From Gammaproteobacteria bacterium (GTDB lineage Bacteria > Pseudomonadota > Gammaproteobacteria > Steroidobacterales > Rariloculaceae): 64,000 nt of DNA. Position numbers and translations under genes: made by a program. The DNA is taken from assembly GCA_036381015.1 (NCBI GenBank), contig DASVDR010000029.1, forward strand, positions 160,676 to 224,675, written 5' to 3'. Below are positions 1 to 64,000 of this stretch, piece after piece; positions within the stretch are counted from its first letter, which is position 1, and the number at the start of each line of letters is the position of its first letter. A model generated the notes under the pieces. The model did no database searches. It was given only the letters and a program-made list of their open reading frames with translations, and was not told the origin of the DNA.

Positions 1-313
1 GCTCGTCGGGTAAGCGAAGCTCCGCAACGAAATTCGCGTCGGACAGCGCCGGCGTACCGGCGCCGTTCCCGCCGGTGACCGTGCCGGGCCAGACACCTTC
101 GAGGTCCGCCTTCAACTGCCGGAGCGCGATCCGCGCCGACTCGGCGTCCGGCGCCTCGTACCAGCACAGCATCCGTCCCCCGTCGGCTGACAGAAAGCTC
201 TGTTTCCAGGTCACGCGATGCAGGTCGAAGCAGCCGCCTGCCTCCGCGGTCAGGACGACGTCCTCGGGCGTGATGGGCGGGTCGATCGACCGAAGGTAGA
301 ACACATCGCTCAT
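1..313 (-). CDS. DUF4242-like small protein, C-terminus cut by window edge
   Basis: An ATG at 311-313 opens a minus-strand frame that runs without a stop to the first base, so only the first ~104 residues are seen. The stretch SADGGRMLCWYEAPDAES, followed by a helix, resembles the ferredoxin-like DUF4242 family (SCO4226-type nickel-binding proteins), where a similar CxYEAP element is typical. It lies upstream of, and in the same direction as, the flavin monooxygenase. The function is unknown and the family call rests on motif memory only. Confidence 0.6.
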   Translation of the reverse strand, partial: MSDVFYLRSIDPPITPEDVVLTAEAGGCFDLHRVTWKQSFLSADGGRMLCWYEAPDAESARIALRQLKADLEGVWPGTVTGGNGAGTPALSDANFVAELRLPDE

Positions 314-416
314 CGGTTGATCCTCCGATCGCCGCTAACGATACGGATGTTCATTCGACCGTGCGCCAAAGGCAAGGGGACCGCGCGATCGGGCGTTTCA
401 TCCTCGTCGTCGGGCC

Positions 417-1721
417 TCAACCGACGGCGCCCCGCGGCATGCGCCCGCCGCTGCCAAGCCGCAAGCTCGCGGCGAGGTGTGCGCAGAGGTCACGCGCATC
501 GTCCTCGGCGCCGTGGATGAAGCTCGATTTGCGCCGGCGCATGAAATTGAGCCCCAGCACGTACAAGCCGGGCGCATCCACGACTCCGCCGTCGTGACGC
601 AGCCGGCCCTTGTGATCGAAGACCGGGACGTGCAGCCACGCATAGTCCGGCCGGAAGCCTGTCGCAAAAATCACGGTCGAGATGCGCTCGCGGGCGAGAT
701 CGACGCAGAGGCGCGGCGCGTCTCCGACCCGCGTCGCCGCGAAGCGCTCGGGCGGTGCGAAGGCAGGGCGGTCGCCGTGCTGCGCGGCCCAGTCGTCGAG
801 CCTGTCCAGCAGGCGCGCGAGCTTCAGGTCGGCCATCGCGCAATGGTTGCGCAACGAGCCCGAGAACTGCGCCTTGCCGTCCTCGTCGATGCCGACCAGG
901 CGGCCGACGAGCTCGATCCCGCGTTCCGTGAGCGCGTTCAGATCGAGCGTCGCGCGCTCGGACGTTCCGACGAGCTGCGGCGACGGCACGCGCCGCGCGC
1001 GGACGATGTCGTCGACCTCGTCGTAGCGTTCGTCGAGGATCCCGACGGCGTCGAGCCACCATTGGATGTCGAGCCCGCGGTAGACGCGCGGCATCCGGAT
1101 GTGCTCGCCGACGGCGAGGATCACGCGCCGCCCCGAGCGCCGAATCTCGTCCGCGAGCTGTATTCCGCTCGCCGACGCGCCGACGACGAGGACGCCGCCG
1201 CCATCGAGCTGGTCCGGATTGCGATACGTCTTCGGCGTCAGCGTCGTGACCGACTTCGGCAGCGCGGCGGCGGCGGCAGGCACGGCCGGAACGCCGTGCG
1301 CGCCGCTCGCGAGGACGACCGCGCGGCAACGCCAATCGCCGCGATCGGTCGCGACGCGGTAGCCGCAAGCCTCCGCGACGACCGACGTCACCGTCGTGTG
1401 CGGCTTCACGGACGCGCCGATAAGCCTCGCGTAGCCGTCGATGAACTCGACGACGTCGCTTACGCTCATGTAGCCGTCCGGGTCCGGGCCGCGGTAGGCA
1501 TAGCCCGGCAGCCGGCTCTGCCAGTTCGGCGTCAAGAGCCGCAGCGAGTCCCAGCGCTCGCGCCGCCACGAGTTCGCGATCTCGCCGCGCTCGAGCACGA
1601 CGTGATCGATCGAGAGCTCGGCGAGGCACCGGCTCATCGCGAGCCCCGCGTGGCCGGCGCCGATGACGACGACGTCGACGGCGCCGGCCGGCGGATAGCG
1701 CCTTCGAGGAGCGCGGATCAC
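417..1721 (-). CDS. Flavin-containing monooxygenase (CzcO/FMO-like)
   Basis: This 434-residue flavoprotein is of the class B monooxygenase/CzcO type, predicted to use NADPH and FAD to oxygenate a small substrate. An N-terminal FAD-binding Rossmann motif (VVVIGAGHAGLAMS, residues ~17-30) is followed by NSWRRERWDSLRLLTPNW, typical of this family. A second dinucleotide motif, VVGASASGIQLADE, lies mid-protein and an ATGFRPDY motif near the C-terminus. The start is GTG at 1721, overlapping the TGA of the upstream OsmC gene by four bases (GTGA), so the two are translationally coupled. The substrate cannot be read from the sequence. Confidence 0.88.
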   Translation of the reverse strand: MIRAPRRRYPPAGAVDVVVIGAGHAGLAMSRCLAELSIDHVVLERGEIANSWRRERWDSLRLLTPNWQSRLPGYAYRGPDPDGYMSVSDVVEFIDGYARLIGASVKPHTTVTSVVAEACGYRVATDRGDWRCRAVVLASGAHGVPAVPAAAAALPKSVTTLTPKTYRNPDQLDGGGVLVVGASASGIQLADEIRRSGRRVILAVGEHIRMPRVYRGLDIQWWLDAVGILDERYDEVDDIVRARRVPSPQLVGTSERATLDLNALTERGIELVGRLVGIDEDGKAQFSGSLRNHCAMADLKLARLLDRLDDWAAQHGDRPAFAPPERFAATRVGDAPRLCVDLARERISTVIFATGFRPDYAWLHVPVFDHKGRLRHDGGVVDAPGLYVLGLNFMRRRKSSFIHGAEDDARDLCAHLAASLRLGSGGRMPRGAVG

Positions 1722-2278
1722 TTGACCTCCACCGCGACGTTCGTCGGGTTCGTCACGATGTCGAAGACGGCGGAGCGCCGCTGCGACTGCGCGACGAGCG
1801 CGGCGATCTCTTGCTCCGTGGCATCCGCATCGACCTCGAAGACGACCTTGATCCCGTCGAAGCCGTTGCGCACCTCGCTGTCGATGCCGAGGATGCCTTG
1901 CAGGTCCATGCCGGCTTCGAGCGTCGCCTTCACGGAGCGCAGCTGAATGTTCCGGTGCTGCGCGACGGTCGCGATTCCCGCCGTGAGACAGGACGCGAGC
2001 GCAACGAGCACGTACTCGACCGGCGTCGCGCCGTTGTCCTCCGCGGCGAAGAGCTCCGGGTGATCGGCGTCGTAGTGGAACTCGGTCTTGTGCGATTGCT
2101 CCGCGCCGAGCCCGAAGAAGCCGTGCACGACGGAGCGGCTATGGGTGCCGTTGACCCACGCGCACGTGGCACGCCATTTGAAGCGCGCCGCCTCCGGCGC
2201 TTCGGTCAGTGCCTGCCGGGCGCCGAGCAGCGCTTCGACGTTGACGCCGTTGTCGACCTTGTTCGCGGTGATGTTCAT
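1718..2278 (-). CDS. OsmC family protein
   Basis: A 186-residue OsmC/Ohr-fold protein, a family of thiol-dependent hydroperoxide-detoxifying or organosulfur-binding proteins. The ATG at 2278 (MNITANKVDNG) is preceded by GGGGAG at suitable spacing; an upstream in-frame ATG at 2329 would add 17 unlikely residues. VNGTHSRS and the conserved ALASCLTAGIA block carrying the second cysteine are visible, as is the central helix of the fold. It is coupled by a 4-base overlap to the flavin monooxygenase, suggesting a joint oxidative or xenobiotic role. Confidence 0.88.
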   Translation of the reverse strand: MNITANKVDNGVNVEALLGARQALTEAPEAARFKWRATCAWVNGTHSRSVVHGFFGLGAEQSHKTEFHYDADHPELFAAEDNGATPVEYVLVALASCLTAGIATVAQHRNIQLRSVKATLEAGMDLQGILGIDSEVRNGFDGIKVVFEVDADATEQEIAALVAQSQRRSAVFDIVTNPTNVAVEVK

Positions 2279-2441
2279 GTCGGGTGCTCCCCTCTGGTTG
2301 TGCTTCGGGACCGGTCGGCGACCGGGCATGGAGCGCAGCTTGCGGGCGGCGCGTTGGACCGAGCGTGGGAGCGGGCGTGGAATTTTCAGACGGAAGCGTG
2401 GAAACGCGTGCGGCGCGGGCGGCGATCGAAGCCGGCCGCGC

Positions 2442-5400
2442 TCACGCCGGACGCGCCAGCGGCGCCGTCAACGCGGCAGCGCGCTCACGAGCCCAAAGCG
2501 CGACGGGCGCCGTCTCGAGACGGGCGAGCGCCGCTGCGTGGCGCTCGAAGCCGGCCTCGTCGTTCGCCGCGCGGCTCGCGAGGGCCAGCGCGACGTGAGC
2601 GAGCATCATGTCGGTGGCGCGGTCGAGCGCCTCGGCACAGTCGAGCGCTTCGGTCGCGCGGTCGAGCGCGGTCTCGTGCCGGCGCCGTTCGATGTCGAGG
2701 AGCGCGGCGCGCGTCAGCGTATAGGCCATTCGATGCTTCGCGTCGGCGGAACGCAGATCCTCGAGAGCGGCCTCGAGCGGTGCGGTCTCGTCGGTCAGTG
2801 CGTAGTGGCACAAGCCGTCGAGCGCATGCGCGAAGGGCCGCTCGCTGCCCTCGCGAATCTTCTCGCCGAGCTCGATCAGCGATGCGCAATACGCCTTCGC
2901 CGCGTCGAAGCGTTCGCGCTCGAGCTCGATCATCGCCAGATACTCGTTGGCCTGGAACTCGCTGATCCGGTCGCCCGCGGATTTCGCGAGGGCGCGCGCC
3001 TCCTTGAAGAGCCCGACGGCTTCGTCGAGCTTGTTCTGATGGAAGCGCAGCATGCCGAGCGCGCCCGGGATCGCGCAATGGCTCATGCGCTTGCGCTTCG
3101 CGAGAGCTTGCGCCTCCATCAGCAGGGCCTCCGCCTGCGAGAGATCGCGCTCGAGCATCGCGAGGCAGCGCGCGGCCTCGGCGAGACCCGCGATGTTCTC
3201 GGCCTCGCTGCCGCCCCGCGCGACGCGCTCCGCCTGCAGAGTCTCCTCGTGCGCGCCCGTCCAGCGGCCGTGTTGCCAAAGCACGTAGCTCGCCATGTTG
3301 TAGCCGCGGCGCGCGTGCGCCATCGCACCGTGGTCGAGCGCCTGCTCGGCGAGCGCCGCGTATTCGGCCGCGGCCGCTTCCCAGTCCTCGACGGGTGCCG
3401 CGGCAAGCAGGATCTCGCGCAGCTCGAGCGTGAGGCAGACGCGTTCCGCAGGCGCAAGGCGCTCGACCCACTGAAGGCCCTTGCGGGCCAGCGAGAGGGC
3501 CTCCTCGTTCGCGAAGAATCTCAAGCACAGCCTCCCGGCCGAGACCATCGCGCGTGCGCAGAGGCCGGCGTCGCCGCTTTGCGAGGCGTGGTGCGCGAGA
3601 TCCGCCGCGTGCGCGAGGTCGAGCGCCGTGTCCTGCTCGAGGAGCTCCGCGACCCGCCGGTGCATCGTGCGGCGGCGCGCCGGCGAGATACTCGAGTAGA
3701 TGCTGCGCGCGATGAGATCGTGCGAGAAGCGGAAGCCGCGCTCCGTCGGCAGCAGCATCGACTGACGCGCGGCCGTCTCGAGCGCCTCGCCGATGCCGTT
3801 CCAGTCGAGGCCGCTCACCCGCGCGAGCGTGGCTTCATCGATGCGCGGCGCGAGCACCGCGGCCCAGCGCAGCACGTCGCCGCTCTCGTGATCGAGGCGC
3901 GCGAGACGCTCCTGGACGAGCTCGTCGAGCGACTGGCCGCTGTCGCCGGCGGCCTCGGCGCGCGCAAGCTCGATCGCGAGCAGCGGATTGCCGCCGCATT
4001 CGCGGCTGAGCCGCGTGCCGTTCGCCTGCGGCACGCGCGTGCTGATGAGCGCGCGCAAATCCGCTTCGGGCAACGGCCCGAGCTCGATCTCCTCGAGCAG
4101 CCCCGCTTGGCGCAGCTCGCGCAGCATGCGGCGCACCGCGGTGTTGTCGCGCAGCTCGTCCTCGCGGGTCGCCAGGACGCCGACGAACGGTTGATCGCGG
4201 TTCGTCCGCGCGACGTAATGCAGCGCCGAGGCGCTCGACTCGTCGCCCCAGTGAAGATCGTCGAATAGCACGACGACGGGCTGCACGCGGGCGCGCTCCG
4301 CGACGAGCTCGCCCAATGCGCGGAACAAGCGGTCGCGGTTGGCCTCGTCGACGTTGGCAAGAACATCGCCGAAGACATCCGCCGTGCCGTTGGCCGCGGC
4401 GCGGTGCAGCGCGTCGATCCACAATGCGAACGGGCGGATCGACTCCGACTCGAAGGCACACGCTTCGAGCATGAATGCGCCGGCATCGCGGGCGAGCCCT
4501 GCGGCGGCTTCGAGCAGGCGGCTCTTGCCGATGCCGGGCTCGCCGCAGACGAGCACGAGTCGGCCGCGTCGCTCGGCGACCGCGCGCGCGAGCGCGGTCG
4601 CGATCCGCTCGAGCTCCTCGTCGCGACCGATCAACGCCGTGTCGCCGGCGCCGCCGGGGGCCTTCGGCGGCTGCGGGGCACCCGCGGCCGCGCGACGCTC
4701 CGCGACGCTTGCGCGATGCTCCGCGACGCTCGCGCGCCGAGCCTCGACCGACTCCGCGCCGCCGGCGGCTCGCCGCGCGCCGGGCTCGCCCCGCAAGGCC
4801 CGGTACAGCGCCCCGGTCGGCGCCGCGCCCGCCTCCTGCAACAGCCGGGCGCCGGTTCGATACTGCTGCTCCGCCTGATCCGTCCGGCCGAGAGCGACGA
4901 GCAGCCGGATCAGCGTCGCGCGCGCAGTTTCATCGTAAGGCGCAATGCGCACGAGCTCGTACGCGTGCGGCAGCGCGCGCTCGGGCTCGGTCTCGAGGCG
5001 CCGCACGAGCGCGGACAACACGCGCGACTGCGCTTGCAGGGCCCGCTCCCGCTCCGCGCAGCACCAGGCGTCGAAGTCCTGGAACGCCGACAGACTGAGG
5101 CCCTCGAGGAAGTGCCCGCGATAGCGCGCGGCCGCGGCCTCGAGCGCGTCGAGCGACACGTGCTCGAGGCCTCCGCCCGCGAGCGCGTGCAGCGCGAGCA
5201 CGTCGATTTCGACGTCGCTCGCGTCGAACGCGACGCTGTTCCGATCGGCGACGATCCGCTGACGCGAATCGTCGTCCACGAGGCGGCGCAGCTTCGAAAG
5301 GCTCCAGCGGAGCGAGCCGCGCGGGTCGTCCGGGATCTCCCACAGCAGGTCGCACAGATGCTCGCGTTGGAACGGCCGGCCGTTCAGCGCCAGGTAGGCA

Positions 5401-5498
5401 AGAAGCGCACGCGTCTTTTTGGACGGGGGCAGCTCGACGCTCGCCCCGTCGCGAAGGATTTCGAGCCCCCCGAGGAACTTGAGCTCGAGCGCGGCCAT
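2442..5498 (-). CDS. AfsR-like regulator: wHTH-BTAD, AAA ATPase, TPR
   Basis: A large 1018-residue signal-transducing transcription factor. Residues ~1-95 form an OmpR-like winged helix, ~98-245 a bacterial transcriptional activation (BTAD) domain and ~288-600 an AAA/STAND-type ATPase with Walker A GEPGIGKS (319-326) and a Walker B-like VVVLFDDLHWGD. The C-terminal third is alpha-helical and TPR-like. This layout is that of SARP/AfsR and related STAND activators. A linker near 255-270 contains a doubled RASVAE element. It is divergent from the cysteine synthase-glutaredoxin operon with a ~186-base shared intergenic region, so it may control that operon; the ligand is unknown. Confidence 0.88.
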   Translation of the reverse strand: MAALELKFLGGLEILRDGASVELPPSKKTRALLAYLALNGRPFQREHLCDLLWEIPDDPRGSLRWSLSKLRRLVDDDSRQRIVADRNSVAFDASDVEIDVLALHALAGGGLEHVSLDALEAAAARYRGHFLEGLSLSAFQDFDAWCCAERERALQAQSRVLSALVRRLETEPERALPHAYELVRIAPYDETARATLIRLLVALGRTDQAEQQYRTGARLLQEAGAAPTGALYRALRGEPGARRAAGGAESVEARRASVAEHRASVAERRAAAGAPQPPKAPGGAGDTALIGRDEELERIATALARAVAERRGRLVLVCGEPGIGKSRLLEAAAGLARDAGAFMLEACAFESESIRPFALWIDALHRAAANGTADVFGDVLANVDEANRDRLFRALGELVAERARVQPVVVLFDDLHWGDESSASALHYVARTNRDQPFVGVLATREDELRDNTAVRRMLRELRQAGLLEEIELGPLPEADLRALISTRVPQANGTRLSRECGGNPLLAIELARAEAAGDSGQSLDELVQERLARLDHESGDVLRWAAVLAPRIDEATLARVSGLDWNGIGEALETAARQSMLLPTERGFRFSHDLIARSIYSSISPARRRTMHRRVAELLEQDTALDLAHAADLAHHASQSGDAGLCARAMVSAGRLCLRFFANEEALSLARKGLQWVERLAPAERVCLTLELREILLAAAPVEDWEAAAAEYAALAEQALDHGAMAHARRGYNMASYVLWQHGRWTGAHEETLQAERVARGGSEAENIAGLAEAARCLAMLERDLSQAEALLMEAQALAKRKRMSHCAIPGALGMLRFHQNKLDEAVGLFKEARALAKSAGDRISEFQANEYLAMIELERERFDAAKAYCASLIELGEKIREGSERPFAHALDGLCHYALTDETAPLEAALEDLRSADAKHRMAYTLTRAALLDIERRRHETALDRATEALDCAEALDRATDMMLAHVALALASRAANDEAGFERHAAALARLETAPVALWARERAAALTAPLARPA

Positions 5499-5684
5499 GA
5501 CGCGAATTGTAGTTCCGGCCCTTCACGGGGCAAACGGTCGCAGGCCGGGCGAGCCGCGCATGCGGCGGCTCCGAGCCCGAATTCCAACGCTCCGGGCACG
5601 AAAAACCACGCTCGCTTCCACGGCCGCTGCCACGCTCCGCCGTCAGGATGGCCCTCCAGCGCAAACCCCTTCGAGGAGAAACGC

Positions 5685-7178
5685 ATGGCTCGCTTCGACA
5701 ACATTCTCGAAACGATCGGCAACACGCCGCTCGTCAAGCTCGGCAAGCTGGCGCCGGCGGGTGTGAACGTGTACGTGAAGGTCGAGTCCTTCAACCCGAT
5801 GGGCTCGGTCAAGGACCGCATGGCGCTCGCGGTGATCGAGCGCGCGGAGCAGACCGGAGAGCTCGAGCCGGGCCAGACCGTCGTCGAGGCGACGAGCGGC
5901 AACACGGGCATCGGTCTGGCGATGGTCTGCGCCCGGAAAGGCTACCCGCTGGTCGTCACGATGGCGGAAAGCTTCAGCATCGAGCGCCGCAAGCTGCTGC
6001 GCTTTCTCGGCGCGAAGGTCGTCCTGACGCCGGCGGCCGAGAAGGGCACCGGGATGCTCGCGAAAGCCGTCGAGCTCGCCGAGACGCACGGCTGGTTCCT
6101 GTGCCGACAGTTCGAGAACGAGGCCAACGCCGACGTGCACTCGCAGACCACGGCGCAGGAGATCATCGCCGACTTCGCGGGCGAGCGCCTCGATTACTGG
6201 GTCTCCGGATTCGGCACCGGCGGCACGTTGAAAGGCGTCGCGCGCGCGCTGAAGCAGGCGGGGCTGCCGACGAAGATCGTCGCCGCCGAGCCCGACAATT
6301 CGCAGGTGCTCGGCAGCGGCATACCGCAACGGCGCGCTCCGGACGGCACGCCCGCCGAGAGCCATCCGCGCTTTCGTCCGCATCTGATGCAGGGCTGGGC
6401 GCCCGACTTCATCCCGAAGCTGACCGAGGACGCCGTGGCCGCGGGTCTCATCGACGAGATCGTGCCCGTATCCGGGAACGACGCATTGCACCTGGCCCGC
6501 GAGCTCGCGCGCCAGGAAGGCATCTTCGTCGGCACGTCGAGCGGCGCGACACTCGCGGCCGCGCTCGACGTCGCGCGGCGCTCGCCGCCCGGCACGAACG
6601 TCGTCTGCATGCTGCCCGATACCGGGGAGCGCTACATGTCGACCCCGCTGTTCGAGCACATCGGCGAGGAGATGACGGAGGAGGAGCTCGCGCTGTCGCG
6701 CTCGACGCCGAGCTGCCGCTTCGATGCGCCGCCGCCGGCGCCCGCGCCCGCTGCCGCGGCACCGACGCCCGCCGCGCTCGATCCGGACGCCGAGCGCTTC
6801 GTCGACGACGTCGTTCGGAACGAGCCCGTCGTGCTGTTCGCGCTCGAGTGGTGCGAGTTCTGCTGGTCGGTCCGCAAGCTCTTCGCGCGGCTCGGCATCG
6901 AATACCGCAGCGTCGACCTCGACTCGGTCGAATACCAGGCCGGCGACAGGGGCGGCAAGATTCGCGCCGTGCTCGCCGAGCGCACCAACGCGAGGACGAT
7001 CCCGCAGATCTTCGTCGGCGGCGAGCACATCGGCGGCTGCACGGATCTCTTCGACGCCTGGCGCAACGGCTCGCTGCAGCGGCGGCTCGAGGAGCGCGGC
7101 ATCCGTTACGCCAAGAGCGCCGACGTCGACCCCTACGCGCTGTTGCCGAAGTGGCTGCAGCCGCGCAAGACCGCGTGA
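5685..7178 (+). CDS. Cysteine synthase fused to C-terminal glutaredoxin
   Basis: A 497-residue fusion. Residues 1-~335 are a PLP-dependent O-acetylserine sulfhydrylase (CysK) with NTPLVKL, the PLP lysine K43 in NPMGSVKDR, the TSGNTG substrate loop and the GTGGT phosphate-binding loop. An Ala/Pro-rich linker (~345-365) leads to a glutaredoxin domain with CEFC at 390-393, TIPQIFVGGEHIGG (cis-Pro and glutathione-site region) and a final helix. CysK proteins usually end near 310-330 residues, so the domain is an addition. The start ATG has GAGGAG upstream. First gene of an operon with a 2OG oxygenase (11-base gap) and a CMD-like protein. Redox control, or glutathione-dependent handling of the product, is inference. 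Confidence 0.9.
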   Translation: MARFDNILETIGNTPLVKLGKLAPAGVNVYVKVESFNPMGSVKDRMALAVIERAEQTGELEPGQTVVEATSGNTGIGLAMVCARKGYPLVVTMAESFSIERRKLLRFLGAKVVLTPAAEKGTGMLAKAVELAETHGWFLCRQFENEANADVHSQTTAQEIIADFAGERLDYWVSGFGTGGTLKGVARALKQAGLPTKIVAAEPDNSQVLGSGIPQRRAPDGTPAESHPRFRPHLMQGWAPDFIPKLTEDAVAAGLIDEIVPVSGNDALHLARELARQEGIFVGTSSGATLAAALDVARRSPPGTNVVCMLPDTGERYMSTPLFEHIGEEMTEEELALSRSTPSCRFDAPPPAPAPAAAAPTPAALDPDAERFVDDVVRNEPVVLFALEWCEFCWSVRKLFARLGIEYRSVDLDSVEYQAGDRGGKIRAVLAERTNARTIPQIFVGGEHIGGCTDLFDAWRNGSLQRRLEERGIRYAKSADVDPYALLPKWLQPRKTA

Positions 7179-7189
7179 AGGAGAAAGTC

Positions 7190-8143
7190 ATGACCACGAG
7201 CACGTTGCCCGTCATCGACATCAGCGATCTCTCGAGCGGCGAAACCCTCGACGCGATCGACGCCGCGTGCCGAGACTGGGGCTTCTTTCAAATCGAGCGA
7301 CACGGCATCGACGAAGGCCGCATCCTCGCGCTGAGGAGGCAGATGCGCGCCTTCTTCGCGCAGCCGCTCGACGTCAAGCGCGAGATCCTGCGCACGGCCG
7401 ACAACCCTTGGGGGTTCTACGATCGCGAGCTCACCAAGCACACGCCGGACTGGAAGCAGATCTACGACTACGGGCCGCCCGACGGGGGCGTGATCATGCC
7501 GCAGTGGCCGGCCGCGTTGCCCGAGTTTCGGGGCGCGATCCAGGGCTTCTATGAGGCGTGCTATGGGCTTGCGCTGCGGTTGCTCCGCGCTATCGCGGTC
7601 AATCTCGGCATGCCCGCGCGGTACCTCGACCCGTATTTCATGCCGGAGCACACGAGCTTCCTGCGCCTCAACTACTATCCGAAGTGCCCCAAGCCGGCAC
7701 GGCCGACGGATCTGTCGATGGCGCGCGACGGACATCTCGGCGTCAACCATCACACCGATGCCGGCGCGCTCACGCTGCTGCTGCAGGACGAGCAGCCCGG
7801 CCTCGAGGTCTTCCACGACGGCGCATGGCACCTCGTCGAGCCGCGGCCCGATGCTCTCGTCGTCAACATCGGCGACATCGTGCAGGTGTGGTCGAACGAC
7901 CGGTATCAGGCGGCGCTGCATCGCGGATTGGTGAGCGCCGAGGCGGCCCGGTTCAGCGCGCCGTTCTTCCTGAATCCCGCCTACAGCGTCGAGTATGCGC
8001 CGCTTCCGTCGACCGTCGACGCATACCGCCCGCCGCGCTACCGGCCGATCAACTGGGGCGATTTTCGCGCGCGTCGCGCCGCCGGCGACTACGCCGATCA
8101 CGGCCGCTACGTCCGCATCAGCGATTGGCACCTCACGGAGTAA
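7190..8143 (+). CDS. 2OG-Fe(II) oxygenase, isopenicillin N synthase-like
   Basis: A 317-residue non-haem iron dioxygenase of the IPNS/flavanone hydroxylase type. The N-terminal DIOX_N region begins LPVIDISDL, with WGFFQIERHGI. The Fe(II) triad is H188 and D190 (HTDAG) plus H244 (ALHRGL). R254 in ARFSAPFF is the usual 2-oxoglutarate carboxylate ligand (RxS). ATG has AAGGAGAAAGTC just upstream and lies 11 bases after the CysK-Grx stop, so the genes are co-transcribed. The substrate is unknown; an amino-acid or sulfur-containing product of the upstream enzyme is an inference from context. Confidence 0.9.
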   Translation: MTTSTLPVIDISDLSSGETLDAIDAACRDWGFFQIERHGIDEGRILALRRQMRAFFAQPLDVKREILRTADNPWGFYDRELTKHTPDWKQIYDYGPPDGGVIMPQWPAALPEFRGAIQGFYEACYGLALRLLRAIAVNLGMPARYLDPYFMPEHTSFLRLNYYPKCPKPARPTDLSMARDGHLGVNHHTDAGALTLLLQDEQPGLEVFHDGAWHLVEPRPDALVVNIGDIVQVWSNDRYQAALHRGLVSAEAARFSAPFFLNPAYSVEYAPLPSTVDAYRPPRYRPINWGDFRARRAAGDYADHGRYVRISDWHLTE

Positions 8144-8154
8144 GGAGCACCGAG

Positions 8155-8796
8155 ATGGCTTTCATCGAGACGATTTCCGCACAGGACGCCACGGGCGACG
8201 TGAAGGCGATGTACGAGCGGCAATTTCTGCACTACGGCTACGTGCCGGGCTATGCCTTCGTGTTCTGCCACCGTCCGGAGATCATGCGGCTGTGGGCGCA
8301 GCTTCAGTCCGGCATCAAGCGCCACATGGACAAGCGGCGCTTCGAGCTCGTCACGTTCGCCGCGGCGCATGAGCTGCGCAGCACGTTGTGCTCGCTCGCT
8401 CACGGCAAGGCATTGACCGAGTTCTTCTCCGCGGCCGACGTCATGGCGATCGCGCGCGGCGATAAGCCTGCGGCGCTCAGCGACGCGGAGGCGGCGATGC
8501 TCGAGTTCGCCCGTAAGGTCGCCCGCGATGCGGCGTCCGTGACGGCCGGCGACGTCGAGCGGCTCAAGGGTTTAGGGTTCACGGACGCCGAGATCTTCGA
8601 CATCACCGCGACGGCCGCCGCGCGTGCATTCTGGACGAAGGTGATCGAGTCGCTCGGCGTCGAAGCCGATGCGCCGTTCCATGCAATGGACCGCGATTTC
8701 ACGGAGGCGCTGACGGCCGGACGGCCGCTCGTCGCCCCCGACGACGCCGCGGGAGCGGGAACGCTTACCGACTGCCGGGCGCGAAGCGCCGGCTGA
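8155..8796 (+). CDS. Carboxymuconolactone decarboxylase-like (AhpD-fold) protein
   Basis: A 213-residue all-helical protein resembling the CMD/AhpD and peroxidase-related family. The helix holding LCSLAHGKAL matches the family's CxxxxxH region, but only one cysteine is present where AhpD-type peroxidases have CxxC, so a classical thiol peroxidase cycle is unlikely. It begins 11 bases after the oxygenase with TAAGGAG overlapping the previous stop and closes the three-gene operon. Role unknown; it may be a decarboxylase/isomerase-type partner rather than a peroxidase. Confidence 0.75.
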   Translation: MAFIETISAQDATGDVKAMYERQFLHYGYVPGYAFVFCHRPEIMRLWAQLQSGIKRHMDKRRFELVTFAAAHELRSTLCSLAHGKALTEFFSAADVMAIARGDKPAALSDAEAAMLEFARKVARDAASVTAGDVERLKGLGFTDAEIFDITATAAARAFWTKVIESLGVEADAPFHAMDRDFTEALTAGRPLVAPDDAAGAGTLTDCRARSAG

Positions 8797-8823
8797 CCGG
8801 GCGCAACGGCTCATCGGCGCGGC

Positions 8824-9468
8824 CTATTTGCGAGAACGACGGCTTTTCTTGCGGCCGGCCGAAGTCGGCTGGGCGCGGTAGCGCAGCCCGTCCACGAGCA
8901 GCGCGACCATCCGCCGTGCCTGCTCTTGGCTTCCGCCGTAGGCGTCGGTCTTGCAGAGTCTCGGGACCGCGAACAGCAGCTCGTCGGGGTCGACGTCGGA
9001 GCGGATATCGCCCGCGTCGATCGCTGCATCGAGCAGAGCCTGCAACGCCGGCCGAATTCGCTCGAGGAAATAGGTCGGCAAAGACTGGAAGGCGGAGTCG
9101 CCCGAGGAAAGCGCGCCCGCAAGCCCTCGCTTCGCGGCGATGAAATCCACGTAACGCTGCATCCACCGCGCAAGCGCTTCCCCTGGATCATGCTCGGCCG
9201 CAAGTTTCGCAGCTGCGTCTGCGCAGGCGTCCACCTCGTTGCGAAAGACCGCCACCACGAGGTCCGAGCGCTGCGGGAAATGGCGATAGAGCGTGCCCAC
9301 GCCGACGCCGGCCTTTTCCGCGATCTCCCTCGACGGGGCTTCGACGCCCGAAGTCGCAAAGACCTTCATCGCCGCTTCGACCAGCGCTTGGGCGTTGCGG
9401 CGCGCGTCTGCACGCACCGGGCGCGCCTCTTGGTTTTGCGGCGGGGAGGATGTCTTCCGGTTGCGCAC
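8824..9468 (-). CDS. TetR/AcrR family transcriptional repressor
   Basis: A 214-residue one-component repressor. The N-terminal helix-turn-helix around residues 35-70 includes GVEAPSREIAEKAG and VGTLYRHFPQRSDLV, the hallmark TetR recognition-helix region. The C-terminal ligand domain resembles the TetR group whose effector is usually unknown, and the tail is basic (RKKSRRSRK). Its ATG lies 24 bases from a nested palindrome at 9492-9538, a strong candidate for its own operator. The gene is convergent with the CMD-like gene and divergent from the VOC gene. Confidence 0.9.
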   Translation of the reverse strand: MRNRKTSSPPQNQEARPVRADARRNAQALVEAAMKVFATSGVEAPSREIAEKAGVGVGTLYRHFPQRSDLVVAVFRNEVDACADAAAKLAAEHDPGEALARWMQRYVDFIAAKRGLAGALSSGDSAFQSLPTYFLERIRPALQALLDAAIDAGDIRSDVDPDELLFAVPRLCKTDAYGGSQEQARRMVALLVDGLRYRAQPTSAGRKKSRRSRK

Positions 9469-9491
9469 CTATGGATCCATCTACACCATTG

Positions 9492-9538
9492 ACAAGCGGA
9501 ACACTGTTCCACATCATGTGGAACAACGTTCCGCTTGT
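9492..9538. promoter_or_regulatory. Double TetR-type operator (nested palindrome)
   Basis: The 47 bases are a palindrome centred on 9515 with 11-base outer arms (9492-9502 and 9528-9538) and 9-base inner arms (9506-9514 and 9516-9524), all perfect. Read another way they contain two GGAAC-N3-GTTCC sites, at 9498-9510 and 9520-9532, whose centres are 22 bases (two helical turns) apart and which are flanked asymmetrically by GC and AC. This is the expected layout for two TetR dimers bound on one DNA face, between tetR and the VOC gene. Confidence 0.8.
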
Positions 9539-9704
9539 TAAGGCTAGCACGCCTTCGATGCATTGGCGAGAACGGGCAGCGGCATCCGGAAGCGCCGATG
9601 AGACATCGGCGACATCTCATCGGAATCGACCGTTCGCCCGCACTCGTCGGTCGCCCGTCTGCAAGGCCGGGCGCCTCGCGACCACTCCGAGCTGGGAGGC
9701 CATT

Positions 9705-10178
9705 GTGACTCGCTTCGATCATGAAGAACCGATCGACGTGACAACCGTCGGCGCCATCGAGATTCCAACGCGTGACTCGAGACGTGCAGTCCGCTTCTAC
9801 AATCGCGTGTTCGGCTTCGAGCTCGTCTCGACGACGCGCAAGAACGGATCACCGCGCGTGCTCATGCGTGGGCGAGGGTGGACATACTTGGCAATCGAAG
9901 AGCAAAGCGACGCAATCGCCGAGCCGAAACGACTGCGGTTCGAGACCGTCTCGCTCGATATCGCGCGCGAGCGCCTGTGGAACCTCGGCGTCGTGCCGGC
10001 CGACGGGAGCATCGAGCCGCGATTCGATGCGGTGCGTTGCTGCCGAATCGTGCCGATTCGCGATTCCGACGGCAACGAGATAGAGCTCGTCGAGTCACGG
10101 CGTCCGCGCATCTACCCGGAGAGCCGCGAACGCGCGCCCGAGGATGATTCGCTTGCCGTGCCGGGCGTCGCTTCCTAG
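9705..10178 (+). CDS. VOC/glyoxalase-superfamily protein
   Basis: A 157-residue protein of the vicinal oxygen chelate fold. GTG at 9705 has GGGAGG six bases upstream; the open frame extends further 5' but that part would run through the operator. TVGAIEIPTRDSRRAVRFY and a later IRDSDGNEIELVES match the two beta-alpha-beta-beta-beta modules typical of VOC dioxygenases and resistance proteins. It is divergent from tetR across the double operator, so it is probably a repressed target. Substrate unknown. Confidence 0.75.
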   Translation: MTRFDHEEPIDVTTVGAIEIPTRDSRRAVRFYNRVFGFELVSTTRKNGSPRVLMRGRGWTYLAIEEQSDAIAEPKRLRFETVSLDIARERLWNLGVVPADGSIEPRFDAVRCCRIVPIRDSDGNEIELVESRRPRIYPESRERAPEDDSLAVPGVAS

Positions 10179-10333
10179 AGCTCGCAGCCGTACAACGCGT
10201 CGATGAGACGCGCCGCCCGCGGGCCGTTCGTACCGACGGCATGCATCGTGTTGCACGCGTACGAGAAGCCCGACCCCGCGTCCGGGTCGCAGAAGCCTAT
10301 GGACCCGCCTATGCCGTGGTGCCCGAAGCTATC
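10175..10333 (-). pseudogene. 3' remnant of a beta-lactamase-family serine hydrolase
   Basis: A 52-codon minus-strand frame ending in TAG (10175-10177) reads DSFGHHGIGGSIGF, then DPDAGSGFSYACN and GPRAARLIDALY. These are the C-terminal blocks of class C beta-lactamase/EstB-type serine hydrolases (the HxGxxG motif that replaces KTG, plus the final helix). Upstream of 10333 the homology stops, and the next 110 bases contain no catalytic SxxK or YxN region. The fragment therefore looks like the surviving tail of a deleted gene; its stop overlaps the stop of the VOC gene. Confidence 0.72.
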
Positions 10334-10441
10334 TCGGCATCGAGCTCCACGCGATCTCCTCCGGTATACGAGGCCCGCAAGGGGCGCCGACGGCCTCGAG
10401 CGGCGGCGCGGGCCGGAGCCCGCGCGCCGCGAAAGGCGCTT

Positions 10442-11644
10442 TCAGTTGATGTCGACCGCCTGGTCGGCCGAGGGCGCCTCGTAGATGCTCAGGCCCTGGC
10501 CCGTGGTGACGGTGCGCTCCGGGATGGGCTCGCCCTTGGCGCGCGCCTCGGCGACGCGCCGCTGGTACTCCTTCTCGGCCCTGAGCGCGTTGGCCACGAA
10601 GAAGTTGCCTTCGTGGCAGGAGTACTCGAGCACCTCGTAGCCGGGCTGCGTCGTGAGCGTGAGCCGGAACGTCCACGGCTCTTCGAACGTGCGCGGATCG
10701 ATGACGGTGACGACGTAGTTGATCATCTCCGGATCGATCCGCGTGAAGCGCTCGATCAGCTTGAGCTCCTCGCTGTGCGCCATACGCGCCTCGGCGAGCT
10801 TGTCGGTGAAGTTCGTGGTCTCGACGACGAGCGTGTCGCCCTCCCAATGCCCGACCGACGAGCCCATGTATTGGCGGACGTTCGGGTCGGCCGGCGGCCG
10901 TCCGTCCAGCGGGATGATGCGGGTGTCGTGCAGCATCTCGTAGCTGATAGCGACTTCCGTGGGGGACTGCACGATGCGCATCGCGTCACCGTAAAGCGAG
11001 GGCAGGATCGACCCCGTGACGCCCCGCGTGATACAGCGGTCGTAATACGAAAAATCCTCGGTCGTGTAGAACGGCCCGTTCGCCTGGCCGCGATGGATCG
11101 TCGACTGCCGCTGCCGCCCTTCCTCGGTGAGCGCCGGCATCCTCCCGTCCTCGGGATCGATGATGTAGGACGTATAGCCGAAGGTGCGCGTGCCGGTTTC
11201 CGCCGAATCGAGCGCGCTCAGCTCCAGGCGGCGGCCGTCGTTCGGCTGGCTCGCGGCGAGCGCCGCCAGACCGCGGGAACCTTGCGACAGCCGTTGCTGG
11301 AACTCCTCCGCCGTCAAATTTTGGCGCTTGCCGTATTGCTCCGGACGCTCCATCGGAATACCGCTCATATCGCGGCTCGTGAACGTGCCTTGCAGATCCG
11401 GATCGCCCCACGAAAGGCGCGGCACGCGCCAATCGGGATCCGCGAATGCCGCCGCCGTCTGCTCGGCCGGAACGGGCGTCCCGGCGGCCGGAGCCGCGTC
11501 CTGGGCCTGCGATTCCGCTGCGAGGAGGAGGCCCGCTGCGAGCCCGAGCGTCGCGGGCGCCAGGGCGAGCGTGGAGACGCGCAAGCGTGCGTGATCATCG
11601 GCGAACGCGATGCGTGCATTGACCGGCTTCTCCAGGGTACGCAT
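10442..11644 (-). CDS. Secreted WEGDTLVV-family protein, unknown function
   Basis: A 400-residue exported protein with a long basic N-region and a hydrophobic signal segment (~residues 28-48, ending AESQAQ). The diagnostic block is SVGHWEGDTLVVETTNF, followed by LIERFTRIDPEMINY and DPRTFEEPWTF, which form a beta-rich lipocalin-like pattern. This family is common and multicopy in some environmental Gammaproteobacteria and Acidobacteria but has no established function. It is divergent (30-base gap) from another member at 11675, and a third member at 58623 is fused to DUF6152. Confidence 0.8.
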   Translation of the reverse strand: MRTLEKPVNARIAFADDHARLRVSTLALAPATLGLAAGLLLAAESQAQDAAPAAGTPVPAEQTAAAFADPDWRVPRLSWGDPDLQGTFTSRDMSGIPMERPEQYGKRQNLTAEEFQQRLSQGSRGLAALAASQPNDGRRLELSALDSAETGTRTFGYTSYIIDPEDGRMPALTEEGRQRQSTIHRGQANGPFYTTEDFSYYDRCITRGVTGSILPSLYGDAMRIVQSPTEVAISYEMLHDTRIIPLDGRPPADPNVRQYMGSSVGHWEGDTLVVETTNFTDKLAEARMAHSEELKLIERFTRIDPEMINYVVTVIDPRTFEEPWTFRLTLTTQPGYEVLEYSCHEGNFFVANALRAEKEYQRRVAEARAKGEPIPERTVTTGQGLSIYEAPSADQAVDIN

Positions 11645-11674
11645 ACTTTTTTCTCCCGCGCCGAACCTGGGGGT

Positions 11675-12508
11675 ATGTTAAAGCGCATGCGCCACGCACT
11701 TCCACTCGCCTTGCTGTGCTTTCTCGCGGCCGCGACCGCCGGTCCGGCCTGCGCGCAGGAGCGCGAGCGCCCGGAGCGGATCGCCGGCAAGCCGAACCTG
11801 AACGGCATCTGGCAGGCGATGAACACGGCCTACTGGAATCTGGAAGGACACTCCGCCGAAGCGCTCGAGTCGTTTTGGCAGCTCGGCGCGATCGCGGCGA
11901 TCCCGGCCGGGGAGAGCGTCGTCGTCGGCGGCAAAATCCCGTACCTGCCGGAGGCGCTTGCCAAGCGCGAGGAGAACCGCGCGGGCTGGCCGGCGTCGGA
12001 CCCGGAAGCGAAGTGCTACATGCCCGGCATTCCGCGCGCCACCTACATGCCCTATCCGTTTCAGATCGTGCAGGGCGAGGGCGACATCATCCTCTTCGCT
12101 TACGAGTACGCGAACGCGAATCGCCCCGTCTATATGAATCCGGAAGACCACGAGATCGCCCCCGTCGACCTGTGGATGGGCCGTTCCAACGGCCGGTGGG
12201 AGGGCGACACGCTCGTGATCGAGGTCAACTCCAACATCGACAAGACGTGGCTCGACCGCGCCGGCAATCACCACAGCTCGGCGATGGTCGTCACCGAGCG
12301 CTACACGCTGATCGACGACAACGTCATGCAGTACGAGGCGACCATCGACGATCCCCAGACCTTTTCCCGTCCGTGGACGATCCGTATGCCGCTCTACCGC
12401 CGAGTGGAAGAGAACGCCCATCTTCTGGAGTTCAACTGCGTGGAATTCTCCGAGCAGCTGCTGTACGGCGACTTGATGACGCGGAAGCCCGTCGCCGAGA
12501 CTCAGTGA
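11675..12508 (+). CDS. Secreted WEGDTLVV-family protein, short form
   Basis: A 277-residue exported protein. ATG 11675 has GGGGG just upstream (a second ATG is four codons in), and the signal peptide HALPLALLCFLAAATAGPACA ends at about residue 26. KPNLNGIWQAMN, MPYPFQIVQ, NGRWEGDTLVIEVNS, VTERYTLIDDNVMQY and DPQTFSRPWTI are the family blocks. Divergent from a second member at 10442 and 42 bases upstream of the DUF6152 gene, with which it probably forms an operon. No catalytic residues are recognised. Confidence 0.82.
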   Translation: MLKRMRHALPLALLCFLAAATAGPACAQERERPERIAGKPNLNGIWQAMNTAYWNLEGHSAEALESFWQLGAIAAIPAGESVVVGGKIPYLPEALAKREENRAGWPASDPEAKCYMPGIPRATYMPYPFQIVQGEGDIILFAYEYANANRPVYMNPEDHEIAPVDLWMGRSNGRWEGDTLVIEVNSNIDKTWLDRAGNHHSSAMVVTERYTLIDDNVMQYEATIDDPQTFSRPWTIRMPLYRRVEENAHLLEFNCVEFSEQLLYGDLMTRKPVAETQ

Positions 12509-12550
12509 GGCGGCGGCTCACGCTCAGGCACGAAACACGAGGTCCGTCCG

Positions 12551-12964
12551 ATGTCACGTAATGCTCTTGCCGCTTCGTCGCTCGCCGTCCTGCTCGCTCT
12601 GCTCGCCGCCGGGCCGGCCGCGGCCCATCACTCGTTCGCGGCCGAGTTCGACATCAATCAGCCGATCGAGCTGCACGGCGAGGTGATTCGCATGGAATTC
12701 ACCAACCCGCATTCGTGGATCTACCTGAAGGTCACCACGGATAGCGGCGAGGTCCAGGAATGGGCCATCGAAGGCGGCGCGCCGAACGCGCTGATCCGCC
12801 GCGGCTGGAACCGCAACTCGCTGCCTCCGGGCACGGAGGTCACGGTGCTCGGCTATCGGTCGAAGGACGGCACGTTGAGAGCGAGCGGCGCGTCCGTGAA
12901 GCTCCCCGACGGGTCGAGTCTGAACGTCACCTCCACCGGCATCGGGGCGCCGAGCGCCGAGTAG
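12551..12964 (+). CDS. DUF6152 family secreted protein
   Basis: A 137-residue exported protein: a signal peptide (cleavage near PAAAHH) followed by a small OB-like beta domain. The motif HHSFAAEFD right after cleavage, then GEVIRMEFTNPHSWIYLKV and PGTEVTVLGYRSKDG, are characteristic of DUF6152. It follows the WEGDTLVV-family gene at 11675 in the same direction. The same two domains are fused into one polypeptide at 58623-59768, which supports a functional partnership. The N-terminal histidines may bind metal (inference). Confidence 0.85.
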   Translation: MSRNALAASSLAVLLALLAAGPAAAHHSFAAEFDINQPIELHGEVIRMEFTNPHSWIYLKVTTDSGEVQEWAIEGGAPNALIRRGWNRNSLPPGTEVTVLGYRSKDGTLRASGASVKLPDGSSLNVTSTGIGAPSAE

Positions 12965-13000
12965 ATCGGCGACGGGCTTCACACACCGAGGACGCGCGCT

Positions 13001-13474
13001 TCAATACGGCGTGCCGTCCTTGTGCGTATACCGTCCGGCCGGGCCTCCGCCGGGCTCAAGGGCCGGGCCGAACCGCAGGTCGATGTCGGGGTACTCGCCC
13101 CAGTCCGTGTCGTCGCGCGTGCCGACGACGAGGAGCCGGGCGTCTTCCGAGCTTCTGTTGACGAGGTGATGGCCGTTGCGCACACCCGCCTTCCACGCGG
13201 CGCAGTCGCCCGGCCCGAGAACGGTCTCGCCTTCGTCCTCGACGAGGACGACCTCGCCCGAGAGCACGTAGACGAGCTCGTCCTCCTTGGCGTGCCAATG
13301 GCGTTGGCTCGACCAGGCGCCAGGCGGCAGCGTCACCAGGTTCACGCCGAATTGCGTGAGGCCGGCCGCGAGGCCGAGCCGCAACGCGCTCCGGTTCCTG
13401 CACGGCACATCGAACGGCGGCGGGTAGGACGACCCTTTGAGCACCGGCGCCTCTTCGAGCTCGATCTTCGGCAT
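13001..13474 (-). CDS. Cupin-domain protein
   Basis: A 157-residue single-domain cupin. ATG at 13474 (MPKIELEEAPVLKG) fits the family; an open extension to 13660 has no support. Motif 1 contains H59 and H61 with E66 (QRHWHAKEDELVYVLSGE), and motif 2 contains a histidine in RNGHHLVN, so a metal-binding site is plausible. The ending DIDLRFG...YTHKDGTPY resembles cupins annotated as possible isomerases or auxin-binding-like proteins. It is divergent from the Nudix gene. Function unassigned. Confidence 0.82.
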   Translation of the reverse strand: MPKIELEEAPVLKGSSYPPPFDVPCRNRSALRLGLAAGLTQFGVNLVTLPPGAWSSQRHWHAKEDELVYVLSGEVVLVEDEGETVLGPGDCAAWKAGVRNGHHLVNRSSEDARLLVVGTRDDTDWGEYPDIDLRFGPALEPGGGPAGRYTHKDGTPY

Positions 13475-13628
13475 AGCGTCCGCTCCTTGCCGGGGGAGAG
13501 CGCTCGCCTTGCAGGACTCGCAAGGACCACGCTCGCCGCCGGTGTCGTTCAACGTGTAGTCCGAGCATGATAGAACGTCCGCGGGACGAGGCAATCGCCA
13601 ACAGGGCGGTCCACGCCGGGAGGCGCGC

Positions 13629-14228
13629 ATGAGCGATCGCAAGCTCCGCGTCACGATCAAGCGCGTGACGCCGCTTTATGACGGTTTCCTCAAAGTGAAC
13701 GGGTACGAGCTCGAGGCGGAGCGGCACGAAGGCGGCGTGCAGCACGTGACGCGCGAGGTGATGGAGCGCGGTCACGCGGTGGCCGTGCTGGCCTACGATC
13801 CCGCGCGCGACGAGGCGGTCCTCGTGAACGAGCTTCGAGCGGGCATCGTGGCCGCCGGCGAGCACCCGTTCACCGATGCTCTCGCGGCCGGCATCGTCGG
13901 TGAGGATGAAACGCCGGTCGAGGCCGCGGTCCGCGAGATGAAGGAGGAGACGGGGCTCGACCTTCGCGATCCCGTGCTCGTGCATCCCGGCGCTTACGTC
14001 AGCCCGGGCGGAACGTCGGAAAAAATATCGATCGTGCTCGGATTCGTCGATGCGAGCCGCGCCGGCGGCGTGCACGGCAATGCGGCGGAGCAGGAGGACA
14101 TCCTGACGGTCGTGCTGCCCGCGGAGGAGCTCATCGACCGGGCGCGCCGCGGCGAGATCACGGACATGAAGACGCTCGTCGCAGCCTACTGGCTCGCGGA
14201 GTATCGCGCCCGGTCGCATCGATCCTGA
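13629..14228 (+). CDS. Nudix hydrolase, ADP-ribose pyrophosphatase-like
   Basis: A 199-residue Nudix enzyme expected to hydrolyse a nucleoside diphosphate sugar such as ADP-ribose to AMP and ribose 5-phosphate. The Nudix box is visible as GEDETPVEAAVREMKEETGL (G-x5-E-x7-REUxEExGU). Upstream ERGHAVAVLAYDPARDEAVLVNELRAG and downstream HPGAYVSPGGTSEKI match the NudF/ADPRase subfamily, whose usual length is ~200-210. The gene is divergent from the cupin gene. Confidence in the family is high, in the exact substrate moderate. Confidence 0.88.
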   Translation: MSDRKLRVTIKRVTPLYDGFLKVNGYELEAERHEGGVQHVTREVMERGHAVAVLAYDPARDEAVLVNELRAGIVAAGEHPFTDALAAGIVGEDETPVEAAVREMKEETGLDLRDPVLVHPGAYVSPGGTSEKISIVLGFVDASRAGGVHGNAAEQEDILTVVLPAEELIDRARRGEITDMKTLVAAYWLAEYRARSHRS

Positions 14229-14331
14229 GAGCCTCGGGCCGTCATGCGCCGGGCTCGGCGATGCCGTCGACGAGCGTGAATGCCGTCGACGGCGGGGAGC
14301 GCGGAGGAACGCGACTCGGCAAGCGCGCTGC

Positions 14332-15621
14332 TCACGTCTCGCGGCGGCCGAGCCGATCGTGAATCCAGGCCGCCGCGGCGAGCATCCGGGCGTCGTCGCC
14401 TTGCCGGCCGATCACCTGCACGCCGAGCGGCAGGCCATGGGGACCGCGCCCATAGGGCACATTCACGCACGGCACGTGCAGCAACGTCCACGTACGGTTC
14501 ATGACCGGGCTGCCGGTGGACTCGAGACCGCGCGGCGCTTCCCCCGTGGCGCTCGGCGCGAGGAGCACGTCGAAGTCGGCCGTTGCGCTCGGGAACCGGC
14601 GGCGGCAGTCCCGCGCGAGCGCTTGCGCGGCGTCGTAGTCGGCGGCCGAGACCTCCGCGCCGGCGTCGAGCTCGCGCTGGAGGCGCGGGCTCAGCTGGTC
14701 GCAGTGCGCGCGCCGCTCGTGCGCGAGATTGCGCACGGTCTCGTACCCGAAGATCGCGGCGTGCGCATCGCCGAGCCCGCCGAAGCGTGCCGGCAGCTCG
14801 ATCCAATCGACCGCGGCGCCGGCCTCGGCGAGCGCGGTCCCCGCCTGCTCGAGCGCGGCGCGGGCTTCGGGCTCCGTGTGCTCCCAGTCGTGCGTTCGGC
14901 AGAGGCCGATGCGCCATCGGTGCCGGCCGGGCTCGAGGTCGAGCAGATCGGCGCGGCCGGTCAGCGCGCCGACGAGCAGCGCCGCGTCCGCGACGTCGCG
15001 TGCGAAAACGCCGAGCGTGTCGAGGCTTTCCGCCACGAGCTTCACGCCCGCACGGCCGATGAGCCCGTAGGTCGGCTTGTACCCGACGACGCCGCAGAAG
15101 CTCGCGGGCCGAATGATCGACCCCGCGGTCTGCGTGCCGAACGCGAGCGGCACGATTCCCGCCGCGACGGCCGCGGCGGAGCCGCTCGACGAGCCGCCCG
15201 GCGTATGTGCGGGATCGTGCGGGTTGACCGTGGCGGCGGGCGAGTAGCAGGCGAGCTCCGCCGTCGCCGTCTTTCCGAGCACGATCGCACCCGCTTCGCG
15301 CGCGAGCGCGACACACGCGGCATCGGCGGCCGGGCGGTGGCCGGCATATATCGGCGAGCCGTATTCGGTCGGCAGGTCGGCGGTATCGATGATGTCTTTG
15401 ACGCCGATCGGCACGCCGTGCAGCGGACCGCGAGGAGCGCCGCCGTCGAGCGCGGCAGCCTGCCGCTCGACCCAGCGCGCGTCGACGCTCGCCCAAGCCT
15501 TCAGCACGGGCTCGTGCGCCGCGAGCTTCTCGAGGCACGCCGCGGCCGCATCGGCGGCGTGCAGCGCGCCGCTGCGGATGGCTGCGGCGACCGCACGAGC
15601 CGACATGACGTCGGATCGCAT
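14332..15621 (-). CDS. Amidase signature family hydrolase
   Basis: A 429-residue amidase-signature enzyme that should cleave amide bonds with a Ser-cisSer-Lys triad. The lysine lies in GVPIGVKDIIDT, and the two serines are in the glycine-serine-rich signature TPGGSSSGSAAAVAAG with QTAGSIIRP downstream. The length matches stand-alone amidases. It starts only six bases after the tannase-family gene stop, so the two form an operon; an ester/amide catabolic pair is an inference. No signal peptide, so probably cytoplasmic. Confidence 0.9.
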   Translation of the reverse strand: MRSDVMSARAVAAAIRSGALHAADAAAACLEKLAAHEPVLKAWASVDARWVERQAAALDGGAPRGPLHGVPIGVKDIIDTADLPTEYGSPIYAGHRPAADAACVALAREAGAIVLGKTATAELACYSPAATVNPHDPAHTPGGSSSGSAAAVAAGIVPLAFGTQTAGSIIRPASFCGVVGYKPTYGLIGRAGVKLVAESLDTLGVFARDVADAALLVGALTGRADLLDLEPGRHRWRIGLCRTHDWEHTEPEARAALEQAGTALAEAGAAVDWIELPARFGGLGDAHAAIFGYETVRNLAHERRAHCDQLSPRLQRELDAGAEVSAADYDAAQALARDCRRRFPSATADFDVLLAPSATGEAPRGLESTGSPVMNRTWTLLHVPCVNVPYGRGPHGLPLGVQVIGRQGDDARMLAAAAWIHDRLGRRET

Positions 15622-15627
15622 CGGCCG

Positions 15628-17226
15628 CTACGGGTCCCGGCACTCGAAGCTTGCGGCGTCGTCGGGGGAGCCTTCGCCTTTGTAGCGGGCGACCTGCGGA
15701 TACGGGCACAGCGGCCGCGATCGGACCGTGGCGCCATCGACGACCTTCTTCGCAACGAGCTTGTCGGGCGCCGAGCCTTCCTCGACCCAATCGATCACGG
15801 CCGTGACGGGATCCATCTGATCGGGGCCTACGCCGCCGCCGCAGTGCGCCATGCCGGGGACCATGAAAAGCCGCATGAAGTCGTCGCTGTTCTCGCCGTT
15901 CGCCTCGGCCGCGCGCTCGTAATACTCCACGCCCATCATCGGTTGCAGGATCGTGTCGGCCCAGCCGTAGGTGATGATCAGCTTGCCGCCGCGCTCGCGG
16001 AACGCGCCGAGATCGGTTTGCGTCGCGTTCGCGATGCGGCCCCAGCGCTCGAGCAGCGCCGTGTCCTGGTCGAAGTCGAAGGTGCGATAGTCCCAATCGG
16101 GCTGCGGCGGATCGAAGACGAGGTAGCGCATCGTGGCTTCCGCGAGCGAGAAATCGGCCGCCTTCGCGTCGGGCGCCCCGGGCACGATCAAGCCCATCCA
16201 GTTGCTGCGCGGCACGCCGTCGCGGCCTTCCACGATCGCTTCGCTGCCCGGCATGAAGCCCGGAAAGATCGACCGTCCGTCGCTGGTGCTCGGCCCGTCG
16301 TAAATCTTCTGCACCGCGCGCGCTTGCGCCTCCGTGAGGCAGGCGTCCGAGTCCGTGCCGGAAGGGCAGATCGGCACGTCGCGCGCGACCTCGAACGAGC
16401 ACTTTCGCGGGTCGTCGATCAGGCCGTCGCGAAGCCCGTCGACCGCGTCGCACTGAGCCATGACCCGGTCGGCGACGAGCGCGAGCTTCTCGGCGGATAA
16501 GGGCGCCTCGTCGAGCGCGCGTTGATTCCAGATCGCGCCGATCGTGAAGCCCGTCTGATCCACCCACGGTGCGTTCGCGACGATGCCGTCGAAGTCCTCG
16601 GGATAGCGCTGCGCCTCGATCAGGCCCTGACGGCCGCCGTTCGAGCACGAGTTCCAGTAGGAGTGCGCGGGCGGCTCTCCGTAGTACGCCTCTGCGAGGG
16701 TCTTGGCGGCCACGGCGGTCAAATGCACCGCGCGATACGCGTAGTCGATGGCCTTCTGCGGATTGCTCAGCACGAAAGTCGCCTGCGGCTCGGTGCGCGC
16801 ATCGTGACCCGTGTTCGTGCTCGCCATCGCGAAGCCGAGCCGCAGCGCCTCCGCACGTTGCGCGGCACGGTCCGGCGCGTCCGGCTGTTGGCCGGCATGG
16901 CCGCCGTTGCCGATCATGTAGAAACGTCCGTTCCACGAATCGGGCAGGTTCACCTCGAAGCCGATCTCCGGCGCGAGCGTGCCGCTCACCCGGCAGTGCG
17001 CCGGCGCATCCGGCTCGGCCGGAACGGCACGGGCGGTGATCTCGACGAGATCCGGAAGGCGAATGCCGGTGAGCGCCGCGCATTCGCCTTGCGGGGCGAT
17101 GTCGCCGCCCGAGTAGCCCGCCCGCGACTCCGAGGCGTTCGCGAACGGCTGCGCATGGCAGAGGGTGGACGCAAGGAACGGAAACGCGGCCGACAGGATC
17201 GGGCGTGAGAGGTGGAACGCGCGCAT
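15628..17226 (-). CDS. Tannase/feruloyl esterase family protein, secreted
   Basis: A 532-residue secreted esterase. ATG 17226 gives a signal peptide (FHLSRPILSAAFPFLASTLCHA). The nucleophile elbow is SCSNGGRQG, with the flanking cysteine typical of tannases, and the catalytic histidine region is VPGMAHCGGGVGPDQ. ITYGWADTILQP carries the acid region. Members hydrolyse aromatic ester bonds of gallate or ferulate esters outside the cytoplasm. It is upstream of, and probably co-transcribed with, the amidase. An open extension to 17298 without a signal-like start was rejected. Confidence 0.88.
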   Translation of the reverse strand: MRAFHLSRPILSAAFPFLASTLCHAQPFANASESRAGYSGGDIAPQGECAALTGIRLPDLVEITARAVPAEPDAPAHCRVSGTLAPEIGFEVNLPDSWNGRFYMIGNGGHAGQQPDAPDRAAQRAEALRLGFAMASTNTGHDARTEPQATFVLSNPQKAIDYAYRAVHLTAVAAKTLAEAYYGEPPAHSYWNSCSNGGRQGLIEAQRYPEDFDGIVANAPWVDQTGFTIGAIWNQRALDEAPLSAEKLALVADRVMAQCDAVDGLRDGLIDDPRKCSFEVARDVPICPSGTDSDACLTEAQARAVQKIYDGPSTSDGRSIFPGFMPGSEAIVEGRDGVPRSNWMGLIVPGAPDAKAADFSLAEATMRYLVFDPPQPDWDYRTFDFDQDTALLERWGRIANATQTDLGAFRERGGKLIITYGWADTILQPMMGVEYYERAAEANGENSDDFMRLFMVPGMAHCGGGVGPDQMDPVTAVIDWVEEGSAPDKLVAKKVVDGATVRSRPLCPYPQVARYKGEGSPDDAASFECRDP

Positions 17227-17433
17227 CGAAGTGCCTCGTGGAAAGGTCGCGCAACGGGAACTTCCACGGTACATACGCCCGGGAGCCGCTGCTGTCAATC
17301 GCGCCGGTTAATCGCCCCACGCGGCGACGCCGGCATCGGCGCCGGCCGGCCAAGCCCGAGAGATCCGCGCGCAAGAAGGTGCAACGCGAGGCCACGGCGG
17401 CCGCAATGTGCTATTTTCCGCGCCGGGTTTGGG

Positions 17434-17451
17434 TCGGCGCTTTCGCGCCGA
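17434..17451 (+). promoter_or_regulatory. Hairpin in the leader of the HU-like gene
   Basis: A perfect 7-base stem (TCGGCGC / GCGCCGA) with loop TTTC sits 28 bases before the HU-like start codon. TGCTATTTT about 25 bases further upstream could be an extended -10 element, which would place the hairpin in the 5' leader. It has no following T-run, so it is not an intrinsic terminator for this direction. A regulatory role is inference. Confidence 0.4.
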
Positions 17452-17479
17452 ACGTCGTCAACCTTTGAGAGTAGGGAGC

Positions 17480-17791
17480 ATGGCAACGAAAGGTAGCCCG
17501 CCGACGAAGTCGGAAGTTCTCAGGCAGATCTCGGAAGATACGGGTTTGACCCGCCAGCAGGTGAACGCGGTATTCGATTCGCTGAACGGGATCATGCGCA
17601 AGAGCCTGCGCGCTCACGGTCTGTTCACGCTTCCGGGGCTGCTGCGCCTGAAGGTCGTGAAGAAGCCGGCCACGAAGGCCCGCGAGGGCGTGAATCCGTT
17701 CACCGGCGAGAAGATGATCTTCAAGGCGAAGCCGGCGAGCAAGAAGGTGAGAGCGCTGCCCCTCAAGGGCCTAAAGGACATGGTCAGCTAG
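17480..17791 (+). CDS. HU/IHF-family DNA-binding protein
   Basis: A 103-residue nucleoid-associated-type protein. It opens with MATKGSPPTKSEVLRQISEDTG and contains the dimerisation helices, then TLPGLLRLKVVKKPATKARE and NPFTGEKMIFKAKPASKKV, which correspond to the beta-arm (the arm proline region is NPFTGE). It is slightly longer than canonical HU (~90) with a basic N-terminal tail, as in the HU-like variants found beside normal hupA/hupB. Good ribosome binding site GTAGGGAG. The hairpin in the leader may regulate it. Confidence 0.88.
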   Translation: MATKGSPPTKSEVLRQISEDTGLTRQQVNAVFDSLNGIMRKSLRAHGLFTLPGLLRLKVVKKPATKAREGVNPFTGEKMIFKAKPASKKVRALPLKGLKDMVS

Positions 17792-17808
17792 CATCGGGCG
17801 TCCGGGTG

Positions 17809-19020
17809 ATGCCGTCGAACGGCAACGCGTCGCAGTCGAATGGCATTCTGATCGTCGGGGGCGGCTTCGCCGGCTTCTGGTCGGCGCTCGCCGCCCGCCG
17901 CGTCATCGACGGTCGCGCACCCGTGACGCTGCTCTCCCGCGAGCCCGTGCTTCAGATGCGGCCGCGCCTCTACGAGGCCGATCCCGAGCGGCTCGGCGTC
18001 GATCTGCGGCCGCTGTTGCACAGGGTCGGCGTGCGCTTCGTCGCCGGCGAAGCGGCGGATCTCGATCCCTCGGCACGCACCGTCACTCTCGCTTCCGGCG
18101 AGCGGCTCGGGTATGCACGCCTCGTGGTCGCCACGGGCAGCCGCATGCGCCGACCCGACGTGCCGGGCGCAGCGTCCGCGTTCTCGGTCGATACGCAGGC
18201 GGAGGCGATCGCTTTCGATCGGCGCTTGGCCGAGATCGCCGCGACGGTGCCGTCTCCGACCGTCGGCGTCGTCGGCGCCGGCTTCACCGGCATCGAGCTC
18301 GCGCTCGAGCTGCGTGATCGCCTTCGAGCGCACGGCGCTGAAGAGGCGGCGGAACGACTGCGCATCGTGTTGATCGATCGCGCGCCGGTGGTCGGGCCCG
18401 AGCTCGGCGCGGGCCCGCGGTCCGCGATCGAAGCGGCGCTGACCGAAGCCCGGATCGAGCTGCGCCTCGACGCCGCCGTGCAGGCGTTGTCGGCGAATCG
18501 CGTGGAGCTTCGAGACGGCGCCGCCGTCACGGCCGACGCGGTCGTGCTCGCCACCGGGCTCGAGGCCGCGCCGTTCGCGAGCCGGATCCCCGGCGAGCGG
18601 GACGAGCGCGGCCGCGTAGTCGTCGACCGTGCGTTGCGCGCGCCGGCCGTGCCGGATGTCTTCGTCACCGGCGACGCGGCCGCCGCCGACACCGGCGACG
18701 GTCACCGGACGCTGCAGTCCTGCCAGCACGCGCTCCAGCTCGGCCGATTCGCCGGCGAGAACGCCGCGCGCGACCTGCTCGGCCTGCCGACGCTCGACTA
18801 CGTCCAGCGGCGTTACGTCACGTGCCTCGATCTGGGACGCTCCGGCGCCGTGCGGACCGAGGGCTGGGAGCGGATCGTTCGGCAGACGGGTGCTGAGGCG
18901 AAGGCGGCGAAGCGGCGCATCAACCGCGAGCTCATCTATCCGCCGGCCGACGCCCCGGGCGATGCGCTGCTCGCGATGTCGAGCACCGATCTCGCGGCCC
19001 AAGGCCGGCCGCCGACTTGA
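17809..19020 (+). CDS. NAD(P)/FAD oxidoreductase, type II NADH dehydrogenase-like
   Basis: A 403-residue two-dinucleotide-domain flavoprotein. FAD motif GILIVGGGFAGFWSALAA near the N-terminus, NAD(P)H motif VGVVGAGFTGIELALELRD at ~residue 160, and VPDVFVTGDAAA late in the chain match the Ndh-2 family of non-proton-pumping quinone reductases. The C-terminal membrane-anchoring region is short, so a soluble dehydrogenase is also possible. GTG at 17806 is an alternative start one codon upstream. It follows the HU-like gene by 17 bases and is convergent with the cytochrome gene. Confidence 0.85.
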   Translation: MPSNGNASQSNGILIVGGGFAGFWSALAARRVIDGRAPVTLLSREPVLQMRPRLYEADPERLGVDLRPLLHRVGVRFVAGEAADLDPSARTVTLASGERLGYARLVVATGSRMRRPDVPGAASAFSVDTQAEAIAFDRRLAEIAATVPSPTVGVVGAGFTGIELALELRDRLRAHGAEEAAERLRIVLIDRAPVVGPELGAGPRSAIEAALTEARIELRLDAAVQALSANRVELRDGAAVTADAVVLATGLEAAPFASRIPGERDERGRVVVDRALRAPAVPDVFVTGDAAAADTGDGHRTLQSCQHALQLGRFAGENAARDLLGLPTLDYVQRRYVTCLDLGRSGAVRTEGWERIVRQTGAEAKAAKRRINRELIYPPADAPGDALLAMSSTDLAAQGRPPT

Positions 19021-19049
19021 GCTTTAGTGCCCCGTCAGGCCCGCTTCGC

Positions 19050-19772
19050 CTAGCTGCCGGTGTCGGGCCCCGGCACGAGGCCCAGCACGAACGCGGTCAA
19101 TAGATCGATCTCCGCCGCGGTCAGCGTGCCGGCGTGCGCCGGACATTGCGTCTCGACGCCTCGCGTGACCGCCAGCCGAATCTTCATCATCGAGTCGCCG
19201 TGTTGCCAGTAGTCGTCCGCGAGGCTCGGGGCGCCGAGCTCGGCCTTGCCGCGGGCGTCGTCGCCATGGCAACGGGCGCAGTGCTCGGTGAAGAGCTGCC
19301 GGCCGCGCTTCTCGTCCTCCGAAAGCGGGTCGGCGGAAGGGAGCGATCGGATGTACGCGACGACCTGACCCAGCTCGACCTCGCCGAGCAGCTGGCCCAT
19401 CGCAGGCATCGTGCCCCGCCTGCCGTTCGCGATCGTGGACCGGATGGACTCGACCGTGATCGGATAGTTGTGCGGGCCGGCGGCGAGGCGGGTGACGCCC
19501 GGGCGGCCTTCTCCGTTCTCGCCATGGCACGACGCGCAGTGCGCGGCAAAGAGCTGCTGCCCGAGCGCGAGTGCGGCGTCGTCGCGGACGAGCTGCTCGA
19601 TGCCTCGATCCGCATAGGCCTGGCTCTCGGCGCGCAGCCGCTGCTGCTGCTCGACGGAGACCGTGGTTTCCGATTCGCCCGCCGGGCCGCATCCGTCGAG
19701 CGCGGCGGCGAAGCAGAGAAGGGTGATGAGCTCGACGGTCCTACGACTCGTTCCGTGTGTCGCGCGGGCCAA
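19050..19772 (-). CDS. Diheme c-type cytochrome lipoprotein, CcoP-like domains
   Basis: A 240-residue electron carrier with two c-type haem sites: CASCH (C79, C82, H83) and CARCH (C165, C168, H169), each with a downstream methionine or equivalent axial region (GTMPAMGQ for the first). The second half, GAPSLADDYWQHGDS, resembles the C-terminal domains of the CcoP/FixP oxidase subunits. TTG at 19772 is the best start, with GGAGAGAGGACC upstream; the N-terminus then gives a signal segment ending LDGC, a plausible though unusual lipobox. Periplasmic, membrane-tethered. Convergent with the Ndh-2-like gene. Confidence 0.83.
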   Translation of the reverse strand: MARATHGTSRRTVELITLLCFAAALDGCGPAGESETTVSVEQQQRLRAESQAYADRGIEQLVRDDAALALGQQLFAAHCASCHGENGEGRPGVTRLAAGPHNYPITVESIRSTIANGRRGTMPAMGQLLGEVELGQVVAYIRSLPSADPLSEDEKRGRQLFTEHCARCHGDDARGKAELGAPSLADDYWQHGDSMMKIRLAVTRGVETQCPAHAGTLTAAEIDLLTAFVLGLVPGPDTGS

Positions 19773-19806
19773 CGGAGGTCCTCTCTCCAACGTTGCGAAC
19801 GTCGTC

Positions 19807-20241
19807 CTAATCGTCCGGGCCCCGCTGACGCTCTCCGGGGCCGTGCGGAGCATGATAGCGCATCCACTCGGGGGAGAACTGATATCCGCGCCGCGCGTGG
19901 TTGCGGATGGCTCCACCGAGGCCGCCGGTCCTCAGGGCGGCCCGTGCGCCGCTGATCGCGCGTTGCAGCGCGCCGTCGCCGACGACCGCATCCGGCCAAA
20001 GCGCGCCGAGAATCTCGTCCTTGCCGACGATGCGGTGGCGGTTCGCGACGAGGAGGACGATCAGATCGAAGGCGCGCGCCGGGAGGAGGACGATTCGTCC
20101 GTGAAGGCGCAGCTCCCGGCGCGCCGCGTTCAGCTCGAAGTCCCCGAAGCGAAAGATCGCCCCGTCGGCCGCGGACGTCGATGCTTGTTCCCGAGCGGCA
20201 TCCACGCTGCCGAACTTCGGTTCCGGGGCCTCGCGGGTCAA
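19807..20241 (-). CDS. Winged-helix (OmpR/CadC-type) DNA-binding protein
   Basis: A 144-residue protein made almost entirely of a C-terminal-effector winged helix: FRFGDFELNAARRELRLHG, then LPARAFDLIVLLVANRHRIVGKDEIL and LWPDAVVGDGALQRAISGARAAL, ending in a RGYQF hairpin. No receiver, ATPase or membrane segment follows, unlike CadC or AfsR. The start is uncertain: TTG 20241, or GTG 20205. A perfect 8-base inverted repeat lies just upstream. It is followed 34 bases later by the cytochrome gene on the same strand, so they may be co-transcribed. Confidence 0.78.
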   Translation of the reverse strand: MTREAPEPKFGSVDAAREQASTSAADGAIFRFGDFELNAARRELRLHGRIVLLPARAFDLIVLLVANRHRIVGKDEILGALWPDAVVGDGALQRAISGARAALRTGGLGGAIRNHARRGYQFSPEWMRYHAPHGPGERQRGPDD

Positions 20242-20247
20242 GTAGTA

Positions 20248-20276
20248 AACGGTTATCGTCTTCTTCGTTAACCGTT
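20248..20276. promoter_or_regulatory. Inverted repeat AACGGTTA-N13-TAACCGTT
   Basis: Perfect 8-base arms at 20248-20255 and 20269-20276 lie immediately upstream of the winged-helix gene, and a further CGTTAA half-like sequence follows at 20281-20288. The AT-rich patch stands out in a GC-rich background and is a candidate promoter/operator region for the winged-helix gene. Confidence 0.45.
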
Positions 20277-20439
20277 CCGCTTCGTTAATAAACGCGCGTG
20301 GGCGGCGATATGCGCCGGGTCGCGGACGCCGCGGCGGAGCGCGGCTTGCCGCCGGGCCGGCAAGACGCGCGATAATCCCTCCCCGGGCGTGCGTTCCGAG
20401 AGACGCAGCGCCTTCGCCCGCAGATCAGGGAGGCAGGAC

Positions 20440-20838
20440 ATGCCGACAGTCCAGATCCGCTATATCGTTCACGACGTCGATGCTGCGATCGCGTTCTATA
20501 CGAGGCTGCTGGGCTTCGAGCTCGACCTGCATCCTGCTCCGGTGTTCGCGATGCTTTCGCGCGGCGATCTTCGTCTCGTGCTGAGCGCTCCGAACCCGGC
20601 GGGCGGCGGCGGACAGCCGATGCCGGACGGTACTCGCCAGGAGCCCGGCGGATGGAACCGGTTCGCCGTCGAGGTTCGCGACATCGCGGCGGAGGTCGAG
20701 CAATTGCGCCAAGCGGGCGCACGTTTCCGCAACGAGATCGTGACGGGCGTCGGCGGCAAGCAAATCATCGTCGAGGATCCCTCCGGCAATCCGATCGAGC
20801 TGTTCGAGCCGACTCGGCAAGAGGCGAGGCTCGGATAG
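20440..20838 (+). CDS. VOC/glyoxalase-superfamily protein
   Basis: A 132-residue single VOC protein: VQIRYIVHDVDAAIAFYTRL opens the first module, and GGKQIIVEDPSGNPIELFEP is the classic C-terminal strand with a metal-ligand-type glutamate. GRNGG-like turns and WNRFAVEVRDI are also present. The start ATG 20440 follows AGGGAGGCAGGAC. Typical length of glyoxalase/bleomycin-resistance-like proteins. No operon partner is evident. The substrate is unknown. Confidence 0.88.
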   Translation: MPTVQIRYIVHDVDAAIAFYTRLLGFELDLHPAPVFAMLSRGDLRLVLSAPNPAGGGGQPMPDGTRQEPGGWNRFAVEVRDIAAEVEQLRQAGARFRNEIVTGVGGKQIIVEDPSGNPIELFEPTRQEARLG

Positions 20839-21059
20839 CGGGCGGGCGGTAGCCATGCGCGAGCGTCGTGAGGGGCGCTGAAGAGGCTGGCGAAAATCGC
20901 CAATCAATGAGGCGCCGCGCAACGGCGCGGACCGGTCGAAAAGGAAGATCTTCGAAGGATCAACGGGTTGGAGTCGCATGCCGCTTGGCACGGACCGTGC
21001 TGCCGGTTTTCGAATCTCGAAGCGCGGAGGCGCCGCACCGAAACGAGGGAGGTACGCCG

Positions 21060-21335
21060 ATGGGAATGGTGCCGGGCTTGGTGACGATTCTGGTTCCGAT
21101 CACGGCAATCGTCTGCACGTTCTTGTTCCTGATGCGCTGGCTGCAGCTCCGGCACGCGAGAGCGCGGAACGAGCAGGATACGGCGTTGAGCCGGCGACTC
21201 GAGGAGCTTCAGGCTCGAGTCGAAGCGCGCGATCGGGCCATCGAAGGCCTCGAAGAGCGGGTTCGCGTGCTGGAGCGCATCGTCACCGACGATTCCACGA
21301 AGCTCCGCGACGACATCGACCGCCTTCGAGCCTGA
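21060..21335 (+). CDS. Small membrane protein, PspB-like
   Basis: A 91-residue protein with one N-terminal transmembrane helix (GLVTILVPITAIVCTFLFLM, residues ~6-25) followed by a charged coiled coil rich in Arg/Glu heptads to the C-terminus. This architecture matches PspB of the phage-shock envelope stress response, or similar small inner-membrane proteins. ATG 21060 is preceded by GAGGGAGG. No pspA, pspC or pspF is nearby, so the PspB label is structural rather than contextual. Confidence 0.7.
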   Translation: MGMVPGLVTILVPITAIVCTFLFLMRWLQLRHARARNEQDTALSRRLEELQARVEARDRAIEGLEERVRVLERIVTDDSTKLRDDIDRLRA

Positions 21336-21466
21336 GCGCCGCTCCTCTCCGAGGGCGGCCGAAGGCGCCGCGAAGCGGCGGCTGCACGGCGGCCGCGCGC
21401 GGAGTGACGCGCCGGGGCGCTGCAGCCGCGAAGAACCGGCGTACACTGAGCTCGGCCACTGTCGGC

Positions 21467-21500
21467 GCGAGGTAACGTCCATCGCGAGGTAACGTCCATG
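21467..21500 (+). repeat. 17-bp tandem duplication over a ribosome binding site
   Basis: Two exact copies of CGCGAGGTAACGTCCAT (21467-21483 and 21484-21500) abut. The second copy provides the GAGGT ribosome binding site and the AT of the start codon of the metallo-hydrolase gene; the first copy ends in ATC instead of ATG. The duplication therefore doubles the Shine-Dalgarno sequence. Confidence 0.9.
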
Positions 21501-22271
21501 TCGAAGAAGAGCGGGCTCTTTCGCTCGAGCGCACTCATTGCCTTGGGGCTCGCGGCGGCCGGAGAAGCCGCTGCGCAGCAGGGGAACGATCCGGCCGTAC
21601 CCGAGGATTCGCTGACGCGCGTCTCGGAGCATGTCTACGTCATCGAGGCTTGGCCGAACATCGGCATCGTCGTCGGCGACGACGGGACGCTCGTCGTCGA
21701 CACGGGCCTGGGCCCGCGGAACGGCGCCGTCGTCGCCGAGATCGCGCAACGCCTCTCCAACAGCGGGAAGCTGTACCTGACGACGACTCACTTTCATCCG
21801 GAGCACGCGGCCGGCGACGCAGGCTTTCCGGCCGATACGGTCCTCATTCGACCGCGCGTGCAGCAGCAGGAGCTCGAGCGTGACGGGGAACGCATCGTCG
21901 AGCGGTTCCAGCAGCGGCCGGGCTTCGCGGCCTACCTCGACGACGTGGAGTTCCGAGAGCCCGACGTTCTCTTCGACGACGAATACCGCCTCGACCTCGG
22001 CGGCGTTCACGCCCGGTTGATGTGGCTCGGTCCCGCGCACACGCAAGGCGACGAGCAGATCTTCGTCGAGGAGGACCGCACGCTGCTGAGCGGCGACCTC
22101 GCGATGAAGGACCGACCGCCGGCGCGGTTTGCCGAAGGATCGAGCGCGGAGGCTTGGGTCGCCATCCTCGAGAAGCTCGCCGCGCTCGAGCCGCTGCACG
22201 TCGTGCCGGACCATGGTCCGCTCGGCGACGCCTCGCTGATCGACGATCAGATCGCGGAGATGTCGAAATAG
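21498..22271 (+). CDS. Secreted MBL-fold metallo-hydrolase
   Basis: A 257-residue metallo-beta-lactamase-fold protein with a signal peptide (cleavage near EAAAQQ). The metal motif is THFHPEHAAG, an HxHxEH variant of HxHxDH in which the usual aspartate is glutamate. GPAHTQGDEQIFVEE gives the third histidine, LLSGDLAMKDRPP the bridging aspartate and VPDHGP the last histidine. It resembles quinoprotein-relay-type periplasmic hydrolases more than true beta-lactamases. Its ribosome binding site lies in an exact 17-base tandem duplication. The esterase gene follows 40 bases later. Confidence 0.85.
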   Translation: MSKKSGLFRSSALIALGLAAAGEAAAQQGNDPAVPEDSLTRVSEHVYVIEAWPNIGIVVGDDGTLVVDTGLGPRNGAVVAEIAQRLSNSGKLYLTTTHFHPEHAAGDAGFPADTVLIRPRVQQQELERDGERIVERFQQRPGFAAYLDDVEFREPDVLFDDEYRLDLGGVHARLMWLGPAHTQGDEQIFVEEDRTLLSGDLAMKDRPPARFAEGSSAEAWVAILEKLAALEPLHVVPDHGPLGDASLIDDQIAEMSK

Positions 22272-22311
22272 CGGCGTATACTTCCCACCGGGCGGGAGAA
22301 AGGTGCTGTCG

Positions 22312-23058
22312 ATGAAGCGATCCAGCGGGAACCGGCTGCCGGCGCTCTGCTGCGCCGCGGCGTTCGCGATGCTCGCTGCGGCGGGTGCGAAGGGGGAGGT
22401 GGTCGAAAGAACGGCCACCGTGAACGGCACCACCGTGCACTACAAGGTCGTGCTCCCCGACGGCTTCGATCCGGCAAAGACGTATCCGGCGATCCTCGCC
22501 TTCGGCGGCGGACCGCAGACGATGGAGACGGTGGACGGCCTGCTGCGCCGCAACCTTCGAGCCGAGGCGGAGAAGCGCGGCTACCTAGTCATCGCGCCCG
22601 CCGCACCGGCCGAGGGCCTCTTCTTCGAAGGCGGCGCGCGCATCTTTCCGGCGTTTCTCGACCGCATCCTCGCGGACTACCACGTCGAGGGCGGCCGATT
22701 TCACGTCGCCGGGCCGTCGAACGGCGGGATCGCGGCTTTTCACGTCGCGGCGGCGAACCCGCGGTACTTCCGGTCCGTCACCGCGTTTCCGGGATACATG
22801 TGGCGGCCCAGCGAGGAGAAGCTCGACGCGATCGCCGGCATGTGCGTTTTCATGTACGTCGGCGAATCCGATCCCTACATGTGGCACGACGAGATGAAGC
22901 GGGAAGCGGACGTGCTGCGTTCCAAGGGCGCCGTCGCTCGTTACACCGTGGAAAAGGGGCAAGCCCATCGGCTTCAATCGCTCGCGGGCGAGAATGCCGG
23001 CCGCTTGTTCGACGGCTTCGACGAAGCCCGGAAGGGCTGCGGCGCGCGGCCCGAGTGA
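22312..23058 (+). CDS. Secreted alpha/beta hydrolase (esterase-like)
   Basis: A 248-residue exported alpha/beta-fold hydrolase resembling PHB-depolymerase/feruloyl-esterase-type LpqC proteins. A signal peptide ends near AAGAKG. The nucleophile elbow is VAGPSNGGIAAFH, an oxyanion-type FGGGP occurs earlier, an aspartate is in YVGESDPYMW, and the catalytic histidine is in KGQAHRL. ATG 22312 has GGGAGAAAGG nine bases upstream. Probably co-transcribed with the preceding metallo-hydrolase; convergent with the next metallo-beta-lactamase-fold gene. Confidence 0.85.
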   Translation: MKRSSGNRLPALCCAAAFAMLAAAGAKGEVVERTATVNGTTVHYKVVLPDGFDPAKTYPAILAFGGGPQTMETVDGLLRRNLRAEAEKRGYLVIAPAAPAEGLFFEGGARIFPAFLDRILADYHVEGGRFHVAGPSNGGIAAFHVAAANPRYFRSVTAFPGYMWRPSEEKLDAIAGMCVFMYVGESDPYMWHDEMKREADVLRSKGAVARYTVEKGQAHRLQSLAGENAGRLFDGFDEARKGCGARPE

Positions 23059-23082
23059 GGGCGAGGCTCGAGCCGGGCGAGG

Positions 23083-24159
23083 TCAGAGCCGCATCTGGTC
23101 GCGCCCGACGATGACCGGACCGTCGAAGAACTTCCGTACGGCGTCGATATAGGCGGTGTCGGGCAGCTCGCGGGCCAGCGGACCACTCGAGCCCGGCAGC
23201 AGGTGGTTCAGCACGACGGTCTTCACGTTTGCCTCGGCCGCCATCCGGCCGACCTGCTCGGTCGTCGAATGCGTGTCCGCGACGTGGTGCAGAAACGCCG
23301 CGTTCGGGTCGCCTTTCTCGTCGGCTTCCGCGGCCTGGCGGACCAGTCGCGCGTGCTGCGCCACGTCGACGGCCTCGCAGACGAAGACGTCCGCGTTGCG
23401 GGCGAGCGCGACGAGGTTTTCCGAGTACGCCGTGTCTCCCGCGATCACGAACGACCGATCGGCCGTATCGAGCCGATAGGCGACGGAGCGGAAGCGCATT
23501 TGCGCCTTCGCCGCCTCCGGGAAATGGGTGTTCTCGATGCAGGAGACGCGCACGCGCTCGTCCTCGAACACGTCCGAGGCCGTGGCGGAGGCCGCGACGT
23601 CGTGCCCGTGGAACAGCGTTTCGGGGTTCACCGATCGTCCTTCGTCGATCGTGCGGATCTCGGTATTCGGCCCCAGATAATCGAGCGCGGCGGCGACGAG
23701 CGCCGCGGTACCGTAGGGGCCGTAGACGTTCGTCGGCACCGTGCCGCGGCCCGTCCATTGCAGCGACATCAACGCCGCGAGGTCGAGGGTGTGGTCGTCG
23801 TGCAGGTGCGTCAGAAAGACGTGATGAACGTCGCGATATCCGAGGCCGCTCTCGACCAGCGCCCGCACCGTCCCGTAGCCGCAGTCGACGAGGTACGGCC
23901 GGCCGCCGACGACGACGGCGCTCGCGGTTTGGCCGCGCCGCAGGTTCACGCCCGGCCCGCCCTGCGTGCCGAGCAGCACGAGGCGCGAGCCTGCGTTGGC
24001 TTCGGCTTCGGGAGCCGCGGCCGGCTGGGCGAAAGCCTTCGGCACGGCCGTGGCCAATGGGCCGAGAGCGGCCGCAGTGCAGAGGCCCGCGAGCCTCCCC
24101 GCATCGATGAGCAGCGCTCGGCGCGTCCGGGTCACGCGCCCGACGAATTCTTTCTGCAT
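23083..24159 (-). CDS. MBL-fold hydrolase with Tat-like signal (RNase Z-like fold)
   Basis: A 358-residue exported metallo-beta-lactamase-fold protein of the RNase Z/arylsulfatase (AtsA) type. ATG 24159 gives MQKEFVGRVTRTRRALLIDAG, a twin-arginine-like signal with cleavage near AFAQ. Metal ligands are seen in THLHDDHTLD, in ENTHFPEA and in the late NHLLPG, with the bridging aspartate in VIAGDTAYSEN. The export signal argues against tRNA processing and for an extracytoplasmic ester or lactone hydrolase. Divergent from argS. Confidence 0.85.
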   Translation of the reverse strand: MQKEFVGRVTRTRRALLIDAGRLAGLCTAAALGPLATAVPKAFAQPAAAPEAEANAGSRLVLLGTQGGPGVNLRRGQTASAVVVGGRPYLVDCGYGTVRALVESGLGYRDVHHVFLTHLHDDHTLDLAALMSLQWTGRGTVPTNVYGPYGTAALVAAALDYLGPNTEIRTIDEGRSVNPETLFHGHDVAASATASDVFEDERVRVSCIENTHFPEAAKAQMRFRSVAYRLDTADRSFVIAGDTAYSENLVALARNADVFVCEAVDVAQHARLVRQAAEADEKGDPNAAFLHHVADTHSTTEQVGRMAAEANVKTVVLNHLLPGSSGPLARELPDTAYIDAVRKFFDGPVIVGRDQMRL

Positions 24160-24368
24160 GCTCGCGTATCCCCCCTTCTCGCTGCCGACCGGAGTCGGCT
24201 GCGTCGCTATTCTTCGTGAAGGAACGAGCATAGCCTCGGCGACGGGACGGAGACCAGCGGGTCGCGTGCGCAAAGCCTTCGACCGGGCTGCGCCGGGCGG
24301 CGACGGAATCCGTGCCGGATTCGCGCACTGCGTCCCTGTGATTGACCCCGCACCGGCCCGCGTGGACC

Positions 24369-26123
24369 ATGTCGCGTCCTATGACCGACCTCCACGACGA
24401 AATCGAGGCGCGCTTCCGCGCCGCCCTCCGCAAGGCCTTCGGCGACGAGCACGCGGAGACGGACCCGCTCGTGCGTCCGTCCGGGGACGCGCGCTTCGGC
24501 GACTACCAGGCGAACGTCGCGATGAGCCTCGCGAAGCAGGTGAAGCAGAAGCCGCGGGACGTCGCGCAGAAGATCGTGGAGGCGCTCGACGCCGCGGATC
24601 TCTTCTCGAAGGTGGAGATCGCCGGGCCGGGGTTCGTCAACCTCACGCTGGACGCCGCCGCTCTCGGGCGCCTCGCCGCCGCCATGCACGCCGACGAGCG
24701 CCTCGGGGTGCCGCGGGCCGAGCCTCCGCAGCGGGTCGTCGTCGACTACTCGAGCCCGAACGTCGCGAAGGAGATGCACGTCGGCAACTTGCGCTCGACG
24801 ATAATCGGCGATGCGATCGCGCGGGTGCTGCGCTTCCTCGGCCACGAGACGATCGGCCAGAACCACCTCGGCGACTGGGGCACGCAGTTCGGCATGCTCA
24901 TCCAGCACCTGATCGAGTCCGGGACGGCGGAGCGCCGGGAAATCGGCGACCTCAACGCGTTCTATCAAGCCGCGAAGCGGCGCTTCGACGAGGACGACGA
25001 GTTCGCCGAGCGCGCGCGGCGCCGCGTCGTCGCTCTGCAGAGCGGCGACGAGGAAACGCTCGCGCTGTGGCGCCGGTTCGTGGAGCTTTCGAAACGGCAC
25101 TTCGACGAAGCCTACGAGCGCCTCGACATCGATCGAGAGCACCTCGAGTATCGCGGCGAGAGCGCGTACAACGACGATCTCGATGCCGTCGTCGCGGACC
25201 TCGAGCGCGCGGGGCAGCTCGAGGAGAGCGAAGGCGCGCTCGTGGTTTATCCGGAAGGCTTCAAGGGCCGCGACGGCGAGCCGTTGCCGATGATCGTGCG
25301 CAAGCGCGACGGCGGCTATCTCTATGCCACCACCGACCTCGCGGCCGCGCGCTATCGCCTACGCACGCTGCACGCGGATCGCATCATCTACGTGACGGAC
25401 GCCCGGCAGTCGCAGCACTTCGCGATGGTCTTCCGGACGCTTCGCCAGGCCGGCTGGGCCGACGACCGCGTGCGGCTCGATCACGTGCCGTTCGGCACGA
25501 TCCTCGGCAAGGACCGCCGGCCGTTCAAGACGCGCTCCGGCGACACGATTCGCCTCGCCGACGTGATCGACGAGGCGGAGCAGCGCGCGTATGCCATCGT
25601 AAACGAGAAGAGCTCCGATCTCGAGGAGGACGAGAAGCGTCGCGTCGCGCACGTGATCGGAGTCGGCGCGCTGAAGTACGGCGACCTGTCGAGCGAGCGC
25701 ATCAAGGACTACGTTTTCGACTGGGACCGCATGCTCGCCTTCGAGGGCAACACGGCGCCGTACCTGCAAAACGCTTACGTGCGGATCCGCTCGATCTTCC
25801 GCCGGGCGGAAGCGCAAGGGCTCGACGTTCCGAGCGCCGGGCCGATCGTCGTCGGCGACGACGCCGAACGGGCGCTCGTGCTGAAGCTCCTGCAATTCCC
25901 GCAGACCGTCCGCAGCGTCGGCGAGACGCTCGAGCCGCACCGGCTCTGCAACTATCTCTACGACCTCGCGTCGGCGTATCACGTGTTCTACGAGCGCTGC
26001 CCGGTGCTCACGGCGTCGGACGACGCCACGCGGGCGAGCCGGCTTCGAATCAGCGACCTCACCGCGCGCACGCTGCGAACCGGTCTCGGTCTGCTCGGGA
26101 TCGGAACCGTCGAGCGCATGTAG
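24369..26123 (+). CDS. argS: Arginyl-tRNA synthetase
   Basis: A 584-residue class I aminoacyl-tRNA synthetase that charges tRNA-Arg. The ArgRS N-terminal domain is followed by the signature VVDYSSPNVAKEMHVGNLRS, holding the HIGH-equivalent HVGN, then GDWGTQFG. PFKTRSGDT replaces KMSKS, as in many bacterial ArgRS, and a DALR anticodon-binding domain ends the chain. Start MSRPMTD at 24369 is chosen; ATG 24381 (MTDLHDE) is equally possible, since neither has a strong ribosome binding site. Essential housekeeping gene, useful for phylogeny. Confidence 0.95.
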   Translation: MSRPMTDLHDEIEARFRAALRKAFGDEHAETDPLVRPSGDARFGDYQANVAMSLAKQVKQKPRDVAQKIVEALDAADLFSKVEIAGPGFVNLTLDAAALGRLAAAMHADERLGVPRAEPPQRVVVDYSSPNVAKEMHVGNLRSTIIGDAIARVLRFLGHETIGQNHLGDWGTQFGMLIQHLIESGTAERREIGDLNAFYQAAKRRFDEDDEFAERARRRVVALQSGDEETLALWRRFVELSKRHFDEAYERLDIDREHLEYRGESAYNDDLDAVVADLERAGQLEESEGALVVYPEGFKGRDGEPLPMIVRKRDGGYLYATTDLAAARYRLRTLHADRIIYVTDARQSQHFAMVFRTLRQAGWADDRVRLDHVPFGTILGKDRRPFKTRSGDTIRLADVIDEAEQRAYAIVNEKSSDLEEDEKRRVAHVIGVGALKYGDLSSERIKDYVFDWDRMLAFEGNTAPYLQNAYVRIRSIFRRAEAQGLDVPSAGPIVVGDDAERALVLKLLQFPQTVRSVGETLEPHRLCNYLYDLASAYHVFYERCPVLTASDDATRASRLRISDLTARTLRTGLGLLGIGTVERM

Positions 26124-26221
26124 CTCGCGGCGGCGCGCGGAGCAGGCCGTGACGCCGCTCCCGGCCGTGGCACCGTTCTTGCTTCCCGGGGCGATCTGCC
26201 CGAAAGACGGCGGGAACGGCG

Positions 26222-27073
26222 ATGCGGTGGCGGGGACTCAGGCGCAGCCAAAACGTGCGCGACGCACGGGGACGTGGTCGAAGCGTCATGCCGCTCGCCC
26301 TCGGCGGGCGCGGCGGCGGCATCGCCGTGATCGTGATGCTCGTGATCGCGTTCCTGATCGGCGGGCCGGAGGCGGTGAATCTGCTGATGGGCGGCGGGAG
26401 CGACTACGCGTCGGATCCGGCGCCCGCGAGCGGAACGCCAAGCGACGAGGAAGGCGCCTTCGTCGCCGCGATCCTCGGGAGCACCGAGGACGTCTGGAGC
26501 GCGCTGTTCGCGGAGAGCGGCGCGTTCTACGAGCCGCCGGAGCTCACGTTGTTCGAGGGCGCCGTCGGCTCGGCGTGCGGCTACGCGAGCGCGGCGGTCG
26601 GGCCGTTCTATTGCCCCGGCGATCGGCGCGTCTACCTCGACACGTCGTTCTTCGACGAGCTTGCGCGTCTCGGAGGCCCCGGCGACTTCGCCGCCGCGTA
26701 CGTGATCGGCCACGAGATCGGGCACCACGTGCAGACGCTGCTCGGCACCTCCCGGGAGGTCGGCGAGCTCCAGGCGCGCTCGAGCGAGACCGACGCGAAT
26801 CGCCTCAGCGTGGCGATGGAATTGCAGGCGGACTGCTACGCGGGCGTCTGGGCGCATCACGCGAACCGGCAGCAGCACGTGCTCGAGCCTGGCGACGTCG
26901 CCGAAGGTCTCGCGGCCGCAGCCGCGATCGGGGACGACCGCCTTCAGCGTAACGCCGGCAGACGGGTCACGCCGGACGCGTTCACGCACGGCTCGTCCGA
27001 CGAGCGCCGGCGCTGGCTCGAGACCGGCCTTCGGAGCGGCCGGCCCGAGGACTGCGATACGTTCGGAGTGTGA
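26222..27073 (+). CDS. ypfJ: Neutral zinc metallopeptidase (YpfJ family)
   Basis: A 283-residue membrane-anchored putative metallopeptidase. The pattern MRWRGLRRSQNVRDARGRG, then one transmembrane segment (GIAVIVMLVIAFLIG) and a periplasmic domain is exactly that of YpfJ/KPN_02809 proteins. The zinc motif is VIGHEIGHHVQ, with ELQADCYAGVWA as the downstream glutamate region. Most members are uncharacterised. It follows argS by about 100 bases in the same direction. Confidence 0.92.
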   Translation: MRWRGLRRSQNVRDARGRGRSVMPLALGGRGGGIAVIVMLVIAFLIGGPEAVNLLMGGGSDYASDPAPASGTPSDEEGAFVAAILGSTEDVWSALFAESGAFYEPPELTLFEGAVGSACGYASAAVGPFYCPGDRRVYLDTSFFDELARLGGPGDFAAAYVIGHEIGHHVQTLLGTSREVGELQARSSETDANRLSVAMELQADCYAGVWAHHANRQQHVLEPGDVAEGLAAAAAIGDDRLQRNAGRRVTPDAFTHGSSDERRRWLETGLRSGRPEDCDTFGV

Positions 27074-27248
27074 CGGGGCATCGATCGAAGAATAAGGTGC
27101 GAGCGCGTGCCGCCCCGATCCGGTGGGCGCGCCGGCCCGCGCGGACCTGCAAGTGAAAGCCCGTCCGATTCGAGAGCCAGACGCGGGATGCGCCCGCGGC
27201 CGTGCCGAGGCATGCTTGGCGTGACGTTCGGCAACGAGGGCTGAATCA

Positions 27249-27334
27249 TGCGTCGATCGAGCTTGGCGCTTTCCGCAATTCGTCGCGTGGCTGCGCGCGA
27301 TCGCGGCGTGGGTCGCGGGGAAGGACGGCCGTGA
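27249..27334 (+). other. Possible 28-codon leader reading frame
   Basis: An ATG at 27249 with GAGGG nine bases upstream opens a 28-codon frame whose TGA overlaps the GTG start of the oxygenase gene (GTGA). The peptide is Arg-rich (MRRSSLALSAIRRVAARD...). The overlap would allow translational coupling. No homology is recognised, and chance is possible at this GC content. Confidence 0.3.
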
Positions 27335-28080
27335 GCGCGGCGGCCGCAGGGGCGCGGGCCAGCCGGCGCTCGCTCGAGATCGCGCGCCGCGTGCAAACGG
27401 CCGACTGGGCGCGGATCGCTCGAGATCTGGACGAAAGAGGCTGCGCGACGATCTCCGCGTTGCTGCACGACGAGGAGTGCGACGCGCTGGCGCGCTCGTA
27501 CACGGACGATCGCCTGTTTCGCAGCCGAATCGTCATGAGCCGGCACGGCTACGGCCGCGGCGAGTACAAGTACTTCGCATACCCGTTGCCCGGCATCATC
27601 CAGGAGCTGCGAAGCGAAATTTATCCGCGTCTCGTTCCGGTCGCGAACCGGTGGCACGAGGCCATGCGCGTCGACGTGCGCTTCCCGGCGACGCACCAAG
27701 AATTTCTGTCGCGTTGTCACGCGGCCGGCCAGCAGCGGCCGACGCCGCTGCTGCTTCGCTACGAGGCCGGCGACTACAACCGCCTCCATCAGGATCTTTA
27801 CGGCGAGCATGTCTTCCCGATTCAAGTCACGATCCTGCTGTCGGCGCCCGGACGGGATTTCACCGGCGGCGAATTCGTCTTGACGGAGCAGCGTCCGCGG
27901 ATGCAGTCCCGGGCCGAGGTCGTGCCGCTCGAGCGAGGCGATGCGGTCCTGTTTGCGGTGAGCCAACGGCCCGTGCCCGGCAAGCGCGGTCCCTCTCGGG
28001 TCACGATGCGTCACGGCGTCAGCCGCATCCGGTCCGGCGCGCGGTACACGGCGGGCGTCATCTTTCACGATGCCGCCTGA
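27331..28080 (+). CDS. 2OG-Fe(II) oxygenase (Oxygenase_NA-like)
   Basis: A 249-residue non-haem iron oxygenase. GTG 27331 with GGGGAAGGA upstream is preferred to an ATG at 27202 that would add an Arg-rich, unlikely N-terminus. DWARIARDLDERGCA, FAYPLPGIIQELR, NRLHQDLYG (HxD iron pair), then VTMRHGVSRI (distal His) and SGARYTAGVIFHDA (2OG arginine) match the family of small bacterial 2OG oxygenases sometimes linked to alkylated-DNA repair regulons. Substrate unknown. A short upstream frame overlaps its start. Confidence 0.85.
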   Translation: MSAAAAGARASRRSLEIARRVQTADWARIARDLDERGCATISALLHDEECDALARSYTDDRLFRSRIVMSRHGYGRGEYKYFAYPLPGIIQELRSEIYPRLVPVANRWHEAMRVDVRFPATHQEFLSRCHAAGQQRPTPLLLRYEAGDYNRLHQDLYGEHVFPIQVTILLSAPGRDFTGGEFVLTEQRPRMQSRAEVVPLERGDAVLFAVSQRPVPGKRGPSRVTMRHGVSRIRSGARYTAGVIFHDAA

Positions 28081-28120
28081 GCCCTCCGTCCGCATGCACC
28101 CACTCGCGGCCGATCCCGAC

Positions 28121-28588
28121 TCAGTCCGACTGCGCGACCGCGGCGGCTGCGGTCGGCAGATCGTGAATCGTCACGATGCCGCGGGGCATCGGCGCCTTGC
28201 GCGCGACGATCGCTTCCACGGCGCCCGCGTTGTGGAACGCGAATCCGGTGACGCGTCCCGCGGCGTCGGTTCGGAAGACCACGCGCCCGGCATCGGTCCT
28301 GAACGATCCGGATTCGTCCTCTGGATGCAGTCGTAAGGTCAGCAGGCCGAAGCTCGCGGGGACGTCGATCGTCAACGTACCGGCTTCGTGAATCACGGCG
28401 AACGCGACGCCCGTCGGCGTCTCGTATCGGCCGGCGTATCGGTCCAAGACGTCCGCTGCCGATCGATACGGCCGGATGATGTGATGGCCGTCGGCGAGCG
28501 CGACGACGGATGAGTCTTCCTCGGCAACCGCCGGCGAGAGGCACAGGACGGCGAGCGTGCCGAAGGCGATTCGAGAGATGTGTGTCAT
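28121..28588 (-). CDS. Secreted protein with a DUF3471-like domain
   Basis: A 155-residue exported protein with a signal peptide ending PAVAEED. VLDRYAGRYETPTGVAFAV, then GTLTIDVP and GRVTGFAFHNAG form the small beta domain often found at the C-terminus of beta-lactamase-family and other serine hydrolases (DUF3471-like), here standing alone. ATG 28588 has AGGGAG upstream. It is convergent with the oxygenase gene, and its own upstream region holds the acetyltransferase remnant. Function unknown. Confidence 0.72.
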   Translation of the reverse strand: MTHISRIAFGTLAVLCLSPAVAEEDSSVVALADGHHIIRPYRSAADVLDRYAGRYETPTGVAFAVIHEAGTLTIDVPASFGLLTLRLHPEDESGSFRTDAGRVVFRTDAAGRVTGFAFHNAGAVEAIVARKAPMPRGIVTIHDLPTAAAAVAQSD

Positions 28589-28836
28589 GGTTGGCTCCCT
28601 GTGAATGGCGGTCCCTCTTTCCAAGGACTGTGCCGACGCGCGGGCACGCGCGTAACGTGCTGAGTGGACGAAGAAAACGGGCGCCGCCGGGGATCGGGGG
28701 GCGCGATGCGGTTGGTGAAAGTCGCTAACTACTGGCGCGGCGCAACAGATGGCTGCGCATACGTTCAATTGGTCGTCGAGCCTGCTCGGAATTTCTCTCC
28801 CGCACGGTTCGGCAGTGAAGATGAAGGAGGCCCGCG

Positions 28837-28905
28837 ATGAATGGTCCGGATCCGAACGACAAGCACCCGATGAAGGCTTTCCCGCAGGTGTGTTTCATTA
28901 GGTAG
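28837..28905 (+). pseudogene. 5' remnant of a Vat/CatB-type acetyltransferase
   Basis: A 22-codon frame with an excellent GAAGGAGG ribosome binding site reads GPDPNDKHPMKAFPQVCFI before a TAG at 28903. This strongly recalls the N-terminus of hexapeptide-repeat xenobiotic acetyltransferases (Vat streptogramin and CatB types: GPNPNDKHP..GFPQVCFIKN). The normal continuation NPNIIVGDYTYYDDP is absent, and the next gene starts 36 bases later, so all left-handed beta-helix coils are gone. I read it as a truncated gene rather than a functional peptide, though translation of the stub is likely. Confidence 0.65.
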
Positions 28906-28941
28906 GGGGGAGCAGCGTCGCCTCAGAGCCGGGAGATCCCG

Positions 28942-29586
28942 ATGTACATTCCGAAGCCTCACGAAGAGACCGACCAGGCGGTCCTCTACGACCTGATTCG
29001 CGCGCACCCGCTCGGCACGTGGGCCGCGCCGGGCGACTGCGAGCTTATCGTCAACCACATCCCCTTCCTGGTGGATCCATCGCGCGGAACGTTCGGCACG
29101 CTGATGGGCCACGTCGCCCGAGCCAACCCGGTATGGCGAGCCTTTTCGAGGACGCTTCCGTCCGTAGTGGTCTTTCACGGTCCGGATACCTATATCTCGC
29201 CGTCCTGGTATCCGAGCAAGCAAGCTCACGGCCGGGTCGTGCCGACGTGGAACTACGTCGTCGTGCACGCCCATGGGATCCCGCGCGTCGTGGACGATTC
29301 CGCATGGCTCCTCGAGCACTTGAATCGGCTCACGGATACCCACGAAACGGGTCGCTCGCCGGCTTGGAAAGTGGCCGATGCGCCGCCGGACTTCGTCGAG
29401 CGCATGATCGAACGTCTCGTCGGCATCGAGATTCCGCTCGCGAAGCTCGAGGGCAAATGGAAGGTCAGCCAGAATCGGCCGCACGCCGACAAGCTCGGCG
29501 TCGTCGCCGGGCTGCGCGCGGAAAGCAGTCCGGTGTCGGCGGAGATGGCCGCGTGGGTGGAGCGCTACGCCTCGCGCGGCGAGTAA
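28942..29586 (+). CDS. PaiB-like FMN-binding protein
   Basis: A 214-residue protein of the PaiB/FMN-binding split-barrel family, annotated as a negative regulator of sporulation/degradative enzymes in Bacillus. MYIPKPHEE at the start, LGTW, NHIPFLVD, LMGHVARANPVWR, VVFHGPDTYISPSWYPSK, VPTWNYVVVHAHG and GKWKVSQNRP are family signatures. Full length. The truncated acetyltransferase start lies directly upstream. The flavin-binding role is known for the fold; its target here is unknown. Confidence 0.9.
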   Translation: MYIPKPHEETDQAVLYDLIRAHPLGTWAAPGDCELIVNHIPFLVDPSRGTFGTLMGHVARANPVWRAFSRTLPSVVVFHGPDTYISPSWYPSKQAHGRVVPTWNYVVVHAHGIPRVVDDSAWLLEHLNRLTDTHETGRSPAWKVADAPPDFVERMIERLVGIEIPLAKLEGKWKVSQNRPHADKLGVVAGLRAESSPVSAEMAAWVERYASRGE

Positions 29587-29738
29587 CCTACTTCGCGCCC
29601 TCAGCGGAACGTCCGGCCGGTTCGAGTTCAGGCGAGACGGCCTCCCGCGGCGCAGCGAGGCGCAACGCGCTCGCTGCCGGGAAGGAATCCCGAACGTCGC
29701 GTGTATATATGGGCGTGTGCCGCATCGGGAGGAAGACG

Positions 29739-30494
29739 ATGTCGATCGTGCGAGTCGCCGTGGTGTGCCTGGGGCTTTTGCTCGCGAGCGTCGTCAGGGC
29801 CGAGATAAAGGTCTACGACGTGGACTTCAAATATCAACGGGAGGTGTACGAGGCCTTGAACGAAATTCTGGTCCGAGATCCGGCGTTCGCGGGGCCCGGC
29901 ACCGCGTTCGGACGCGTGGAGCTGCTGCCGACCGGTCAAATCGTCGTCGACACCGCCCCCGCGACGCAGGCGCAGATCGAGCAGCTCCTCGCTGCCGTCG
30001 CGGCACGTCAAACGGACGTGTCGCCGAGTGCGAGGCTCCGTTACTGGGCCGTGCTCGGAAGCCCTGCGGCCGAGGCCGCCGGCGACACGCCGAGCATGCT
30101 GAGCGACGTGCTCGCCGAGCTCGAGCGCGTGCACGGCGATTTGACGTTTCGCGTGCTCGGCACGGCGACGCTCGTGACGGAATCGGGTCAGGAAGGCGAG
30201 GTCGAGGGCCGCCCGCTCACCGTGAGGCAGAGAGCTTACGTCCAGGGCGACACGGCGAGCGCGGAGATCGCCATGCGGCTGACCATCCGAGAGAGATTCG
30301 AGCCGGAGCTCGACAATGCCGGAAACGTCAACGTCTTCGCGACCACCCGAGTGGAGGAGACCGCACAAGAGCTGAATCTCAACGTGACGCTGAATCGCGG
30401 CGAGTTCCTCGTGCTCGGCGAGAACACCATTCAGACGCCCGGAGGCATCGACGGCACGCTGTTCTACATCGTCAACTGGCCGGCCGCCGAGTAG
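29739..30494 (+). CDS. Secreted secretin-like periplasmic protein
   Basis: A 251-residue exported protein: signal peptide (SIVRVAVVCLGLLLASVVRA), then ELLPTGQIVVDTAPATQAQIEQLLAAV, a pattern like a secretin N-domain. The C-terminus (LNLNVTLNRGEFLVLGENTI followed by DGTLFYIVNWP) resembles the GE.LVLGG element of secretins. The outer-membrane pore region is missing, so it is not a full secretin. ATG 29739 has GGGAGGAAG upstream. It is followed by an ECF sigma factor and a small membrane protein and may be the envelope part of that signalling unit (inference). Confidence 0.65.
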   Translation: MSIVRVAVVCLGLLLASVVRAEIKVYDVDFKYQREVYEALNEILVRDPAFAGPGTAFGRVELLPTGQIVVDTAPATQAQIEQLLAAVAARQTDVSPSARLRYWAVLGSPAAEAAGDTPSMLSDVLAELERVHGDLTFRVLGTATLVTESGQEGEVEGRPLTVRQRAYVQGDTASAEIAMRLTIRERFEPELDNAGNVNVFATTRVEETAQELNLNVTLNRGEFLVLGENTIQTPGGIDGTLFYIVNWPAAE

Positions 30495-30515
30495 AGCCGG
30501 CTCGAGGCTGCCGAC

Positions 30516-31022
30516 GTGGGGGGCGTCGACAAGGCGCTGTGGATCGAGCTGTATCGCGCGCTGGAGAAGCCGCTCTACAACGTGGTCTACCGTGTCCTCT
30601 GGGATGCCGCCGAGAGCCAGGACGTCGTGCAGGAAGCATTTCTTCGATGCTGGCGGCGCAAGGAGGATGTTCGAGCCGACGGAGTCAAAGGCCTGCTTTT
30701 CCGCACGGCTCTGAACCTCGCGAGCAATCGGCGTCGCCGCGACAAGCTCTGGCGCATGGTCGGGCTCGCGTCGGTGCCGGAGATCGCCGGCGAGAGCACG
30801 TGCCGGGACACGATCTCGAAGCCCGTGCGAGACGCGTTCGAAGCGCTGCCGGCGCAGCTCAAGCGAGTATTATTGTTGACCGAGATCGCCGGGATGACCT
30901 ACGCCGAGGTGGCCTCGACGCTCGGCGTTCGCGAGGGCACCGTGGGGTCTCGGCGCACGCGCGCGCTCGCGATCTTGCGCGAGCGGCTCGCGGCCGAAGG
31001 ACTGGATGGCGATGAGCATTGA
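30516..31022 (+). CDS. ECF-type RNA polymerase sigma factor
   Basis: A 168-residue group IV sigma factor. Region 2 includes LYNVVYRVLWDAAESQDVVQEAF, and region 4 includes LPAQLKRVLLLTEIAGMTYAEVAST and VREGTVGSRRTRAL. GTG 30516 lies 21 bases after the secretin-like gene stop, and the 3' end overlaps the next gene by 17 bases, so three genes are one unit. ECF factors normally act with a membrane-spanning anti-sigma factor, a role the next gene may fill. Confidence 0.9.
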   Translation: MGGVDKALWIELYRALEKPLYNVVYRVLWDAAESQDVVQEAFLRCWRRKEDVRADGVKGLLFRTALNLASNRRRRDKLWRMVGLASVPEIAGESTCRDTISKPVRDAFEALPAQLKRVLLLTEIAGMTYAEVASTLGVREGTVGSRRTRALAILRERLAAEGLDGDEH

Positions 31023-31377
31023 TCGGCACGGATTGTTCGAGCAGCTCGATCCCCCGCCCGGCGGTGCGGACGCCTTTCGGAGGCGCCTGGATGTCGCCGG
31101 ATCGAAGCGCCGCGCGCCGGGCCGCTACTTCGTGGTCGCCGTCTCGGCCGCGGCGCTAGTCGCCGTAGCGGCCGTTGCTCTCCTGATCCGCGGCGAGCGG
31201 ATTGCCGGCAGCGATTCCGAGCACGGGGTCGCGCTTTACGACGCTCCGCAGTTCGACCGGCTGCTCGGCCGGCCCCTCGAGCGCACGGAGCCGCGCGTCA
31301 TCCTCAACGACCGGAGGGTGCGCGTCGCCGAGATCCCGACCGAGCGCGGGAACGTCCGTATCTATCGGCTCGAGTAA
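31006..31377 (+). CDS. Single-pass membrane protein, possible anti-sigma partner
   Basis: A 123-residue protein with ~40 cytoplasmic residues, one transmembrane helix (YFVVAVSAAALVAVAAVALL, residues ~41-60) and a ~60-residue periplasmic tail ending GNVRIYRLE. It starts inside the sigma gene (17-base overlap), the usual position of an anti-sigma factor, but no zinc-binding ZAS motif (HxxxCxxC) is present. The anti-sigma role is therefore inferred only from position and topology. Confidence 0.6.
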   Translation: MAMSIDRHGLFEQLDPPPGGADAFRRRLDVAGSKRRAPGRYFVVAVSAAALVAVAAVALLIRGERIAGSDSEHGVALYDAPQFDRLLGRPLERTEPRVILNDRRVRVAEIPTERGNVRIYRLE

Positions 31378-31478
31378 AGCGGGTCGATGCGGTCCGGCGC
31401 CGCGCCGATCGCCGCCGGACCCGCCGGAAAGCTCTCGAGCGCGTCCTCGAGCGTCCGCACCGCGCCGGCGAGAGCGAG

Positions 31479-31835
31479 CTAGAACACGCTCCGCACCAGC
31501 CACTCCCCGATCGTGCCGATCACCGACATCATCAGCGCGCCGCCGAGCGCCCACCCGAAGCCGTCGAGGTGCAGGTGGTCGGTGAGCTTGTCGGTGAGCA
31601 CGAGCAGGATCGCGTTGATGATCCAGCGCGTGATGAACGCGAGCAGGTACGCGATCCCCAACGTCACGACCGTGAACACCGCGAACAGCAGCCAGCCGAG
31701 GAGGAAGTTCAGCACGCCGAAGATCGCGGCGACGAGGATCGCGCTGCCAAAGCTCTTCACGTGAAACCCCGGCAGGATGGCCGCCGTCAGCCACACGGCG
31801 ACCGAGAGGATCAGCCAAGAAAGCAACAGCTCCAT
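31479..31835 (-). CDS. Phage-holin-family membrane protein (PF04020-like)
   Basis: A 118-residue integral membrane protein with about four hydrophobic helices: LLLSWLILSVAVWLTAAILPG, then VKSFGSAILVAAIFGVLNF and LFAVFTVVTLGIAYLLAFITR, and a final segment near DGFGWALGGALMMSVIG. The motifs GF.V.sf..Ail.a.ifGvlN are those of the cyanobacterial/proteobacterial phage-holin-family IV (DUF360) proteins, which are chromosomal and unlinked to prophage. No phage genes surround it. Function unknown. Confidence 0.88.
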   Translation of the reverse strand: MELLLSWLILSVAVWLTAAILPGFHVKSFGSAILVAAIFGVLNFLLGWLLFAVFTVVTLGIAYLLAFITRWIINAILLVLTDKLTDHLHLDGFGWALGGALMMSVIGTIGEWLVRSVF

Positions 31836-32088
31836 CTCGAGCTCCTCGGGAAGTTATCGGGAAGCACCGAACCGGGCGTGCCGCTCCCGCCGGTCGCGCC
31901 CGCTCACGCGGCAGCTCGCCGGGGTTGAAGACAAGACGGAGCGGGACGACCAACCGCTTCGATTCTCGTTTGCCGCCGTCGGCAATTCAATTCCCGCGAC
32001 CGTCTCGCGTTGCCGTAGAAGCGCGCGGACGGTTAGTATCCGGCATGCCGAGTCGCGGCAGACGGCTTCAGCGAGGTGCAAGGTCACG

Positions 32089-32859
32089 ATGCGGTTCGTC
32101 ATTCTGATCCTCTTCGGGTCCGCCGCGGCGTTGCTCGCCGCCCGCGCGGCCGTCGCGCAGCATGCCACGGCGTACGACATCGAGAACGGGGCGCGCGCGT
32201 ACCAAACCAGCTGCGCGCCGTGCCATGGCCCGGACGGCAACCTCATCGCCGGCATCGACTTCGGCCGCGGCGTGTTCCGCAGGCCGCACTCGGACGAGGA
32301 GATCGCCGCGATCATCCTGAACGGCATCCCGAACACTCCGATGCCGCCAACGCCGGGAATATCCGAGGAGGAGGCCCTTCGCATCGTCGCTTACCTGCGC
32401 TCGATGGCGGCGGAGGGAGCGGGCTCGGCGGCTGCCGGCGACCCGGCGCGGGGCCGCGCGATCTTCGAAGGAAAGGGCGGGTGCCTCGACTGTCATCGCG
32501 TCGGCGGCCGAGGCTCGCGGCTCGGCCCGGACCTGAGCGGGATCGGCCTCGTGCGCCGCGCGGCCGAGCTCGAGCAGTCGCTGCTCGAGCCCGCGGCCGA
32601 GGTGCTCCCGGCCAACCGCTCCTACACCGTCGTTCCGAAGGGCGGAGAGCCGATCACCGGCCGCCTGCTGAATCATGATACGTATACCGTCCAGCTCATC
32701 GGTCCGGACGAGCGGCTGCGGTCGTTCGAGAAGGCGGAGCTCGTCCGTTACGGCTTCGCGGAGACTCCGATGCCGTCGTATCGCGGCGAGCTCACCGCTC
32801 AGGAGATTGCCGACGTCGTGAGCTACCTGACCACGCTGCACGGGGAGGACGCGCCATGA
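32089..32859 (+). CDS. Secreted diheme cytochrome c
   Basis: A 256-residue periplasmic electron carrier: signal peptide (cleavage near AAVAQHA), a first haem motif SCAPCHGPDG and a second CLDCHRVGG about 100 residues on. The second domain ends with a GLLNHDTYTVQL-type region seen in haem-binding domains of the membrane-bound dehydrogenase (PVC) group. Its TGA overlaps the ATG of the PQQ alcohol dehydrogenase by four bases, so it is very probably that enzyme's electron acceptor. Confidence 0.88.
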   Translation: MRFVILILFGSAAALLAARAAVAQHATAYDIENGARAYQTSCAPCHGPDGNLIAGIDFGRGVFRRPHSDEEIAAIILNGIPNTPMPPTPGISEEEALRIVAYLRSMAAEGAGSAAAGDPARGRAIFEGKGGCLDCHRVGGRGSRLGPDLSGIGLVRRAAELEQSLLEPAAEVLPANRSYTVVPKGGEPITGRLLNHDTYTVQLIGPDERLRSFEKAELVRYGFAETPMPSYRGELTAQEIADVVSYLTTLHGEDAP

Positions 32860-34502
32860 TTACGTTGATCGCGCACGTGTGCGGTATTCGAGCGCCGCTC
32901 CTGATCGGAGCGCTCGCCGCCTCGATGCCCCTTCAGGCTCAGGTCACGTTCGAGCGGATCCTGAACGCCGATCGCGAGCCGTGGAACTGGCTGAGCTACT
33001 CGGGCACGTTGTCGAACCAGCGCTACAGCCTGCTCGACCAGATCAACGTCGACAACGCGGATGAGCTCGAGCTCGCGTGGGTGTGGCAGGCGCGCTCGCT
33101 CGAGAAATTCGAGGCCACGGCGCTCGTCGTCGACGGCGTGCTCTACACCGTGCAGGCGCCGAACGACGTCGTCGCGCTCGATGCGGCCACCGGGCGGGTG
33201 TTCTGGACGTATCACCACGAGCCGTCGCCGGAGGCGCGCTTGTGCTGCGGCCGCGTGAACCGCGGTGTCGCGATCCTCGGCGACACGCTCTATATGGGCA
33301 CGATCGACGCGTACCTTCTCGCCATCGACGCGGTGAGCGGCCAGCTTCTGTGGAAGACGAAGGTGGCGGAGGCCGGCGAGCGCTACTCGATCACGATGGC
33401 GCCGACGGTCATCAAGGACAAGGTCGTCGTCGGCACGGCCGGCGGCGACATGGGGATCCGCGCGTTCATCGCGGCGTTCGACGCGAAGACGGGCGAGGAA
33501 GCATGGCGCTTCTACACGATCCCCGGTCCCGGAGAGCCCGGCCACGACACGTGGTCCGGAGACTCGTGGAAGACCGGAGGCGCGGCCGTCTGGAATGCAG
33601 GCGCGTACGATCCGGAGACGAACCTCGCGTTCTGGGGCACCGGCAATCCGGCGCCGGACTGGGACGGGCGCACCCGCCTCGGCGACAACCTCTACAGCAA
33701 CTGCGTCGTCGCGCTCGATGCGGACACCGGCGAGCTCGCCTGGTATTACCAGTTCACGCCTCACGACGAGCTCGATTACGACTCCACGCAGGTGCCGGTG
33801 CTCGCCGACATCGAGTGGCGCGGCGAGCCGCGCCGCGTGATGCTCTGGGCGAACCGTAACGGCCTGATGTACGTGCTCGACCGCGACACCGGCAAGCTGC
33901 TCCACGGCAAGCCGTACGTGAAGACGAACTGGTGGGCGGGCTTCGACGAAACCGGGCGCCCGCTGCGCACGCCGGGTATCGAGCCGACTCCGGAAGGCAC
34001 GCTGGTGCGGCCGCACGTGCACGGTGCCACGAACTGGGCCGCGCCGTCGTTCAGCCCCCGCACAGGCCTCTTCTACGTCTCGCACTGGGAGAACTCGGGA
34101 ATCATCGCGATCCTCGGCGAGTTTCCGCAGGGGGTCGGGGTCAACCGCCGGCAGACCGCGATGGGGCAGGTCAACCTGGAACCCTTCTTCAACAACGACG
34201 AGGAGGCGTACGGTGTCGTGCGCGCGTACGATCCCGACACGCTCGACCCGGTCTGGGAGCACCGGATGACGAACATCACGTGGGCGGGCGTGCTCACGAC
34301 GGCGGGGGACCTGCTCTTCGGCGGCGGCCGGGAGGGCTACTTCTTCGCGCTCGACGCCCGCAGCGGCGAGCTGTTGTGGAAGGCATCGCTCGGCGGCCAG
34401 ATCAACAGCGCGCCGATGAGCTACGCCGTAGACGGCCGTCAGTACGTGACGATCGCCGCGGGTACGGCCTTGTTCGCTTTCGCGCTGCCCGAGGACGAAT
34501 AA
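32856..34502 (+). CDS. PQQ-dependent alcohol dehydrogenase (XoxF-like active site)
   Basis: A 548-residue periplasmic quinoprotein of the methanol/ethanol dehydrogenase family, an eight-bladed propeller. The vicinal disulphide over PQQ is C130-C131 (RLCCGRVNRG), and the metal-ligand asparagine N264 is in WGTGNPAP. The catalytic aspartate D307 lies in HDELDYD, followed by D309. Aspartate two residues after the catalytic one is the mark of lanthanide-dependent enzymes; calcium types have Ala, Ser or Thr there. There is no fused haem domain; a separate diheme cytochrome overlaps upstream. glpK follows 15 bases downstream. The substrate is not predictable; alcohols or glycerol-like polyols are candidates. 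Confidence 0.92.
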   Translation: MITLIAHVCGIRAPLLIGALAASMPLQAQVTFERILNADREPWNWLSYSGTLSNQRYSLLDQINVDNADELELAWVWQARSLEKFEATALVVDGVLYTVQAPNDVVALDAATGRVFWTYHHEPSPEARLCCGRVNRGVAILGDTLYMGTIDAYLLAIDAVSGQLLWKTKVAEAGERYSITMAPTVIKDKVVVGTAGGDMGIRAFIAAFDAKTGEEAWRFYTIPGPGEPGHDTWSGDSWKTGGAAVWNAGAYDPETNLAFWGTGNPAPDWDGRTRLGDNLYSNCVVALDADTGELAWYYQFTPHDELDYDSTQVPVLADIEWRGEPRRVMLWANRNGLMYVLDRDTGKLLHGKPYVKTNWWAGFDETGRPLRTPGIEPTPEGTLVRPHVHGATNWAAPSFSPRTGLFYVSHWENSGIIAILGEFPQGVGVNRRQTAMGQVNLEPFFNNDEEAYGVVRAYDPDTLDPVWEHRMTNITWAGVLTTAGDLLFGGGREGYFFALDARSGELLWKASLGGQINSAPMSYAVDGRQYVTIAAGTALFAFALPEDE

Positions 34503-34517
34503 GACCGGGGCTCGACG

Positions 34518-36014
34518 ATGAGCCGCTACGTCGGCGCGATCGACCAGGGCACGACGAGCAGCCGCTTCATCCTCTTCGACGAATCGGGCGCGATCGTCTC
34601 GATCGCGCAGCGCGAGCATGCGCAGATCTGCCCGCAGCCGGGATGGGTGGAGCACGATCCGCTCGAGATCCTGCGCAACACCGAGCACGTCGTCGCGGAC
34701 GCGCTCGCGCAGGCCGGCGCCACCGCCGCGGACGTCGCGGCCGTCGGGGTCACGAATCAGCGCGAGACCACCGTGCTTTGGGACGCCGCCAGCGGCGCGC
34801 CGCTCGCGAACGCGATCGTCTGGCAGGACACGCGCGTCCATGGGGACGTCGCGGAATACGCCCGTGACGGCGGAGTCGACCGCTTCCGCGCGATCACCGG
34901 CCTGCCGCTCGCAACCTACTTCAGCGCACTGAAGCTCAAGTGGCTGCTCGACCACGTGCCCGGCGCCCGGGCGGCCGCCGAAGCGGGCAAGGCGCTTGCC
35001 GGCACGATCGATACGTGGATCGCGTGGAACCTGACGGGCGGGGCCGCAGGCGGCCTGCACGTCACGGACGTCACTAACGCGAGCCGCACTCAGCTCATGA
35101 ATCTCGCCACGCTCGATTGGGACGACGCGCTCGTCGAAGCATTCGGGATTCCACGGGGCCTGCTGCCGCGGATCGCGTCGTCGAGCGAGATCTACGGCGA
35201 GATTCGGATCGATCCGCTGCGCGGCGTGCCGCTCGCCGGTCTGCTCGGCGACCAGCAGGCCGCGGTCGTCGGGCAGACGTGCTTCGCGCCGGGCGAGGCG
35301 AAGAACACCTACGGCACCGGTTGCTTCCTGCTGATGAATACCGGCACGTCGCCGGTATCGTCCAAGGCCGGTCTCGTCACGACCGTCGCGTACCGTTTCG
35401 GCGCCGAGCCCGCATGCTACGCGCTCGAAGGCTCGATCGCCGTGGCGGGCTCCGCCGTGCAGTGGCTGCGCGACAACCTCGGCCTGATCGCGAAGAGCGC
35501 CGACATCGAGCCCCTCGCGCGCACCGTCGCGGATAACGGGGACGTCTATTTCGTGCCGGCGTTCTCCGGCCTCTTCGCGCCGCACTGGAACTCGAGCGCG
35601 CGCGGCGTGATCGTCGGGCTCACGCGCTACGCGAACCGCGGCCACTTCGCGCGCGCGGTGCTCGAGGCCACGGCTTATCAGACGCGCGAGGTCGTCGAGG
35701 CGATGGAGCAGGACTCGGGCATCGAGCTTCGGGAGCTTCGCGTCGACGGCGGGATGGCGGCGAACGACCTGCTGATGCAGTTCCAGGCGGACATGCTCGG
35801 CGTGCCGGTCGTGCGCGCCGAGGTTCTCGAGACGACCGCGCTCGGCGCGGCGTACGCCGCGGGCGTCGCTGCGGGATTCTGGCCGGACCGCGAGGCGTTG
35901 CGAAGGCAGTGGCGTGAAGGCCGGCGCTGGGCTCCGTCGATGTCGGACGAGGATCGAGCGCGTCTCTACGCCGCCTGGCGCAAGGCGGTCGCACGATCGC
36001 TCGACTGGACGTAG
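34518..36014 (+). CDS. glpK: Glycerol kinase
   Basis: A 498-residue FGGY-family kinase that phosphorylates glycerol to sn-glycerol 3-phosphate. [14 protein letters not shown] (phosphate 1), [21 protein letters not shown], then [23 protein letters not shown] and [18 protein letters not shown] are all present, and the length matches GlpK (~500). It begins 15 bases after the PQQ dehydrogenase, an unusual neighbourhood since glpF and glpD are absent. The last nine codons and stop are imperfectly duplicated just downstream. Confidence 0.95.
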
Positions 36015-36045
36015 CCGGTCGCACGGTCGCTCGACTGGGCGTAAC
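35986..36045 (+). repeat. 30-bp imperfect tandem duplication at the glpK 3' end
   Basis: Units 35986-36015 and 36016-36045 differ at three of 30 positions. The first encodes the C-terminal VARSLDWT and TAG of glycerol kinase. The second, in frame after the stop, would read PVARSLDWA and TAA. It looks like a slippage duplication that left a second, unused C-terminus. Confidence 0.9.
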
Positions 36046-36090
36046 TTGCGAGCTCGCGCGTGCCGCGACGGGGCGAAGCGGCGTTACGCG

Positions 36091-36603
36091 TCACGCGTCA
36101 CGTCCGAGGATCAGCTTCCAGTAGCCGACGTCGATCCATCGGCCGAGCTTGAAGCCGACCTCGCGAAAATGTGCGACCTTCTCGAAGCCGAGCTTCTCGT
36201 GAAGCCTGACGCTCGCCGGATTCGGCAACGCGATGCCGCCGATCACGCAGTGCAGCCCCCGGCTGCGGAGCTCGTCGATCAGCGCGCGATAGAGCGCGCT
36301 GCCGAGCCCGCGGCCGCCGCAGTCGGGCCGCAAGTAAATCGTGCTTTCGACCGAAAGCCGATAGGCGCACCGAGTGTGCCACTGCGAGGCGTACGCGTAG
36401 CCTTCGATCGAGCCGTCGCGCTCCGCGACCAGCCACGGAAACGTCTCGCTCACGCGGGAGATCCGTGCGGCCATGTCGGCCGCGGCCACCGGCTCTTCCT
36501 CGAACGTGACGACCGTCGAGACGACGTAGTGGTTGTAGATTGCGCAGATTTGCGGCGCGTCGTCCGGAGTCGCCGGCCGGAACGGCGCGATGCGGTCGCT
36601 CAC
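36091..36603 (-). CDS. GNAT acetyltransferase, phosphinothricin-type
   Basis: A 170-residue N-acetyltransferase. RPATPDDAPQICAIYNHYV at the start, FPWLVAERDGSIEGYAYAS, STIYLRPDCGGRGLGSALY (acetyl-CoA loop motif A, GxGxxGxG/A-like) and GGIALPNPASVRLHEKLGF are typical of the PAT/bar family acting on phosphinothricin or methionine sulfone and sulfoximine. Full length. Convergent with glpK and in the same direction as the nuclease gene upstream. Actual substrate unknown. Confidence 0.9.
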   Translation of the reverse strand: MSDRIAPFRPATPDDAPQICAIYNHYVVSTVVTFEEEPVAAADMAARISRVSETFPWLVAERDGSIEGYAYASQWHTRCAYRLSVESTIYLRPDCGGRGLGSALYRALIDELRSRGLHCVIGGIALPNPASVRLHEKLGFEKVAHFREVGFKLGRWIDVGYWKLILGRDA

Positions 36604-36633
36604 GTACGTTCCGCCTTATCGTTCACGACGACT

Positions 36634-37563
36634 CTACTCTCGGCCGGCAGGGCCGACGAACGGGGCGGCCGAATCGCGATGCTCCGCGGCATCCAGCCAA
36701 ACCCAAACCGGCGCGTGGTCCGAGACGTCGCGCCGGGCTTCTGCGTGCGTGAGCCCGACGGCCGCGGGGAAGGCGACGATGCCGGCGCCGGCGATCGGCA
36801 GTCGGTGCCTGACCGGTATCCAGATGTTGTCGTAGAGGTTCGCGAAGCGGCCGTCGACGCTCGAAAGCGTCGTGGCGCCTTCCACGATCAGCGGCCTCGC
36901 GTGGGGGCGAAGCGCGGCCCACGCCGGGTGCTGCGGCGCGAGGTTGAAGTCGCCCATCAGCACGATGCGGTCTGCTTCCTCCGGATAGATCTCGCGAAGC
37001 CACCGCCAGTACTCGGCGATCGCTGCGATCTCGGGCGTGCGATCGGCGACTCCGTGCCCGTAAAAGACGTGAACCGTCGCCGCGACGAACGTGAGCCCGG
37101 AGTCGCGAATCCGAAAGCGTGCGGAGAAAGGTTCGCGAGCGAAACGATCGGTGACGTCGAGATAGACGACCGCGCCGTCGACGTACTCGATGACCTCGGG
37201 GTTCCAAAGGAAAGCGTACTTTTCCTTGTAAGACCCGCGGCCGAGATCGTGCGAACGCATCGTCTCCCACTCGACGCCGGTCGCGCGCTCGATCGCCGCT
37301 TCCAGAGCGTCGACGCCTTCGGCCGTCATCGCTTCCTGCACGGCGACGAAGTCGAACGACGCGCGCTCGACGACGGCGCCGAGAACGTCGAAGCGCTTGT
37401 GGTCGCCGTGCCCGAGATGGCGAATGTTCCAGGAGGCGAGCGTAGCCGCCTCGACCGGGAGCGCGAGGGCGGCGACGACGAGGACGAGCCACGCCGCGGC
37501 GCGTCTTGTCGCAACTCGAGCGGCACGCGCAGAACGACGCGCCGCGCCGGCGCGAGCCCGCAT
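36634..37563 (-). CDS. Endonuclease/exonuclease/phosphatase-family protein, exported
   Basis: A 309-residue DNase I-like-fold phosphodiesterase. ATG 37563 gives an Arg-rich n-region and a hydrophobic signal (WLVLVVAALALPVEA), so export is predicted. Catalytic blocks: ASWNIRHLG, VAVQEAM, the histidine region VHVFYGHG, LMGDFNLAP and the final SDHAPVWVWL carrying the catalytic Asp-His pair. An open extension to 37686 is less likely. Substrate could be nucleic acid or a phospho-lipid or phospho-sugar. Confidence 0.87.
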   Translation of the reverse strand: MRARAGAARRSARAARVATRRAAAWLVLVVAALALPVEAATLASWNIRHLGHGDHKRFDVLGAVVERASFDFVAVQEAMTAEGVDALEAAIERATGVEWETMRSHDLGRGSYKEKYAFLWNPEVIEYVDGAVVYLDVTDRFAREPFSARFRIRDSGLTFVAATVHVFYGHGVADRTPEIAAIAEYWRWLREIYPEEADRIVLMGDFNLAPQHPAWAALRPHARPLIVEGATTLSSVDGRFANLYDNIWIPVRHRLPIAGAGIVAFPAAVGLTHAEARRDVSDHAPVWVWLDAAEHRDSAAPFVGPAGRE

Positions 37564-37778
37564 TTCCGGCGATATTCCCTGCAAAATCGGCTTGCAATCG
37601 GCTCTTGGAGGACGGCGATATCCTGCGGGGACGTGAAACTGAACGCAAGCGCTGAATTCACCGCTTGACGCCGAAAGGGACTGCAACGGGCGGGTGGACG
37701 CCGAAACGCCGCGCAGCGCCGTCCGGGAACGCCGTATTTCGTCGGATGTCGCGGCTCAGATCGCGGAGCCGGCGCAGG

Positions 37779-38576
37779 TCAGTGCGTCATCGCGTAGATG
37801 ACGTAATTCACTCCGAAGCGGTAGGCGGTCGCCGTCATCGGCGCGGGGTAGTGGGGGTCGTCCGCATGCTCCCATGCATCCCCCATGTCGATGTTGTGGT
37901 TGATCGCGACCATCAAGCGGCCGTCGTCGTCGTAGATGCCCCGCCAGTGCGGCGGGCCTTGCATTCGCTCCCAGCCGAGGTGGCGCTCGCCGGGGATCTG
38001 CGTGCGCTCGTCGAGACTGAACAGGATGTTCATCAGCATGTCGTCCTGCGGGATGTCGACGATCGGCCGTCCGGGCAGCACGGTCTGCATGACGCCCTCG
38101 AAGGCATACCATTCGTATTGACCGTGGAAATCGTCGACGACGAGGAAGCCGCCGCGCATCAGGTACTCGCGCAGCCGCGCGGCCTCGGCTTGCGTCGGCC
38201 GCCAGTTGCCTTGACCGACCTGCTGCACGAAGAGCCACGGATAATCGAAAAGCTCGTCCCCGTCGAGCGTCACGTGGCGGCTGTCCTCGGCGACCTGCAG
38301 ACGCGTCATCCGCGAGAGCGCGGCCAGGATGTGCGCTTCCGCATACGGGTAATCGATCGCCCACCACGGATTGCACCACCCGCGCGAACCCGCGCAGCCG
38401 CCGCCGGTGTCGTAGGCGAGGCGCGCCATGTGGAACTCGGCCTCGGGCGGTCCATCGATCGGCTTCGGCGCGACCCGCCGGAAAAAACCTTGAGCACCGG
38501 CCAGGCCGGCGGCGAGCGCTGCGAGCAGGCCGACGACGGCTGCGGCGCGGGTGACGGGAACGGGCGAACGGCGCAT
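37779..38576 (-). CDS. DUF4159 domain secreted protein
   Basis: A 265-residue exported protein with a signal peptide ending LAGAQGF. It consists of a DUF4159 domain, visible as FHMARLAYDTGG, DYPYAEAHILAALSRMT, YPWLFVQQVGQG, LREYLMRGGFLVVDDFHGQYEW and a final AYRFGVNYVIYAMTH. The fold is glutamine-amidotransferase-like, and these proteins often accompany MoxR/VWA gene clusters, which are not present here. Function unknown. Confidence 0.9.
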   Translation of the reverse strand: MRRSPVPVTRAAAVVGLLAALAAGLAGAQGFFRRVAPKPIDGPPEAEFHMARLAYDTGGGCAGSRGWCNPWWAIDYPYAEAHILAALSRMTRLQVAEDSRHVTLDGDELFDYPWLFVQQVGQGNWRPTQAEAARLREYLMRGGFLVVDDFHGQYEWYAFEGVMQTVLPGRPIVDIPQDDMLMNILFSLDERTQIPGERHLGWERMQGPPHWRGIYDDDGRLMVAINHNIDMGDAWEHADDPHYPAPMTATAYRFGVNYVIYAMTH

Positions 38577-38679
38577 CAGCGGACCTCCGATCGTTCACAT
38601 TGTTCGCCCGGTGCCCGCCGAGTCAAGCAACCCGGCGGCTTCGCGGCGCCGCATTGCCGTCGCGCGGGTGCCGTCGCTC

Positions 38680-38769
38680 TCCGGACGAAGCGTCATCGCA
38701 TCCGCCTCCGGACCAAGCGGCATCGCTTCCGCCCCGGCGCCGTCCGGCCGAAACGGCGTCGCATCCTCC
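38680..38769. repeat. Degenerate 27-bp tandem repeats
   Basis: Three copies of a unit beginning TCCGGACGAAGCG and ending CATCGCATCC start at 38680, 38707 and 38743 (the third after a 9-base insertion). They fill much of the 219-base gap between the DUF4159 and NfeD-like genes. No gene is supported here. Confidence 0.65.
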
Positions 38770-38795
38770 GCGCCGCATGAATAGACTGAGCGCCC

Positions 38796-39251
38796 ATGAC
38801 ACTCGATTTCTTGAGCGGATTGTTGTTGGCCGCGGTCGTGCTGATCGGCGGCGGCTACCTCGCGAGCATCGTGCTCGCCGAGCCGTTGAAGGCGCGCCTC
38901 GAGGCGAGCCGCGCCCGGCGCGGCGAGCGCCCGGCGAAGCCGGAGCGCCCGGCAAAGCCGGCACCCGGCGCGAACGACCACTTGATCGGAGCGGCCGGCC
39001 GCGTCGTCGACCGCGACGAGGCGAGCGGCGAGATTCGAGTGCGGATCGGCATGGAGCGCTGGCGAGCGCGCGTCAGCGCGCCGGGCGCCGCGGTGCCGCC
39101 CGTCGGCGCGGAGGTCGAGGTCAAGGCGGTCAACGGTCGCGTGCTCGAGGTCGACGAGAAACGCGGCGACCGAACGGAGACGCCCGCCGAGCCGGGCGCT
39201 GCGATCAGATCGGCACCTTCCGGTCCGGAAACGCCTTCACCCAACGATTGA
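38796..39251 (+). CDS. NfeD-like membrane-anchored protein
   Basis: A 151-residue protein: an N-terminal transmembrane helix (FLSGLLLAAVVLIGGGYLASI), a Lys/Pro/Glu-rich linker and a small OB-like domain (LIGAAGRVVDRDEASGEIRVRIGMERWRA... split over residues ~62-115) that resembles the NfeD C-terminal domain. Gram-negative NfeD usually partners with a stomatin or protease, neither of which is adjacent. Its 3' end overlaps the convergent YciI gene by 47 bases. Confidence 0.72.
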   Translation: MTLDFLSGLLLAAVVLIGGGYLASIVLAEPLKARLEASRARRGERPAKPERPAKPAPGANDHLIGAAGRVVDRDEASGEIRVRIGMERWRARVSAPGAAVPPVGAEVEVKAVNGRVLEVDEKRGDRTETPAEPGAAIRSAPSGPETPSPND

Positions 39252-39501
39252 TCCGGTAGCTCGCCCGCAGGCCGTTCGTCCAGAACGGATCGTCCTCGAA
39301 GATCGCCTTGACGCCGTCCTCGTCGTCCGCGTCGACGATCCACAACCCGCCGACCGGACGGTCGCTCGGCACCTCGCGGAGGCCGCCGGGCACGAGCACG
39401 CGGTCCTTGCGGCTGTCGAGAAACGCGAGATGCTCCTGAAAGAGCTTCTGGCGCAGCTCGCCGACGTCGGGCTTGTCTTCGAATTGGACGATGAAAAGCA
39501 T
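39205..39501 (-). CDS. YciI family protein
   Basis: A 98-residue alpha/beta ferredoxin-like protein of the YciI/YCII family. MLFIVQFEDKPDVGELRQKL, LFQEHLAFLDS, VLVPGGLRE, GGLWIVDADDEDGVKAIFEDDPF and the final YRINRWVKAF are the family pattern, including the His-Asp pair proposed as an active site (here EHLAFL). Full length. Antisense overlap of 47 bases with the NfeD-like gene, and 36 bases upstream of the SatD-associated membrane protein on the same strand. Confidence 0.9.
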   Translation of the reverse strand: MLFIVQFEDKPDVGELRQKLFQEHLAFLDSRKDRVLVPGGLREVPSDRPVGGLWIVDADDEDGVKAIFEDDPFWTNGLRASYRINRWVKAFPDRKVPI

Positions 39502-39537
39502 CTGAACGGCCTCCGGTATGCCTGTTTCGTGCAGGCG

Positions 39538-39936
39538 CTATTGCAGAAGCTGCAGTCCCCAGTGCCGGTCGTACGCGAGCAGACCGCCGGTGACGAGCAG
39601 CGCCCAGAAAAGGCTCGCGAGCGACCCGACGAGGAAGTACTCGGCGGTGATCTGCTTGTCGAGCTCTTGATATCGCGCCACCGTCTTCAGCGCGACGACG
39701 GCGACGAGGATCTCCCACTGGTTCGCGACGACGCCGATCGAGACGAGGAGGCGCTCGAACAGCCCGATGTAGCGACCCGCGGCGAGTGCCTCCGCTTCGC
39801 GGGCCTCCGATGTTTTCGCGACCGCGACGGTGGCAACGCGAAAGACGAGCCGGCAGAACGCGTTCCCGGCGTACCAGACGAGCGGCACGTAGAGGAGGTA
39901 CGCGGCGTACCGAAGCGCTTCGGCGAGCGGATTCAT
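39538..39936 (-). CDS. Membrane protein of the SatD/DUF3307-associated type
   Basis: A 132-residue protein with an N-terminal helix, a middle helical hairpin and a C-terminal helix. The block GRYIGLFERLLVSIG...KTVARYQELDKQITAEYF, followed by a VGSLASLFWALLV helix, closely resembles the C-terminal half of DUF3307 membrane proteins, which are typically encoded next to SatD. It overlaps the SatD-like gene by four bases (ATGA), so the two are co-translated and probably interact. The function of this pair is not established. Confidence 0.75.
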   Translation of the reverse strand: MNPLAEALRYAAYLLYVPLVWYAGNAFCRLVFRVATVAVAKTSEAREAEALAAGRYIGLFERLLVSIGVVANQWEILVAVVALKTVARYQELDKQITAEYFLVGSLASLFWALLVTGGLLAYDRHWGLQLLQ

Positions 39937-40601
39937 GCCGCCGCCTCGCGGCGCCGGTCCTCGCGGCTGAGCGCCTCCTCGATCGTCTCGATCTGGCGGG
40001 AATAAAAGCGCAGCTCCGCCGACCTCAGCACCTTGTAAAGCGAGTTCTCCGACACGCCGAGCGCGCTCGCGATCTCGCCCTTCGGCGTCTCCGGGTCGAG
40101 GAGGACGCGCGCGACGTAGCGCCGCTGCGTGTCGGTCCAGCCGGCTTCGACCCGCGTCAGGCTGCGGCCGATGCCGTCGAGGAGCAGCTCGAGCATTGGG
40201 TCGGCCGGGAAGCTGAAGCGGTAGCGGTTCGTGTCGTCCTTGTCGCCGAGCTTCGCTCTCGCTTCGGCGAGCCCTTCACCCATCATGTTCCAGGCCCTTT
40301 CCCGGTTCAGCTCGGTCTCGAGCGTGATTGCGCCGACGACGAAGCGGGCTTCGACGCGCTCGAGCAGAAGCCGGAGCCGCAGGCCCCGGACCACGTCGAA
40401 GGCGCCGCCCAACGTGTAGGCGAGACCCTGGAACTCGTCGCCGAGCGTGATCGTGAGCGGCGACGCGATCTCGGGCGCGCAGCGCTGATTCGCATCCTCG
40501 ACGACGCGGTTGAACAGCTCGTGGAGATCGGTCTTGCTCGCGGCCTTCGAGCTGCCGACGAGATCGCCCATCAGGACGGCGTGCGGCTTTCCCTGCGACA
40601 T
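39933..40601 (-). CDS. SatD family protein: cyclase-like domain plus HTH
   Basis: A 222-residue protein of the SatD family (named from the acid-tolerance sat operon of Streptococcus mutans). VLMGDLVGSSKA (D13) and TITLGDEFQGL (D55, E56) at residues ~9-60 mirror the two metal-binding segments of class III nucleotidyl cyclases and GGDEF domains. The C-terminus (GEIASALGVSENSLYKVLRS, ~180-200) is a helix-turn-helix like sigma region 4. So an NTP-using or nucleotide-sensing domain may be linked to DNA binding. Coupled by ATGA to a membrane protein; the 72-base promoter gap carries three CTAACCC half-sites. Confidence 0.82.
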   Translation of the reverse strand: MSQGKPHAVLMGDLVGSSKAASKTDLHELFNRVVEDANQRCAPEIASPLTITLGDEFQGLAYTLGGAFDVVRGLRLRLLLERVEARFVVGAITLETELNRERAWNMMGEGLAEARAKLGDKDDTNRYRFSFPADPMLELLLDGIGRSLTRVEAGWTDTQRRYVARVLLDPETPKGEIASALGVSENSLYKVLRSAELRFYSRQIETIEEALSREDRRREAAA

Positions 40602-40633
40602 CGTCCACCCGATTATGGGATAGCCCCGGCATG

Positions 40634-40670
40634 CTAACCCAGCAAAGGGTTAGTCGCAACGGGCTAACCC
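40634..40670. promoter_or_regulatory. CTAACCC operator-like array upstream of satD-like gene
   Basis: CTAACCC occurs at 40634-40640, its reverse complement GGGTTAG at 40647-40653 (a perfect inverted pair with a 6-base spacer), and a third copy at 40664-40670. The array occupies the only non-coding DNA upstream of the SatD-like start (40601), which fits a binding site for the SatD helix-turn-helix or another regulator. Confidence 0.6.
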
Positions 40671-40673
40671 TCG

Positions 40674-41906
40674 CTAGTCGAGGACGTGGGACAGCAGCCC
40701 GTCGGCCAGCTTCGGCTCGAACCACGTCGATTTCGGCGGCATCAGCCGCTCGGCGTCGGCGACGGCCATGAGCTGCTCCATGCTCGTCGGATACATCGCG
40801 AACGCGACGGCCGCGCGGCCGCCGTCGACGAGCCGCTCGAGCTCGGCGAGGCCGCGGACGCCGCCGACGAACATCATCCGCGGGTCGCTCCGCGGGTCGT
40901 CGACGCCGAGCAGCGGACCGATCACGTGCTCCTGCAGCAGGCTCACGTCGAGGCGTGCGACCGGATCGGACGGCAGCACGCTATCCGGCAGCGCGAGGCG
41001 ATACCACGCGCCGTCGAGGTACATCCCGAACGTGCCGGCGCGCTCGGGCTTCGCCCGAGCGCTGAGCCGCTCGACGGCGAACGTGCGCTCCAGCCGCTCG
41101 AGCAGATCGGCCGGCGTCAGGCCGTTCAAGCCCGCGACGGCGCGGTTGTAGTCGAGGATCCGCATCTCGTCGTGCGGGAACGCGACGGTCAGGAAATATT
41201 CGTGGCTCGCGTCTTCGCCTCCGCCCTTCGCGCGACGCTCTCGGGCCACGCGGGACGCGGCGGCCGAACGATGATGACCGTCGGCGATGTAGAGCGCGTC
41301 GAGTGCACCGAGCGCCGCGGCGAGCCGCTCGGCAGCCGCGGATTCGGCCACACGCCACACCGTGTGCCGGACGGCGTTCGGCCCCTCGACGTCGAGCAGC
41401 GGCGACTTCCGCGCCGCCTCGTCGAGCAGCGCCTCCAACCGCTCGTCCGCGCGATACGCGCAGAGCACGGGGCCCGTCTGCGCGTTCAACGCGTCGATGT
41501 GACGAACGCGATCCGTCTCTTTGTCGGGTCTCGTCAGCTCGTGCTTCTTGACCCGGTTTTCCTCGTACGCGCGAATCGATGCGACGCACGCGATGCCGGT
41601 CTGAACGTGCCCGTCCGCCGTCATCCGGTAGACGTAGAACGACGCCTCGGTGTCCCGCACCAGCGCGCCGGAGCGTTCGAGCCGCCGCAGGTTCGCTGCT
41701 CCGCGCGCATAGACCGCGGCGTCGTGCGGGTCGGTGCCGGGCGGCAGGTCGATCTCGGGCCGCGAGACATGCAGGAAGCTGTCCGGCTTGCCTGCCGCGA
41801 GCGCACGCGCCTCGTCGGTGTCGACGACGTCGTACGGCGGCGCGACGACGCCGGCGGCGTGCTCGGCGCTCGCCCGGAGCGCTCTGAACGGCTTCACGAG
41901 CGCCAT
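40674..41906 (-). CDS. DUF1015 family protein
   Basis: A 410-residue cytoplasmic protein of DUF1015, a widespread family of unknown enzymology. [83 protein letters not shown] and the late AFAMYPTSMEQLMAVAD are family blocks. A GTG at 41909 is an alternative start; the start overlaps the rimO stop (GTGATG). It is co-transcribed with rimO. Confidence 0.92.
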   Translation of the reverse strand: MALVKPFRALRASAEHAAGVVAPPYDVVDTDEARALAAGKPDSFLHVSRPEIDLPPGTDPHDAAVYARGAANLRRLERSGALVRDTEASFYVYRMTADGHVQTGIACVASIRAYEENRVKKHELTRPDKETDRVRHIDALNAQTGPVLCAYRADERLEALLDEAARKSPLLDVEGPNAVRHTVWRVAESAAAERLAAALGALDALYIADGHHRSAAASRVARERRAKGGGEDASHEYFLTVAFPHDEMRILDYNRAVAGLNGLTPADLLERLERTFAVERLSARAKPERAGTFGMYLDGAWYRLALPDSVLPSDPVARLDVSLLQEHVIGPLLGVDDPRSDPRMMFVGGVRGLAELERLVDGGRAAVAFAMYPTSMEQLMAVADAERLMPPKSTWFEPKLADGLLSHVLD

Positions 41907-43276
41907 CACGAGGCGGCCCTCGCCGCGCCCGCACCGACGGGCTCGAGCCCTTCAGTGCGGCAGTCGACCGGCACGGCCCAGAGATCGTAGTCGCCCGACT
42001 CCTCGACGCGCACGTCGAGCATCGTGCCGGGCACGAGCCCCGGCGCCGGCGGCAGGAAAACGTTGCCGTCGATCTCCGGCGCATCGCCCTTCGAGCGCGC
42101 GACCGCGCCTTCGCCGTCGACACGGTCGACGACGACCTCGATCGTCCGGCCGACGAGACGCGCGAGCCGTCTTGCGCTGATCGACTGCTGCGCGGCCATC
42201 AGGCGGTGCCAGCGCTCCTCGATGACTTCCTCCGGCACGCGGCCCGGGAGCGCGTTCGACGCTGCCCCGGCCACGGCTTCGTAGCGGAAGCAGCCGACGC
42301 GGTCGAGCTCCGCCTCCTCGAGCCAGTCGAGGAGCAGCGCGAAGTCCTCCTCGGTCTCGCCGGGAAAGCCGACGATGAACGACGAGCGAAGCGTCAGCGC
42401 GGGCACGGCCGAGCGCCACGCCCGAATGCGCTCCAGCGTCCGCGCGTTCGCGGCCGGACGCCGCATCGCCTTCAACACGCGCGGGCTTGCGTGCTGAAAC
42501 GGAATGTCGAGGTACGGTAGGAGCTTGCCCTCCGCCATCAGCGGGATGAGCTCGTCGACGTGCGGATACGGGTACACGTAGTGCAGGCGGACCCATGCGC
42601 CGAGCTCGCCGAGCGCCGCCGCGAGCTCCGTGATGCGCGCAGGCACGTCCCGGCCGTGCCACGAGGAGGCCGCGTATTTCAGATCCGCGCCGTAGGCGCT
42701 CGTGTCCTGAGAGATCACGAGCAGCTCCTTCACGCCGGCGCGCACGAGGCGCTCCCCTTCGACGAGCACGTCGGCCGCCGGTCGGCTCGCCAGCTTGCCG
42801 CGCAGGCTCGGGATGATGCAGAAGCTGCAACGATGATTGCAGCCCTCGGAGATCTTGAGGTAAGCGTAGTGCCGCGGCGTCAGGCGGATGCCTTGCGGCG
42901 GGATCAGGTCGAGAAATGGATCGTGCGGCGGCGGGCAGGCGTCGTGCACGGCGGCCATCACGGCCTCGTATTGATGCGGGCCCGTGACCGCGAGGACGTC
43001 CGGGTGGCGCTCGCGGATCAGCGCGGCCTGCGCGCCCAGGCAGCCGGTGACGATCACGCGCCCGTTCTCGGCGAGGGCTTCGCCGATCGCGTCGAGGGAC
43101 TCCGCCCGCGCGCTCTCGAGAAAGCCGCACGTATTCACGACGACGACGTCCGCGCCGGCGTAGTCGGCGGCCGTCTCGTAGCCTTCCGCGCGCAGCCGGC
43201 TCAGGATGCGCTCGGAGTCGACCAGGGCCTTGGGGCAGCCGAGGCTGACGAAGCCGATCCGTGGTGCCGTCGCCAT
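41906..43276 (-). CDS. rimO: Ribosomal protein S12 methylthiotransferase RimO
   Basis: A 456-residue radical-SAM enzyme that methylthiolates the conserved aspartate of ribosomal protein S12. The UPF0004 domain starts [17 protein letters not shown] with further iron-sulphur cysteines in NTCGFL and TGCLGA. The radical-SAM motif is [14 protein letters not shown] (CxxxCxxC), and a TRAM domain ends the chain. ATG 43276 (MATAPRIGF) is chosen over an open extension to 43312. RimO rather than MiaB is supported by [10 protein letters not shown] and QDTSAYG. Confidence 0.95.
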
Positions 43277-43549
43277 GAGCGGTTGAAGTCCTCCGAGCCG
43301 GGGATTGCGCATCGAGCAGGAGCGCGCCGGGAGCGCGCGAGCCGCCTATTGCGCCATGCGACGCCGCAAAACGCAACGCCGGCGGGCCGCCGGCCGTCGG
43401 CCGGCGCGCCTGCGAGAGACGAGGCGTTCGCACAGGCTCCTAGGCTCCGCGGGGGATTCGGGGCACACTGGCGGGAGCCTGCGGCGGACGCGGCACAGCG
43501 TTCGGCGGACGGGCGAGGCCGGATCGGCAGCGACGTCGAGAGGAGCGAC

Positions 43550-44020
43550 ATGACGGAAGCACGGCGGGAAATCGGCCGCGACGAGCTCGAGGCGCTCGTC
43601 GGACGGCCGCTCGGCACGTCCGATTGGATGACGATCGATCAAGCACGCGTCGATCGCTTCGCGGACGTCACGGAGGACCATCAGTTCATCCACGTCGATC
43701 CCGTGCGCGCCGCACAAACGCCGTTCGGCGGCACGATCGCTCACGGTCTGCTGACGCTCTCCTTGATCGTGCCGCTCTGCATCGACTTCGTGCCGAAGAT
43801 CGCGGGCACGAAGCTCCTCGTGAACTACGGGTTCGACAAGGTGCGCTTTCCGGCGCCGGTACGCGTCGGCAAGCGCATCCGCGCCTCCGGCACGCTCGCG
43901 AGCGTGGAGGAGCGCAAGCCCGGTCAATTTCTGATGAAGCTCGACGTCACGATCGAGATCGAGGGCGAGCAAAAGCCCGCGTTGACGGCGGAGTGGCTGT
44001 CGCTGCACGTCGTCGATTGA
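43550..44020 (+). CDS. MaoC-like dehydratase (R-specific enoyl hydratase fold)
   Basis: A 156-residue hot-dog-fold protein. The hydratase 2 motif DVTEDHQFIHVDPVRAA (catalytic Asp and His) is intact, followed by GTIAHGLLTLSLIVPL and NYGFDKVRFPAPVRVG. It is predicted to hydrate enoyl-CoA thioesters as in MaoC/PhaJ and NodN-like proteins. ATG 43550 has GAGAGGAGCGAC upstream. Divergent from rimO across a 273-base gap in which I see only GC-rich palindromic sequence. Confidence 0.9.
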   Translation: MTEARREIGRDELEALVGRPLGTSDWMTIDQARVDRFADVTEDHQFIHVDPVRAAQTPFGGTIAHGLLTLSLIVPLCIDFVPKIAGTKLLVNYGFDKVRFPAPVRVGKRIRASGTLASVEERKPGQFLMKLDVTIEIEGEQKPALTAEWLSLHVVD

Positions 44021-44180
44021 GGCTCCGGCCGGCCGCTCCGACTTCGAAGCACGCGTACCCGGGCGAAGCCGAGCCCGGCTTCCGGTTCGAGCTCGCGCTC
44101 GCGAGCCATGGCACGTCAATTGCACTCCCCAGCGTCCGATTTCGCCTCTCGGCATTTCCGCACAGGAGGAGGCCACAGCC

Positions 44181-45257
44181 ATGATGACGATTTCGAAAGC
44201 AGCTCTCGCTGCAGCCGTTGCCGCGGCGCTAGCCGGCGGCGCGCTTGCACAGCAGCCGGCGCCGTCGCAGGCGCGCGATTACCAGCCCTTCACATCGACC
44301 GATTACGGTCGGCGCGCGCAGGAGGAGATGCAGCGCATGGACAGAAACGGCGATGAGCGCCTCGAGCAAGCCGAGGCGCAAGGCCGTCCCGAGCTGATCA
44401 CGGCGTGGGCGGACGTCGATTTGACGCGTGACGGCAGCCTCGACGCCACCGAGTTTTACCTCTTCGCGGCCCAGCAGCGAATCACCGAGCTCGAGGGCGG
44501 TTCCTCCGCTTCGCAGGGCTCGCAGGCCGCGCGCGACGAGGCCGGCGGGCAGCGGCGCGGCGCGCGCCCGGATCGACTTGCGGCCGAGGAGCTGCTGAGT
44601 GCTGCCGAAGCGCTGCGCAATGCGGCAACGCAGCTGCGGCAAGTCGCCGACCTCCAGCTCGCCGCCTCGGGCGAGCAGGCCTCGTCGGAGCAGAGCGCGG
44701 GAGAGGAGCCGGCGAGCGAGGCCGAGCGTCTGCAGAGCGCGGCCGAGGCGCAACGGGCGATCGAACGACAGCGCAGCCCCGTCGACCAAGGGCGCAGCGT
44801 GGCCGAGCGTGAGCAGGGCGGCGCCGCGGTAGCCCAGCAGCAGCAAGGGGCGGCACAGCAGCAAGGAGCGGCGGCACAGCAGCAAGGAGCGGCGGCACAG
44901 CAGCAAGGAGCGGCGGCACAGCAGCAAGGAGCGGCGGCACAGCAGCACGGAGCCACGGCACAGCAGCACGGAGCGACGGCGGAGCAGCACGGAGCGGCCG
45001 AGCAGCAACGCAGCGCAGAAGCCCAGCAGGGCGGTGCCGCCGAGCAGCAGCGCAGCGCGGCCGAGCAGCAGCGCAGCGGCGCGGGGCAGCAGCGCGGCGT
45101 TGAAGCTCGGCCGTCCTTCGAGGAGGTCGACGCGAACGCCGACGGTGAGCTGAGCCGCACCGAGCTTGCGGCAATCGAAGGCGTCGATGTCTCGTCGGTC
45201 GACACCGATCAGAGCGGCTCCATCAGCCGCGAGGAATACGAGCAGGCGGCGAGGTAG
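44181..45257 (+). CDS. Secreted EF-hand protein with Gln/Ala tandem repeats
   Basis: A 358-residue exported protein. A signal peptide ends AGGALAQQ. Two EF-hand-like loops near the N-terminus (DRNGDERLEQAE, DLTRDGSLDATE) and two at the C-terminus (DANADGELSRTE, DTDQSGSISREE) flank a ~200-residue Gln/Ala/Glu-rich region. That region includes four perfect 21-base repeats encoding AQQQGAA, followed by diverged copies. It should be a calcium-binding periplasmic protein with a long, flexible or coiled-coil spacer. ATG 44181 follows AGGAGG. Codon-level identity of the repeats implies recent expansion. Confidence 0.85.
   Translation: MMTISKAALAAAVAAALAGGALAQQPAPSQARDYQPFTSTDYGRRAQEEMQRMDRNGDERLEQAEAQGRPELITAWADVDLTRDGSLDATEFYLFAAQQRITELEGGSSASQGSQAARDEAGGQRRGARPDRLAAEELLSAAEALRNAATQLRQVADLQLAASGEQASSEQSAGEEPASEAERLQSAAEAQRAIERQRSPVDQGRSVAEREQGGAAVAQQQQGAAQQQGAAAQQQGAAAQQQGAAAQQQGAAAQQHGATAQQHGATAEQHGAAEQQRSAEAQQGGAAEQQRSAAEQQRSGAGQQRGVEARPSFEEVDANADGELSRTELAAIEGVDVSSVDTDQSGSISREEYEQAAR
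44853..45000 (+). repeat. 21-bp tandem repeat within the EF-hand gene
   Basis: Four perfect copies of a 21-base unit (GCACAGCAGCAAGGAGCGGC plus G) run from 44853 to 44936 and are followed by diverging copies to about 45000, in frame, each encoding AQQQGAA or a variant (AQQHGAT). Copy number is expected to vary by slippage. Confidence 0.92.
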
Positions 45258-45388
45258 CGCAGGACGCGCACGGGCGGCGGCATGGCGCGCGGCCGACGCG
45301 TCGGCGCCCACCCGCCGCGCTCGCGGCCGCGATTCGCCGTGAAGCCGCCCGTGCAACTCGTCTTGGCGCGAAGCATGGAGGGGACGAG

Positions 45389-45955
45389 ATGACCGAGTCA
45401 TTGAAAGGAAAGCGCGTAGCCATGCTGGTCGAGAACGGCTTCGAGCAGTCGGAGCTCACGGAGCCGCGCAAGGCGCTGCTCGACGCGGGCGCCGAGGTCG
45501 ACGTCGTGTCGCCCGTCCGCGGCAAGGTCAAAGGCTGGAATCACACCGATTGGGGCGACGAGGTCCCGGTCGACGTCGCGCTCGACGCGGCGGACGCCGC
45601 CCGTTACGACGCGCTCGTCCTGCCCGGGGGCGTGATGAACCCGGACAAGCTTCGGACGAGCACTGCGGCGGTCGAGTTCGTCCAGGCGTTCTTCCGGGCC
45701 GGCAAGCCCGTGGCCGCGATCTGTCACGGGCCCTGGACGCTCATCGAAGCGGGCGCGGTGAAGGGCAGGACCATGACCTCTTGGCCCTCGCTGCGAACCG
45801 ATCTCCGGAACGCCGGCGCGAATTGGGTCGATCGCGAGGTCGTTGTCGACGACGGCTTGATCACGAGCCGCAACCCCGGCGATCTGCCCGCGTTCAATCG
45901 CACGATGATCGAGGAGTTCGCCGCGAGCGGCCGACGTCACAGCTCCGCCGCCTGA
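45389..45955 (+). CDS. DJ-1/PfpI family protein (YhbO-like)
   Basis: A 188-residue type 1 glutamine-amidotransferase-like protein. RVAMLVENGFEQSELTEPRKAL, DALVLPGGVMNPDKLR and the nucleophile elbow AAICHGPWTLIEAG (reactive Cys-His) are those of PfpI/YhbO glyoxalase or deglycase-type stress proteins; the acid residue is in the ENGFEQSE loop. ATG 45389 with GGAGGGGACG upstream. The family is linked to methylglyoxal and oxidative stress; its role here is inferred. Confidence 0.92.
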   Translation: MTESLKGKRVAMLVENGFEQSELTEPRKALLDAGAEVDVVSPVRGKVKGWNHTDWGDEVPVDVALDAADAARYDALVLPGGVMNPDKLRTSTAAVEFVQAFFRAGKPVAAICHGPWTLIEAGAVKGRTMTSWPSLRTDLRNAGANWVDREVVVDDGLITSRNPGDLPAFNRTMIEEFAASGRRHSSAA

Positions 45956-46071
45956 CGGCGGCAGCGCCGTCCACGAACGAGCCCGGCGGCGCGGCCGGCC
46001 ATCGCCGCTGGCAGACGCGATTCGCATCGGCGAGTCTTGCGTTGCGGAGCGCGGCAACAGGAGGTGCGGTC

Positions 46072-47652
46072 ATGACCAGGACGTCGGTGCTCGTCGTCGG
46101 CGGCAGCTTGAACGGTCTTTCGCTGGCGTTGTTCCTCGCGCGGCGTCGCGTGGGTTGCACCGTGGTGGAGCGGCATCCGGCGACCACGGTGCAGTACAAG
46201 TTTGCCGGCATATCGCCGCGCTCGATGGAGATCTATCGAGGGGCGGGAATCGAGCAGGAGATTCGCGAGCGTCGCACGGGCGACCAGAAGGGCGGCGAGA
46301 TCGCCCGCGCGCGGAGCCTGGCCGATCCGGACGTGCGGTTCCTCGGGAAGCCGTGGTCGGACATGAGCGACCTCAGCGCGGCGAGCGCCGAGACCTGCGA
46401 TCAGGACCGCCTCGAGCCGATCCTGCGTGCCCATGCGGAGCGGCTCGGCGCGGACGTCCGTTTTCACACGGAGCTCGTCTCGTTCACGCAAGACGAGCAT
46501 GCGGTGCTCGCCCGGGTCCGCGATCTCGGGACGGGTCGCGAGGACGTCGTCGAGGCGGACTATCTCGTCGCGGCGGACGGCATCGGCGGGCGCACTCGCG
46601 AGTCGCTCGGCATCGAGCGCACGGGACCCGGCGTCCTCCAGCATTGGATGAATCTCATCTTCGATACCGATCTCGAGCCGTTCCTGAAAGGCCGTCGTTT
46701 CACGTCCTGCTTCGTCACCGATCTCAACGCGACGGTCACGCCGCGCGAGGATCACTGGCTGCTCGCGCTGCAATATCGGCCCGAGCGCGGCGAGAGCCCG
46801 GAGGGCTTCGACGCTGCGCGCACCGCGGAGCTCGTGCGCCGTGCGGCGGGCCGCTCCGACGTACGGGCGGAGCTCTTCGACGCGCGTGCGTGGGACGTCA
46901 CCGCATGGCTCGCCGAGCGCTTTCGCGAAGGACGCGCCTTCCTGCTCGGCGATGCCGCGCATTCGATGCCGCCGACCGGCGCATTCGGCGGCAACACGGG
47001 GATCCACGACGGGCACAATCTCGCGTGGAAACTCGAGCTCGTGCTTGGCCGCGCGGCTCGGCCGGGGCTCCTCGAGAGCTATCAGATCGAGCGCCGCTAC
47101 GTCGCCGAGCACTCGCTCGCCCAGGCTCTCGCGCGCCTCGCGGCGTGGTTCGAGGACCCGTCGAAGCGTCTGCCTGCTCCGGTGCCGATCGTCGACGACG
47201 CGGCCGTCATCTTCGGCTATGTCTACCCCGGCGGGGCGCTGGTCGCCGACGCTGCGGCGAGCGCCGCGTTCGAGAACCCGCACGAGCCGACGGGGCGACC
47301 CGGATCACGCGCACCGCATTTCATGATCGAGCACGCCGGCAGCTTCGTGCCGGTGCACGACTGCTTTGGCGCGGGCTTCGTGCTGCTGACCGGCGCCGCA
47401 GGGCAGCGTTGGAGCGAGGCGGCTGCGAACGCCGACAGACGCTTCGCCGCTTCGATTCGTTGCCTCCCGGCGGGGCCGAGGGGGCATGCCGCCGCGCGGC
47501 GCTTCGAGGAGGTCTATCACGTCGAGGCGGACGGCGCCGTGCTCGTTCGACCCGACGGCCACATCGCGTGGCGCGCGCAACGTGCGGCTCGAGATCCCGA
47601 GGCCGAGCTCGCCGGAGCGCTCGAGGCGGTCCACCTTTGTTCGCGGGATTGA
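46072..47652 (+). CDS. FAD-dependent aromatic monooxygenase (PHBH family)
   Basis: A 526-residue class A flavin hydroxylase. SVLVVGGSLNGLSLALFLAR (GxGxxG, with Ser in the third Gly region), DYLVAADGIGGRTRESLG (DG motif) and FLLGDAAHSMPPTGAFGGNTG (GD motif) are present. A C-terminal thioredoxin-like domain ends the chain, as in phenol and polyketide hydroxylases (MhpA, RdmE, PgaE types). ATG 46072 has an excellent AGGAGGTG. It should hydroxylate a phenolic or polyketide-like substrate with NAD(P)H and O2. Confidence 0.9.
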   Translation: MTRTSVLVVGGSLNGLSLALFLARRRVGCTVVERHPATTVQYKFAGISPRSMEIYRGAGIEQEIRERRTGDQKGGEIARARSLADPDVRFLGKPWSDMSDLSAASAETCDQDRLEPILRAHAERLGADVRFHTELVSFTQDEHAVLARVRDLGTGREDVVEADYLVAADGIGGRTRESLGIERTGPGVLQHWMNLIFDTDLEPFLKGRRFTSCFVTDLNATVTPREDHWLLALQYRPERGESPEGFDAARTAELVRRAAGRSDVRAELFDARAWDVTAWLAERFREGRAFLLGDAAHSMPPTGAFGGNTGIHDGHNLAWKLELVLGRAARPGLLESYQIERRYVAEHSLAQALARLAAWFEDPSKRLPAPVPIVDDAAVIFGYVYPGGALVADAAASAAFENPHEPTGRPGSRAPHFMIEHAGSFVPVHDCFGAGFVLLTGAAGQRWSEAAANADRRFAASIRCLPAGPRGHAAARRFEEVYHVEADGAVLVRPDGHIAWRAQRAARDPEAELAGALEAVHLCSRD

Positions 47653-47735
47653 CGCCCCGATGCCTGCCGCGGCATGAACTGTGCCGGCGTCGTTGCGATA
47701 ATGCCGTCACGATCCACCGACGCAGGAGGCCGATC

Positions 47736-49466
47736 ATGTGCGCGACGATCACGCTCGAAGACCGGCGGCGCCGAGCGCGTTCCGCGGCCCGCGCCGCGTT
47801 CTGGCTCGCCGGCACGCTCGCCGTGCTGCTCGGAAGCGGCCAGGCGCGTGCCCAGTCGGGGAGCGACGTCTTCACCGATGCGAATCGGAACGCGGCCGAG
47901 GCCATCGACGCCCGCGGCCTGCGCGAGGTCATCGCGGAGATCGCGAGCGATCGTTACGGCGGCCGCGCGCCGGGATCCGAAGGCGACGAGATGACGCAGG
48001 CGTATCTCGCGCGCGCGCTCGAGGAAATCGGCTTCGAGCCCGGCGGCGCGGACGGCTCGTGGCTCCAGCCGTTCGACCTCGTCGGCATCACCGCGATGCA
48101 GCCCCCGACATGGACGTTCTCGCGCGGCGGCGAAACGCTCGAGCTCTCGCAAGGCGACGAGTTCATCGTCGCGAGCGGCGTGCAGAGCGAGCACGCGGAG
48201 GTTGACGGGGCCGAGATCGTCTTCGTCGGCTACGGCATACAGGCGCCCGAATACGACTGGGACGATTTCAAGGACGCGGACCTCGAGGGCAAGGTCCTGC
48301 TGATTTTGAACAACGATCCGGATTGGGATCCGGAGCTGTTCGCCGGGCGCGAGCGCCTCTATTACGGCCGCTGGACCTACAAGTACGAGAGCGCCGCGCG
48401 CCAAGGCGCGGCCGGCGCCATCATCATCCACACGACGCCTTCGGCAGGGTATCCCTGGCAAGTCGTGCAGACCTCGTGGACCGGCACGCAGTACGAGCTG
48501 CCGGCCGGCGACGAGCCGCGAATGCAGATCGAGGCGTGGATCACCGAGCCCTCGGCCGAGCGTCTCGCCGCTCTCGGCGGCTTCGACCTCGCCGAGCTCG
48601 TCGAGCGCGCGAAGCAGCGCGACTTCGAGCCCGTGCCGCTCGGCGTGACGACCTCGATCGCGCTCGAGAATACGCTCGAGCGCACGTCGTCGGCGAACGT
48701 GCTGGGCGTCCTCCGCGGCAGCGGCCCGGAGCTTGCCGACGAGTACGTGATCTACACGGCGCACCACGATCACCTGGGCCGCGCGATGGACGCGGAAGAG
48801 GGCGGGGACACGATCTACAACGGCGCCCGCGACAATGCGAGCGGCGTCGCGATGCTGCTCGAGATCGGCCAGGCGTTCGCGGCGATGCCCGAGCCCCCGC
48901 GCCGCTCGATCATGCTGCTCTTCGTCGGCGCCGAGGAGCAGGGGCTGCTCGGGTCCGAGTATTTCGCCCTCCACCCGACCGTCCCGCCCGGGCGCATCGC
49001 CGCGAACGTGAACTACGACAGCGGCAACATTTGGGGCAAGACGAGCGACATCACGTTCGTCGGTCTCGGCAAGTCGACGCTCGATGCGGTCGCGCGCCAG
49101 GTCGCGGACTTCCAAGGCCGCGAGGTCAAGCCCGACGAGTTCATCGATCGGGGCTACTACTACCGCTCCGACCAGTTCAACTTCGCGAAGATCGGTGTCC
49201 CGGCGTTCTATTTCGACCCCGGCACCGATTTCGTCGGCCGGCCGGAAGGATGGGGCGTCGAGCGCGTCGAAGAATACACGAACGAGCACTACCACCAGCC
49301 GAGCGACGAGTTGACCGACGAGTGGAGCTTCGAGGGCATGGTCCAGGACGCCCGATTCGGCTTCTGGGCCGGCCTGGTTGTCGCGAACGCCGACGAGATG
49401 CCGCGCTGGAACCCCGGCGACGAGTTCGAAGCCGCCCGGAAGCGCGCCCTCGACGCTCTCGAGTAA
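47736..49466 (+). CDS. Secreted M28-family aminopeptidase with PA insert
   Basis: A 576-residue exported zinc aminopeptidase. The signal peptide (AFWLAGTLAVLLGSGQARA) is followed by RYGGRAPGSEGDEMTQAYL, a protease-associated domain (VFVGYGIQAPEYDWDDF through GAAGAIIIHTTP) and the catalytic M28 domain. Zinc and catalytic residues are in YTAHHDHLG, GARDNASGVA, VGAEEQGLLGSEYF, VNYDSGN and NEHYHQPSDE. ATG 47736 follows GCAGGAGG. Comparable to the secreted M28 peptidases abundant in Xanthomonadales-like bacteria. Confidence 0.92.
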   Translation: MCATITLEDRRRRARSAARAAFWLAGTLAVLLGSGQARAQSGSDVFTDANRNAAEAIDARGLREVIAEIASDRYGGRAPGSEGDEMTQAYLARALEEIGFEPGGADGSWLQPFDLVGITAMQPPTWTFSRGGETLELSQGDEFIVASGVQSEHAEVDGAEIVFVGYGIQAPEYDWDDFKDADLEGKVLLILNNDPDWDPELFAGRERLYYGRWTYKYESAARQGAAGAIIIHTTPSAGYPWQVVQTSWTGTQYELPAGDEPRMQIEAWITEPSAERLAALGGFDLAELVERAKQRDFEPVPLGVTTSIALENTLERTSSANVLGVLRGSGPELADEYVIYTAHHDHLGRAMDAEEGGDTIYNGARDNASGVAMLLEIGQAFAAMPEPPRRSIMLLFVGAEEQGLLGSEYFALHPTVPPGRIAANVNYDSGNIWGKTSDITFVGLGKSTLDAVARQVADFQGREVKPDEFIDRGYYYRSDQFNFAKIGVPAFYFDPGTDFVGRPEGWGVERVEEYTNEHYHQPSDELTDEWSFEGMVQDARFGFWAGLVVANADEMPRWNPGDEFEAARKRALDALE

Positions 49467-49474
49467 TGCGTTCG

Positions 49475-49565
49475 GTGCCGGACAGGAATTGCGTGCATCG
49501 AGTGCCGGACAGGGTTTCGCCTGCAGTCCATGCATTCGGAGCCGGGCACGAATTCGGCGAGGTGC
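49475..49565. repeat. Degenerate GTGCCGGACAGG repeats in intergenic DNA
   Basis: GTGCCGGACAGGAATT at 49475, GTGCCGGACAGGGTTT at 49502 and GAGCCGGGCACGAATT at 49539 are related copies spaced 27 and 37 bases apart, filling the gap between the peptidase and phzF-like genes. No T-run or stem typical of a terminator is visible. Confidence 0.6.
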
Positions 49566-49587
49566 CGAAAATGGATTCGGGGAAACG

Positions 49588-50382
49588 ATGACGCGTCTGC
49601 GGCTGTACCAGGTCGACGCGTTCACGTCGCGGCGGTTCGCCGGCAATCCGGCCGCGGTCGTGCCCCTCGACGAGTGGCTCGACGACGGCCTGCTGCAGGC
49701 GATCGCCGCGGAGAACAACCTGTCCGAGACCGCGTTTTTCGTCCCCGGCGACCCGGCGTACCGGCTGCGCTGGTTCACGCCCACCGTGGAGGTGCAGCTC
49801 TGCGGCCACGCGACGCTGGCGAGCGCCTTCGTCCTGTTCACCGAGCTCGAGCCCGGGCGCACGGAGGTCCGCTTCGACACGGCGAGCGGGGAGCTCGGCG
49901 TGAGCCGGTTGGATGACGGACGGCTCGAGCTGCTGTTCCCCGCGTGGCGCCTCGAACGCGTGGCACCGCCGGACGCGCTGGTCGAGGGCCTCGGCGTCGA
50001 GCCGATCGAAGTGCTCGCCACGCCCGGTCGGGACTACCTGTTCGCGGTGCTCGAGAGCGAAGCGGCGGTCGCGGCCCTTGCGCCGGACCTGCACGCCTTG
50101 GCCGCCCTGCACCCGGCCGGCGTTGCCGCCACGGCACCGAGCGATCGCGCCGACATCGTCTGTCGATACTTCGCGCCGAGCCACGGCGTCGGCGAGGATC
50201 CGGGAACGGGCTCGATCCAGTGCGGCCTCGTGCCCTACTGGAGCGCGCGCCTCGGTAAGCCCGCGATTCGCACTCTTCAGCTCTCGCGCCGCGGCGCCGA
50301 GCTCTTCGGGGAGCTGCGCGGCGACCGTACGGCGATCTCCGGGCAGGTCGTGAAGTACCTCGAGGGCTGGATCGAGGTCTGA
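49588..50382 (+). CDS. PhzF family isomerase/epimerase-like protein
   Basis: A 264-residue protein of the PhzF/diaminopimelate-epimerase fold. YQVDAFTSRRFAGNPAAVV at the start, NNLSETAFF with the catalytic glutamate E47, LRWFTPTVEVQLCGHATLAS and CRYFAPSHGVGEDPGTGSIQCGLVPYW are the family signatures. PhzF converts a dihydroxyanthranilate precursor in phenazine synthesis, but most family members, including this isolated copy, have unknown substrates. Confidence 0.92.
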   Translation: MTRLRLYQVDAFTSRRFAGNPAAVVPLDEWLDDGLLQAIAAENNLSETAFFVPGDPAYRLRWFTPTVEVQLCGHATLASAFVLFTELEPGRTEVRFDTASGELGVSRLDDGRLELLFPAWRLERVAPPDALVEGLGVEPIEVLATPGRDYLFAVLESEAAVAALAPDLHALAALHPAGVAATAPSDRADIVCRYFAPSHGVGEDPGTGSIQCGLVPYWSARLGKPAIRTLQLSRRGAELFGELRGDRTAISGQVVKYLEGWIEV

Positions 50383-50398
50383 CCGCGGCCGCGCGGGC

Positions 50399-50668
50399 TC
50401 AGCGCGCGTGGCACTCGTAAATCACGGGCACCTCGTTCCGCTCCGCATACGAGTGCGCGATGAACAACGCGTCCTCCCGCGACATCGCCTCGCGGTCGAC
50501 GATCGTCGAGCAACGCCAACCGCCGTCCGGTCGGTAGCAGAGGTGCTCGATCGTGACGAGAACCGTGTCGCCGGGGGCGCGTCTCGGCGCCGACGCGGTG
50601 TGCAAGCGCAGGAAGTTCGACTCCGTATAAGTTTCCGTATCGCGGAGCTGCGGCTCGAGTCGCGTCAT
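50399..50668 (-). CDS. Small hypothetical protein (89 aa)
   Basis: An 89-residue protein I do not recognise. It has an acidic/polar composition with TVLVTIEHLCYRPDGGWR and a C-terminal helix followed by NEVPVIYECHAR. Its ATG overlaps the TGA of the next upstream minus-strand gene by four bases (ATGA), which supports both being real and coupled. Predicted soluble, no signal peptide. It lies between phzF-like (convergent) and the divergent EAL gene. Confidence 0.55.
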   Translation of the reverse strand: MTRLEPQLRDTETYTESNFLRLHTASAPRRAPGDTVLVTIEHLCYRPDGGWRCSTIVDREAMSREDALFIAHSYAERNEVPVIYECHAR

Positions 50669-50919
50669 CTGCAGGGTTCAGCTCGAACGAAGGTGATCGT
50701 GATCCCGTCCTGCAAGGCCTGTGCCACGCCGCTCGGCGCACACGGGAAGGCCTCGCCGGCCGCGCTTATGTCAATGCCGCAGGTGACGCGGACCGGCGAA
50801 AACCGTCGCCGCCGGTCGCCCTCGGGTCGCGACGCCGTGAAGGCTCTCACAGCGGCAAAGCCGCCGTCGTGCTCAAATGCCCGACGGCTCCGTTCATCGG
50901 AGCTTTGCAGCGCAACCAT
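50665..50919 (-). CDS. Small hypothetical protein (84 aa)
   Basis: An 84-residue protein of unknown function containing RVTCGIDISAAGEAFPCAPSG, a two-cysteine segment, and a final TITFVRAEPCR. It is divergent from the GGDEF/EAL gene (23-base gap between starts) and overlaps the start of the following 89-residue gene by four bases. The pair could be a small operon with a shared control region with the c-di-GMP gene. No homologue recognised. Confidence 0.45.
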   Translation of the reverse strand: MVALQSSDERSRRAFEHDGGFAAVRAFTASRPEGDRRRRFSPVRVTCGIDISAAGEAFPCAPSGVAQALQDGITITFVRAEPCR

Positions 50920-50942
50920 CTCCGGCGTCGAAAAGGAGCGTA

Positions 50943-52253
50943 ATGGCCGCTGGCAGGCGTGCGAGCGCGAGTACGCGATTCATCGATCAGTTTCTCCAGC
51001 AGGCATCGCATCGGCTGATCGGTTTGTTGCTCGGTCAGCTCGACGCGTTCAATCGAATCAGCGCGACTTTCGGCGAAGATCGATCGCAACGCTTCTGCAG
51101 CGACTACGTCGAGGGCATGAAAGCGCTGCTGCCGCCCGGCGCTCCGATCATCCGCCTCTCCGGTCGCCGCTTCATCGTGCTGTTGCCGCTCGACTCCGCC
51201 GGCGCCGTGCTCGATGCGGCGGCCCGGCTCACGGAGGACGATCGGGCGCGCGTGCAGGTCGGCGACGACAGCTTCGTCGTGGATCTCACCCTCGGCGTCG
51301 CGGTCTACCCGACGCACGCGGAAGACGCCGCCAGCCTTTTTCGCCGCGCCGAGCTCGCGCTGAAGGAGGCGCGCGAGAACGAGCTCGGGTTCGCGGTCTA
51401 CAGCCCCGACTCGACCCGCCGGCAAACCGCGCTGTGGAAGCTCGAGAGCGATTTCGAGCGAGCCGTGCAGCAGGGCAAGCTCGACGTCTATTTCCAGCCG
51501 AAAATCGCCCTCGGCGACCGCCGCGTCCTCGGCGTCGAGGCGCTCGCGCGCTGGCGCTCGCCTTCGGGCACGTTCGTGCCGCCCCAGCAGTTCGTGCCGC
51601 TCGCCGAGCGCAGCGGCAGCATCGTGCCGATGACGTGGCTCGTGCTCGACAAGGTCCTCGAGACCGCGGCCACGTGGTCGCCCTTTGCGCCGTTCTCGAT
51701 CGCGGTGAACGTCGCCCCGCAGGTCCTGACGCATCCGGACTTCTTCTCGCGCCTGCAGCACAGCGCCCGGTCTCTCGAGGAGTCGGGGCTCGGGCTCACG
51801 CTCGAGCTGACCGAGGAGAGCCTCGTGAGCGGAGACGGCGCGTCGATCCCGAGCCTCGAGCGCGTGCGCAAGCTCGGTATCGGTGTCGCGATCGACGATT
51901 TCGGCAAGGGCTACTCCTCGCTCAGCTACCTCAAGGAAATCCCCGCGACGGAGGTCAAGATCGACAAGCGGTTCGTCGCGACCGCGGCGACCGACGAGAA
52001 GGACCGCCACATCGTGCGCGTCATCGTCGAGCTCGCGCGCGCGTTCGGAATGACCGTCGTCGCCGAGGGCGTGGACAGCCCCTACAACCTCGAGACCGTC
52101 GCCGAGCTCGGCTGCGATGCCGCGCAAGGCTTCTTCATCGCGCGGCCGATGCGCGCCGGCGTCACCGGCGACTGGATCGCCCACCTCCAGCGGGAAGCGG
52201 CGCGCTGGCCGGCTTCGAGGCCGGCCGAGGAGGCGCCCGGCCCGGCCGCGTGA
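50943..52253 (+). CDS. c-di-GMP phosphodiesterase: degenerate GGDEF plus EAL
   Basis: A 436-residue cytoplasmic protein. Residues ~20-155 are GGDEF-like, but the signature is SGRRF (73-77), so cyclase activity is not expected. Residues ~165-420 are an EAL domain with E199-A200-L201, ELTEESL, IDDFGKGYSSLSYLKEIP, VKIDKRF, VVAEGVDS and CDAAQGFFIARPM, covering the metal and catalytic residues. So it should degrade c-di-GMP to pGpG, with the GGDEF part perhaps regulatory. ATG 50943 follows AAAAGGAGCGT. No sensor or membrane segment is present. Confidence 0.92.
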   Translation: MAAGRRASASTRFIDQFLQQASHRLIGLLLGQLDAFNRISATFGEDRSQRFCSDYVEGMKALLPPGAPIIRLSGRRFIVLLPLDSAGAVLDAAARLTEDDRARVQVGDDSFVVDLTLGVAVYPTHAEDAASLFRRAELALKEARENELGFAVYSPDSTRRQTALWKLESDFERAVQQGKLDVYFQPKIALGDRRVLGVEALARWRSPSGTFVPPQQFVPLAERSGSIVPMTWLVLDKVLETAATWSPFAPFSIAVNVAPQVLTHPDFFSRLQHSARSLEESGLGLTLELTEESLVSGDGASIPSLERVRKLGIGVAIDDFGKGYSSLSYLKEIPATEVKIDKRFVATAATDEKDRHIVRVIVELARAFGMTVVAEGVDSPYNLETVAELGCDAAQGFFIARPMRAGVTGDWIAHLQREAARWPASRPAEEAPGPAA

Positions 52254-52356
52254 CCGCCGCGGCCCGTCGGATGCCGCGGCGCCGCCGCAGCCCGCCTCGA
52301 GGGCGGGCTAAAATGAGCGCCCGTTTGGCCCGGCGGCGTGCGCGCCCGATGTCCCG

Positions 52357-53712
52357 ATGAGCCTGTTGCTCGATCTCGGTTATTCGATCGCCCTGCTGCT
52401 CGCGTCGCCGTGGATTCTCTACCGGCTGCTGCGCACGGGCGGATGGCGCGGCTTCTCGTCGCGGTTCGGGTTCGGGCTCGGCGAGCCGGCTTCGGGCTCG
52501 ATATGGCTGCACGGCTCCTCGGCCGGCGAGGTCTCGTTGCTGAAGCCTCTCGTCGCGATGCTCGAGGCCGACCGGCCGGGCGTGCCGCTGATCGTCTCGA
52601 CCTATACGACGACGGGGCTCGCGGCGGCACGCAAGGCCTATCCGCGTCACCGCGTGACGCTGTTTCCGTTCGATCTTTCGGTCGTCGTTCGGCGCTTTCT
52701 CGAGCGCTTCGATCCCCGCATCGTCGTGATCGTCGAGTCGGAGTTCTGGCCGAACTTCCTTCTCGCGGCCGAGGCGCGCGGCGTGCCCGTCGTCGTGCTG
52801 AACGGCAAGATGTCGGAGAAGTCCTGCCGCGCGTACGCGCGGACCGGCGTGCTGCGGCGCGCGCTTCGCAGTGTCGCGCTCGTCGCGGTGCAAAGCGGCG
52901 AGCATGCGGAGCGGCTGCGCCGTCTGGGCGTCGCCCCGGAGCGCCTTCACGTCACCGGTAACATGAAATACGACCTCGCGCACACGGGCGCGGCGGACCA
53001 GTCGCGGCGCCGTCTGCGCGAGCGTCTCGGCTATGCGCCGGAGGATGTCGTCGTGATCGGCGGCAGTCTTCATCCGGGCGAGCACGAGGCCCTGCTCCGC
53101 GCCTTCAAGGCGCTCGACCCGGAGCGGCGCGCCGCCCTGATCGTCGTGCCGCGCTACCCGGAGGACGCCTCGGACGTGGAGCAGCACCTCGCGGCCGAAG
53201 GCCTGCGCGCGGTGCGCAAGACGCTGCTCGACTCCGGGGCCTGCCCCGCGCCCGGGCGGGGCGCCGTGCTCGTCGTCGACACCGTGGGCGAGCTCGGACT
53301 TCTCTACGCCGCGGCCGACGTCGCCTTCGTCGGCGGGAGCCTGTTCTATCGCGGCAGCAACAAGGGGGGCCACAACCTGATGGAGCCTGCCGTCCTCGGC
53401 GTGCCCGTTTTGTTCGGTCCGTACAACTTCAGCTTCAAGGAGACCGTCGAGGATCTGCTGCGGCACGACGCCGGCCTCCTGGTGCGGAACGCGGACGAGC
53501 TCTCCGCGGCGATCGCGGAGCTCGTCGCCGACGGCGAGCGAAGAAGGCGGCTCGGCGAGCGCGGTAAGCGCGTCGTTCTCGACGGGCAAGGCGCGACGCG
53601 GCGAAACTATGCGTTGCTGTCGCACATCATCGACGGTAACGGGCCGCGCTTGCAGGCCCCCGGCTTTGAACGCACAATGCCGCGAGCGAGCGGCCACCTG
53701 GATTCCCGATGA
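52357..53712 (+). CDS. waaA: Kdo transferase, divergent copy 1
   Basis: A 451-residue 3-deoxy-D-manno-octulosonic acid transferase, family GT30, adding Kdo from CMP-Kdo to lipid A precursor. One N-terminal membrane anchor; HGSSAGEVS contains the catalytic glutamate E58; ESEFWPNF, NGKMSEKS, VTGNMKYD, GSLHPGEHEALL, VVDTVGELGLLYAAADVAFVGGS and GHNLMEPA follow. The segment HGSSAGE differs from the canonical HAVSVGE found in the second copy at 56365. Its stop overlaps kdsA by four bases, opening the Kdo operon. Confidence 0.9.
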   Translation: MSLLLDLGYSIALLLASPWILYRLLRTGGWRGFSSRFGFGLGEPASGSIWLHGSSAGEVSLLKPLVAMLEADRPGVPLIVSTYTTTGLAAARKAYPRHRVTLFPFDLSVVVRRFLERFDPRIVVIVESEFWPNFLLAAEARGVPVVVLNGKMSEKSCRAYARTGVLRRALRSVALVAVQSGEHAERLRRLGVAPERLHVTGNMKYDLAHTGAADQSRRRLRERLGYAPEDVVVIGGSLHPGEHEALLRAFKALDPERRAALIVVPRYPEDASDVEQHLAAEGLRAVRKTLLDSGACPAPGRGAVLVVDTVGELGLLYAAADVAFVGGSLFYRGSNKGGHNLMEPAVLGVPVLFGPYNFSFKETVEDLLRHDAGLLVRNADELSAAIAELVADGERRRRLGERGKRVVLDGQGATRRNYALLSHIIDGNGPRLQAPGFERTMPRASGHLDSR

Positions 53713-54542
53713 GCGAAAAGCACGTATTTGTCGGCGACATAGACTGCGGATCCGATGAGCTTTTCTTGATCTCGGGGCCGTGCGTCATCGAGCACGAACC
53801 GTTGATGATGCGCACCGCCGAGCGCCTCAAGGGCATCGCGGCGGAGCTCGGTCTGCCGCTCATCTTCAAGTCGTCGTTCTCGAAGGACAACCGCAGCTCG
53901 CTCGACTACTACCAGGGCCCGGGCCTCGAGGCCGGATTGAGAACGCTCGAGAAGATCAAGCGCGAGTTCGAGCTGCCGATCCTCACCGACATCCACTATC
54001 CGTCGCAGGCGGCGCCGGCTGCCGAGGTCGTCGACGTCCTCCAGATTCCGGCCTACCTCTGCATGCAGACCGAGCTCGTCGTCGCCGCCGCGAAGACCGG
54101 CGCCGTGATCAATATCAAGCACGGCCAGTTCATCGCCCCGGACAACATGGCGAAGCCCGTGCAGAAGATCGAGGCATCCGGCAACGACCGCATCATCCTC
54201 ACCGAGCGCGGCTACACGTTCGGGTACAACGACCTCGTGGTCGATCCGCGCAGCTTTTATCTGCTCGCGCAGACCGGCTATCCGGTCGTCTTCGACATCA
54301 CGCACACGATCAGGAAGTACGGCATCCCCAGCAAGGATCCGCGCGGCGGCACGCGCGAGTTCTTGACCGTGCTCGCACGGGCCGGCGTGGCCGCCGGCGT
54401 CGACGGCATCTTCATCGAGGCGCACCCGAACCCGCCCGAGGCGCTCTGCGATGCGGCCAGCCAATACGAGCTGGACCATCTCGCCGACTTCGTGCGGCCG
54501 CTGCTCGACATTCACGACATCGTTCGCTCTCGGGCGCATTGA
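53709..54542 (+). CDS. kdsA: 3-deoxy-8-phosphooctulonate synthase
   Basis: A 277-residue class I aldolase-like enzyme condensing PEP with arabinose 5-phosphate to Kdo 8-phosphate. LISGPCVIEHE, FKSSFSKDNRSS, GPGLEAGLRTLEKIK, TDIHYPSQAAPAA, DVLQIPAYLCMQTELV, NIKHGQFIAPDNM, LTERGYTFGYNDLVVD, FDITHTIRKYG and IFIEAHPNPPEALCD are diagnostic. It overlaps waaA copy 1 by four bases (ATGA) and is followed seven bases later by the transaldolase-CBS gene. Confidence 0.96.
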   Translation: MSEKHVFVGDIDCGSDELFLISGPCVIEHEPLMMRTAERLKGIAAELGLPLIFKSSFSKDNRSSLDYYQGPGLEAGLRTLEKIKREFELPILTDIHYPSQAAPAAEVVDVLQIPAYLCMQTELVVAAAKTGAVINIKHGQFIAPDNMAKPVQKIEASGNDRIILTERGYTFGYNDLVVDPRSFYLLAQTGYPVVFDITHTIRKYGIPSKDPRGGTREFLTVLARAGVAAGVDGIFIEAHPNPPEALCDAASQYELDHLADFVRPLLDIHDIVRSRAH

Positions 54543-54549
54543 GACCTTC

Positions 54550-55584
54550 ATGGACCTTTATCTCGACTCCGTAGATTTCAAGGAAATCGAAGCGGCTTTC
54601 GATTTCGGCTTCGTAAAGGGGCTGACGACGACGCCGACGTTCATGCACCGTCACGGCATCACCGACATCGACGGCGCGATCGTGAAGCTCTCCGGGATGG
54701 TGCCGGAGCTTCAAGTCGAGGCCCTCGGCGATACGCCCGATGCGATCGTCGCCGAGGCCGAGCGAATTCTCGGGCTGGGGCTCGAGCGCGAGCCCGTGTT
54801 CAAGGTGCCGATCTCGAACGCCGGCGTGAAGGCGTGCCAGCGGCTGACGAACCGCGGCCACCGCGTGAACGTGCATCTGATCTACACGTTGAATCAGGCG
54901 TACATGGCGATGGAGGCCGGCGCCGCGTTCGTCTGCCCGCTCGCCGGGCGCCTCCAGGATCAGGGCCACGACGCGATCAAGCTGTTCGAGCAGTGCGTCG
55001 AGGTCGTCGAGGTGCACGGCTACGACACGAAGGTCATGTTCTCTTCCGTGCGCCATGCCGAGCACGTGCGCCAGGCGCTGCTCGCCGGCGTGCACGTCTG
55101 CACGGTGCCGTTCCTCGTGATGCAGCACCTCTGCGACAACTCGCTGACCGAGGTCGGCACGGCCCAGTTCAGGGAGCACACGCAGCTCATGACGGTGAAG
55201 GTCAAGGATCTGATTCGGGAGGAGAATCCGGTCTGCTCGCCGTCGGACACGCTGACTGCGGCGATGGTCGGCATGACGCAATCGCGCCTCGGCGCCGTCA
55301 CCGTCGTCGACGAGTCGGGCGCCGTCGCGGGGGTCTTCACCGACGGCGACCTGCGCCGCCGCCTGCAGAAGGACGGCCCGTCGATTCTCGACAAGACGCT
55401 CGGCCAGATCGGCTTCACGAAGAGCCCGGTCACGATCGGCAAGGAAAGCCTGTTGAACGAGGCGGTGAAGCTCTTCAAGGAGTTCCAGGTCGACAGCATC
55501 GTCGTCGTCGACGACGAGCGGCCCGCCGGCATCCTCGACATTCAGGATCTCGTGCGCCTCGGCCTGCTCGGTCCGCAGCGCTAA
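54550..55584 (+). CDS. Transaldolase/FSA-like protein fused to a CBS pair
   Basis: A 344-residue fusion. Residues 1-~205 resemble the short transaldolase/fructose-6-phosphate aldolase (TalC/FSA) barrel: MDLYLDS with D6, GLTTTPT (FSA has TTNPS, so Asn28 is Thr) and the Schiff-base lysine K85 in VFKVPISNAG. PLAGRLQDQG is where FSA has PYVxRxDAQG, so Tyr131 is replaced. Residues ~215-340 hold two CBS motifs (PVCSPSDTLTAAMVGM...GVFTDGDLRRR and SPVTIGKESLLNEAVKL...GILDIQDLVRLGL), arranged like the CBS pair of KdsD. Located between kdsA and a kdsC-like gene, where an arabinose-5-phosphate source is expected. Function is inference. Confidence 0.85.
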   Translation: MDLYLDSVDFKEIEAAFDFGFVKGLTTTPTFMHRHGITDIDGAIVKLSGMVPELQVEALGDTPDAIVAEAERILGLGLEREPVFKVPISNAGVKACQRLTNRGHRVNVHLIYTLNQAYMAMEAGAAFVCPLAGRLQDQGHDAIKLFEQCVEVVEVHGYDTKVMFSSVRHAEHVRQALLAGVHVCTVPFLVMQHLCDNSLTEVGTAQFREHTQLMTVKVKDLIREENPVCSPSDTLTAAMVGMTQSRLGAVTVVDESGAVAGVFTDGDLRRRLQKDGPSILDKTLGQIGFTKSPVTIGKESLLNEAVKLFKEFQVDSIVVVDDERPAGILDIQDLVRLGLLGPQR

Positions 55585-55588
55585 CCCA

Positions 55589-55653
55589 AAAAGGTGTCAG
55601 ACACCTTTTCCGGCCCGAGCCCTTCGTCGAGGAAAAGGTGTCCGACACCTTTT
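55589..55653. repeat. Pair of AAAAGGTGTC-N-GACACCTTTT palindromes
   Basis: Two perfect 10-base-arm palindromes (55589-55609, centre A; 55633-55653, centre C) lie 44 bases apart between the transaldolase-CBS and kdsC-like genes. The second is followed by extra T residues and could attenuate transcription. The GGTGTCxGACACC core is a dispersed REP-like element in many proteobacterial genomes. It is the only break in the otherwise tightly packed operon. Confidence 0.8.
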
Positions 55654-55660
55654 TTTCGTG

Positions 55661-56368
55661 ATGCCATCGGTAAGTGACGTGCAGACGGCGTTCGCGGCGC
55701 TCGGCGGCGTGTTTCTGACGCCGGCCGCGGCGCTCGCGGAGCGGGCCGCGGCCGCGCGCGGAATCGTCTTCGACTGGGACGGCGTCTTCAACACGGGCGC
55801 GAAGGGCGACGGCGGCGCGAGCGGCTTCAGCGAAGCGGACTCGATGGGCGTCAATTTGCTGCGGTTCGCGATGTGGCGGGCGCATGCCGGGCTGCCGATC
55901 GCCGCGATCATCACCGGCGAGGAGAACCGGGGCGCTGCCGCGTTCGCGGCGCGCGAGCACTTTCACGTGCTCTACACCGGCGTCAAGAACAAGCCCGACG
56001 CGCTCGACGCGCTCTGCGCCGAGCACGGCCTGCCGCCGGAACGTCTGATCGCGGTATTCGACGACGTGAACGATCTCGCGATGGCCGCCCGCTGCGGCGT
56101 CAGGATCCTCGTGAGGCGAGACTCGAGCCCGCTGCTGCACGAGCACGTCGCGCGGCGCGGCCTCGCGGACTACGTGACCGCGGCGCCCCCCGAGCGCCAC
56201 GCGGTGCGTGAGGCCGCCGAGCTTCTGCTCGGGCTCACCGGCGAGTTCGAGCGGGCCGTGGACTCGCGTGTCGCATGGGACGAGGATTACCGGCGCTACT
56301 TCGCGGCTCGCCAGGCCGTGGAGACGCGCTTCGAGTCCATGCCGCTCCAAGGGAGAGCCCGCGAGTGA
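55661..56368 (+). CDS. kdsC: KdsC-like HAD phosphatase
   Basis: A 235-residue HAD-superfamily phosphatase expected to remove the phosphate from Kdo 8-phosphate or a related acid. GIVFDWDGVFNTG carries the nucleophile D38 and acid/base D40 (KdsC has DVDGVLTDG), AAIITGEENRG the Thr/Ser motif, VKNKPDALDAL the lysine and AVFDDVNDLAMA the second Asp pair. ADYVTAAPPERHAVREAAELL matches the KdsC tail. It is longer and more divergent than typical KdsC (~170-190), with N- and C-terminal extensions, so a different 8-phospho substrate is possible. GTG 55658 is an alternative start. Confidence 0.82.
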   Translation: MPSVSDVQTAFAALGGVFLTPAAALAERAAAARGIVFDWDGVFNTGAKGDGGASGFSEADSMGVNLLRFAMWRAHAGLPIAAIITGEENRGAAAFAAREHFHVLYTGVKNKPDALDALCAEHGLPPERLIAVFDDVNDLAMAARCGVRILVRRDSSPLLHEHVARRGLADYVTAAPPERHAVREAAELLLGLTGEFERAVDSRVAWDEDYRRYFAARQAVETRFESMPLQGRARE

Positions 56369-57681
56369 CCGTCTGGTCGGTCGCCGCCTATCTCCTGCTC
56401 CCCTACGCGCTGTGGAATCTGATCTGGCGCGGACTGCGCTACCGCCCCTATTGGAACCGCTGGCCCGAGCGCTTCGGCTTCGTCGAGCCGGTGCCGGGAC
56501 GGCGGGTAATCTGGGTGCACGCCGTGTCGGTCGGCGAGGTGCGCTCGTCCGCGGCCCTGATCGTCGCGCTCGACGAGCGCTATCCCGAGCACCGCATCCA
56601 CGTGACGACGATGACGCCCACGGGGTCCGAGCAGGTGCGGGAGCTCTTCGGCGAGCGCGTGAGCCACTCGTACGTCCCGTACGACCTGCCGGACGCCGTG
56701 CATCGTTTCCTCGACCGCATCCGGCCCGATCTCGCCGTCATCGCGGAGACCGAGTTCTGGCCGAACATTTTCGCCGCGTGCCGGCAGCGGGGCATTCCGC
56801 TCTTCCTCGTGAACGTGCGCGTGTCACAGGCATCGCTACGGGGCTATCTCCGCGCGCCGCGGACGACGCGCAGGATGCTCGAGAACGCGGACCTGATCTG
56901 CCCGCAGACCGAGGTCGACGCCGAGCGGCTGCGCCTGCTCGGCGCGCCCGCCGAGCGAATCCACGTGACCGGAAACCTCAAGTTCGACGTCGAGCTGCCG
57001 CAGAGCCTTCTGCAAGAAGGCGCGGCCGTGCGGCAGCAGTGGGGCCGAGATCGGCCGGTATGGATCGCGGCGAGCACGCACGCGGGCGAGGAGGCGCAGG
57101 TCCTCGACGCCTTCGCGAAGCTGCGGCAGACGCACCCCGACTTGCTGCTCGCCCTCGTGCCGCGCCATCCGGAGCGCTTCGACGGCGTGGAGCGCCTCTG
57201 CGAGCGCCGCGGGTACGAGATCGCGCTCCGCAGCCTCGCGCACCGGGAGCTCGGGGCGGAGGTGGACATCGTCGTCGGCGACACGATGGGAGAGCTTCAG
57301 CGGCTCTATGCCGCTTCCGACGTCGCGTTCGTCGGCGGCAGCCTCGTACGCCACGGCGGCCAGAACATTCTCGAGGCCTGCGCCGTGCGCGTGCCCGTGA
57401 TCTTCGGACCGCACATGTTTCATTTCGAGGAGATCAGCCGGCTCGCGCTCGAACGCGGCGCCGCGCGGCAGGTCGCCGACGCGGACGAGCTTGCCGACGC
57501 CGTCGCGCTCTTCCTCGACCGGCCCGATCTGCGGCGCGCCGCCGGCGACGCCGCGCACAGCCTGATGGAGGACAATCACGGTGCGCTGCAGCGCACGCTG
57601 CGGCTGATGGACGAGACCCTCGGGCGTGTCGGCTTCGGCGTCGACCCGGCTTTCCGGCAACCCGCCGAAAAGGCGCCTTGA
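56365..57681 (+). CDS. waaA: Kdo transferase, canonical copy 2
   Basis: A 438-residue GT30 Kdo transferase closely following the enterobacterial WaaA pattern: VIWVHAVSVGEVRSS with E58, TTMTPTGSEQV, VPYDLPDAVHRFLDRI, IAETEFWPNIFAACRQRGIP, VNVRVSQASLRGY, VTGNLKFDVELP, WIAASTHAGEE, LVPRHPERFD, VVGDTMGELQRLYAASDVAFVGGS and GQNILEACA. GTG start at 56365 overlaps the kdsC-like stop (GTGA). A second, divergent waaA opens the same operon, which is unusual. Its stop overlaps the nuclease start (TGATG). Confidence 0.93.
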   Translation: MTVWSVAAYLLLPYALWNLIWRGLRYRPYWNRWPERFGFVEPVPGRRVIWVHAVSVGEVRSSAALIVALDERYPEHRIHVTTMTPTGSEQVRELFGERVSHSYVPYDLPDAVHRFLDRIRPDLAVIAETEFWPNIFAACRQRGIPLFLVNVRVSQASLRGYLRAPRTTRRMLENADLICPQTEVDAERLRLLGAPAERIHVTGNLKFDVELPQSLLQEGAAVRQQWGRDRPVWIAASTHAGEEAQVLDAFAKLRQTHPDLLLALVPRHPERFDGVERLCERRGYEIALRSLAHRELGAEVDIVVGDTMGELQRLYAASDVAFVGGSLVRHGGQNILEACAVRVPVIFGPHMFHFEEISRLALERGAARQVADADELADAVALFLDRPDLRRAAGDAAHSLMEDNHGALQRTLRLMDETLGRVGFGVDPAFRQPAEKAP

Positions 57682-58529
57682 TGTCGATGGACGGTCGCGT
57701 CGACCTTGCGCGCGCGAGCGCACGCGCCGTCAAAACGCTCGCGCTCGCGCTCGTCGCGTCGGCGGGCGCCGCGGCGCTCGCGGGCCCTGCTCTCGCGTTC
57801 GGGCCGGAAGGGCACAGGGTCGCGGGGCGGCTTGCCGAGCCGCTGCTCTGCCCGGCGGCCGCGGCAGCCGTCGAGAGCCTCGCGGGCGGCGAGGATCTCG
57901 GCGAGATCGGGGTCTGGGCCGACCGCATCCGCGACGACGAGGCCTGGCGGCACACCGGTCCCTGGCACTACATGAACATCGCGGACGGCGCTTCGATCGC
58001 GTCGTTCGTGCACCCGCCGGAAGGCGACGTGCTCTGGGCCATCGAGCGTCACGCCGCGCGGCTCGCGGCGCCAGGCTCGCGCGCCGACAAGCGCGAAGCG
58101 CTGAGATTTCTCGTGCACTTCGTCGTCGACGTGCACCAGCCGCTTCACGTCGGCCGGGAGTCGGACCGCGGCGGCAACACGATCGACGTGCGCGTCGGCG
58201 GCGAGACGATCACGCTGCATCGATTCTGGGATACGGACGTCCTGCGGCTCGCCGGGTTGCCGGAGCCGATCTATGCCCGCGGCCTCGAGCCGCTCGTGCG
58301 CCTGTTCGTGGTTGCCGCCGGCGACGATCCGTACCCGACTTGGGCGGCCGAAAGCCTCGCGCTGCGTCCGCAGGTGTATGCGTTCACGGCAGCGCGGAGC
58401 GGGGCGGTGCGTCTCGACGACGCGTACCTCGACCGCGCGGACGCGATCACGCGCGTGCGGCTCGCACAAGCTGCCGCGCGGCTCGCCGCGACGCTGAATC
58501 GGATTCTCGCGCCGGGCGAGGCGTGCTGA
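57681..58529 (+). CDS. Secreted S1/P1-type nuclease
   Basis: A 282-residue exported zinc nuclease. The signal peptide ends in AGPALAFGPEGHRVAGRLAE, so the family-conserved N-terminal zinc site begins right at the mature terminus (here Phe rather than Trp, then GH). WADRIRDDEAW, TGPWHYMNI, LRFLVHFVVDVHQPLHVG, DRGGNTIDV and LHRFWDTDVL supply the remaining zinc ligands. Members cleave single-stranded DNA/RNA and 3'-nucleotides in the periplasm or outside. Start ATG overlaps the waaA stop by one base, so it is the last gene of the Kdo operon. Confidence 0.92.
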   Translation: MSMDGRVDLARASARAVKTLALALVASAGAAALAGPALAFGPEGHRVAGRLAEPLLCPAAAAAVESLAGGEDLGEIGVWADRIRDDEAWRHTGPWHYMNIADGASIASFVHPPEGDVLWAIERHAARLAAPGSRADKREALRFLVHFVVDVHQPLHVGRESDRGGNTIDVRVGGETITLHRFWDTDVLRLAGLPEPIYARGLEPLVRLFVVAAGDDPYPTWAAESLALRPQVYAFTAARSGAVRLDDAYLDRADAITRVRLAQAAARLAATLNRILAPGEAC

Positions 58530-58622
58530 AGGAGCCGAGCCGCTCGCGGAGACGCTTCTCGAGGGCGGCGCTTTCCGCGAGCGGCGTTTAGATCGGCCGT
58601 ACGATCCGACGCCGCCGCGCCG

Positions 58623-59768
58623 TCAACCCTGCTGGAATTCCGGCGTCATCTCCTTGCAGGGCTGCTCCTGGAAAGGCACGTCCGAGAGATACATGACGTC
58701 GTAGCTCTCGTAGGGCGCCGCCAAATAGACCGGATCGGTGACCGTGTACTCACGCTTCAGCGCCATCGTTTCGGTGTCGAGCGTGAAGCGCTCCACGATG
58801 TGCATCTGCTCGCTGCTGCGAGTGGGCGGGGACAGGACGCCTTCGGCAAAGCCGATGGTATCGACCACCAGCGTGTCGCCCTCCCAGTTGCCGATCGAAT
58901 GCCCGGCGTAGCTCGGCTCGAGGTTCTCCGGATGCTCGGTCATACCGATGTGGATTCGGCGATGGAAGTTGTACAGGCCATAGGTGATGTCGATGACCTT
59001 TTCGCCTTCCGGCGTGATTCTTTGCACGAAACGGTTGATCGGCCAGTCCGCCGTCCAGTCTCGGATGATGCTGGTGGGTTTGCAGGCGAACCACGGATTG
59101 TCCTCCGGAGACCGGCGGTCGAAAGCCTCGGCCGCCTGCCGGCCTCGTTCCGTATAGACGACTTCCGGCCTCGGCGGCATCGTGGCGCGCACGTCCTCCA
59201 GGGTGATCTTGCCGGCGGCGAAATCCGGCGACAGGTGCTTGGGAATCATGGAGCCGCGACCGCCGCTCGGGGGCACGGTCAGCACGAGCTGCTCCACGGC
59301 CCAGTCACCGCTGAGGTTGAGCGTGCCGTCGGCCAGGCGCAGTGGACGATTGTGCGTATCGACGGGCTGACTCGTCGTTAGCTGATCGTTTCGGTTCATT
59401 TCGACCGAATCGCCGATCTTGAAGTTTTCGATGTAGCACGCTTCGGGATCATCGCGGTGCGGGTGACCTTCGATCTCCACGTGCGCGCCGACCTTGAACA
59501 TGTCGATGGACCAACCGGAGCGCCTGATCAGGGTCGCGGCGCGCATTTCGCAGCGCATGTGCACCGTCTTGCCGTTCTCGTCGACCGTGTCGAGCTCCAT
59601 GTAGGAGTGCGGGTTCACCAGGTTCATCTTGGTGAGGGTTCCGGACCATTCCTCGTTGACTTCCATCTCGAAACGGCCGAAACCATGGTGCGCGAACGCC
59701 GGCGCAGCCAAGCTGGCAACGGTGGCAGCGGCAACTGCCGACCTCAGAATCTTGTGTGACATGTCCAT
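58623..59768 (-). CDS. Fusion of DUF6152 and WEGDTLVV-family domains, secreted
   Basis: A 381-residue exported protein. The signal peptide ends AAPAFAHHGFGRFEME, followed by a DUF6152 domain (GTLTKMNLVNPHSYMELDTV, VGAHVEIEGHPHRDDP; ~residues 25-120) and then a WEGDTLVV domain (NPWFACKPTS, YNFHRRIHIG, SIGNWEGDTLVVDTIGF, IVERFTLDTETMALKREYTVTD). These two domains are separate neighbouring genes at 11675 and 12551, so the fusion is evidence for a joint function. Monocistronic-looking; convergent with the nuclease gene. Confidence 0.88.
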   Translation of the reverse strand: MDMSHKILRSAVAAATVASLAAPAFAHHGFGRFEMEVNEEWSGTLTKMNLVNPHSYMELDTVDENGKTVHMRCEMRAATLIRRSGWSIDMFKVGAHVEIEGHPHRDDPEACYIENFKIGDSVEMNRNDQLTTSQPVDTHNRPLRLADGTLNLSGDWAVEQLVLTVPPSGGRGSMIPKHLSPDFAAGKITLEDVRATMPPRPEVVYTERGRQAAEAFDRRSPEDNPWFACKPTSIIRDWTADWPINRFVQRITPEGEKVIDITYGLYNFHRRIHIGMTEHPENLEPSYAGHSIGNWEGDTLVVDTIGFAEGVLSPPTRSSEQMHIVERFTLDTETMALKREYTVTDPVYLAAPYESYDVMYLSDVPFQEQPCKEMTPEFQQG

Positions 59769-59941
59769 GGTTATCCCTTCATCCTTGCCGCTGTAGTCGA
59801 ATAGAACGCCCGATCGAGCTCGGCACCGTGCTTGTCCCGGTGTCGGACAAAGGCGCTCGCCACGAATGGGAAGGCTAGTTTATCTGGATTTTGTCGCGAC
59901 CGGGCCTATGCGATCAAGAAGAGAGCAAGCACCGCGAGAGC

Positions 59942-61213
59942 TCACTCGCGCGGCTCGATTCTGAGCACGGCGCCCTCCCGCTCGCCCGTCAGCACATAGA
60001 GCAGGCCGTCGGGGCCTTCGCGGACGTCGCGGATGCGCTGCTTGAGCTCGCGCAGCATCGGCTCGCGTCGAATTTCCTGCCAGTTCTCGTTGAACTGAAT
60101 GCGCTGCAGTTGCCCTGTACGCGGCGTTTCGCCTTCGCGTAAACCGCCGACGAACACATTCCGCTCCCACTCGGTGAACACGCGCCCCGAATAAAACGTC
60201 ATGCCGGTGACGGCAATCGACGGAACCCAAAAGACGACGGGCTGCTTGGTGCCCTCGAGGTAGGGATTCTTCGAGACGGAGGGACCCATGTACGTGCGGC
60301 CGTAGCTGACATAAGGCCAGCCGTAGTTCGCGCCCGCTTCGAGAATGTTGATCTCGTCGCCGCCGTTCGGCCCTTGCTCGGTGACCCACAGCTCGCCGGT
60401 CCAGGGATTGAGCGTCATCGAGTGGCCGTTGCGGTGTCCCGTCGTGTAGATCGCAGGGAGCCAGCCCGGCTTATCGACGAACGGGTTGTCGTCGGGTATG
60501 CGGCCGTCGTCGTGGAGCCGGATCGTCGTTCCCGCGTAATCGTCGGGCTTCTGCGAACGGAGCACGCCGAGGCCGGTGCCGGGCGCGCTGACGGTCATGT
60601 ACAGCATACCGTCGGCCCCGAAGCCGATGCGCGAGGCCTCGGTCCCGGTGGCGCCGGTCTCGAATATCACCTCGAAGTCGTCGAGCGCCGTGCCCGTCCA
60701 GCGGCCGCGCCCGAGCACGGTCTCGCCCTCGCCCTCCGAGGTGGGCCGATGATAGGAAAGGTAGATCCAATGGTTTTCCTCGAACTCCGGATGCAGCACG
60801 ACGTCCATGAGGCCCTGGAGGCCGGCAGCGTGCACCTCCGGCACGCCGGCGACGGGCTCGGGGTCCAGCACGCCGTCGCGGATGATCCGGAGACGGCCGG
60901 GACGCTCGGTCACGAGCGTCGCGCCGTCGGGTAGAAACGCGATCGACCACGGCTGCTCGAGGCCGCGCGCGACGACGACGACCCGTAGCTCGCGGTGCTC
61001 GGGCACGGCCGACTCGATCAGGAACGGGCCTTCACCGAGCGGCGGCGAGGACCAGGAGATGCCCGGCGGAATCGAAGACTCGGTCGCGGGCAGGGCCGCC
61101 GGATCGAGCGGCGGCAAGCTGGAGGATTGCGCGGCCGCCGGCGCCGAGAGCGCCGTCGCGAGCGCCATCAGGAGGCCGCCGGAGAAAATCTGCTGCGTTG
61201 TCGTGTTCGTCAA
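59942..61213 (-). CDS. PQQ-dependent soluble sugar (glucose/sorbosone) dehydrogenase
   Basis: A 423-residue exported six-bladed propeller of the Asd/YliI-GDH-B family. TTG 61213 with GGGGGAGCAGCA upstream gives a signal peptide ending SAPAAAQS; extension to 61474 is not supported. RGLEQPWSIAFLPDGATLVTERPGRLRI, GLQGLMDVVLHPEFEENHWIYLSY, GHRNGHSMTLNPWTGELWVTEQGPNGGDE and REGPDGLLYVLTG include the catalytic histidine and PQQ-binding Arg/Asn regions. It should oxidise an aldose or polyol in the periplasm. In the same direction as the MFS and SMP-30 genes. Confidence 0.9.
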   Translation of the reverse strand: MTNTTTQQIFSGGLLMALATALSAPAAAQSSSLPPLDPAALPATESSIPPGISWSSPPLGEGPFLIESAVPEHRELRVVVVARGLEQPWSIAFLPDGATLVTERPGRLRIIRDGVLDPEPVAGVPEVHAAGLQGLMDVVLHPEFEENHWIYLSYHRPTSEGEGETVLGRGRWTGTALDDFEVIFETGATGTEASRIGFGADGMLYMTVSAPGTGLGVLRSQKPDDYAGTTIRLHDDGRIPDDNPFVDKPGWLPAIYTTGHRNGHSMTLNPWTGELWVTEQGPNGGDEINILEAGANYGWPYVSYGRTYMGPSVSKNPYLEGTKQPVVFWVPSIAVTGMTFYSGRVFTEWERNVFVGGLREGETPRTGQLQRIQFNENWQEIRREPMLRELKQRIRDVREGPDGLLYVLTGEREGAVLRIEPRE

Positions 61214-61240
61214 TGCTGCTCCCCCGGGTTCGTGTCGAAC

Positions 61241-61270
61241 CAAAAAAGCACTCCGCGCGGCGACGCGGAG
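61241..61270 (-). terminator. Intrinsic terminator between MFS and PQQ sugar dehydrogenase genes
   Basis: On the minus strand CTCCGCG (61270-61264) and CGCGGAG (61257-61251) form a 7-base GC stem with a 6-base loop, followed by TGC and a run of six T (61247-61242). It should end transcription of the upstream MFS gene about 180 bases after its stop, leaving the sugar dehydrogenase with its own promoter or with read-through. Confidence 0.7.
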
Positions 61271-61445
61271 CCGCGCGATCGTTTGCCGGATGTCGTCTTC
61301 TAGTTCATGAGCCGCGAAATGTCCATAAGCTGCGGCGCCGGGGCGGCGCCTGCGCGATGCGGGATGCCGAACTCGCGCGTACGCCGGCGCACGGCGCATG
61401 CAGCTCGCGGAGCAGTGTGTCCACACCGTTTCCCGGCCGCCGCCG

Positions 61446-62798
61446 CTACGCGCCTGCCGGCTCGACCTCTGCAATCGCGCCGCGGTCCGCGGCCTCGTCG
61501 AATTTGGACGGCGCCGCCGTGGTTTCCCGGCGCGGCATCAGCAGCAGCGCGCCCATTGCGAGAATGCAGCACCCGACGAGATAGGCGCTGATCAACGTGC
61601 TCGATCCGGTCGAGCTCAGGATCGCAGTGGCGATGAGCGGTGCGGGCCCGCCGGCGATGACCGACGCGAGCTGATAGCCGAGCCCCGCGCCGCTGTACCG
61701 CGTAGAGGGACCGAAGCTCTCGGCGATCAGCGCGGCCTGCGGCCCGTACTGCATCGCGTGGAACTGCAGCGAAATCACGATCGCGAGCAGCACGAGTGCG
61801 GGAGCTTGGGTATTCAGCATGCCGAAGTAGGGGAACGCGAACATGGCCAGGCCGACGATGCCGATGCCGTACATCAGGCGGCGGCCGATCAGGTCGGACA
61901 AGAGCCCGAACAGCGGCACGGTGATCAGGCCGGCCGTGGCCGCGACGAGCGTGTCGTTCAGCAGCGCGTCCCTGGACATGCCGAGGTGATCGGTGCCGTA
62001 GGTGAGCACGAACGTGACGAAGATGTAGAACGGGGCCTGCTCGGACAACCGCACGAACGCGGACGTGATCACCTCGCGCGGCTGCTCCTTCAAGACCTGC
62101 CACACCGGCAACTTGACCACCGCGTTCTCGCGTTTCAGCTGGCTGAAAGTCGGGCTCTCCAGCACCTTGAGCCGAACGTAGAGGCCGACCGCGATCAGCA
62201 CGGTGCTCAAGAGGAACGGCACGCGCCAGCCCCAGGTACCGAATCCGTCGCCGGCCACTTGACCGAACAGGCTGACCATTCCGGTCGACAGGAGCAGCCC
62301 GAGCGGCACGCCGACCTGCGGCCAGCTGGCCATGAGGCCGCGTCGCCGTTGCGTCCCCCATTCCATCGACAGCAGCACGGAGCCGCCCCATTCGCCGCCG
62401 ACGCCGATGCCTTGCACGATACGCAACGCCACGAGCAACAGCGGGGCGGCGACTCCGATCGTGTCGTAGCCCGGCAGCATGCCCATCAGCGTCGTCGCAA
62501 TCCCCATGAGCATCAGCGTGGAGATCAGCGTCGCCTTGCGGCCGATGCGGTCGCCGAGGTGGCCGAAGATGACGGCTCCAATCGGCCGCGCCGCGAACCC
62601 GACGAACTGGGTGGCGAACGCGAGGAGCACCCCTCGCAGCGGCGTGTCGTTCGGGAAGAATACCTCCGGGAATACGAGCGCGGCGGCAGTCCCGTACAGG
62701 AAGAAGTCGTACCACTCGATGGTCGTGCCTACCGTGCTCGCGACGACGGCGCGGCGCCGATGCGTGCTAACGGCCAAGTTGCGTTCGGTTGTCGTCAT
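61446..62798 (-). CDS. MFS transporter, metabolite:H+ symporter (MHS) type
   Basis: A 450-residue twelve-helix transporter. VVASTVGTTIEWYDFFLYGTAAALVFP opens the first helix, with the MFS motif GHLGDRIGRKATL and LRIVQGIGVGGEWGGSVLL, and a second half-motif GLLSDLIGRR. These are signatures of the MHS family (proline/betaine ProP, ShiA, KgtP), importing organic acids or zwitterions with protons. ATG 62798 follows GGGGGAAGA. Located between the SMP-30 and PQQ sugar dehydrogenase genes, so a sugar acid or lactone substrate is possible (inference). Confidence 0.93.
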   Translation of the reverse strand: MTTTERNLAVSTHRRRAVVASTVGTTIEWYDFFLYGTAAALVFPEVFFPNDTPLRGVLLAFATQFVGFAARPIGAVIFGHLGDRIGRKATLISTLMLMGIATTLMGMLPGYDTIGVAAPLLLVALRIVQGIGVGGEWGGSVLLSMEWGTQRRRGLMASWPQVGVPLGLLLSTGMVSLFGQVAGDGFGTWGWRVPFLLSTVLIAVGLYVRLKVLESPTFSQLKRENAVVKLPVWQVLKEQPREVITSAFVRLSEQAPFYIFVTFVLTYGTDHLGMSRDALLNDTLVAATAGLITVPLFGLLSDLIGRRLMYGIGIVGLAMFAFPYFGMLNTQAPALVLLAIVISLQFHAMQYGPQAALIAESFGPSTRYSGAGLGYQLASVIAGGPAPLIATAILSSTGSSTLISAYLVGCCILAMGALLLMPRRETTAAPSKFDEAADRGAIAEVEPAGA

Positions 62799-62873
62799 TC
62801 TTCCCCCGAAGAGCTTTATTTTTGGTTCTTCGCCGTTGTCTCCCGGCGCGATCGGCTTCCGTTCCCCGCGGAT

Positions 62874-63983
62874 TTACCCCCCAGGCCCCGGCATGATGCC
62901 GGCGACCTCGAGGCGGATTCGGTAGACGACGTCGCAGGCCGTAATGTACAGGCTCTTCCCGTCCGCGTCGCCGAACGCGACGTTCGTCGCGCAGATCTGC
63001 CGTTTCGGCTCGCCGCCGTAGATCGGCAGGTTGAGATAGCCGAGCAGCGTTCCCGCCGGAGACGTGATCCGGACGATGCCGGGCCCGGCGCCGCTCGTGG
63101 AGTAGACGTTGCCGAGCGTATCGACCTTCATACCGTCGCCGATGCCAGGCCCCTCGGCAAACACGATGCCCGCGCCGAGCGTGCCGTCCGGCTGCACCTC
63201 GTAGCGCATGAGCTTGCGACCCGCCGTGGCGTAGAGATACCGCTCGTCCGGCGAGAGTGCGATGCCGTTCGGAATGCCGCCGAGCGTCGCCGCGTCCAGC
63301 ACCATCGTCGAGCGGCCGTCTTCGACGAGCCAGATGCCGTTCGGCATCTGCTTGTCCGGGCTCCGCCCTGCGCCGCGCAGGCCGAAGTCGTTGTCCGTCA
63401 GGTAAACGGCGTCGTCGTGTGTCACGGCGATGTCGTTCGGGCCGCTGAAGCGTTTGCCGTTCGCGCCGCCCGAGAGCACCGTCCGCGTCCCGTCGTTCTC
63501 GAGGCGCATCAACGCGCGGTCGTTGTCCGCGCACCAGATGAGCCGGCCGACGGAATCGAGGCTTGCGCAGCTCGGTCCGATCAGGAGCACGTGCGAGCGG
63601 CCGCTCCGGGTCTGCGCGCCCACGTGCTCGATGTCCGTGCCGGTGTAGCCGGCCTGCTCGAGAAACACGGAAACCTGCTTGTCGGCCGAGATCTTGTAGA
63701 TCACGTTGTCGATCAGGCCGCCGACGAGCAGATAACCCGATCGGCCTTCTCGGACCCACACCGGACCTTCGTTGAGACCGAAGCCGCTCGCGATGAGCTC
63801 GAGCTCGGCGTTCGGCGCGACGATCGCATCGAGCGCAGGATCAATCCTCGTGATGCTGAAAGCCTTTGGCGCCGGCGGCGGACCGTCGCCGCGCATCGCC
63901 GGCGCCTGCTGCGAGGCCGCCGGACCGGCCAGCGTCGCTGCAAGCGCAAGCGCCGCGATCGCCGTTCGTGCGCGTGCGATCAT
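62874..63983 (-). CDS. Secreted SMP-30/gluconolactonase/LRE-family protein
   Basis: A 369-residue exported six-bladed propeller. The signal peptide ends GPAASQQ. FGLNEGPVWVREGRSGYLLVGG with the metal-ligand glutamate, LIWCADNDRALMRL, SGPNDIAVTHDDAVYLTDND (metal-ligand Asn and Asp), PNGIALSPDERYLYAT and GDGMKVDTLGNVY are family motifs of calcium-dependent lactonases. It probably hydrolyses a sugar lactone such as the product of a PQQ sugar dehydrogenase, which is encoded two genes downstream. 75 bases upstream of the MFS gene. Confidence 0.91.
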   Translation of the reverse strand: MIARARTAIAALALAATLAGPAASQQAPAMRGDGPPPAPKAFSITRIDPALDAIVAPNAELELIASGFGLNEGPVWVREGRSGYLLVGGLIDNVIYKISADKQVSVFLEQAGYTGTDIEHVGAQTRSGRSHVLLIGPSCASLDSVGRLIWCADNDRALMRLENDGTRTVLSGGANGKRFSGPNDIAVTHDDAVYLTDNDFGLRGAGRSPDKQMPNGIWLVEDGRSTMVLDAATLGGIPNGIALSPDERYLYATAGRKLMRYEVQPDGTLGAGIVFAEGPGIGDGMKVDTLGNVYSTSGAGPGIVRITSPAGTLLGYLNLPIYGGEPKRQICATNVAFGDADGKSLYITACDVVYRIRLEVAGIMPGPGG

Positions 63984-64000
63984 CTTAGCTCGCGGACTTT

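Follow-up and report, generated by a model that had tools for sequence, protein, structure and literature searches.

A transaldolase-CBS fusion in the place of KdsD in a candidate second Kdo module

Kdo, the sugar that anchors lipopolysaccharide (LPS), occurs in almost all Gram-negative LPS, and pathway schemes usually show KdsD as the obligatory first step on the way to it. A locus at positions 52357 to 57681 of the window (the whole 64,000-nucleotide stretch analyzed here) raises the question of how that step might be taken by a different protein. Its genes encode a Kdo transferase (WaaA), a KdsA-like synthase, a fusion of a transaldolase/fructose-6-phosphate aldolase (FSA) barrel with a CBS pair, a HAD phosphatase resembling KdsC, and another WaaA.

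Layout of the locus

The gene order, coordinates, and domains that a first-pass annotation had assigned from the sequence were upheld by Pfam and NCBIfam profiles and by the sequence itself (Table 1). The kdsA-like gene overlaps waaA-1 by 4 bases, and the start codon of the HAD gene at 55661 and the GTG start of waaA-2, which overlaps the HAD stop codon, are assumed. The sole real spacer in the locus, between the fusion and the HAD gene, was previously described as bearing a palindrome; it holds two (GGTGTCNGACACC), compared with 0.08 expected. Because it falls under all five WaaA cut-offs that it matched (best, 315.5 bits versus 438), waaA-1 is regarded as a divergent copy.

Table 1. Features of the Kdo locus in the window
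Feature	Coordinates	Strand	Evidence
waaA-1, divergent Kdo transferase, 451 aa	52357..53712	+	Glycos_transf_N, E 6.2e-55
Variant kdsA, Kdo-8-P synthase family, 277 aa	53709..54542	+	TIGR01362, 331.8 bits (cut-off, 314)
Transaldolase/FSA barrel plus CBS pair fusion	54550..55584	+	TAL_FSA, E 4.4e-33; CBS, E 6.8e-18
CBS pair of the fusion, KdsD type	55189..55581	+	Closest solved relative, 4o9k
Intergenic spacer with two palindromes (55593-55605, 55637-55649)	55585..55660	.	Sequence
KdsC-like HAD phosphatase variant, 235 aa	55661..56368	+	NF007019, 45.5 bits (cut-off, 208)
waaA-2, canonical-type Kdo transferase, 438 aa	56365..57681	+	NF004388, 516.3 bits (cut-off, 438)

The fusion protein

The fusion combines a barrel (about residues 1 to 212) with a CBS pair (about residues 214 to 340) that the CBS profile matches in two stretches. 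The barrel scored 115.3 bits against Pfam TAL_FSA (PF00923; curated cut-off, 27) and 140.6 bits against the strict fructose-6-phosphate aldolase model TIGR00875, below its cut-off of 245.95. The AlphaFold prediction for the fusion had a pLDDT of 92.7 and a pTM of 0.70, and the best Foldseek matches were the transaldolases 1vpx and 3r8r (TM of about 0.9 of the target, 30% identity). In an alignment of 58 fusions, 56 to 90% identical to the window's, every sequence kept the Schiff-base Lys85 and the strand-1 Asp6, together with Thr26, Glu57, Arg134, Ser166, and Arg168; we take Arg134 and Arg168 to have a phosphate role. All 58 also carried Thr28 for FSA Asn28 and Leu131 for FSA Tyr131 (Phe in TalC-type transaldolases), extending the earlier reading that the lysine was kept and these two residues replaced, and His109 for the Thr of the TalC-type “NVTLIF,” a change absent from that reading. 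Because these three residues are replaced throughout, aldol activity of the barrel is a prediction. Compared with FSA and TalC-type transaldolases (TAL_FSA, TIGR00875; 3r8r, 1vpx, and 1l6w), the fusion is alike in fold, Lys85, Asp6, Ser166, and Arg168 but differs in Thr28, His109, and Leu131, in its CBS pair, in its kds operon, and in its TIGR00875 score.

The best solved relative of the CBS pair, by sequence and by fold, was the CBS pair of an arabinose 5-phosphate (A5P) isomerase, 4o9k, whose ligand is presumably CMP-Kdo. The pair scored 73.9 bits to a KdsD and 43.1 bits to the best other CBS protein of the genome, and the KdsD model TIGR00393 matched the fusion only over this part (residues 214 to 327); Pfam found TAL_FSA in the fusion, not the N-terminal SIS isomerase domain of KdsD. 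The first-pass annotation had supposed that the CBS domains sense nucleotides. These comparisons point to a sensor of the KdsD type more than to one for nucleotides in general. A literature search on CBS domains with CMP-Kdo and arabinose 5-phosphate isomerase found no paper. The fusion resembles KdsD/GutQ/KpsF (SIS plus CBS pair, TIGR00393) in the type of CBS pair, including FTDGD.RR, and in its place in the pathway, judged by the operon and a near-exclusive distribution. Its catalytic domain is a TIM-barrel transaldolase instead of a SIS domain, so its chemistry must differ from that of KdsD. Isomerization of Ru5P on Lys85 was rejected on chemical reasoning, because a C2 imine would not release an aldose.

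Distribution of the fusion and KdsD

A genome-wide search for kdsD, suggested with the first annotation of the locus, found no SIS-CBS protein in the window's genome using SIS and KdsD profiles. Arguing against a KdsD hidden elsewhere in that genome, KdsD models matched only CBS parts, and PF01380 matched two tandem-SIS proteins of GlmS size (frames of 621 and 614 aa) and one 192-aa single-SIS protein that we read as DiaA/GmhA-like. Because the genome is 95.7% complete, it does not by itself prove the absence of KdsD. Among 59 genomes (the window's and 58 relatives), the fusion was present in 19, a SIS-CBS KdsD over cut-off in 43, both in 3, and neither in 0, a near-exclusion with a Fisher p of 9e-12 when kinship is ignored. 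Completeness was 90% or higher and contamination 5% or lower in eight of the 16 fusion-only genomes. All 19 fusion genomes in this set belong to one family, so the pattern may represent a single event.

A wider view came from a search of genome contigs, in which 533 stretches encoded fusion relatives, including records whose titles give the names of cultured species: Thermonema rossianum DSM 10300, Raineya orbicola, and Thermoflexibacter ruber DSM 9560. These 533 stretches, and the presence of the fusion in all three genomes of the window's genus, rule out an artifact of one assembly. From the best 80 of the 533 loci, 50 fusion genomes were taken and searched at E ≤ 1e-12, titled Gammaproteobacteria, Deltaproteobacteria, Bacteroidetes, Scalindua, and others; KdsD was over cut-off in 6, and none was found in 44. 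At least 4 of the 50 coincide by coordinates with the 59-genome set (G330/G286, G331/G282, G332/G295, and G333/G277), and G344 coincides likewise with G071. Genomes with both modules numbered 3 of 59 and 6 of 50, one genome being common to both counts. A count of 2 of 274 for the fusion includes the window's own genome, with G113 (29% identity, barrel only) counted as ordinary TalC.

Linkage to kds genes recurred across groups when neighborhoods were compared. Among the best 80 of the 533 loci, kdsA lay directly upstream of the fusion in 53 of the 75 with room and the HAD gene downstream in 47 of 75, and four loci had the order waaA-kdsB-kdsA-fusion-HAD, with KdsB assigned by similarity. Linkage was weaker in Bacteroidota-titled loci (37 of the 80, grouped by record title), where kdsA was adjacent in 15 of 35 and HAD in 17 of 35, an observation that counts against the explanation favored below. 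With no SIS-CBS protein in the window's genome, near mutual exclusion with KdsD, and recurrent kds linkage, the original proposal that the fusion takes the place of KdsD withstands the sequence-based tests among those set out to refute it.

Partner enzymes of the fusion

The KdsA encoded beside the fusion scores as a metal-dependent KdsA with TIGR01362, and its PEP and metal residues were intact in all 73 variant sequences. These were compared with 26 canonical rows; identical variants were merged and canonical rows were not, two of them (L202 and L208) coming from one genome. Unlike canonical KdsA, the variants switched consistently at Aquifex positions 47, 84, 106, 125, 188, and 190 and had a one-residue insertion after 190. 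The changes on the acceptor side affect Arg106, Gln188, Lys125, Glu84, and Ala47; in the window's protein, Arg106 corresponds to Met119, Gln188 to Arg202, Lys125 to His138, and Ala47 to Asp60. Arg106, which we take to contact the A5P phosphate and which is mutated in the 1t8x crystal series, was Met in 73/73 variants and Arg in 26/26 canonical rows, so that the variant lacks the canonical residues at and around Arg106 on the A5P side. Gln188 was Arg in 73/73. Asn48, Arg49, and Ser50 were kept in 73/73, and the variants gained Arg202, an Asp beside the NRSS motif, and, in 59/73, Lys or Arg at 212. In the available part of a Neisseria meningitidis study, the PEP end of an inhibitor lies at Lys133/Arg163 and its other phosphate at Asn57/Arg58 (PMC6650799). 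A role for Arg106 or its equivalent was not found in the available parts of PMC6650799, PMC3052366, and PMC10487747.

Variant KdsA accompanied the fusion in every genome examined, 19/19 in the 59-genome set and 28/28 elsewhere (28 of the 50 were examined for KdsA). A second KdsA, 44 to 49% identical, was present in 7 of these 28, namely, six genomes with KdsD and one Scalindua. In the window's genus, all three genomes kept a canonical KdsA with textbook residues (dN/dS, 0.23 to 0.33), with no KdsD found; A5P would then have to come from some other source.

The first-pass description of the phosphatase as divergent and kdsC-like proved apt. KdsC model NF007019 was its best NCBIfam match, far under cut-off, and KdsC model TIGR01670 gave 32.0 bits (cut-off, 106.95). 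The HAD superfamily motifs (DxD, Thr/Ser, Lys, and DD..D) were present, with Asp38, Asp40, Thr85 (Thr or Ser), Lys111, Asp134, Asp135, and Asp138 conserved in 53 to 54 of 54 variants. The protein is like KdsC and Kdn-9-phosphate phosphatases in all HAD catalytic residues but unlike them in family score and in replacement of KdsC Arg78 and Arg86 (54 variants versus 18 KdsC). KdsC was over cut-off in 41 of the 59 genomes and in 0 of the 16 fusion-only genomes. Replacement of KdsA and the phosphatase was a feature that the first annotation had not seen.

KdsB was over cut-off in 16/16 fusion-only genomes. No position differed in a fixed manner (80% level) between KdsB from fusion genomes (21 sequences, including L111, L119, and L130 from genomes without a KdsD test and leaving out that of G276) and KdsB from KdsD-only genomes (19 sequences), so the final product of the fusion module is probably Kdo. 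Since KdsA and the phosphatase are also special versions in the 59 genomes and KdsB is not, the whole module appears to have been swapped; replacement of KdsA-KdsD-KdsC by a second Kdo module is well supported by these sequence comparisons.

Candidate mechanism and alternatives

We lean, if only slightly beyond even confidence, toward a second, non-orthologous Kdo module in which the fusion replaces the missing KdsD and likely makes A5P by lysine aldol chemistry for its partner KdsA. By inference, Lys85 would carry a C2 or C3 unit as a Schiff base. A5P would then arise in the barrel in one of two ways: glycolaldehyde could be joined to glyceraldehyde 3-phosphate, the reaction of Escherichia coli FsaA, or an octulose 8-phosphate could be cleaved. 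Condensation of this A5P with PEP would fall to the special KdsA and removal of the phosphate to the HAD enzyme, leaving the last steps to KdsB and WaaA. The CBS pair, likely derived from a KdsD-like protein, would respond to an end product, probably CMP-Kdo, by slowing the first step. Formation of A5P by FsaA from glycolaldehyde and glyceraldehyde 3-phosphate is described in the available part of PMC9947464. We found nothing that would supply glycolaldehyde or octulose phosphate. Against A5P as the product, canonical KdsA and KdsC should suffice for it, yet both are changed throughout, and genomes with both modules would be redundant if both made A5P.

Because three pocket residues of the barrel differ from FSA and transaldolase in 58/58, the acceptor may be other than A5P. 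A rather unlikely reading is that KdsA and the phosphatase are tuned to another aldose phosphate, leading to Kdo via other intermediates or to a Kdo analogue. This would suit the constant pairing of variant KdsA with the fusion, the intact PEP and metal side of KdsA beside a changed acceptor side, the replaced phosphatase, and the coexistence of both modules in some genomes. However, the unchanged KdsB and the WaaA genes imply a final sugar that should be Kdo or very close to it, and Arg202 with Lys/Arg at 212 may just rebuild the A5P phosphate site of KdsA. Tentatively, one could picture a complete second Kdo route, with a CBS-gated transaldolase, a non-A5P acceptor, and re-tooled KdsA and phosphatase, that differs from the textbook route in its intermediates and in the enzyme family of its first step and joins it only at KdsB; Gram-negative lineages whose titles span four or more phyla would depend on it, some with both routes.

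Dephosphorylation might instead come first, the barrel making A5P, the HAD enzyme releasing free D-arabinose, and variant KdsA joining it with PEP to give Kdo directly. Although this would account for the loss of KdsA Arg106, the Asp beside the NRSS motif, the loss of the KdsC-type arginines, the retained barrel Arg134 and Arg168, and the unchanged KdsB, it is improbable: the conserved Asn48, Arg49, and Ser50 and the gained Arg202 suggest that KdsA still binds a phosphate, and we know of no KdsA that uses free arabinose.

Even less probable is an ordinary pentose-phosphate transaldolase beside LPS genes, with A5P coming from an isomerase of unknown kind. The fold is nearest to transaldolases, and the fusion is the sole TAL_FSA protein in 14 of the 19 fusion genomes of the 59-genome set, so that it could double as a general transaldolase, a point that also weighs against the favored reading. 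However, among the 40 relatives that lack the fusion, 27 had no TAL_FSA match whatsoever, and the window's genome has two TAL_FSA proteins besides the fusion, ruling it out as the missing general transaldolase of the order. Loss of KdsD and KdsC, the KdsD-type CBS pair, and the invariant Thr28, His109, and Leu131 would also go unexplained. A catalytically dead barrel that regulates KdsA and merely carries the CBS sensor would fit the three replaced pocket residues but is very improbable given the invariance of Lys85, Asp6, Glu57, Ser166, Arg134, and Arg168 in 58 such diverged sequences.

Significance

A literature search found no paper on a transaldolase-CBS fusion in the Kdo pathway. A parallel is FolB2, another member of the transaldolase family that comparative genomics places in the role of an enzyme unrelated to it: it is a predicted stand-in for dihydroneopterin aldolase, a prediction that awaits validation (PMC1971073). 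FolB2 differs in belonging to the folate pathway, and the available part of that source does not mention CBS domains for it. If the replacement proposed here is true, a widespread module without KdsD, KdsC, and canonical KdsA would rewrite the first Kdo step for many lineages and explain apparently missing kdsD genes. It would also give the transaldolase family a new function and would mean that a CBS sensor had passed from an isomerase to an aldolase.

Composition of the Kdo operon

Pfam and NCBIfam names matched in all five genes, confirming the gene set given in the first-pass annotation. Genes outside the operon, encoding GGDEF-EAL upstream and an S1/P1 nuclease downstream, are apparently unrelated. 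WaaA-type Kdo transferases on both sides of the module also occur at several other loci, including L069, L072, and L081 (titled Woeseiaceae), and the first copy might use another acceptor. The two palindromes (GGTGTCAGACACC and GGTGTCCGACACC), each bordered by A and T runs, may be terminator-like or a dispersed repeat.

Positions of the Kdo module and of the canonical kdsA
Feature	Position	Description
Five-gene run	52357-57681	Head to tail: waaA (divergent), kdsA, TAL_FSA+CBS+CBS fusion, KdsC-like HAD phosphatase, waaA
First waaA	52357-53712	Divergent copy
Fusion	54550-55584	
Palindromic elements	55588-55654	Between fusion and HAD gene; 31 bases apart
Second waaA	56365-57681	
Canonical kdsA	88661-89428, contig C20 of the same genome (locus L134)	Other contig than operon; all textbook residues kept

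Near-exclusion between the fusion and KdsD

The earlier proposal that the fusion replaces KdsD, the usual SIS-CBS arabinose 5-phosphate (A5P) isomerase, survived a search of the 3.49-Mb draft genome (95.7% complete), in which no KdsD was found. KdsD models matched only CBS pairs, best of all the fusion itself, and of the only three SIS proteins, two have tandem SIS domains and are as large as GlmS, while the third has a single SIS domain in 192 amino acids. KdsB was found.

When this genome and 58 relatives were profiled for the fusion, KdsD, KdsC, KdsB, KdsA, and TAL_FSA, the fusion was present in 19/59 and KdsD exceeded the cutoff in 43/59, with both in three (G287, G292, and G295) and neither in none (Fisher's p = 9e-12, treating related genomes as independent). 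The 19 fusion genomes come from a single family and, through kinship, are not independent; the switch there may have happened just once. KdsC exceeded the cutoff in 41/59, the KdsD genomes minus G305 and G318, and in 0/16 genomes with the fusion alone. Because 8 of these 16 have a completeness of 90% or more and a contamination of 5% or less, the KdsD and KdsC absences are not mere gaps. KdsB passed in 55/59, including all 16 fusion-only genomes, and KdsA in 57/59. TAL_FSA matched in 32/59 genomes and had no match whatever in 27 of the 40 lacking the fusion; much of the order seems to run the pentose phosphate pathway without transaldolase.

The fusion is immediately adjoined by kdsA in 19/19 genomes, and in 13 of the 16 fusion-only genomes this is the sole KdsA. 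The remaining three are the window's genus (its own genome, G274, and G275), where a second, canonical KdsA is present in 3/3, despite which KdsD and KdsC were not found. This copy is under purifying selection (dN/dS 0.23 to 0.33; three pairs, three species), weaker than that on the variant KdsA accompanying the fusion (0.10; one pair). Since it persists under such selection without KdsD, A5P is probably present in this genus.

Distribution and gene order in other groups

A scan of genome_contigs confirmed 533 stretches encoding fusion relatives. The best 80 (56 to 90% identity) were titled Gammaproteobacteria, Deltaproteobacteria/Desulfobacterales, Bacteroidetes (mostly Cytophagales and relatives), Candidatus Scalindua, Nitrospira, and a few others; class-wide, the fusion is rare (2/274 genomes, one being the window's own). 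The anticipated kds linkage held overall among these 80, with kdsA directly upstream in 53 and the HAD gene downstream in 47 of 75 loci with room, kdsA directly downstream in 2/80, and both adjoining in 40/80, but was weaker in Bacteroidota-titled loci (kdsA 15/35 and HAD 17/35, versus 38/40 and 30/40 elsewhere). Loci L111, L112, L119, and L122 have the order waaA-kdsB-kdsA-fusion-HAD (KdsB by similarity). Pairwise distances of the fusion correlated with those of kdsA (r 0.80, n 55) and HAD (r 0.75, n 54), values reached by 0/200 permutations each, which fits co-evolution and shared descent alike.

Among 50 fusion genomes from these 80, whose completeness was not given, KdsD exceeded the cutoff in six (G332, G335, G338, G346, G349, and G379); G332 and G295 appear to be the same genome. 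Variant KdsA was present in 28/28 of a subset (66 to 82% identical to the window's), even where its gene sits apart from the fusion, and a second KdsA (44 to 49%) in 7/28, the six with KdsD plus one Scalindua. Fusion with variant KdsA and KdsD with canonical KdsA look like two separately travelling sets, the exceptions being the window's genus and that Scalindua, with canonical KdsA but no KdsD. This anammox Scalindua genome, G359 (loci L152 and L209), encodes the fusion, variant KdsA, and a canonical-like KdsA, with no KdsD over the cutoff.

Altered partner enzymes and a proposed route to Kdo

In 73 variant KdsA sequences aligned with 26 canonical ones (Aquifex numbering), Cys11, Lys41, Lys46, Asn48, Arg49, Ser50, Lys124, Arg154, His185, Glu222, and Asp233 were invariant. 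All 73 share a one-residue insertion and the switches Ala47 to Asp, Gln188 to Arg, Pro190 to Tyr, and Arg106, which we take to touch the A5P phosphate, to Met. Alignment shows that the 1t8x crystal series carries Gly as the mutation at position 106. Further switches were Lys125 to His (71/73), Glu84 to Tyr (67/73), Ser197 to Lys or Arg (59/73), and three at positions 130, 167, and 211. The HAD phosphatase keeps all catalytic residues and has lost KdsC Arg78 and Arg86. KdsB showed no fixed difference at the 80% level at any position between 21 fusion-genome sequences (18 of them from genomes searched for KdsD) and 19 from KdsD-only genomes. Judged by sequence, the changes affect the enzymes upstream of Kdo and spare the Kdo-activating KdsB; this pattern suggests that the product is Kdo and that the intermediates are handled in a new way.

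We favor a reading in which the fusion's barrel would make A5P, because the fusion occupies the KdsD slot with a KdsD-type CBS sensor, the Schiff-base lysine and Arg134/Arg168 are retained, and the window's genus still encodes a canonical KdsA with no KdsD found. Two precedents add to this: FsaA joins glycolaldehyde and glyceraldehyde 3-phosphate to A5P (PMC9947464), and a solved transaldolase is titled as having covalently bound arabinose 5-phosphate (3upb). Against A5P as intermediate, the KdsA and phosphatase changes are then unexplained, except as a hand-off between partners. For that reason, an acceptor sugar other than A5P deserves consideration, though we think it unlikely; free arabinose as the KdsA substrate would draw on the same changes and is improbable.

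A word-matching search of open-access literature, with most subscription journals and preprints outside its scope, turned up no paper describing a transaldolase-CBS protein as part of Kdo synthesis. Published work describes the KdsD-KdsA route in general terms (PMC9478572) and predicts a transaldolase-family stand-in for another enzyme in folate synthesis (PMC1971073); the present case would likewise have a transaldolase-family protein replacing another enzyme, here in Kdo synthesis. What we rate as new is the proposed synthesis of Kdo, which would start with another enzyme and use modified partners. The genomes listed above with both KdsD and the fusion offer a natural test of redundancy between the two routes.
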